This document shows, piece after piece, positions 1 to 25,423 of a stretch of 25,423 bases of DNA (positions within the stretch are counted from its first letter, which is position 1; every line of letters starts with the position of its first letter). Location: positions 1 through 25,423 of IMG/VR virus record IMGVR_UViG_3300032213_000712. One strand, written 5' to 3'. The translations under genes and the position numbers were made by a program. A model generated the notes under the pieces. That model worked only from the letters and a program-made list of their open reading frames with translations, searched no databases and had not been told where the DNA came from. The DNA comes from a virus.

Positions 1-9
1 AACCTGCTC

Positions 10-24
10 CAATTTTGGCAATTG
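10..24. repeat. Short inverted repeat upstream of first plus-strand gene
   Basis: CAATT and AATTG flank a 5-base loop, ahead of the ribosome binding site of the gene at 49. With a 5-bp A/T-rich stem it could be an operator half-site pair or chance. The rest of positions 1-48 is AT-rich leader with a GAGGT Shine-Dalgarno at about 41-45. Confidence 0.2.
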
Positions 25-48
25 AAAAACAAACACAAGTGAGGTTTT

Positions 49-288
49 ATGCTGACAGAAAGCAAAATCAGAGAGATCTTTTTTCACAGTGGTCACCCGC
101 GTGTAGGTGCGGTGTTGGCCACCGACATTGACTACATTCAATTTGCCGAGAACCTTGAAAAAGCGGTTGAGTACGAGAAGACTGAGCGTGCTTACCGCGA
201 GGCAATTTCGTTTGTTTCAAGCCTGAATGAGAATGTTGGCGCTCAATTGAGTCAATGGTCGGAAGAAAAACTAAAAAAATACCGCTGA
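49..288 (+). CDS. Small hypothetical phage protein (79 aa)
   Basis: I do not recognise this protein. It is 79 residues, mostly predicted helical, with charged and aromatic residues and no signal peptide or membrane segment. The ATG is preceded at good spacing by a GAGG-type ribosome binding site, which supports this start. It reads toward the late operon, so it probably belongs to a neighbouring early or middle transcription unit whose remainder lies left of the window. Small acidic or mixed-charge proteins of this kind are common in such phage regions, but nothing in the sequence gives a function. That it is real is supported by the start signal, the following co-directional gene and the lack of a competing frame. 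Confidence 0.7.
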   Translation: MLTESKIREIFFHSGHPRVGAVLATDIDYIQFAENLEKAVEYEKTERAYREAISFVSSLNENVGAQLSQWSEEKLKKYR

Positions 289-295
289 CCCTGTC

Positions 296-308
296 AACCG
301 ATTCGGTT
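296..308. repeat. Inverted repeat AACCG-ATT-CGGTT between the two plus-strand genes
   Basis: A perfect 5-bp inverted repeat with a 3-base spacer lies 7 bases after the stop of the upstream gene and is followed at about 319-326 by a TATATA tract. It has no trailing T-run on either strand, so it is a poor intrinsic terminator. A regulator site or mRNA hairpin in the 76-base gap is possible. The TATATA tract could be a -10 element, but I see no convincing -35 box. Confidence 0.25.
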
Positions 309-364
309 CCTAGCGCGTTATATATAGGTCTTAGGACATTTTATCAACAGCGAAGGAAACCGAA

Positions 365-631
365 ATGAGAGCAATTATTAAATCAGCACTGGCAATTGAT
401 GAATTGGCGCACGACTTAGAAAACATCGCCATTGACGACAAAAAGAAAATCGAGGACTACACCGATTCTGAAATCTTGCACGAAGCAAAACACGTCCTTG
501 GTTTATTTTTGGATGGCACCAACCCTCATTGGAACTACGAGGACTTGCAGGGCGAGAATGGCCCTGAACAACAAAAGTGGGCTCAAGGCGAGGTGCGCAA
601 GCTCAATGCTTTTATCAAGAAGTACAAATAA
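365..631 (+). CDS. Small hypothetical phage protein (88 aa)
   Basis: An 88-residue soluble protein of unknown function. The start ATG follows an AAGGAAAC Shine-Dalgarno at a 4-base spacing. The N-terminal half is acidic (DDKKKIEDYTDSE). The C-terminal half carries a dense motif run with FLDGTNPHWNYEDL, then GENGPEQQKW and a basic tail ending NAFIKKYK. From memory, small accessory proteins with a similar C-terminal pattern (an acidic GEDGPEQ-like box followed by a lysine-rich helix) occur in phages of Gram-negative hosts, but no activity is known to me. It is co-directional with the gene at 49-288. Its stop codon abuts the A-tract that serves as the T-tract of the minus-strand terminator, so the two units end tail to tail. 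Confidence 0.75.
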   Translation: MRAIIKSALAIDELAHDLENIAIDDKKKIEDYTDSEILHEAKHVLGLFLDGTNPHWNYEDLQGENGPEQQKWAQGEVRKLNAFIKKYK

Positions 632-654
632 AAAAAGCCCCACCGAAGTGGGGC
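630..654 (-). terminator. Intrinsic terminator of the late minus-strand unit
   Basis: Read on the minus strand, GCCCCAC and GTGGGGC form a 7-bp GC-rich stem closing a 4-base loop (637-654), immediately followed by a run of seven Ts (636-630). This is a textbook Rho-independent terminator positioned 20 bases after the last late gene. On the plus strand there is no T-run after the hairpin, so it should act mainly on leftward transcription, although it overlaps the stop codon of the convergent gene. Confidence 0.85.
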
Positions 655-674
655 AAAGGTAGCAGGCAACTGCT

Positions 675-2573
675 TCACCCATGATACCGCCCATAGGCGT
701 CTTTGTAGATGCCATTGGGCTTTCTTTCTTGGTACTGGCTTAACCCGCCACTTGGCGGTCTTGGCGGTGTATTGGCTGGCTTAGGCGCTGTAGCGGCTGG
801 CTTACCGCCCTTGTTGCGGAAGTGATCAATGACGGCGATGGCAAGACCGCCACCAATGCCAGCGGCTTTCAGGCCTGCGGTGAGGGGCGTACCGGGGGGC
901 AACATAGCCATCACCGCTGTAACCGCCTCAGCGGCTGACAAAACCGCACCAACATAGTCCCCACTGGCCCTTCTCTTAAATGCCTCATCTGCGGCAAGCG
1001 GCACAGCAATCCCCGAAAGTGCCCCTATGGTCTTGCCAGCCACCTTACCAGCAAACACGCCCGCCTTACCCAGTCCTGTTGGGGCGCGTTTTGCCGCATC
1101 CCTTTCCATTGTCCTAGCTATTTCAACTTCCCCACCCAATTCAGCGGCGCTTTTGCTTGAGGTCGACATAGTCTTTGCGTGGGCTTTGGTGGCTTGTTCG
1201 TGTAGGCGTTGGGTTTCTTCCATTTGCTGACGAGCAATCTCTGCTTTGCGCTGGGCCTCCAAAACGGCTTTGCTTTGGGCTTGTTGTTCGGCAAGGAGCT
1301 TGGCTTTGCGCTCGGCGGCGATCTCATCGGGTACGGCGAGTTGGCCCGGGGCGGGCTCGGTTAGGCTGAAGTTTGACAGACCCATCTTCTCCAGCCTTTG
1401 CTTCGCGGCTGTGTTTTGATCAATGATCGCTTGGCCGCCCTTTGGGTTGTTTGACCTCATGTTCTCGGCCTGCATCTTTTGCTCGAGCGGAACGTCATCG
1501 CCACCCATGGTGCTTGTCCACTTTTGAGCACCCTTAAGGTCAGGCGGCGCTTTCTCAGCCAACTGAGCCTGAAGCTTGCGAAGCTCCTCCTCGCGCATGG
1601 CCACGTCTTGCTTGCGCTGAGCTAACAGATCATCAAGCTCATCCAGCGCCTGCGTGGACTCGCCTGTGAATCGTGAGTTAATTCTGTTGCCAACCTCGCG
1701 CTGTTTTTCAGCCAGCAACAAATCACGTTTGGCTTTATCAAGAGCTTCAGTTTGTTTATCCAGCGTATCTTTGCCGTACTGGCCCAACAATAAGCCTGCG
1801 GTGCCACTGGCGGCAACGGCTCCAGTTAGCTCAGGATTCTCTTTTGCCGCTTTGTAAACGTCAGTGGCCGCTGTATTGGCACGCTCATATAGCGAGGGTT
1901 CGGGCTTAACAGGCGGCGTTACCGTTGGGTCAGGTTGGTTAGCCACACCTAACTCATCAATTTCACCAAATTTTGATGGCGGTGCCGATGGCGCAACAAT
2001 TTCCTCTTCTATTGGCGGTTGGCCCTCCTCACGAGGGGGAAGTTCGCCAAATTTTCCTGACGCCCCAGCCAGCATCACAGGGCCGCCTGTTGGCGTCAAG
2101 TCGCCCTTGTTTGCGTAGCCCACTACGTCGGTGTTGCGTATAGCGTCAATGTCTTCGAGATACTTTTTTGTTTTAAGGGGCAGGGTCGAAAAATCTTCGT
2201 CAGAATCCAAGTATTTTTTTGCGGTTGCAAGACTTGAGTTGTAGGCAACCAGCGCGGCGCGTGTGTGACCCTTATACCTGTCCAAGTTTTCTCTGAGGAT
2301 CTGTACGCCTGCCGCAATATTTTTGTCAGGGTCTGCCAAGTCCTCAAGCGTCATCTTTAGGCCTTTGGCGTTTACAGGATCTATCTGCATCAAACCAATT
2401 GCTCGGCGGTTTGGGTCTCCCTTAATTGGAGGCCCAAGGGCGCTAGGATCAAATGAACTTTCAGCGCTGGCAACAGCAAGAGCTAATTCAGGGTCAACGC
2501 CCATCTCCCTTGCCTTGTCAGCAATAGCTAGGGCGTATTGTTTTTGTTTGGGGGAGAGCTTGGCAAAATCCAT
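675..2573 (-). CDS. Virion protein with N-terminal SLT lytic transglycosylase domain
   Basis: 632 residues. Residues about 15-120 form a soluble lytic transglycosylase (SLT) domain. Catalytic Glu38 sits in ASAESSFDPSA, GLMQ is at 60-63, and the ALVAYNSS box is near 107-114. The family cleaves the MurNAc-GlcNAc bond of peptidoglycan. The remainder is disordered or helical: Pro/Glu-rich 190-260, hydrophobic Gly/Ala stretch near 270-290, coiled coil around 300-390, a K/Q/E-rich helix near 470-520, further hydrophobic helices around 540-620, and a Pro-rich tail ending in DAYGRYHG. Its place as the last late gene, after several large unknown virion proteins, resembles T7 gp16, where an N-terminal SLT domain sits in an ejection protein that opens the cell wall for DNA entry. 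A role in entry rather than lysis is therefore favoured, since a separate endolysin is present. The start overlaps the previous stop by one base (TAATG). Confidence 0.85.
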   Translation of the reverse strand: MDFAKLSPKQKQYALAIADKAREMGVDPELALAVASAESSFDPSALGPPIKGDPNRRAIGLMQIDPVNAKGLKMTLEDLADPDKNIAAGVQILRENLDRYKGHTRAALVAYNSSLATAKKYLDSDEDFSTLPLKTKKYLEDIDAIRNTDVVGYANKGDLTPTGGPVMLAGASGKFGELPPREEGQPPIEEEIVAPSAPPSKFGEIDELGVANQPDPTVTPPVKPEPSLYERANTAATDVYKAAKENPELTGAVAASGTAGLLLGQYGKDTLDKQTEALDKAKRDLLLAEKQREVGNRINSRFTGESTQALDELDDLLAQRKQDVAMREEELRKLQAQLAEKAPPDLKGAQKWTSTMGGDDVPLEQKMQAENMRSNNPKGGQAIIDQNTAAKQRLEKMGLSNFSLTEPAPGQLAVPDEIAAERKAKLLAEQQAQSKAVLEAQRKAEIARQQMEETQRLHEQATKAHAKTMSTSSKSAAELGGEVEIARTMERDAAKRAPTGLGKAGVFAGKVAGKTIGALSGIAVPLAADEAFKRRASGDYVGAVLSAAEAVTAVMAMLPPGTPLTAGLKAAGIGGGLAIAVIDHFRNKGGKPAATAPKPANTPPRPPSGGLSQYQERKPNGIYKDAYGRYHG

Positions 2574-4396
2574 TATGAGCCTGCTTTCTTAGATTCTCTG
2601 AGACGTCTCTCAAGAGGCCCCATATTGCTCTCAGGCGTCTTGGAACTTGGGGCTTGTTGTGCAGGCGCAGGGCCTTTTTGTGCAGGTGCAGGCGCAGACG
2701 CAGGAGGCGCGTTTGCCGCTGGCTTGCTTGGCGCAAAGTAATGAGAGTACAAAGCGCTCATGTGAGTGTCGTACTCTTTAAACAAGGTCGTGAACTCATC
2801 TGACTGGCGATAAAAATCTTGCACCGTTGCGGTTGGGTTGTTCTTTTCAAACTTGTAAAACGCATCAGCAACAAGTTGATCGTAATTGGCACGAGCCTCC
2901 ACAACCTTGGCCTTCATGGCAACAGATTTTGGCGTGTCAGACAAGGAGCCCACAAGGTTGGCTACCAATCGGCGCTCAGCGTCGGACACAGCGCCTTGAC
3001 CCTTGAGGTAGTCTTGGGCGGCCATAAGTTGCAGGTGACCTTGCACTGAGGCGGCATAGGAGGCGGCCTGTATTTCCTTTTCAGTGCCGCCAGCGGTGCG
3101 CACGGCCTGCTCTAAGCCTGCTGTACCAAATGAGCCTTTGTCCAAAAATTGAGCGACGGCGACGGCCATTGCGTTCAGGACACCGGGCTTTTGCAGGACG
3201 CCAAAAGCACCCTGCGTCTCTTTGTCAGAGGCAAGCTTGTAGAGCGTTTGTGCGCTTTGCTTTGTGGCTTGGGAGCGTGTGCCTGCGTTGAAAACTGAGG
3301 CTCGAGCGGCCTTGTTCTCCTCTTGCCTGTTCAACATAATTTGCTTAGCTTCTTCTTGCGCAAGAGATTTATCCGACGCGCTTTGAAAGCCTGTAATTTT
3401 TCCATCAACTTTGCGCACGCCACCAAGACCATGTGCGGCGGCAAACTCTGCAACAGCTTGGTCTTTTTGCTCTTCGGTAGCGCCGCTTCTTTCTAGCTTA
3501 TCCATTATCTGATCGTATTGAGCAGACATATCTTTGGTCATTTCCTGATCACCAAGCACGCGTATGGGGCGCTTGATAGAGCTTTGGAACTTCACCACCC
3601 ATTGGCTTGACATGGTGTCCCAAATACCTTCGGTGCTTACCACTTGAGCGTCGCGTTGAAGCTTAGACAAATCTTTCAGCATGGCTCCAACCTTGGGGGC
3701 CACAACGTCATACATAGCTATGTCTGCGTCAGTAATGCGGCGCATGCGCCCTGACTGCATAACGTCAGGAGGGGGTGGTGCGGCACCAGCGCCTGCTGGC
3801 TTTGCTGGCGCGGCTTGCGCGGGGGGTTGCGCAGGCGGTGGATTGGATGCACCACCAAGGGTGGGTGCAACGGGAGGAGTGCCAGTAGGAGCGCCAGCGG
3901 GCATCGGCTTAGCTTGTGGGCCTCTGACAAAGTTAGCCATCAACTGTTGCTCAAGCCCAACTTGGTTCAATGCTTGGCGTTGCTTGGCCAAGTCATATTG
4001 ATCCTTGCCGATGTCGATTTGGCGTTGATTTTCTTTTAGGTATGCGTCGCCATAAGCGCCGCCAATATTGCCAAGAGCTTCAATTGCATTGCCTGTAGAC
4101 GCAGGCTTGGCGGCGGCCCTTGCCACGTCAAGCCACATAGGGTTGAAGGGCAGGTTTTGACGAGCCTCTAGCGATTTAGACAGCTTTTCAATTTGCGCGT
4201 CAAGGACTGTCCTGTCTGCGCTCATCTTCTGCATTGCTTTTGCAATTGGATCTACAGGCCCCTCTTCCTCCTCATCAATGGTGGCATTCATAGCCGCCTT
4301 GGTGGGATTCATGGGCGTGTTTACTTGCGCAGGTGGCGCGGCTTGACCTAGACCACCTTTAGGCTTGGCTTGAAATTCGTCAGGTACTACTGCCAT
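2573..4396 (-). CDS. Large Ala/Pro-rich probable internal virion protein
   Basis: 607 residues without a recognisable enzyme domain. Layout: a Pro/Ala N-terminus with an acidic DEEEE patch (41-45), a helical segment about 50-155 rich in Q/K/E, a Pro/Ala/Gly linker about 160-212, a long mainly helical central region about 215-550, and a Pro/Ala-rich tail ending in a basic helix (ERRLRESKKAGS). No signal peptide or clear membrane span. It follows the upstream gene by 5 bases with a GGGATAAAA leader, and its stop shares a base with the SLT gene start, implying co-translation. By position, between other large virion proteins and the SLT protein, I infer a T7 gp15-like ejection-tube component. The sequence alone does not show this. 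Confidence 0.8.
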   Translation of the reverse strand: MAVVPDEFQAKPKGGLGQAAPPAQVNTPMNPTKAAMNATIDEEEEGPVDPIAKAMQKMSADRTVLDAQIEKLSKSLEARQNLPFNPMWLDVARAAAKPASTGNAIEALGNIGGAYGDAYLKENQRQIDIGKDQYDLAKQRQALNQVGLEQQLMANFVRGPQAKPMPAGAPTGTPPVAPTLGGASNPPPAQPPAQAAPAKPAGAGAAPPPPDVMQSGRMRRITDADIAMYDVVAPKVGAMLKDLSKLQRDAQVVSTEGIWDTMSSQWVVKFQSSIKRPIRVLGDQEMTKDMSAQYDQIMDKLERSGATEEQKDQAVAEFAAAHGLGGVRKVDGKITGFQSASDKSLAQEEAKQIMLNRQEENKAARASVFNAGTRSQATKQSAQTLYKLASDKETQGAFGVLQKPGVLNAMAVAVAQFLDKGSFGTAGLEQAVRTAGGTEKEIQAASYAASVQGHLQLMAAQDYLKGQGAVSDAERRLVANLVGSLSDTPKSVAMKAKVVEARANYDQLVADAFYKFEKNNPTATVQDFYRQSDEFTTLFKEYDTHMSALYSHYFAPSKPAANAPPASAPAPAQKGPAPAQQAPSSKTPESNMGPLERRLRESKKAGS

Positions 4397-4401
4397 ATTT
4401 T

Positions 4402-5373
4402 TTATCCCAGTTGGTTGCCTTCGGCGTCATAAAAGCCGCCGTCTTCATCATAAAAAACAGCGCTTTCAGGCACGCCTGATCGAATAGAGCCGCCCTCTGC
4501 CTTGGCGGGTGGGTTGACGAATCCTGACAGATCAGAGAGCTTGGTATTAGCAGGGTCGTTAATTGCCTTGTACATGGCGTAAAGGGCAATCATTTGCTGA
4601 AGGCCGCTCATGCCGTACTGGCCAGCGGTGCCCGGAGCCGAGGTGCTAGACGTCTCCCCTTTTGGCACCTCTTGGTTTTGCATCAGCTTGGAGAAGTTTG
4701 CCGCCTGAAGCATGGGGTAATCTAACTTGGCCTGCTCGTTTGTTTGCGCAAGGCTACCCAAGTCAGCCATAGATTTCAGTCCACTTGTGCCGATTTGGTT
4801 TTGAGTTTGGGCCGTGTTGTTCAAGGCTGAGCCAGCTTGCACGCCACGATTTAAATCGTTTTGCGCCGCAGTCATGGCCTCTGAATAACCTTTGCTCAAT
4901 GCGCCATATTGCTGGCCCGTCAAAGCGCCCTGAATATCAGCAAGGGTTTGGCCAGTCACGTTGGCCATGCGGCCTGAGCCAAAATTACCCGATCCAATAG
5001 ATGCGGCATCCAGCGCAGGGAACACGTTCTCGCGTGCGTTTTTGTATGAAAGCCGCCCCATTTCGTCCACCACGTTTTTCGTGTATGGATTCATGTAGTT
5101 TTCAACAATCTGATTGGATCCTGTGTACCCAGCTTGGGTTAAAAGATCTTGCGCCGTACCCGCACTGCTTGAACCAGCGAATGCGGTCTGCGGGGCCATG
5201 TTGATAGCTTGCTGAGTCAGTGGTGACAGGCCAGCTACACCGCCTTGTTGAACGGCATTTTTTCCAAGGTTGATGATGTCTTGGTGGTAGTCGGTCAGGT
5301 ATTGTGGCGCAGTGGATTGCGACTCCTTGACCGTCGTTACATTCTCTAGTGGATCACCTTGAAACATGCTCAT
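4402..5373 (-). CDS. Probable internal virion protein with NPYT/GSGN motifs
   Basis: 323 residues. The centre has ENYMNPYTKNVVDEM (91-105), then NARENVFPALDAASIGSGNFGSGR (partly helical, 112-135) and a Q/A-rich helix to about 230. I recall this arrangement (YxNPYT..V, then a Gly/Ser FGGSR-like patch, then a Q-rich helix) from structural proteins of many marine and freshwater podoviruses. The family name is not certain. The C-terminal 45 residues are different: a basic glycine patch (KAEGGSIRSG), then YDEDGGFYDAEGNQLG, which resembles DxxGN repeats in the neighbouring protein at 5370-7853. The ATG overlaps the previous TGA by four bases (ATGA) with a GAAGGAAG ribosome binding site. I infer a T7 gp14-like role in DNA ejection. 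Confidence 0.75.
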   Translation of the reverse strand: MSMFQGDPLENVTTVKESQSTAPQYLTDYHQDIINLGKNAVQQGGVAGLSPLTQQAINMAPQTAFAGSSSAGTAQDLLTQAGYTGSNQIVENYMNPYTKNVVDEMGRLSYKNARENVFPALDAASIGSGNFGSGRMANVTGQTLADIQGALTGQQYGALSKGYSEAMTAAQNDLNRGVQAGSALNNTAQTQNQIGTSGLKSMADLGSLAQTNEQAKLDYPMLQAANFSKLMQNQEVPKGETSSTSAPGTAGQYGMSGLQQMIALYAMYKAINDPANTKLSDLSGFVNPPAKAEGGSIRSGVPESAVFYDEDGGFYDAEGNQLG

Positions 5374-7853
5374 GTTTGTGCTTCCTTCAAATAAGCCAAT
5401 GGCGATTTAGCCTTTGGTGGAATTTTGTCAACTTCTGCTGAGCGCTTGTGTGCGCGAATTTCCTCGCGGAATTTGTCTAGCACCTCAGCGCCAGCTTTGT
5501 TTGAGCCATTGCCCAATGCGGCAACTACATCAGCATCAAACACGTATTCTCCATCAGCCAGCATGGCAGGAATGTCGTCGCTTTGGCCGTCACCCTCGCC
5601 TTTTACTGCCGCGCCTTGTCGGTAGTCATGCCGCCCTTGAACCACAGGGACGCCTGAAACAGGGTGAGGTAAACCACCTTGCCTCATTTGAAGTCCACCG
5701 CCATCGGTTTTTGGTTGGGGTTGACGTACGCCGAGCACCTCTAATGGATCTTGTGGCATGCCATAGGTGAAATACGAGGGCGAAGCGGGTTGGTTTGGTT
5801 GGGCATAGCCACCGTCAGCCATGGGTTGATCTTCGACTTGGTTTTCAACTGGGTCTTCGTGCTCCATTTCGTACCCGGGCACCCCCAAGTTTGTATACAA
5901 CTCCTCCTGCTGGCTTGGGGTCATAGTCTGCAAGCCGCCCATGGTTGGGGTTACCGTCTTTACGGGGCCCATACCAAAATCAGTTGTACGCGCTGGAATA
6001 GCGGGCGCTTTGTAGACTGGGGCTTTATAAGTTGAATCTTTGTCCTTCATAGAGTTGTAAAGAGCCATCAAGCCAGCGGCACCCAATCCCGCGCCAGCAA
6101 GTGCCTTGATGTTGTCTGTGCTGAAGAGGTCTTTATAGTTGAAGTTGCTACCGCTTGTGGTCTTCGTCGGCGTTGTGCCGTTGTTTGTGGTAGTGAACCC
6201 GGGCGTCAGTGGGTTTTCAGGCGGTTTTGCTGGCGCAGGCGCATCCTCAATCAATCGGTATTCGCCCGCAGAATTTTTAGCCCATTTTTGACCAAGCTCA
6301 TCCTCAAAGAGTTCTTCGTCGGCGGCCAAGTCGTATGGGTCAAAAACATTTTCCCCTTCGTTGTTGTTGTAAAGGGGGCTTGTGTAGTCAGTTGGGTCGT
6401 CAACATATGGATACACACTTGCGTCTGTGTAGTCACGTGGGTCGTCAACATACGGGTATACGCTTGCATCTGTGTAGTCAGTTGGGTCGCCGTAATATTC
6501 ACCGCCGCCCGAATCGCCTGTCCAGCCGTTACTACTAATAATATTGGTGTCCGCACCACCACCCTCGTCAAAATGCGGCAAGCCGCCCTTTTTCATTTTT
6601 TGCACTTGGCCACCTCGTTTGTAATCATCCAAATAGCTTAAATCGGATTCGTAATATGCTGGGGGCTCCTCGTAATAGCCGGGGTCATAGTTGAAGTCAT
6701 ACCCATAATTGGGATCTTCGTATGTGAAGTCGTCCAAATAACTTAAATCAGGCTCAATGTACGGTGGGGGCTCTTCGTAATAACTGGGCTCTTCGTAAGC
6801 AGGCTCAACCAAGTCATATGACCCATCTTCGTTAACGTGCCATAGATTTCCATCAGCGTCATAGGCTTCATAGCCACCGCCAGTATCTAAGGCTGTGTCG
6901 CCATATCCGCTGTCAGCGTAATTTGTGCCGTCTCCAACCTCATTGCCGCCTATGAATATTGGCTCACCCATGGCATTGCCGTCAGCGTCAGCAGGCGAAA
7001 AAGACCCATCTGCATTGGCCAAAAAGAAGTTGCCCGCCTCGTCCTGCACAAGCACTGGGGAAGGCTCCGCGCTCCCTGTTGGGTCATCAAACATCGACTC
7101 ATCAATGTCACCAGCTTCAGCGGGAGTGTTGTTTGGAATGATGTTGTAATCCAGCCCAAGGTCTGTGCCTTGATCAAAATCAAACATTGAGTCATCAATG
7201 TCGCCGCCACCGCTAGGGTTAGCGCTGTTAGGGATGGTGTTGTAATCTAATCCAACGCCTGTGCCAACGTCTTCTCTTGTAAACACATCACCCAAGTCAA
7301 ACATGCTGTCATCAACATCTCCAGCACGCGCAGGGGTGTTGTTTGGAATGGTGTTTTCAGGCAAGCCAACCTTTGTTCCCTGATCACCCATGGAGCCAAC
7401 CAGCGCTTCATGGTCTGCCGCATTTTTGGCGGCAATTGCGGCTTTTACCTCCGCGTCTTGTGATGGTGCGGGCGCAACCACTGAGGTGGCGGGCTTACTT
7501 GCGGGAGTTGTTGCGACAGGATTGCCGTATTTGTCAAGGAGGGCTTTTCCAGCAAGTGCCACACCGCCAACAATCGCGGCCTTTTTAAGCGCATCGGTTG
7601 TTGGATTGGTTTTGGGTGCCGCTGGCGCTGTTGGTGTGGTGGTGGGCGTTGTTGTAGTTGTTGGAGCAATTATCGAAGTTCCTGATCCAGCGGAAGTGTT
7701 AATTGATGAGGGGGAGGTATAGGAGCCGACGTCAGTAACTGGCGCGGTGGGCGTGGTATCAACCGTCGTAGGCGCTATAACGCTGGTCAGCTTGCGCTTA
7801 GGGGCAAGAAACAGCTTGTTCCTTTTTGCTTGTAATTTTGCAATATCGGCCAT
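5370..7853 (-). CDS. Large repeat-rich acidic protein, probable virion/ejection component
   Basis: 827 residues of unusual composition. A basic N-terminus (LQAKRNKLFLAPKRKL) leads into a Thr/Pro/Ala-rich stretch (25-90) and a short hydrophobic helix (92-106). There are three copies of a segment ending DDSMFD/DESMFD (162-256), three 20-residue DxxGN...NxDGSF-type repeats (about 270-290, 331-351, 516-537), a Tyr/Asp/Glu/Pro-rich region with duplicated EEPP...DLSYLDD (358-410), and tandem 15-residue DPTDYTDASVYPYVD repeats (456-491). Glycine patches KKGGLPHFDEGG (421-432) and RQGGLPH (724-730) recur. Near the end is GQSDDIPAMLADGEYVFDAD (756-775), a motif I know from many phage virion proteins of otherwise unrelated length. 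The ATG has an AGGAAAC ribosome binding site. The function is unknown. Location suggests an internal virion protein. Confidence 0.75.
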   Translation of the reverse strand: MADIAKLQAKRNKLFLAPKRKLTSVIAPTTVDTTPTAPVTDVGSYTSPSSINTSAGSGTSIIAPTTTTTPTTTPTAPAAPKTNPTTDALKKAAIVGGVALAGKALLDKYGNPVATTPASKPATSVVAPAPSQDAEVKAAIAAKNAADHEALVGSMGDQGTKVGLPENTIPNNTPARAGDVDDSMFDLGDVFTREDVGTGVGLDYNTIPNSANPSGGGDIDDSMFDFDQGTDLGLDYNIIPNNTPAEAGDIDESMFDDPTGSAEPSPVLVQDEAGNFFLANADGSFSPADADGNAMGEPIFIGGNEVGDGTNYADSGYGDTALDTGGGYEAYDADGNLWHVNEDGSYDLVEPAYEEPSYYEEPPPYIEPDLSYLDDFTYEDPNYGYDFNYDPGYYEEPPAYYESDLSYLDDYKRGGQVQKMKKGGLPHFDEGGGADTNIISSNGWTGDSGGGEYYGDPTDYTDASVYPYVDDPRDYTDASVYPYVDDPTDYTSPLYNNNEGENVFDPYDLAADEELFEDELGQKWAKNSAGEYRLIEDAPAPAKPPENPLTPGFTTTNNGTTPTKTTSGSNFNYKDLFSTDNIKALAGAGLGAAGLMALYNSMKDKDSTYKAPVYKAPAIPARTTDFGMGPVKTVTPTMGGLQTMTPSQQEELYTNLGVPGYEMEHEDPVENQVEDQPMADGGYAQPNQPASPSYFTYGMPQDPLEVLGVRQPQPKTDGGGLQMRQGGLPHPVSGVPVVQGRHDYRQGAAVKGEGDGQSDDIPAMLADGEYVFDADVVAALGNGSNKAGAEVLDKFREEIRAHKRSAEVDKIPPKAKSPLAYLKEAQT
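6381..6488 (-). repeat. Tandem 45-bp coding repeats (DPTDYTDASVYPYVD)
   Basis: Two full and one partial 15-residue units in the gene at 5370-7853. The DNA is also strongly repeated, with copies of a GTAGTCA..TGGGTCGTCAACATA core spaced 45 bases apart. Third-position differences between copies argue for an old duplication under protein-level constraint rather than an assembly artefact. Confidence 0.8.
6624..6782 (-). repeat. Duplicated Tyr/Glu/Pro-rich coding segment
   Basis: Residues 358-375 and 393-410 of the gene at 5370-7853 share the pattern YYEEPPxYxExDLSYLDD[F/Y]. The linker contains YEDPNYGYDFNYDPGYY, so the whole stretch is extremely Tyr- and Asp/Glu-rich. Confidence 0.75.
7086..7370 (-). 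repeat. Triplicated segment ending in D[D/E]SMFD
   Basis: Residues 162-186, 200-225 and 232-256 of the gene at 5370-7853 share [V/L]GLxxNxIPN, a short variable part, then GD[V/I]D[D/E]SMFD. Periods are about 38 and 32 residues, so these are diverged units rather than exact tandem copies. Confidence 0.8.
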
Positions 7854-7863
7854 TTTTTGTTTC

Positions 7864-10518
7864 CTACGGTGTTTTTACAACGGGCTTGAGGGTGCCTGTT
7901 GGCTGGGTCACGGGTTTCAATGTACCCGTTGGTTGAGTCACGGGCTTCAAAGTCCCTGTCGGCTGAGTTACGGGCTTCAAAGTTCCCGTTGGCGCTGTTG
8001 GAGCAATTGTCGCCGAGGATGGGTTTGTCGGCAAGTTATTCACAGGCGTTGGAGTTGCTGGCTTTGTGACTGGGGTGGTTGCGGGCGTGCTGACCGCGTT
8101 CAGGCCGCCAGTTGGGGCGACGGGGGTTGTGGCAGGCTTGGTTACAGGCGTCAGCGTTCCCGTTGGGGTAACAGGATTGGTCACTGGGGTAAGCCCTCCC
8201 GAGGGGGCGGCGGGCTTGGTCACTGGGGTCAACGTACCCGTTGGAGTGGTAACTGGCGTTAGGGTTCCCGTAGGCTTGGTCACTGGGGTTAAGGTGCCCG
8301 TAGGGGCGGTGGTTCCAGCGCCAGCGTTTGCGGCTTTTGCCTTTGCCTGAGCTTCGGCCCTTGCATCTGCGGCGGCTTTTACCTTGGCATCGTACTCGGC
8401 CTTTGCTTTTGCTTGAGCTTCTTTTTGAAGCCTAACTTTTTCGTCGTATTCGGCCTTGGCTTTTGCCCTTGCCGCATCTGCTTTTGCTTTTTGCTCGGCA
8501 ATTGCGGCAAGTCGCTTTTCTTCAGCAATGGCGGCGGCGATTCCAGCGGCGGCGGCGGCAGTGCCCGCGTTGGTTATGGCTGTGCCAATGGCGGTGTTTT
8601 TTGGTTCGGGGGTTGCTGGCGCAGTAGTTGCGGGCGTGGTGGCAGGTGGCTTTGGTATTTCTTGAGCGGCCTTGACTTGTGCCGCATGCTCCGCATCTGC
8701 CTTGGCTTTGGCTTCAGCGTCTGCCTTGTCTTTTGCGGCCTTTACCTCAGCCGCGTGAGCCGCCTCAAGATTTTGTAGATCACGCTCACGCTGATCCCTA
8801 GCCTCGGCCTCCTCAGCCAGTCTTGTGGCTTCGCTTTGCGACTTTAAGTGGGCATCAAATGCGACTTTATCTTCAGCGGCTTTTGCGGCATTAACTTTGG
8901 CCTCTTCGGCGGCCTTTGCTTCGGCAACTTGCTTTTGCTGAGCGGCTACAGCGTCTGCCTCTTGTTTGGCTTTTGTGTTTGCATCAGCCAATGCCTTTGC
9001 GGCGGCTTCTTCCTTGGCTTGTCTTTCGGCGTTTACTCTAGCGGCTTCATCCCTAGCTTTTTGGTCAGCCACCTTCCAGTCCTCGTATTCTTTTTGCTTG
9101 CGTGCCTCCTCTAATTGCGCGGCTGTTGGCCCCGCTGGCGTTACAGGCGCTGGCGTGGTAGTGGCCGGCGTGATAGTGGTTGGCGTGGTAGTGGTTGGTT
9201 TTGTATATGCTTGTGCGGCCTTAACCTGAGCCTCTTGATCTTTTAGAGCTTTAGCGGAGGCCTTAACCTCATCAGCTATTAAGTCTGCGGCTTCTTCTGC
9301 AATATCGTAATCAAGAAAAGATTTTGACATCTTTACTTGACTTTCATATTTATTGTAAGAGTCAAGAAATTCTTTTTGGGACGCGCCCACATTGTTATCT
9401 GCGTTTTGTAAATTACCAAGCGCCGTTTTGTATTCTTGGGATGCGGCAGTGTATCCACTGCTATTTGCCAACATTAAAAGTTCGTTGTTTGCATCCCTAG
9501 CACTTTGAATAGCGCGTTTAGCGGAGTCGTTGGTGTCTTGCGCATATTTTTGCGAGTCCTCTGCTTGGTCAGCAGTGTACTGACCGTAAACTCCATTGGC
9601 CTTCCCATCAGCATAATCTTGGTTAACTTTTTTTGCATATGTTTCAGCTTGCTTAGCTCTATCAATTGCATATCTAGCACTTTCTATTTTTTGCTCGGCT
9701 TCTGTTTGTTTGTCCTGTAGTGGCTTGTTCCATAACGACATGACTTTTGACTTAGCTTTGTCAAGAAGAGCTTGCGCTGATTGAAGGGTCTCTGAATTTC
9801 TTGTTACCTTATCGTAAGCCTCTTGGGTGTAATGCGCACCAGCGGTTACAAGAGCGGAGGTAATAACAGCATCGCCAACACTTTGGCCTCGCAATATTGC
9901 ATTTGTCGCCGCAGATGTGGCGTTAGTAAGCATTTTTGTGGTGACATTTTTTGGATCTAGCCCATATCCACCTTGGCTTTCAGGCTTGTACAACAAATCA
10001 GTAACGTAAGAATTTACAGCGCCACCAAGTGCGGCATTTTTTATTTCTTCGTTCGTTGCTCCCAAAAGTTTTGCGCTTAGCGCCGCAGTTGATGAGCTTG
10101 TTAAAACTTTTTGCAATGTTGATGGGGGCGTTGCATTAGGATTGCCAGTGCTTGACGCCATGTAATTCATGCTCATTTGAATGACGGCTTTTCTCCAATC
10201 GCCGCCGTTCGCAACATTCACAATAGCTGATGCGTATGCGTATGGCATAACGGTTGACAGCGCAATTGTTTCCAGTACAGGCAGTGGGTTTTTTACAAAA
10301 GCTTTTGCTTGCGCCAATGTACTTGCGGTAGTTGCCTTTGCAACCTTTACCGTTGTTTGCGCAACCTTAGTTACCGCTTTGCCAGCGGAGCTATCCCCAC
10401 CTACCGATGTGTTCAGGGCGTTGCCAACTTTGTCGGCAATATTGGAATTGCCGCCACCAATACCAATTGCGTTTGCAAAATTACCTGCGGCCTTATTTAA
10501 TGAACTCATCAAGCCCAT
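7864..10518 (-). CDS. Large TolA-like coiled-coil protein with PTGTL decapeptide repeats, probable ejection component
   Basis: 884 residues from ATG at 10518, chosen because it is 2 bases after the previous stop and has an AAGGGGG ribosome binding site. A TTG two codons earlier is weaker. Residues 1-240 are Ala/Gly/Ser-rich with moderately hydrophobic helices (about 80-110, 140-175, 205-230). Residues about 245-440 form K/Q/A-rich coiled coil. A TTTPTT linker follows. Residues about 465-620 and 660-730 are Ala/Lys/Glu helices very like the periplasm-spanning domain of TolA. The last 145 residues are Pro/Thr-rich, with PTGTLTPVTK and PTGTLKPVTQ repeats. I recognise no enzyme domain. Location just after a small GNAT-like gene and before three other large virion proteins suggests a T7 gp14/gp15-type internal protein. 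TolA resemblance may be purely compositional. Confidence 0.75.
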   Translation of the reverse strand: MGLMSSLNKAAGNFANAIGIGGGNSNIADKVGNALNTSVGGDSSAGKAVTKVAQTTVKVAKATTASTLAQAKAFVKNPLPVLETIALSTVMPYAYASAIVNVANGGDWRKAVIQMSMNYMASSTGNPNATPPSTLQKVLTSSSTAALSAKLLGATNEEIKNAALGGAVNSYVTDLLYKPESQGGYGLDPKNVTTKMLTNATSAATNAILRGQSVGDAVITSALVTAGAHYTQEAYDKVTRNSETLQSAQALLDKAKSKVMSLWNKPLQDKQTEAEQKIESARYAIDRAKQAETYAKKVNQDYADGKANGVYGQYTADQAEDSQKYAQDTNDSAKRAIQSARDANNELLMLANSSGYTAASQEYKTALGNLQNADNNVGASQKEFLDSYNKYESQVKMSKSFLDYDIAEEAADLIADEVKASAKALKDQEAQVKAAQAYTKPTTTTPTTITPATTTPAPVTPAGPTAAQLEEARKQKEYEDWKVADQKARDEAARVNAERQAKEEAAAKALADANTKAKQEADAVAAQQKQVAEAKAAEEAKVNAAKAAEDKVAFDAHLKSQSEATRLAEEAEARDQRERDLQNLEAAHAAEVKAAKDKADAEAKAKADAEHAAQVKAAQEIPKPPATTPATTAPATPEPKNTAIGTAITNAGTAAAAAGIAAAIAEEKRLAAIAEQKAKADAARAKAKAEYDEKVRLQKEAQAKAKAEYDAKVKAAADARAEAQAKAKAANAGAGTTAPTGTLTPVTKPTGTLTPVTTPTGTLTPVTKPAAPSGGLTPVTNPVTPTGTLTPVTKPATTPVAPTGGLNAVSTPATTPVTKPATPTPVNNLPTNPSSATIAPTAPTGTLKPVTQPTGTLKPVTQPTGTLKPVTQPTGTLKPVVKTP
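7879..7992 (-). repeat. Four tandem 30-bp repeats encoding PTGTLKPVTQ
   Basis: Four consecutive decapeptides at the extreme C-terminus of the gene at 7864-10518, the last being PTGTLKPVVK. At DNA level the units are 30 bases with scattered synonymous changes, so selection appears to hold the peptide rather than the DNA. Confidence 0.9.
8215..8304 (-). repeat. Three tandem 30-bp repeats encoding PTGTLTPVTK
   Basis: A second decapeptide array about 220 bases upstream (in protein order) of the PTGTLKPVTQ array, separated by degenerate units such as PSGGLTPVTN, PTGTLTPVTK and PTGGLNAVST. The two arrays differ consistently at position 6 (T versus K) and position 10 (K/T versus Q), so each expanded locally. 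Confidence 0.85.
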
Positions 10519-10520
10519 GG

Positions 10521-10934
10521 TCAATTACCCCCTTGCAAGGTAATTTCGATGCCATGCAAATCTTCAACTTTGCTGTTTTTTTCTTCTCCCAATACGGTCA
10601 TCTTGAACCCAGCTTTGTCAAGAAGTTTTAGAGCCAACTCAAGATTTGTTGAAACGGTTAATTTTTCAAACCCGCCAAAAGCCAGCCCTTTGGCAAACTC
10701 TACGAAGGCCTCTGCTTGAGTGCGCGGGGGATCAATACTAAACACAACACCAGTGGCAACTTTTGGCCCTTCAATTATGTAAAACAACAAAGAATTATCT
10801 TTGCGAAGAATTCTGTGCTCTTTGGTATTTTGCACAAGATTTGCAATGTTCATGTAGACAATTTCCCAATGCTCACCAAAATCTTTGGTGATCGGAGCGC
10901 CGCGAATGATCTCTTGCGTAGTTGCTTCTTTCAT
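10521..10934 (-). CDS. Small virion-associated protein, possible GNAT-fold T7 gp13-like
   Basis: 137 residues, soluble alpha/beta. A central stretch with repeated hydrophobic beta strands (SLLFYIIEG, TGVVFSID) is followed by a helix AEAFVEFAKGLAFGGFEKLTV and then LELALKLLDKAGFKM. This is the pattern of the second half of GNAT-fold proteins, and T7 gp13-like small virion proteins have been noted to have it. The canonical acetyl-CoA loop (Q/RxxGxG/A) is not evident, so enzymatic activity is doubtful. It starts in an ATGA overlap with the preceding stop and ends 2 bases before the next large gene. Its position after the nozzle-like gene and before the large ejection-type proteins matches T7 gene 13. 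The fold assignment is an inference at low certainty. Confidence 0.65.
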   Translation of the reverse strand: MKEATTQEIIRGAPITKDFGEHWEIVYMNIANLVQNTKEHRILRKDNSLLFYIIEGPKVATGVVFSIDPPRTQAEAFVEFAKGLAFGGFEKLTVSTNLELALKLLDKAGFKMTVLGEEKNSKVEDLHGIEITLQGGN

Positions 10935-11191
10935 TGTGGCCTCGGATTAACTGCACCCATCAGTGCTGTTGCCCACACTTCCCAGTCGCTGTATGAGTCG
11001 GTGCTTGGAGCGGCCTCATTGGTGAACACGTCAATTGCCAAAAGACCGTTGCCCCACTGCTTCCAGTCTGTTGAGTCGGTAGGTATTGAGAGTTGTTGGG
11101 CGGCATACAGTTCACACATGAGCGAGGCCCACGAAGAAAACGTGTGATACCTTGGGTCATAAACAAGGCCAATTGGGTTACTCGTAGCCAC
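10931..11191 (-). CDS. Small protein with duplicated DWxxW motif (86 aa)
   Basis: 86 residues from a GTG start with GGAG upstream. It overlaps the end of the nozzle-like gene by 14 bases. The second half contains two related units, PTDSTDWKQWGNGLLAI (38-54) and STDSYSDWEVWATALMGAV (63-81), each with DWxxW followed by a hydrophobic stretch. The N-terminal half has a conserved-looking GLVYDPRYHTFSSWASLMCE. I have seen short W-rich proteins of this kind beside the tail-nozzle gene in other aquatic phages, usually called hypothetical or structural. Function unknown. A small virion assembly or decoration role is a guess from location. Confidence 0.75.
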   Translation of the reverse strand: MATSNPIGLVYDPRYHTFSSWASLMCELYAAQQLSIPTDSTDWKQWGNGLLAIDVFTNEAAPSTDSYSDWEVWATALMGAVNPRPQ

Positions 11192-13172
11192 GAACGTCTC
11201 CTATTGAGCCGCTCAACAGCACTTTACCAAGTTGGTAGTCGCCACCAGCAATGTCGGACACAAAGCGCAAGCGCAACTCTCTGCGCTGTTCTTTCATGTC
11301 AATTTTTCCAGTGGTCGGCGTGAACACAAACGCGTCGGATATTTTGTCGGCGGCCTGAGCGTATGGTCGGCCAGTAATGTATAGCTCCATTTGCCCAGTC
11401 TGAATAAAGTCAGGCTCAACGCGCTCAAGGCGTAACCAGCGATTGACGCCCTCCAGCGATGGTTGAGTTGGGCCACCGCTGACCCATCCAACGTCATTTG
11501 TTTCAAACATGCTGTATATGGCGTTTACGCTTGTTCCAGCCACCTGATCTACGCCGTATTCATGTTGCCAAAGCGACGTGAAGGTCATTAGCGTGCCTAC
11601 CGTCAATTGAAAGCCCGATCCCACAGGCAAGGTGCAAGACAACAGGTCGCCTATAGAGTAATTAACTCCTCGGTTATTTATTACAACCGTCGTGACTATG
11701 CCTCCAGCCACTGTAATTGTGGCCGTTGCGCCTGTTCCTGTGCCGCCAGTCAGGGGGTAAAACTGGTACGTGCCATTGGTGTACAAGGTGCCACCGTTGG
11801 TAAGAGTCACCGCATTGACGCCACCGCTGGCGTTGGTTGCATAACTAGCCATCACTGGGTAGTGGAATACCTGCGAGAAGTATCCTGAACAGCGCTGAGC
11901 GCTGAGGGCCTCGCCAGCGTCGTACCAGCACTTTTCGCGCACGTTGTAGATCACCGCGTCAGTGCATTCGGTGGCCTGACCTCTTGGGTAATACCACCAA
12001 ATTTCGCCGTAACGGGGAACTTTCATGGCAAAAACTTTTTGACGCGCGTTGTAATTCACGCTGTCAAAGAAATAGTTTTGGTTAAAAGTGTTTGGTATTT
12101 CTTGAACCGTGCCGCCATACAAAAGGAATCGGTCGATGCCGCACCAGTAATAAATGCCGTCATACTCAATCACGCCCTGCGAAGACATGATGGACGATTG
12201 GCTTGAAATGATGTCATAGCGCCAATAAAAGGTGCTTGAGGTTGATCCAGTTGTCACCGTGGTTGGCGTGTAGCTAACTCGAATCAGCGAATCAAGTGAC
12301 CAAAACAATCCTGACGGGGCGTTTGAGCCACCGCGAACGGGTAGCCCCTTGACAATCTTTGTGGCGGTTACGTTTGTCGAGTTTGACGTTGCGGATACCC
12401 AGTCATAAAGGTTTCCAGCGCCCGAGTTTCGTATCAAGCCAAAATTGCCGTACACAAACAAATATGGATACAGCATGACAGCGCCGCCTGACACTGATAC
12501 GCTGTTGTTGATTGTGATAGTTAAAGATATAGAGCTTGTTGCCGCATTTGATATTACAAACTGGGTTGCGCTGGTCACCGACACCACGGTGGTGTTTGCT
12601 GGTATGTTTGATCCTGTGATGACTTGCCCTGCACCAATAAGCAGGGTGGACGCGACTGTAATGGTGGTGCTTGATGCGGTGGTGGCAGACAACGTAAACA
12701 CGCCAACTTGCGACAGGGTCGTACCTGCTACGTTGCCAAACAGGACGGGCGTATTGGTTGTGCTGTCAATGGTGGTGAGGTTCTGCCCCGGGTGCGCAAT
12801 CAAGTTCTCCACCCCTGTGCCCGCCGCGTCATACACCGCATCAAACTGCCACAGGTTGTTTGCGCTAGGCGTAAAGTCCGACAGGGTAAAGTCAACAATA
12901 CCAGCGCCTACGCCGTTTTGATTGACTGTTAGGGTCTGCACGCCATCAGAGTAGCCGTTGTAAATGACGTTAAAGCCGTTGCGCGGATCGACAAAAAGGC
13001 CCCGAGATGGGCCTGCTAGGTCGTTGGTAATCTGAACGTAGCCACCCATCTTTCGGGGTCGCCCACGCTGGAAGCGAACCCACTCGCCATCTGTGTAGCA
13101 GGATGCGTCGACTACGGTGCCATCGCGCTGGATGCCCGGCTTTGTGTCGAGGGCTAAAACCTTTTCGGTCAT
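11178..13172 (-). CDS. Tail nozzle / DNA-stabilisation-like protein with inserted beta domains
   Basis: 664 residues, beta-rich. The N-terminus (DGTVVDASCYTDGEWVRFQRGRP) and the central block YDGIYYWCGIDRFLLYGGTVQEIP (337-360) to VPRYGEIWWYYPRG (385-398) and YNVREKCWYDAG fit a family seen in many podoviruses. They are usually annotated as structural, phage stabilisation (P22 gp10-like) or tail tubular protein B, which form the beta-propeller nozzle closing the short tail. Two stretches look foreign to that core: residues about 157-228 (Thr/Ser/Val-rich) and 446-528 (GGTGTGATATITVAGGIV-type). Residues about 550-640 resume the core with NRWLRLERVEPDF. It starts in a TAATG overlap with the previous gene. 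The family name is from memory, so the exact assignment (gp10-like versus gp12-like) is uncertain. Confidence 0.8.
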   Translation of the reverse strand: MTEKVLALDTKPGIQRDGTVVDASCYTDGEWVRFQRGRPRKMGGYVQITNDLAGPSRGLFVDPRNGFNVIYNGYSDGVQTLTVNQNGVGAGIVDFTLSDFTPSANNLWQFDAVYDAAGTGVENLIAHPGQNLTTIDSTTNTPVLFGNVAGTTLSQVGVFTLSATTASSTTITVASTLLIGAGQVITGSNIPANTTVVSVTSATQFVISNAATSSISLTITINNSVSVSGGAVMLYPYLFVYGNFGLIRNSGAGNLYDWVSATSNSTNVTATKIVKGLPVRGGSNAPSGLFWSLDSLIRVSYTPTTVTTGSTSSTFYWRYDIISSQSSIMSSQGVIEYDGIYYWCGIDRFLLYGGTVQEIPNTFNQNYFFDSVNYNARQKVFAMKVPRYGEIWWYYPRGQATECTDAVIYNVREKCWYDAGEALSAQRCSGYFSQVFHYPVMASYATNASGGVNAVTLTNGGTLYTNGTYQFYPLTGGTGTGATATITVAGGIVTTVVINNRGVNYSIGDLLSCTLPVGSGFQLTVGTLMTFTSLWQHEYGVDQVAGTSVNAIYSMFETNDVGWVSGGPTQPSLEGVNRWLRLERVEPDFIQTGQMELYITGRPYAQAADKISDAFVFTPTTGKIDMKEQRRELRLRFVSDIAGGDYQLGKVLLSGSIGDVRGYE

Positions 13173-14410
13173 TAGAACGTGCCCCCTGACACACCAGTGG
13201 TAAAGGTTCCAGTGCCTGTGACGGTTATGTTGCCAGCCTGCACATTGAGCACCAAGGTGCCGAGGATGGAGATGCCGAATTGGCCACCCCCGGGGCGATA
13301 AATACCCGTGCTTGTCTCTGAGGCAAAGTACACCGCAGGGTTAGACACTGAGCCATTCACCATTGAGATCAAAGATCCGCTGACCGTGGTCGTGTTGGCG
13401 TTCAAAAAGTTTGTGCCGTCACAAATCAAGGTCGCCTGCGTATTGGTTGGTATCGTGACCGTAGTTCCAAGCGTGGTTCCAATGGTCAGCGTAAACGCCC
13501 CTGTTGTTTGGTTGCTGATGATGTACAGGTTCACCACAGGCGGGAAATAGACCGTGACGTTGCCAGTCAAAGCGCCTGTGTAGGTTTGAATGGTGTTGGC
13601 CGCCTCAGATGCAGACAGGGTGTAAGTGCCGCTGGTAACGGCCTTGGTCAGCGCGGTAAAGGAAAACTCGGTGCTGACGCCGTAGCCAACGGTGATGAAT
13701 GCGCTACCTGTGCAGATGATGAACGCCGAGTTCCCCGGGGCAAAGCTCTTTGCCGAGGACGAGCCATCCAACAACTCACTGCTCGTAGTGTTTAACAGCA
13801 ATGTGCCTGTGCCATTGTTTTTTAGCAGGACAAACCAGTTGTTGCCAAGCGTTGAGGCCAGTGGCAGGTAGGCGTTGGTTGCGCCGCCTGAGGTTGGCCA
13901 AGCCAGCACTTGGGCGCGGTCTGCGGAGGTGAAGGTGTAGTTGGAGGCAAGGGTGGTTACAGGGTGGCTTTGATTTAGCGTCAGGCCGCTGGCCAACAGG
14001 CCGTAGCCCGCCAAGGTGGCTGAGTCAGCGGTGGAGGTTCCTGTCCCAAAGGTGAAGACGCCCCAAATGCCGCTGGCGGTGGAGTTGTTGGTGAGGTAGA
14101 TGTACCGAGCGGTGCCGGGGTCAATCGAGGCAATCGTGTTCGAATTAGTGTCTGTCACTACGATGGGATATACACCCACGTTGCGAATCAACGCATCTGT
14201 ACCCACCGAAGCCTGTGTTGCTGGCGGCATGAGCAAGTTTGGCGATCCGCTGGTGGACTGAATATCCATGATGCGTGCCGCAACATCGCTTGCATCCGAG
14301 CCATTGGCTGGCCAAACAAGTTGCAGGTTGGCTGTCAGCGTATACGCGACATAGCTGACGTCTGTTGGGACAACGACGTCGCCTGTAAAGGGGCTTATGT
14401 ATGAGGTCAT
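13172..14410 (-). CDS. Beta-rich virion protein with GIYRP motif
   Basis: 412 residues of Ser/Thr/Gly-rich beta sequence with no cysteine-rich or catalytic pattern. At least three related units are visible (about 47-120, 150-245, 258-335). Each has an LP or FPP strand, a [V/I]xxNxGTGT-like turn and a final GxxFxxV strand. Near the C-terminus is NPAVYFASETSTGIYRPGG (358-376), a motif widespread in aquatic phage virion proteins, then GTFTTGVSGGTF at the end. It lies between an adaptor-like gene and the nozzle-like gene and overlaps both by one base, so it is part of the tail assembly cassette. It may be a tail spike, fibre or decoration protein. I cannot choose between these. Confidence 0.75.
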   Translation of the reverse strand: MTSYISPFTGDVVVPTDVSYVAYTLTANLQLVWPANGSDASDVAARIMDIQSTSGSPNLLMPPATQASVGTDALIRNVGVYPIVVTDTNSNTIASIDPGTARYIYLTNNSTASGIWGVFTFGTGTSTADSATLAGYGLLASGLTLNQSHPVTTLASNYTFTSADRAQVLAWPTSGGATNAYLPLASTLGNNWFVLLKNNGTGTLLLNTTSSELLDGSSSAKSFAPGNSAFIICTGSAFITVGYGVSTEFSFTALTKAVTSGTYTLSASEAANTIQTYTGALTGNVTVYFPPVVNLYIISNQTTGAFTLTIGTTLGTTVTIPTNTQATLICDGTNFLNANTTTVSGSLISMVNGSVSNPAVYFASETSTGIYRPGGGQFGISILGTLVLNVQAGNITVTGTGTFTTGVSGGTF

Positions 14411-15045
14411 TATGAATCCAAGGCTATGGCTTGACGGTCAGCGAGGCGTCGCTTATCTTCTTCCTTCAAGGTGCTGATGATTTGCGTGTACTGTGCCTGC
14501 CACATTTGTAAACGCTCATCATTCTTGAGGAAGGGCATTGCTTGCAACAACGTGCCATACAGCATGGCCTGAGGCGCATACTGAGTGAACCAGTTAGTTT
14601 GGTTGGTTGAATCCAATGGCTGGACGCGCTCGTAATACACCGCCTCAACGCTGTAGGCAACGTCAGGTGTTGGGGCTATCAACCAGTGCGTGTAATCGTA
14701 ATCAGCGTAAAACTTAGGCTGGTCTGTCGCTGTGGTGTTTGGCCAATACTCACGCAGGTATTCGTATTTGCGCAAGAACAGTGGCGTGCGCTCCCCGTCC
14801 ACGATCATTGTCATCGAGACGGTTTTGTGCCAACGGGCAGGCTTTTGAACAACCGAATTGGATGCAACCAAGGAGAAAGTGCCGACATTCAGGTTGCCCA
14901 AAAACTTCATGTCTGCCGCCAACACCTGCTCAGCCAGCATGATGAAGGTGGGAATATAGGCAATAGTGATCGCGTCAGTACGCTCTAAATACGCCTCAAC
15001 GCTGGTGACTAGGCTGTCATATGTTTGGGCAACTGCGGTTGTCAT
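14410..15045 (-). CDS. Head-tail adaptor-like protein (211 aa)
   Basis: The N-terminal helical segment YDSLVTSVEAYLERTDA...YIPTFIMLAEQVLAADMKFL (9-58), the beta strands with RTPLFLRKYEYLREYWP, the W-containing strand THWLIAPTPD, and a C-terminal helical region (LLQAMPFLKNDERLQMWQAQY) match what I recall of the SU10-type adaptor / tail tubular A-like family. These proteins form the ring under the portal and carry the nozzle. The length of 211 residues is normal for T7 gp11-like or SU10-like adaptors. A strong AAAGGAG site precedes the ATG. It is followed at one-base overlaps by the GIYRP protein and then the nozzle-like protein, which supports the role. Confidence 0.75.
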   Translation of the reverse strand: MTTAVAQTYDSLVTSVEAYLERTDAITIAYIPTFIMLAEQVLAADMKFLGNLNVGTFSLVASNSVVQKPARWHKTVSMTMIVDGERTPLFLRKYEYLREYWPNTTATDQPKFYADYDYTHWLIAPTPDVAYSVEAVYYERVQPLDSTNQTNWFTQYAPQAMLYGTLLQAMPFLKNDERLQMWQAQYTQIISTLKEEDKRRLADRQAIALDS

Positions 15046-15059
15046 CCTGAGACTCCTTT

Positions 15060-15401
15060 TTAACCAACATTACGCTCAAAATGAGGGCAATCAACAAGCG
15101 ACTTGAAGTTCCCTCCCCAGCGATTTTTGGGGTTTAAAGTCTCCCAAAAGGCCCCCAGCGGAGCAAGGGCGCTCTTGTCCCATATTATCTTCCCGTCCCT
15201 GAAGAAATTCAAGTCAATCGCGCACCTCTTTAGGTGAATGCTTTTCATGGTTTTAGAGCGGCCTGTCTTGAAATAAATGGCCTGCTGTTCAGGTGTTCGG
15301 GCCAACTCACCGCCAGTGACAACCCAACCCTCATTGGTAGCGTGGGCAATCAGCCTGCACACGTCCAGCAAAAATTCTGCTTGTTCGGTAACTAGGCTCA
15401 T
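15060..15401 (-). CDS. Endolysin, M15-family D-Ala/L-Ala-D-Glu zinc peptidase
   Basis: 113 residues, single domain. The M15 zinc-peptidase signature is complete: His56 and Asp63 in SIHLKRCAIDLNFF, and Asp104 with His107 in DCPHFE, where Asp acts as general base and His is the third zinc ligand. A WGG at 95-97 precedes the last motif as in many phage members. The family (VanY / L-alanyl-D-glutamate endopeptidase, as in T5 and A500 endolysins) cuts peptidoglycan stem peptides. The protein has no signal peptide or cell-wall binding domain and so needs a holin. The holin gene lies immediately upstream with an ATGA overlap. The domain is compact, near the lower end for phage members, but nothing appears missing. 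Confidence 0.9.
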   Translation of the reverse strand: MSLVTEQAEFLLDVCRLIAHATNEGWVVTGGELARTPEQQAIYFKTGRSKTMKSIHLKRCAIDLNFFRDGKIIWDKSALAPLGAFWETLNPKNRWGGNFKSLVDCPHFERNVG

Positions 15402-15907
15402 TTTTTCCTCATTTCTGCCAGCTTCTCAACGGTTCGGCCTCCGAAATAGGCCCCCATAATCAGCATCCCCCAATTCCCGAGCAACGTGACGTAGGACTCG
15501 TTAGCGTTGTAATCGAATGCCGACATCATGGCAAAAAGAAAATAGCCTGCAAAGATGGCTATGAGGGACATAGGGCGTATGTTCTTGGACAGCCAAGAGT
15601 CAGATGCCATATCCGCTTCCCAGCGGTCTGTGATGTTGTCAGCGTCGTTTTGGGCGGCTTTGGCCAATAACTCAAGCTCGGCCAGTTCCATCTTGGCCTT
15701 CTCAATACCCAACTCAAGCAGGCGCTCTTCATGCTCAAACTGAAGCTGGCGCAGTTTGCCAACATCTTCTGCGGTTGGGTTGTCGGGGATTTTTACACCA
15801 AGGGTGTTTTCAACAACCTCTTTGCCCTTGGCTTGGATAGCAGAGGACAGCAAACCGAGCCCGTTTTCAGCTAGGCTACCGAGGAGGGATGCAACTATTG
15901 GAATCAT
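15398..15907 (-). CDS. Holin, GTA-type 3-TM family
   Basis: 169 residues. It has an N-terminal hydrophobic amphipathic stretch (1-25), a charged coiled coil (about 45-95, ERLLELGIEKAKMELAELE), then SWLSKNIRPMSL followed by two membrane spans (about 113-130 and 141-157) and a short basic tail EKLAEMRKK. The SWL[S/A]..[I/V]RP motif before the last two spans is characteristic of the GTA_holin_3TM family (PF11351, from memory). The location directly before the endolysin gene, with a four-base ATGA overlap, supports a role in releasing or activating the lysin at lysis. Confidence 0.85.
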   Translation of the reverse strand: MIPIVASLLGSLAENGLGLLSSAIQAKGKEVVENTLGVKIPDNPTAEDVGKLRQLQFEHEERLLELGIEKAKMELAELELLAKAAQNDADNITDRWEADMASDSWLSKNIRPMSLIAIFAGYFLFAMMSAFDYNANESYVTLLGNWGMLIMGAYFGGRTVEKLAEMRKK

Positions 15908-16251
15908 TTATCTTCCTTTTTGAATGTGGTTTTCATTCCTGCTCTATCTTCCAAAATGGCGATATGCAAACGGTTGACCTGAATATCATCCCTGTTCTTT
16001 TGGATTTCTTTTTCCAAGTCTTGGCGCAACTTTTCTCTTGCCAATTCAGCGCCCGTGTTGCTGGCTTGCTTATTGTCAGAGGTCACCACCAAACTGATTT
16101 TGCTATTGAGAATAGTCACTTCATGCGATAGATTGGACAATGCCGACATAAGGTAAACCACGCACGAAAACAATAAAGGCAATAAAGCAAATGTGATTTT
16201 CTCAACCAAAGCGCTTTTGGTTTCCATAGCTTGGATTTTTTCTTCACTCAT
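15904..16251 (-). CDS. Small single-TM coiled-coil protein of the lysis cassette
   Basis: 115 residues. One membrane segment is at 18-38 (ITFALLPLLFSCVVYLMSAL), followed by a charged helical region (55-108) likely to form a coiled coil, and a basic tail. The N-terminus is short and acidic, so an N-in, C-out orientation is plausible by the positive-inside rule only weakly. Architecture (short cytoplasmic tail, TM, periplasmic coiled coil) is that of inner-membrane spanins, but the sequence shows no family match I can name. The LFSC near residue 30 does not meet lipobox rules. It overlaps both neighbours by four bases (ATGA). Confidence 0.75.
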   Translation of the reverse strand: MSEEKIQAMETKSALVEKITFALLPLLFSCVVYLMSALSNLSHEVTILNSKISLVVTSDNKQASNTGAELAREKLRQDLEKEIQKNRDDIQVNRLHIAILEDRAGMKTTFKKEDK

Positions 16252-16535
16252 TTTTCTTCCTTACGTTTCTGTTGTTCAACTTCTCTGCGCAATTTTTCCA
16301 TCTTCTCAATTTGGGCTTGAGCTTCTTTTTTGGTTTGCAATACGTCCATGTACAGCATGCCAAGAAGCGGGATCATCAAAACCACCAAAATCAATGCCGC
16401 GATATATCCCATCACCAACTCCCAGTCTTGCTCAAGAGGATCAGGAGTAGCCACAGGTACAGGAGGAAAAGCAAAGTCGCTAGTAGGTACGCCTGCCTTT
16501 CGTTTGAAAGGCGCTCCTTTTCCTTGCGTTGCCAT
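16248..16535 (-). CDS. Small TM plus coiled-coil protein, starts inside the upstream gene
   Basis: 95 residues: a basic then Pro/Val-rich N-terminus (1-38), one membrane segment (about 41-62, GYIAALILVVLMIPLLGML), then a highly charged coiled coil (66-95, KKEAQAQIEKMEKLRREVEQ). Its first 124 bases lie within the 3' end of the upstream gene in another frame. The ATG follows GCGGGATGAACAATC, a modest ribosome binding site. The downstream ATGA overlap shows it belongs to the translated chain. Topology suits an inner-membrane spanin or holin-regulator, but no partner lipoprotein is visible. Function unproven. Confidence 0.75.
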   Translation of the reverse strand: MATQGKGAPFKRKAGVPTSDFAFPPVPVATPDPLEQDWELVMGYIAALILVVLMIPLLGMLYMDVLQTKKEAQAQIEKMEKLRREVEQQKRKEEK

Positions 16536-17062
16536 GATTGTTCATCCCGCTTCTTTCTTGCCTTTTCCTGCTCTGCCTTAATGATGTCCCGAGTTGCAAA
16601 CGTGCGGCTATACAGAGCCCCCATCTCGGGCGGGGCACCGTACACCATCGCCTCCCTTATTTCCTTCTCCAAGGCCGCCATTTGGTCTTGGGCCATGATT
16701 CTGTGCAAGGCGGCTTCCATCAGATTTGCGTCAGGATCGTAGACGTTTTTTGACTTTTCCTCTTCAGCGCGAATTGTTTCCGCTAACTGCTCCTGCAAAC
16801 GAAAAAAAGTAGACAGTTGAGTGACAATATCCGAAAGGACTTTTGTCTCATCAACGGCTACATATTTTTCCTTTTTTCGCGTCGCTTGCGCCACAGGCTC
16901 TTCTTTGGCTCCGAAGAGCTTGGCCCAAAAACTTTTGGCCTGTCGGGCAACACCAGCAGTTTCTTCAACAATGGACTTGACCTCCATGAAAGCTGTTTTG
17001 GCCTGCTTATACAAAGCAGTACCCTGCTGGATTGCGCTAACGCAGGCTCTAGCGGCCAGCAA
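16412..17062 (-). CDS. Tail-anchored helical phage protein with irregular start
   Basis: 216 residues from the TTG at 17062. An Ala-rich helix with IQQGTALYKQAK (11-22), a coiled coil around 75-105, then MAALEKEIREAMVYGAPPEMG (128-148), a basic helix (165-190) and a C-terminal membrane anchor (192-211). I recall a widespread phage family with this layout (EKELREMVMYG...P followed by a basic helix and terminal TM), function unknown. The start is odd. The frame continues upstream as GYEIDPLTIL with no ATG/GTG/TTG before a TAA, and the TTG lacks a ribosome binding site. An ATG overlapping the previous TGA at 17085 is in the wrong frame by one base. One extra A in AAA would give MKIDPLTILLAARA. 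The true start or an indel is therefore open. Confidence 0.7.
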   Translation of the reverse strand: MLAARACVSAIQQGTALYKQAKTAFMEVKSIVEETAGVARQAKSFWAKLFGAKEEPVAQATRKKEKYVAVDETKVLSDIVTQLSTFFRLQEQLAETIRAEEEKSKNVYDPDANLMEAALHRIMAQDQMAALEKEIREAMVYGAPPEMGALYSRTFATRDIIKAEQEKARKKRDEQSWQRKEKERLSNERQAYLLATLLFLLYLWLLLILLSKTGSW

Positions 17063-17081
17063 GATGGTGAGCGGGTCGATT

Positions 17082-17276
17082 TCATAGCCCCAAGAGCTTT
17101 TTTAAGAACTCGCCCGCCACACCGGGGCCAAACAGCACACACAGTATTACCGCGTACAGCAGGTACTCAATTTTGCTCATACGCTTATCACCGTCCCGCA
17201 AAGAGCGGTCAATACTGTTGTATCGCTCAGTGCAGACGGCTTCGTGTACGGCCAATTTGGTCTCCACGTTATCCAT
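17082..17276 (-). CDS. Small coiled-coil/TM holin-like protein (64 aa)
   Basis: 64 residues: an N-terminal helix with ETKLAVHEAVCTERYNSIDRSL (5-26 approx.), charged, then a membrane segment (about 38-57, LLYAVILCVLFGPGVAGEFL) and the basic end KKLLGL. The layout (short coiled coil then one C-terminal TM) resembles XhlA-type and DUF7201-like phage membrane proteins, which are often placed in lysis cassettes. Identity is not certain. It starts eight bases inside the preceding small gene. Near its 3' end the zero frame reads TTA AAA AAG, a slippery heptamer, and its TGA overlaps an ATG. Confidence 0.75.
   Translation of the reverse strand: MDNVETKLAVHEAVCTERYNSIDRSLRDGDKRMSKIEYLLYAVILCVLFGPGVAGEFLKKLLGL
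17097..17103 (-). other. A AAA AAG slippery heptamer in register
   Basis: On the minus strand the gene at 17082-17276 reads TT[A AAA AAG]C in its own frame, the exact register of the bacterial -1 frameshift heptamer (as in dnaX). A -1 slip leads into a frame that does not match the downstream gene, while +1 or -2 would join it to the gene at 16412-17062. No clear stimulatory stem-loop was identified. Confidence 0.35.
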
Positions 17277-17436
17277 GGTTCTTTACAGGGGGAGGAGGCC
17301 AAATTCGGTTTTCATCAGGAACGTCAGCCTGTGATGCGTATGGGTCTTCAGCGGCTACTGTGGGCTGAGCTTGTGGTTGAGCTTGTGCTTCTTGCTCGTT
17401 TTCTTCTTCGGGTTGCATGGTTACTTCTTCGGTCAT
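17269..17436 (-). CDS. Short acidic Glu/Gln/Pro-rich protein (55 aa)
   Basis: A 55-residue gene found by reading through the gap between its neighbours. It begins MTEEVTMQPEEENEQEAQAQ and ends IWPPPPVKNHG before TAA. A strong GAGGAG ribosome binding site lies 5-6 bases before the ATG, inside the last codons of the upstream gene. Its stop overlaps the start of the next gene by eight bases (ATGGATAA). It is highly acidic and probably disordered. The start signal and tight packing make it likely real. I do not recognise it. Disordered acidic small proteins at this position might assist neighbouring membrane or tail proteins, but that is only a guess. Confidence 0.65.
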   Translation of the reverse strand: MTEEVTMQPEEENEQEAQAQPQAQPTVAAEDPYASQADVPDENRIWPPPPVKNHG

Positions 17437-17439
17437 TTT

Positions 17440-17625
17440 TTACTCCTCGGTGGGTGGTTGAACATCAGGTTGTGCCGCGCTTTGAGCGGCTTTTTCTTCT
17501 CGCTGGACATCCACTGCTTTTTGGATTTGCGCCATCAATTGGAAAACCTCTTGGTAAGGGCGGCTACCCAAATAACCAACAATCTGATTTGCTGTTTCTA
17601 GGGTGAACCAAACTTTTTCTACCAT
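17440..17625 (-). CDS. Short helical protein with YLGSRPYQEV motif (61 aa)
   Basis: 61 residues. The core LETANQIVGYLGSRPYQEVFQLMAQIQ is a helix-turn-helix-like pair of amphipathic helices around a conserved-looking YLxxRPYxEV, followed by a disordered Q/E/P tail. I recall similar short proteins (NxxLxYLxxxPYxEVxxLIxxIQ) next to tail or lysis genes of many phages, all of unknown function. AAGGAATAAAA precedes the ATG. It is the first gene after the largest gap within the late unit (32 bases), and its stop codon is close to the start of the 55-aa gene, whose ribosome binding site lies within its last codons. Confidence 0.75.
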   Translation of the reverse strand: MVEKVWFTLETANQIVGYLGSRPYQEVFQLMAQIQKAVDVQREEKAAQSAAQPDVQPPTEE

Positions 17626-17657
17626 TTTTATTCCTTAAAGTTAAACGGGCTTTTAGT

Positions 17658-19784
17658 TTACTGTGCAAAAGCCATGTAGTAATAGGTTCGCCCAGCGGTG
17701 TTTAGGGTTGTGCTTGAGGCCATTTGAAAGCCCCCAGTAACTTGAAGACACACATCTCCAAGAACGGCATTTGCAACCGCCCCGCTTAGATTCATTTTGT
17801 AATTGCTTCCTGAGGTCATGCCTATAGCCTGCGTAAACAAAAACATGCCCTCGGTGGTTTCCCAAATTATTATTGCGCCAACGGTGAAATTGGTAAAAAT
17901 TGTTTGAGCCGATCCTGCACCAGCATACTTGCCTGAAATTTGGACGCCAAAGCTGTCGGCCCATACCATCCATGCCGATGCTTGGCCTGAAGTAAAGGCA
18001 CCTGAAGCATTCCACAACTCTCCCCCTGTATTCGGTGGATTGTTCCAAGGACTTGTTGCAGTCCTTGTAAAGGTGCCTGAGCCGAGTGTGTAATAAGCAC
18101 TTGAATCATGCGCAGTCCATATGTACCAGTTTGCGCCAGCCGTTTCCATCTTTTTGACCATGAAAAAAGTTGGGTATTGTTGTAGATTCCACGCTACTTG
18201 GCCACGGTCAATGACGCTACCAACTGTCGACCCATGGTCAAACATATTGGGGTAATAATAATTTATCATTACCGCGTAATTTGTGGTTGTTTCAAGGTTA
18301 TTTATCAGCAAATTTGCCCCGTCCCATCCACCTGTGTCTGTATTGGTGTTTGTTGCACCGTTTAGAGTCCATGCACGCTGAACACCAGCCGTTGTTTGGT
18401 TGTAATATGAAAAATGTCGGCTGTAAATTTTGTTGGCAACCGCGCCTGTTCCATTTCCTGAGATAACCCAAATAGTTGCCATGTTTATGGGGTATCTGTT
18501 TGGGTTTATTGAAAGCGTGGCAGTTGTTGCGCCCGCAGTAATTTTTTGCTGTGATTTAAACCCAGCCTGAAATGGCCTATATTTAGCTGTAGAGACGTAC
18601 CAGTCTGAAACTGGCAATTCAAAAACAAAGTAATACCAAGCGTTGCCCGCCAAGTTCCATCCTGAAGTGCCTGCGGCATACGAATATACATTTGTGCCGT
18701 CGGTTCCTTGTGGCTCAGGGCTAAGGCCTATACCCAAATTGAATGGATTTGGGGCAAGTGCGCCAGCAACTCCAACTCCAACGCTTGTACCAAATCCATC
18801 CATAGTCCAATTAACTGGATTGCCAAGCGTGCTGTTCCGAAATTGATACATCATTGAAAACTGATGTGTCAAAGACGTAGAAAGAGTAACTGGTGTAGTT
18901 TTTAAAGAAGCGTTGCCAGTGTAGTTGTGTGACACAAACGCCCTTTGCGCCGCCTTGGCCCCATAACTTGCGCCTCCACCAAACATCCAGCAAACATAAG
19001 TTTGCCCTGTTCTATTTGTTAGTTGGGCCACAGTAACGGTGTAGCCAACAGTTATTGTATTTGCGCCCGCACCAACCCCAGTTCCCCACAAGCTAGTGTA
19101 AGTGGTTGGCGCAGTGCCGCTTGACTGAGAGCTTCCCGAATAACCGCTTAAAAGTTGTGTTTGGTTTCTAGGTTGAGCGCCTGAAGTAGTCCACCAATTC
19201 ATATACCCATCTGAACTTACAACCATAGCCATGGTTGGCGCCCAACTTACTGCTGGGGCATCACCAGTTACCGTTCTGTTTGCCGCGTTATTGCCGCCGT
19301 AGTAACTCCTTGTAAAACCAAATGAAGTATCGCCTTGGTAAAAAGCAAAATACTTCCAAACTACTTTTGTAGTTGCATTACCTGATGTAATAGCCGCAGT
19401 GCCAAAATTAAAAGTTAAATCTGATGGATTGCCCGTAACCGAATTAAGCGCTTGCGCGTCTGAGCCAGTACCAACGCCAACTTGAATATATTGAGTCCCG
19501 CCCCACATTGCTGAATCAAAAATTAAGGTTGTTCCTGATTCATAACTACGTGTTCCGCTCACATCTTTGCCAACCTTCACTAGCATCAAACCCCAGCCAA
19601 GCGATGTCGTTGTTTTGCCCGGCATCCCGACGCAGGTGATAGTCCACGCTGTACCCAAGCCCGTGATCACAGTTCCTGTTTGATAAAAATTCTCAATTGG
19701 TACGCCCGTATAAATGGTAGGCAACTTGAGATTTTGCCCAAGACCTTGCGCTGAACCTGATCCTGCTGTTGATACGAATGGCAT
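17658..19784 (-). CDS. Large beta-rich fibre/receptor-binding candidate with about 120-residue repeats
   Basis: 708 residues from the ATG at 19784 (MPFVSTAGSGS), 4 bases after the previous stop. An upstream in-frame TTG at 19814 would overlap that gene and looks less likely. The protein is Gly/Ser/Thr/Asn/aromatic-rich without signal or TM. An aromatic strand recurs: WKYFAFYQ (143-150), TYVCWMF (262-268), AWYYFVFEL (382-390), NYAVMINYYY (502-511), AWMVWADSFG (604-613), TYYYMAFAQ (700-708). The first four are spaced about 120 residues, suggesting tandem beta-sandwich domains, each closing on that strand. Similar aromatic strands occur in phage fibre domains with YVAYCF-like motifs. It is the third of three consecutive fibre-like genes, so host recognition is the best inference. 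Confidence 0.75.
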   Translation of the reverse strand: MPFVSTAGSGSAQGLGQNLKLPTIYTGVPIENFYQTGTVITGLGTAWTITCVGMPGKTTTSLGWGLMLVKVGKDVSGTRSYESGTTLIFDSAMWGGTQYIQVGVGTGSDAQALNSVTGNPSDLTFNFGTAAITSGNATTKVVWKYFAFYQGDTSFGFTRSYYGGNNAANRTVTGDAPAVSWAPTMAMVVSSDGYMNWWTTSGAQPRNQTQLLSGYSGSSQSSGTAPTTYTSLWGTGVGAGANTITVGYTVTVAQLTNRTGQTYVCWMFGGGASYGAKAAQRAFVSHNYTGNASLKTTPVTLSTSLTHQFSMMYQFRNSTLGNPVNWTMDGFGTSVGVGVAGALAPNPFNLGIGLSPEPQGTDGTNVYSYAAGTSGWNLAGNAWYYFVFELPVSDWYVSTAKYRPFQAGFKSQQKITAGATTATLSINPNRYPINMATIWVISGNGTGAVANKIYSRHFSYYNQTTAGVQRAWTLNGATNTNTDTGGWDGANLLINNLETTTNYAVMINYYYPNMFDHGSTVGSVIDRGQVAWNLQQYPTFFMVKKMETAGANWYIWTAHDSSAYYTLGSGTFTRTATSPWNNPPNTGGELWNASGAFTSGQASAWMVWADSFGVQISGKYAGAGSAQTIFTNFTVGAIIIWETTEGMFLFTQAIGMTSGSNYKMNLSGAVANAVLGDVCLQVTGGFQMASSTTLNTAGRTYYYMAFAQ

Positions 19785-19788
19785 AGCT

Positions 19789-20352
19789 TTATGTGTAGTT
19801 GGTTCTTGATGCAAAAACAGTATAGGTTGATGCGGCTGTTTTTATGATTGTGTACACGTACATATCAATACCAGTACCAGCGCTGTTTGTTGGGGCTGTT
19901 GCATTAGTCCATTTTGGGGTCACCGAAACACCATCAATCGTGAATGCCGATTGGTAAAAGGTGATTGAGTTCACCGTTTGGGCATGCGCAATGGTTATTG
20001 AATTTCCAACAGCCATGGTTGAGTTTAAGGTGACTGCGCCAGCACCCCTGACGTTTAGAGTCCAATTATTTACCGCATTCGCCGTGTTAAGCAAAACAGA
20101 CTGGGTATTAACGTCGTAGTTGTATGTTGCTGTTGGCGCTGTGCCTGAAATTGTCGTGGTTTCCAACAGGGCTGTAACAACAGCATTTACGCCAATAGTT
20201 GCTCCACCAAAACTCAAATTACCCGAACCATCAGTTTTCAAAACCTGATTGGCTGTTCCATCTGCGCTTGGCAAAACAAAGGTGATTGTTCCGCTAGTTG
20301 CTGGCTTTAGCGTAATTACGCCTGCGTTGGTGTTGTCAAAATTGATAGCCAT
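19789..20352 (-). CDS. Small fibre-like virion protein (187 aa)
   Basis: 187 residues, beta-rich. The N-terminus MAINFDNTNAGVITLKPATSG...TFVLPSADGTANQVLKTDGSG is a common opening of phage fibre-associated proteins. The rest contains Thr/Ala/Asn-rich strands such as ISGTAPTATYNYDV and NNWTLNVRGAGAVTLNSTMA, and a C-terminal YTIIKTAASTYTVFASRTNYT. No catalytic motif. It overlaps the upstream fibre gene by one base and is followed 4 bases later by the 708-residue fibre candidate, so the three are probably co-assembled or alternative tail appendage proteins. Confidence 0.75.
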   Translation of the reverse strand: MAINFDNTNAGVITLKPATSGTITFVLPSADGTANQVLKTDGSGNLSFGGATIGVNAVVTALLETTTISGTAPTATYNYDVNTQSVLLNTANAVNNWTLNVRGAGAVTLNSTMAVGNSITIAHAQTVNSITFYQSAFTIDGVSVTPKWTNATAPTNSAGTGIDMYVYTIIKTAASTYTVFASRTNYT

Positions 20353-22448
20353 TAGTAGGTTACCTCACTGGTGATGATGGAAGCATTCCAACGAATGGTT
20401 GTTGCGGCTTGGCCAGTAACGGTGATTGCCACACAGCCATTGGTTGTATCCGCAGTAACAGCAACCGTCCATGCCGATGCCCCGCTGTCTGAGGCAATCA
20501 CATTGGTGGTATTTGCGCCAATCAGTGCGGTTGTGCTTGCCAATGTGCCGCGCTTGACGCCGCCTTTAATTTCCCAAACCTTAGCGTTTCCTGCCGCAGT
20601 AAGGCCAGCGGCCACGATAATTTCAAACATTACGATGGAGTTTGCCGCGACAGCCAATTGATTGGTTGCGGCGGCGGCTGAGGTGTTTGAGCGCAAAACA
20701 GTTGCGGTTGCATCTGTGGTCTGCACACCAACTGACAAAACGCCCATTTGGCTGTTGCCCAAAGCCGAGGCAATTGGCGCGTTTGGAGCAAATGCCTTGT
20801 ATCCAACAATTGATCGGGTTGTTGCCCAAGCGCCAAAAGCCGCGCCGTGCGCTGAGTTTGCGGTGCTATTGGAGCCATGAACCAGCGAATATTGGCCGGA
20901 GGCCGTGTTGCTGTCGCCGTTGATTATGGTGGCATAGGTAGACGTGCTGGCGGTGTTATTTTGGCCGCCAAGGATCATCGAGTTGTTTGAGCTTGCAACC
21001 ATGGTCGCCGCAGACCGAACCAACTGAAAATCAATTGCATAGTTGCCGCGCTTATTGCCGCCAGCGGCCAATGCGTCAGGAATGGCAAGCATGAGCCCGC
21101 CAACGCCTTTTGGCACCAAAGCAATGTCTGCCGAAGCCACGCCTGCGGTTGCGGTCAACGAATCAACGTAAATTGTTGCGTTGGGTGCGGCGGTGTTTTG
21201 CGCGGCAGTAAAGCCTGTCAGGCCTGCGGCGGCGGCGGCCCAAGCTGGGTTCGCACCTCCTCCACCTGTAGTCAAAACTTCGCCGGCAGTGCCTGCGTTT
21301 AGCGCAACCCAAGATGTGGCATTGCGGTAAAGAATTTGACCTTGTGTTGCGGCTGACAGGGCGTTGTCAATCAGCGAAGATAAACCCTGCCACGAAGGCA
21401 AAGTGCCAGCCGCATTGACCGCTTTGATCTGATATGCCGTGCCAATTGCAAGCTTAGCCAGTGTATTGGTGGCGCTTGCATACAGCGTATCGCCTTGGGT
21501 ATAAGTTGCAATCGAGGTGCCACCTGAGGCAACTGGCAAGGTGCCAGTGGTCAAAACCGAGGTAGATGAGGCGTAAACCGCGCCGTTTAGGGTAAACGAG
21601 GTTAATCCAGTGCCGCCATATCCAGTACCTAGCGTACCTGCCACGCTAACAGCGCCAGTGGATGCTGTGCTGGGCGTCAATCCTGTTGAGCCAAAAGAGA
21701 TGCTTGTTACGCCGCCACCACCACCACCAACAGCCCATGATGGGTTTGCACCAGCGCCTGAGGTGGTGAGGACATAGCCCGAGGTGCCCGGGGCCAAGGC
21801 CGCCCACCCCGAAGCCCCGCGATAAAGCACCGTACCCTGTGCGGAAGCTGTGAATACTGTGTCAATAAGGCTGGATAACCCAGTCCATTGAGGCGCTGTA
21901 GCGCCTGTATTGACGTTCAAAATTTGGTTTGCCGTGCCAATGGTGAGCTTACTGATCGTAGGCGTCGTAGCTGACGCATACATCATGTCGCCAATAGCAA
22001 AGGTGGACAGCCCTGTACCACCGTAACCTGCACCAAGGGTTCCCGCGAGGGTTACAGCGCCTGTGGTTGCTGTATTGGGGGTAAAACCAGTTGATCCAGC
22101 GGAAAACGAAGCAACAGAGCCGCCGCCACCGCTATTGACAACCCAAGATGGATTAGCACCAGCGCCGTTGGTTTGGAGGATGTAGCCCGAAGTGCCGGGG
22201 GCAAGCGCCACCCAAGCAGTCGCCGAACGGTACAGGATTGAGCCTTGCGTGGTTGACAAATAATCCAACGTAAATGATGGATTGTTTGAGGCAATCAACG
22301 CAACCGCGCCACCTGACGTGCGGTAATACAACTTGCCATCGTTTGTGTTGATGGCCAACTCTCCATCCACCATATTGGCCACAAGAGGGACGGCGGCGGC
22401 GGTAGCCGAGTAATAGAGTTTTATTGGCGTGTAGCCTGCTTGTGCCAT
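20352..22448 (-). CDS. Modular tail fibre protein with triple repeat and YadA-like segment
   Basis: 698 residues. The N-terminus (IKLYYSATAAAVPLVANMVDGELAINTNDGKLYY, 9-42) is a typical virion-binding opening of aquatic phage fibres. Residues 68-103, 204-239 and 369-404 are three copies of QGxxLYRxAxxWxALxxGTxGxxLxTxGxGANPxW. Between them are AGTLGxGYGGTGL turns (136-147, 272-283) and an ASGGT variant (308). Residues about 484-540 have NNTASTSTYATIINGDSNTA-type repeats like YadA/Hep_Hag heads, suggesting a trimeric left-handed beta-roll. The C-terminal 150 residues are a beta-rich cap (KVWEIKGGVKRGT...). An AAGGAAAG site precedes the ATG. Confidence 0.85.
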   Translation of the reverse strand: MAQAGYTPIKLYYSATAAAVPLVANMVDGELAINTNDGKLYYRTSGGAVALIASNNPSFTLDYLSTTQGSILYRSATAWVALAPGTSGYILQTNGAGANPSWVVNSGGGGSVASFSAGSTGFTPNTATTGAVTLAGTLGAGYGGTGLSTFAIGDMMYASATTPTISKLTIGTANQILNVNTGATAPQWTGLSSLIDTVFTASAQGTVLYRGASGWAALAPGTSGYVLTTSGAGANPSWAVGGGGGGVTSISFGSTGLTPSTASTGAVSVAGTLGTGYGGTGLTSFTLNGAVYASSTSVLTTGTLPVASGGTSIATYTQGDTLYASATNTLAKLAIGTAYQIKAVNAAGTLPSWQGLSSLIDNALSAATQGQILYRNATSWVALNAGTAGEVLTTGGGGANPAWAAAAAGLTGFTAAQNTAAPNATIYVDSLTATAGVASADIALVPKGVGGLMLAIPDALAAGGNKRGNYAIDFQLVRSAATMVASSNNSMILGGQNNTASTSTYATIINGDSNTASGQYSLVHGSNSTANSAHGAAFGAWATTRSIVGYKAFAPNAPIASALGNSQMGVLSVGVQTTDATATVLRSNTSAAAATNQLAVAANSIVMFEIIVAAGLTAAGNAKVWEIKGGVKRGTLASTTALIGANTTNVIASDSGASAWTVAVTADTTNGCVAITVTGQAATTIRWNASIITSEVTY
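21237..21344 (-). repeat. Fibre repeat copy 3 (residues 369-404)
   Basis: Third copy of the 36-residue QGxxLYR...GANPxW unit in the fibre gene at 20352-22448. It follows the second by 165 residues. Confidence 0.8.
21732..21839 (-). repeat. Fibre repeat copy 2 (residues 204-239)
   Basis: Second copy of the 36-residue unit. It lies 136 residues after the first and is preceded by GLSSLID, which also precedes copy 3. Confidence 0.8.
22140..22247 (-). repeat. Fibre repeat copy 1 (residues 68-103)
   Basis: First copy of the 36-residue unit, preceded by LDYLSTT in place of the GLSSLID found before copies 2 and 3. Confidence 0.8.
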
Positions 22449-22457
22449 GTCTTTCCT

Positions 22458-22742
22458 TTACGTTGGGCCGTATTTGCCTTCGTACAGCGGGGACTGGTCA
22501 TCGACTTGGGTCAATGTGCTGTCAGGGCGCGGGAAACGAAGGTTGATGCGTTCGGTTTGTCGGGCGGCTTGGCGGTAGGGATCCATGTTGTCTTTACAGC
22601 CTTGGCTCACGGTTCCGCAGACGCGGAGGCCGGGAAAGTTCGGGTCAGACTCCAACTCCACAAAAGCACGCTTCATCCTGCACCTGTCGCATATAGCGAT
22701 GGCTAGTGATGTAAGCCCTTCGGTGTTGAGGAATACTGGCAT
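22458..22742 (-). CDS. Four-cysteine zinc-ribbon-like phage protein (94 aa)
   Basis: 94 residues from the ATG at 22742 (MPVFLNTEGL), which follows the previous stop by 2 bases with GAGG upstream. An earlier in-frame start would overlap the preceding gene. Cys18-x2-Cys21 and Cys42-x6-Cys49 form a likely zinc knuckle pair around ELESDPNFPGLRVC. The C-terminal third (DPYRQAARQTERINLRFPRPD) is basic with Pro. I recall small proteins with this C-x2-C...GLRVC...C layout next to adaptor or tail genes of many phages, function unknown. Virion assembly or tail-completion is the contextual guess, since it lies between the adaptor-like and fibre genes. Confidence 0.8.
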   Translation of the reverse strand: MPVFLNTEGLTSLAIAICDRCRMKRAFVELESDPNFPGLRVCGTVSQGCKDNMDPYRQAARQTERINLRFPRPDSTLTQVDDQSPLYEGKYGPT

Positions 22743-22744
22743 GC

Positions 22745-23818
22745 TTACCTCGTGTAGACAGAAATGTTGGGAGCCCAATAGATGGGTGAATTATCCCTCT
22801 CTTCTTGCTCTGCCTCAAGCAGATAACGAGCCGCTTGGGTCTCAAGATACTGCGTTCGCGCCATGTCGACGTTTGGCAATTCCATAGACATCCTGTGCGA
22901 TAAATTCATCACCACGGCCTCGTACCAGCGCTGGGGTATCTCCAACTCGCCATAAAGCTGGCCAACGTCCATGATTTGGCGCGAATACCACACGGTGGTT
23001 TGCACAAAATTGGAACTTGGGACGGGCCACAAGTACATGGTTGGCAGTGGAATTGTGCGATCAAACCAAAATTGGAAGGGTTGATTGGCGGTAAATTGCT
23101 TGTTTGGCAGGTTTGTGTAGTCGTCGCGGTTGAGGCGAGACATCTGAATTTCGCGGCCATTGGTGCCAAAGTAAAGCTCTCGCACGGCCAAGGTGGTGGC
23201 TCCAGTGGCCCGCATGCGGTAGTAGGCGACGTTGGCCCCGGGGTCAATGTCCTGCCACACCCACTGCTTATCAGTCACCGAAACCGCTGTTCCCGTGTAC
23301 AGGGTAGTCCACGTCAACGCATCAGATGAGCTTTCAAACACGTAATTCCATGTCTGTGATCCACCACCCGAAACGTAGGGCATGAAACCAATCGAGCCAA
23401 TGTAATTTGGATCGCTGACGCCATAGTCGATGGAAATGTCGCCGCCCGTGGATGTTTGCTGGCAAAAGGTGTCAATGTCGCCATCAAAGGCGTTTGCGGC
23501 CACGCCACCAGCAGATGAGGCCACCGTTCCTGTTGGGCGCTCCATAGTCCTGTACAGCACGTTCAAGGCGTCCACAGCCCCCAATGGCAGGCTGTAGATG
23601 TACTCGTTGGCCTTGAGACCCAAAACAACCTTGCTGATGGCCCAATACTGGATTCCACGGTTGACCAAGTGACTCAGGAAGAAATACAGGGACTCTCGGG
23701 CTGACAAAACTTGCTCAGAGGTCAACTCTTCAGCCAATTTTCCGCACCGACGCGCCCCATGGTCGATCAGGGTTTGTACGTCAATTACGGTGGTTCCGAC
23801 GGTTCCTGAATAGGCCAT
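22745..23818 (-). CDS. Adaptor/P22 gp4-like tail protein with inserted discoidin-like domain
   Basis: 357 residues in three parts. Residues 1-94 are a helical segment (VIDVQTLIDHGARRCG, ESLYFFLSHLVNRGIQYWA) ending in beta strands (NEYIYSLPLGAVDALNVLYR). Residues about 95-218 look like a discoidin / F5-F8 type C domain: NAFDGDIDTF near its start, ISIDYG, GFMPYV, then YVFESSSDALTWTTLYTG and a closing YYRMRATGATTLAVRELYFG. Residues 220-357 resume adaptor-like sequence (FDRTIPLPTMYLWPVPS, ELEIPQRWYEAVVMNLSHRMSMEL) and end in a helix and VYTR. The flanks fit gp4-like or SU10-like head-tail adaptors. The insertion would be displayed on the neck. It is packed 3 bases after the previous gene. Confidence 0.75.
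   Translation of the reverse strand: MAYSGTVGTTVIDVQTLIDHGARRCGKLAEELTSEQVLSARESLYFFLSHLVNRGIQYWAISKVVLGLKANEYIYSLPLGAVDALNVLYRTMERPTGTVASSAGGVAANAFDGDIDTFCQQTSTGGDISIDYGVSDPNYIGSIGFMPYVSGGGSQTWNYVFESSSDALTWTTLYTGTAVSVTDKQWVWQDIDPGANVAYYRMRATGATTLAVRELYFGTNGREIQMSRLNRDDYTNLPNKQFTANQPFQFWFDRTIPLPTMYLWPVPSSNFVQTTVWYSRQIMDVGQLYGELEIPQRWYEAVVMNLSHRMSMELPNVDMARTQYLETQAARYLLEAEQEERDNSPIYWAPNISVYTR
23165..23536 (-). other. Discoidin-like (F5/F8 type C) domain insertion
   Basis: The coding segment for residues about 95-218 of the adaptor-like gene. The FDGDxxTF opening, aromatic strands and final YxRxxAxG...VRELYFG are typical of carbohydrate-binding discoidin domains. The expected length of about 125 residues fits. 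Confidence 0.65.
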
Positions 23819-23821
23819 GTT

Positions 23822-24127
23822 TTACCAACCTGATTTAGAGGGATTTTTCTTTGCAGAGGTTACTTTGCAATTTTTCAAATTGACTTTACCGCCACTGGCT
23901 TTTTTAATTGGCTTTCTTGACGCCGCCATAGCTTTTACTTTTTCTCTCATTGCCATGATGTCCGGGTCGTCATCAATGCCAGCCGTGGTACTTGTGCGCA
24001 TCTCTTGCATACGCGCATTTGAATCTTGGTTTCTTTGGTCAAAAACCTCTTTAGACACAACTTCATTGTTGTGTGTATAGACAGGGTTTCCTAAAGCGTC
24101 TTTTGTAACTCTAAAAACATCATCCAT
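23822..24127 (-). CDS. Small basic phage protein with GGKVNL..C motif (101 aa)
   Basis: 101 residues. The N-terminal third is mixed (DDVFRVTKDALGNPVYTHNNEVV), the middle is an acidic to helical stretch (IDDDPDIMAMREKVKAMAAS), and the C-terminus is strongly basic: KKASGGKVNLKNCKVTSAKK ends in NPSKSGW. I recall small proteins ending in a similar GGK[V/I]NL..C.V..KN..W tail among aquatic phage structural genes, of unknown role. A TAAGGAAAAATA leader with AAGGA precedes the ATG. The single Cys and terminal Trp are features shared with the tail of the next gene upstream (RWNCPNW). Confidence 0.75.
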   Translation of the reverse strand: MDDVFRVTKDALGNPVYTHNNEVVSKEVFDQRNQDSNARMQEMRTSTTAGIDDDPDIMAMREKVKAMAASRKPIKKASGGKVNLKNCKVTSAKKNPSKSGW

Positions 24128-24136
24128 TATTTTTCC

Positions 24137-24532
24137 TTACCAATTTGGGCAATTCCAACGCTTCAACGAGGCTTTGGCGCGTGGCGCATCGCCTTTTGCG
24201 TGCTCAACAACGCCTGACATTCGAGCGCAAAAAGAATCTTTTCTTGAGCCCCCCTTAGGCTGGGGAGCCTTCAGGTTAGACCCAGTCTCTCGATTGTATT
24301 TGTCGCGCCCCTTTTGGGTAAGCCCTGCGCCCCGCTTCGTGGACAGCTTTTCGCCGCGTCCAACTGCAAGGCTTGGGCCTCCCTCTTTCATTTTGGCGGT
24401 CTTGGCTGACTCACGAAAGTCTTTAGCTGAAGGAGCACCCTCTTGGCCAACTCGACGCATTTTCTCGCCTGACCCTTCAGTAATTCTTTCGCGCTTTCGA
24501 TTGATATTTTCATAGAGTCCTCTTTTGGCCAT
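24137..24532 (-). CDS. DUF6321-like basic virion-associated protein (131 aa)
   Basis: 131 residues from the ATG at 24532 (MAKRGLYENINRKRER). An AAGGA site precedes it, while the longer reading frame to 24577 would overlap the upstream gene. The protein is very basic. Residues about 70-105 carry LTQKGRDKYNRETGSNLKAP and RKDSFCARM, the hallmark of DUF6321 as I remember it from T4-like cyanophages and other marine phages. The end LKRWNC is also typical of the family. The N-terminal KRGLYENI..KRERI.GSGEKMR is common in these phages too. Basic charge and head-proximal location suggest nucleic-acid or capsid association. No activity is known. Confidence 0.85.
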   Translation of the reverse strand: MAKRGLYENINRKRERITEGSGEKMRRVGQEGAPSAKDFRESAKTAKMKEGGPSLAVGRGEKLSTKRGAGLTQKGRDKYNRETGSNLKAPQPKGGSRKDSFCARMSGVVEHAKGDAPRAKASLKRWNCPNW

Positions 24533-24542
24533 GATCTTGTCC

Positions 24543-25423
24543 TTAAGCCTGAGCCTCTTTCCAAGACAGACGAGCAAGCAAAGTTTGCGCGGCGGCCGTC
24601 GTGTTTGTGGCTGAGATATACAAAATATCAGGCCCGTCAGGATAAAAGTTTGCCCTGCTTGTTGGAACGGCGTTTGTCAATCCACCACCAAGAATTGAAT
24701 TGCCCAAGTCGCGCACTTGAGACAAGTCCAAAGTTGTTGCTCCATTGGTGTTGGTGTAAGCGGCGGCGGCTGACTCACCGCCTGTGATAGTGGCGAGATT
24801 GGACGTATTTTCAGCAACCTGAGCCAAAGACGAGGTAATTTGCGATCCAATTACAGGCGACACAAATGACCCACTGAAGCCAGTTGTAAAGGCATTCAGC
24901 GTCATTTGAATCAAAAACGCACCGCTGGTTACTAAACCAAGCTCATATGGTTGCAACTGCATGTGGTTGATGATTTCCTTGTTGCCAAGTGTTCCAGTTG
25001 CGCCGCTGTCCACTGAAGGGGCTATCCGCAAGGCAAGAATTGGGACTGTTGTGCCTGCGGGAATTGAAATTAAAGTCCTTGTGCCGTAGTTAAAAATCAG
25101 CGATTTGTCGTCATCAAACCTGCCATCCATAATTATCGAAGAGCCCCAATGGCTTAACGCCACAGCGGAGTCAGGGGACACGTACTCAACGCTACAAATT
25201 GCCGTTGGGCTGTAGGTAAAACTTTGATTGGTTAATGAAGCGCCTGTTTGCGCCCTTCCGCTGATTACAAACGTGGTGTCTGTTTTGAGCGAATAGGTCA
25301 TAACCTCACAAGTGCCAGTTAAGCCCGCTTGCGACACGCGAATGCTTCCAGTTGGGGGGAAGTCGGTGGTGCTCAAAACCTGCAAGCTTGTGCCAACAAC
25401 TTGAGTGTTGTCGTAGGTTGAGG
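24543..25423 (-). CDS. C-terminal part of a virion structural protein (cut by window edge)
   Basis: The frame is open to the right edge, so the real start lies outside. 292 residues are visible, beginning STYDNTQVVGTSLQVLSTTD. The sequence contains IRVSQAGLTGTCEVMTYSL (Ig- or fibre-like beta), then SPDSAVALSHWGSSIIMDGR and FDDDKSLIFNYGTRTLISIP, and later an Ala/Ser/Thr-rich C-terminus ending LLARLSWKEAQA. I recall the ALSHWGSSIIMDGRFDDDKS block from large virion proteins encoded between capsid and tail genes of many aquatic phages. The exact function is not known to me. A TTG at 25385 is not a credible start because strong family-like sequence continues upstream. The major capsid and portal genes are expected further right. 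Confidence 0.75.
   Translation of the reverse strand, partial: STYDNTQVVGTSLQVLSTTDFPPTGSIRVSQAGLTGTCEVMTYSLKTDTTFVISGRAQTGASLTNQSFTYSPTAICSVEYVSPDSAVALSHWGSSIIMDGRFDDDKSLIFNYGTRTLISIPAGTTVPILALRIAPSVDSGATGTLGNKEIINHMQLQPYELGLVTSGAFLIQMTLNAFTTGFSGSFVSPVIGSQITSSLAQVAENTSNLATITGGESAAAAYTNTNGATTLDLSQVRDLGNSILGGGLTNAVPTSRANFYPDGPDILYISATNTTAAAQTLLARLSWKEAQA

Follow-up and report, generated by a model that had tools for sequence, protein, structure and literature searches.

The window, by which we mean the whole 25,423-base stretch of DNA analysed here, is a complete virus record and is likely a fragment. The genes of proteins P10 to P1 form one tightly packed run, all on the minus strand, which is transcribed in the direction from P10 to P1 (Table 1). 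The open reading frames were found at the positions assigned to them in a preliminary description of this DNA. Immediately upstream of the run are genes encoding a holin-like protein and an M15 peptidase endolysin.

Table 1 Genes of the P10 to P1 run, in the order of transcription, with predicted products
Protein	Position	Strand	Length	Predicted product	Basis
P10	14410..15045	-	211 aa	Putative SU10-type head-tail adaptor	Pfam, PDB, SU10 gp11 profile
P9	13172..14410	-	412 aa	Fibre-like tail protein in the adaptor/nozzle interval	PHROG
P8	11178..13172	-	664 aa	Putative tail nozzle	phmmer, PHROG
P7	10931..11191	-	86 aa	W-repeat protein	Conserved position
P6	10521..10934	-	137 aa	Small accessory protein	Present in some relatives only
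P5	7864..10518	-	884 aa	N-terminal half of a putative two-part pilot protein	Homology to long P4
P4	5370..7853	-	827 aa	C-terminal half of a putative pilot protein	C-terminal domain
P3	4402..5373	-	323 aa	Putative DNA ejection protein, SU10 gp21/gp22 family	PHROG
P2	2573..4396	-	607 aa	Helical; probable tunnel-type or cargo ejection protein	PHROG, AlphaFold2
P1	675..2573	-	632 aa	Putative SLT lytic transglycosylase ejection protein	Pfam, PHROG, profiles

Conservation of the gene run

The phage group to which the window belongs is abundant, as a single scan of IMG/VR with the nozzle found 532 related stretches, 80 of which were fetched. A scan of IMG/VR with a P3 alignment provided 80 further loci. 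Gene maps showed the order adaptor, fibre, nozzle, W-repeat protein, P6 and P5 where present, P4, P3, P2, and P1 in more than 100 IMG/VR loci. Since the identical order was observed in so many related loci, the layout is not due to chance, and it is strongly conserved. The profile of P1 matched the open reading frame following P2 in 79 of the 89 testable loci. The region between P7 and P4 is variable and is made up of P6, P5, and an extra protein of about 370 residues. The latter is absent from the window and sits between P7 and P6 in L024, L030, L047, L053, L096, and other loci. Its positional counterpart in MW202545 is 314 residues long and matches phrog_35856, a family of unknown function.

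The module is present in the named Caulobacter phages RW, RLK, KcrB, and GB2A and in MW202545. Matches in the more distant DSL-LC04 are to the C-terminal domain of P4 and to P3, and those in the more distant cyanophage MinM2 are to the adaptor, fibre, nozzle, C-terminal domain of P4, and P3. A megablast search of the module against named phages returned no match. The last gene of the MinM2 module (L177:15886-24297) encodes a 2803-residue protein of the polyvalent type, which has an LPD38 domain and is annotated as RelA/SpoT.

The Riverwalkvirus phages (RW, RLK, KcrB, and GB2A) share with the window the adaptor, fibre, nozzle, a small protein in the position of P7, P4, P3, and the SLT protein, in the same order. 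Unlike the window, they lack P5 and P6, their P4 is short (580 residues), the protein in the P2 slot is not matched by the P2 profile, and the SLT domain of P1 is located at the C-terminus, as in the GB2A protein (L003:5573-7741), where it covers residues 610-694 of 722. In two relatives that were checked, L141 and L133, the P1-slot protein gave no Pfam SLT match. In the published table for the four phages (PMC11053796), a "tail tape measure protein" is listed, whereas internal virion proteins are missing. The recognition of an ejection module would correct this annotation of the cultured members.

Putative tail proteins and ejection proteins

P10 is a predicted SU10-type adaptor, which matched the Pfam family SU10_adaptor (3e-25) and the solved SU10 adaptor (7z47, E 5e-5), and its family profile matched SU10 gp11 at 9e-56. 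P9 matched PHROG tail fibre families at 1e-8, and its place between the adaptor and the nozzle is kept in the gene maps of the relatives. Judged by this position, P9 is a possible short tail fibre; the short tail fibre gene of SU10, gp16, also lies ahead of the nozzle gene gp17 (PMC9509320). P8 matched the solved nozzle protein gp16 of the podophage VP1 in a phmmer search (8zkk, 1.5e-5) and phrog_3287 (5e-18), and its relatives carry the annotation "phage stabilization protein". P8 is predicted to be a short-tail nozzle, the match being to VP1 and not to SU10 gp17. P7 matched 147 open reading frames and is located directly behind the nozzle in nearly all relatives; no family was assigned to it. 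The GNAT fold previously suggested for P6 is not supported, because none of 29 P6 relatives matched a Pfam GNAT family. The alignment of P6 to T7 gp13 by hhalign was uninformative.

Outside the run, the minus-strand gene at 22745-23818 encodes a possible second adaptor-like protein, with a weak match to SU10_adaptor (0.005) beside an F5/8C-type galactose-binding domain. In MW202545 the corresponding protein bears the annotation "tail adaptor". One weak match to a major tail protein (0.0015) falls on the F5/8C-like insert.

P3 matched phrog_4287, labelled "DNA ejection protein", at 1.5e-5, aligned start to start. The same family was matched by 28 of 72 P3 relatives at 1e-3 or better (best 2.4e-8), and by the P3 protein of GB2A. 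SU10 gp21 and gp22, which leave the virion upon genome release (PMC9509320), belong to phrog_4287 (1e-118 and 1e-109, respectively). The P3 profile did not match SU10 gp21 or gp22 directly, and the hhalign alignment of P3 to the gp21/gp22 sequences of four kuravirus proteins was colinear and only suggestive (E 0.033, probability 1.5%). Because the direct comparison is weak, the tie between P3 and SU10 runs through phrog_4287, whose members include SU10 gp21 and gp22 and, as a putative DNA ejection protein, P3. The AlphaFold2 model of P3 is all-helical, with long helices. Its matches in fold searches (Z ≤ 9.4) were generic helical structures, including coiled-coil parts of unrelated proteins, and were dismissed, since this arrangement is common.

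The AlphaFold2 model of P2 has a pLDDT of 77.8 and long helices, and much of residues 340-560 exceeds a pLDDT of 90. P2 is not a disordered protein, because the model is helical and largely well predicted. No relative of this folded, helical protein with a solved structure was found. P2 matched phrog_2534, "released from the phage upon host infection", at 1e-5. This family was matched by only 5 of 76 P2 relatives (best 8e-22), and the phage behind the label was looked for and could not be traced. The best matches of the P2 model in a viral structure library were phage proteins containing the lytic transglycosylase domain LT_GEWL (E 1.2e-6), with a low TM-score, which would weakly fit a functional tie between P2 and P1. 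The PDB fold matches of P2 (Z ≤ 9.9) were BAR-like, generic helical structures, and no function was read from them. Sequence searches of the PDB with the P2 and P3 profiles returned chance-level matches only, and tblastn with P2 of the window and of three relatives found no match in named phages. We consider P2 a probable ejection protein of the tunnel or cargo type.

P1 contains a complete N-terminal Pfam SLT domain (6e-22) with intact motifs: E38 (in ES), GLMQI, and AYN. It matched the internal virion protein family phrog_342 at 4e-18, and its family profile matched SU10 gp20 (1e-23) and T7 gp16 (7e-16). P1 is therefore predicted to be an SLT lytic transglycosylase related to both proteins. 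Two hydrophobic segments near the C-terminus (540-558 and 564-582) fall in a stretch that has conserved columns across the family. Predicted membrane segments were left out as a criterion of membership, because T7 gp14 and gp16 themselves do not pass the simple hydropathy test that was applied.

The preliminary description regarded the proteins as low-complexity and only the SLT domain as recognisable. The former is true of P5 and, owing to its repeats, partly of P4, but not of P2 and P3, which are rich in A and Q yet folded according to AlphaFold2. The latter was mistaken, because the adaptor, nozzle, and P3 also match known families.

The P5 and P4 proteins

P5, with 21% alanine and 12% threonine, is built from a conserved N-terminal region followed by A/K-rich and PVTxPTGTL repeats, and its gene contains repeats at 7880-7993, 8133-8304, and 9137-9198. 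P4 has disordered repeats, with a 45-bp repeat at 6381-6489, and ends in a conserved domain of about 83 residues. The two genes of the window are in order and 10 bases apart. The N-terminal region of P5 forms the N-terminus of a long P4 in at least 22 relatives, where a single protein combines P5 as its N-terminal half with P4 as its C-terminal half; in 36 relatives the region is a separate open reading frame upstream of P4. A strict seed of the P5 N-terminal region, from which P4 proteins were left out, still found three P4 N-termini (best 2e-15). Reversed and shuffled controls gave no matches to the strict seed or to the iterated profile. The earlier view of P5 and P4 as two disordered proteins unlike those of T7 is refined here, in that they are parts of a single protein in relatives. 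A tblastn search with P5 found no match in named phages. A match of P5 to TolA was judged to be low-complexity similarity of A/K-rich coiled coils.

The C-terminal domain was present in all 116 P4 proteins with an intact end, 1-14 residues before the stop, and the full length of P4 varies eightfold among relatives, from 397 to 3264 residues. No reversed or shuffled protein matched the domain, which has the motif GxGdgxSDdIPAmLadGEyVldAdvV. It also occurs in the tape measure families phrog_6090 (1e-5) and phrog_5448 (1.6e-4), where a transglycosylase match is located C-terminal to it; this parallels the position of the P4 gene before that of P1. Among the 60 tblastn matches listed for the P4 C-terminal region, 52 were annotated tape measure proteins, mostly weak one by one (E 3e-3 to 0.8), and eight came from the present module or the MinM2 group. 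The profile of the domain found the tape measure protein of Gordonia phage Woes (gp24) at 1e-8 in a small database, the corresponding stretch of that protein being residues 2545-2615 or thereabouts. P4 thus has its C-terminal domain in common with siphophage tape measure proteins; unlike in siphophages, the domain ends a protein of a short-tail module. A search for the motif and for a link between tape measure and ejection proteins found nothing in the literature covered.

We tentatively speculate, with the odds against it, that P5/P4 is a relative of tape measure proteins that has turned, in a short-tailed phage, into a pilot protein of unconstrained length, which is packaged, ejected, and sometimes split into two genes. 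If so, the ejection proteins of podoviruses and the tape measure proteins of siphoviruses would go back to one shared ancestral module, in which a tape-measure domain is followed by a transglycosylase in both groups, either as one polypeptide or as separate genes.

The motif [KR]x(0-3)GG is common to P3 and P4. Its enrichment over shuffled sequences is only mild (649 vs 402 in P4 and 208 vs 139 in P3), and nothing was concluded from it. Similar motifs are present in two small proteins near the end of the window (24127-23822 and 24577-24137).

Proposed genome ejection and alternative readings

We estimate a probability of about 75% that a short-tailed phage has in the P10 to P1 run its genome-ejection module, the known parts of which are closest to kuravirus SU10. 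The proposal of a DNA-ejection module, already made in the preliminary description, is well supported by the placement of P3 in the SU10 ejection family, the intact SLT protein P1, and the putative adaptor and nozzle. The module resembles that of SU10 in the type of adaptor, the short fibre and nozzle encoded ahead of the ejection proteins, the separate SLT ejection protein (gp20 in SU10, P1 here), and the common PHROG of gp21/gp22 and P3. It differs in that the SLT gene is first and the large gp23 and gp24 are last in SU10, whereas the SLT gene is last here, and in that SU10 has two gp21/gp22 paralogues where the window has one P3. None of the SU10 proteins matched the profiles of P2, the P4 C-terminal domain, or the P5 N-terminal region, and SU10 gp18 (the tail needle), gp23, and gp24 did not match those of P1, P3, or P6 either.

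The order of T7 genes 11 to 16, to which the run had originally been compared, is retained in the series from the adaptor and nozzle through internal proteins to a last protein with an N-terminal SLT domain and a catalytic glutamate (E38). The ejection operon of T7 is gp14-gp15-gp16, with the larger gp16 last (PMC8954989), an arrangement like that of P3-P2-P1. The comparison does not extend to the additional fibre gene between the adaptor and the nozzle, the additional P5/P4 protein, or the sequences of gp13, gp14, and gp15, to which no relation was found. Because of the adaptor type, the nozzle, the P3 family, and the kinship of P1 and gp20, the ejection set of SU10, the nearest one studied by experiment, is the better comparison. 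The module would function like the systems of SU10 and T7 and is probably nearer to SU10 in its tail and P3; the likeness to T7 is limited to gene order and the SLT domain.

Based on these likenesses, a mechanism of genome ejection can be proposed. The adaptor and nozzle would form the short tail. We infer that P3, P2, P1, and the P5/P4 pair are internal proteins of the virion, which would exit through the nozzle before or together with the DNA. P5/P4, a single chain in other members of the group, may act as one long, flexible, mostly disordered pilot, moving ahead of the DNA or threading it. The SLT domain of P1 would open the peptidoglycan, and the C-terminal hydrophobic pair may hold P1 in the inner membrane. 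P3 could be a helical protein that forms or extends a channel, and P2 a helical part of the periplasmic conduit, so that P3 and P2 together would extend the conduit.

A strict homology of the module to T7 gp13-gp16, diverged beyond recognition and with a T7-type core stack in the capsid, would account for the gene order, the relative sizes, and, as in gp16, an SLT domain at the N-terminus of the last protein. We consider it unlikely, given that the profiles of P2, P3, and P6 had no sequence match to the internal proteins of T7, SP6, phiKMV, or P-SSP7, that P3 belongs to the SU10 family and has 323 residues compared with the 181-240 of gp14 (PMC8954989), and that P5/P4 has no T7 counterpart. 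No internal protein of these four phages, T7 gp14 and gp15 included, was among the fold matches listed for the P2 and P3 models, an absence that cannot exclude them. Even less probable is a long-tailed phage in which P4, or P5 with P4, is a true tape measure protein and the other proteins are components of the tail tip. The C-terminal domain of P4 is common to tape measure proteins, MW202545 is labelled Siphoviridae, and the table for the RW cluster (PMC11053796) would fit this interpretation. Against it are the SU10-type adaptor and short-tail nozzle, the ejection family of P3, and the eightfold variation in the length of P4, which is unlike a ruler. In addition, the scanned proteins of the window, a record that is a fragment, gave no match to a tail tube or tail assembly chaperone family.

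P5 and P4 might instead be capsid cargo or head-assembly proteins, scaffold-like or akin to polyvalent effectors, that are encoded in the operon and act outside the DNA conduit. Their disordered repeats, large variation in length, and the variable slot of P5 are consistent with this role, as is the polyvalent LPD38 protein at the end of the MinM2 module. We regard the cargo role as doubtful, since every P4 whose end is intact carries the C-terminal domain and P4 directly precedes P3. For the ejection module that we favour, the constancy of this domain next to the eightfold variation of the rest of P4 connects the putative pilots of short-tailed phages with the tape measure proteins found in long-tailed ones, in a way that can be tested. 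Relatives that can be grown on hosts exist in the Caulobacter phages RW and GB2A.
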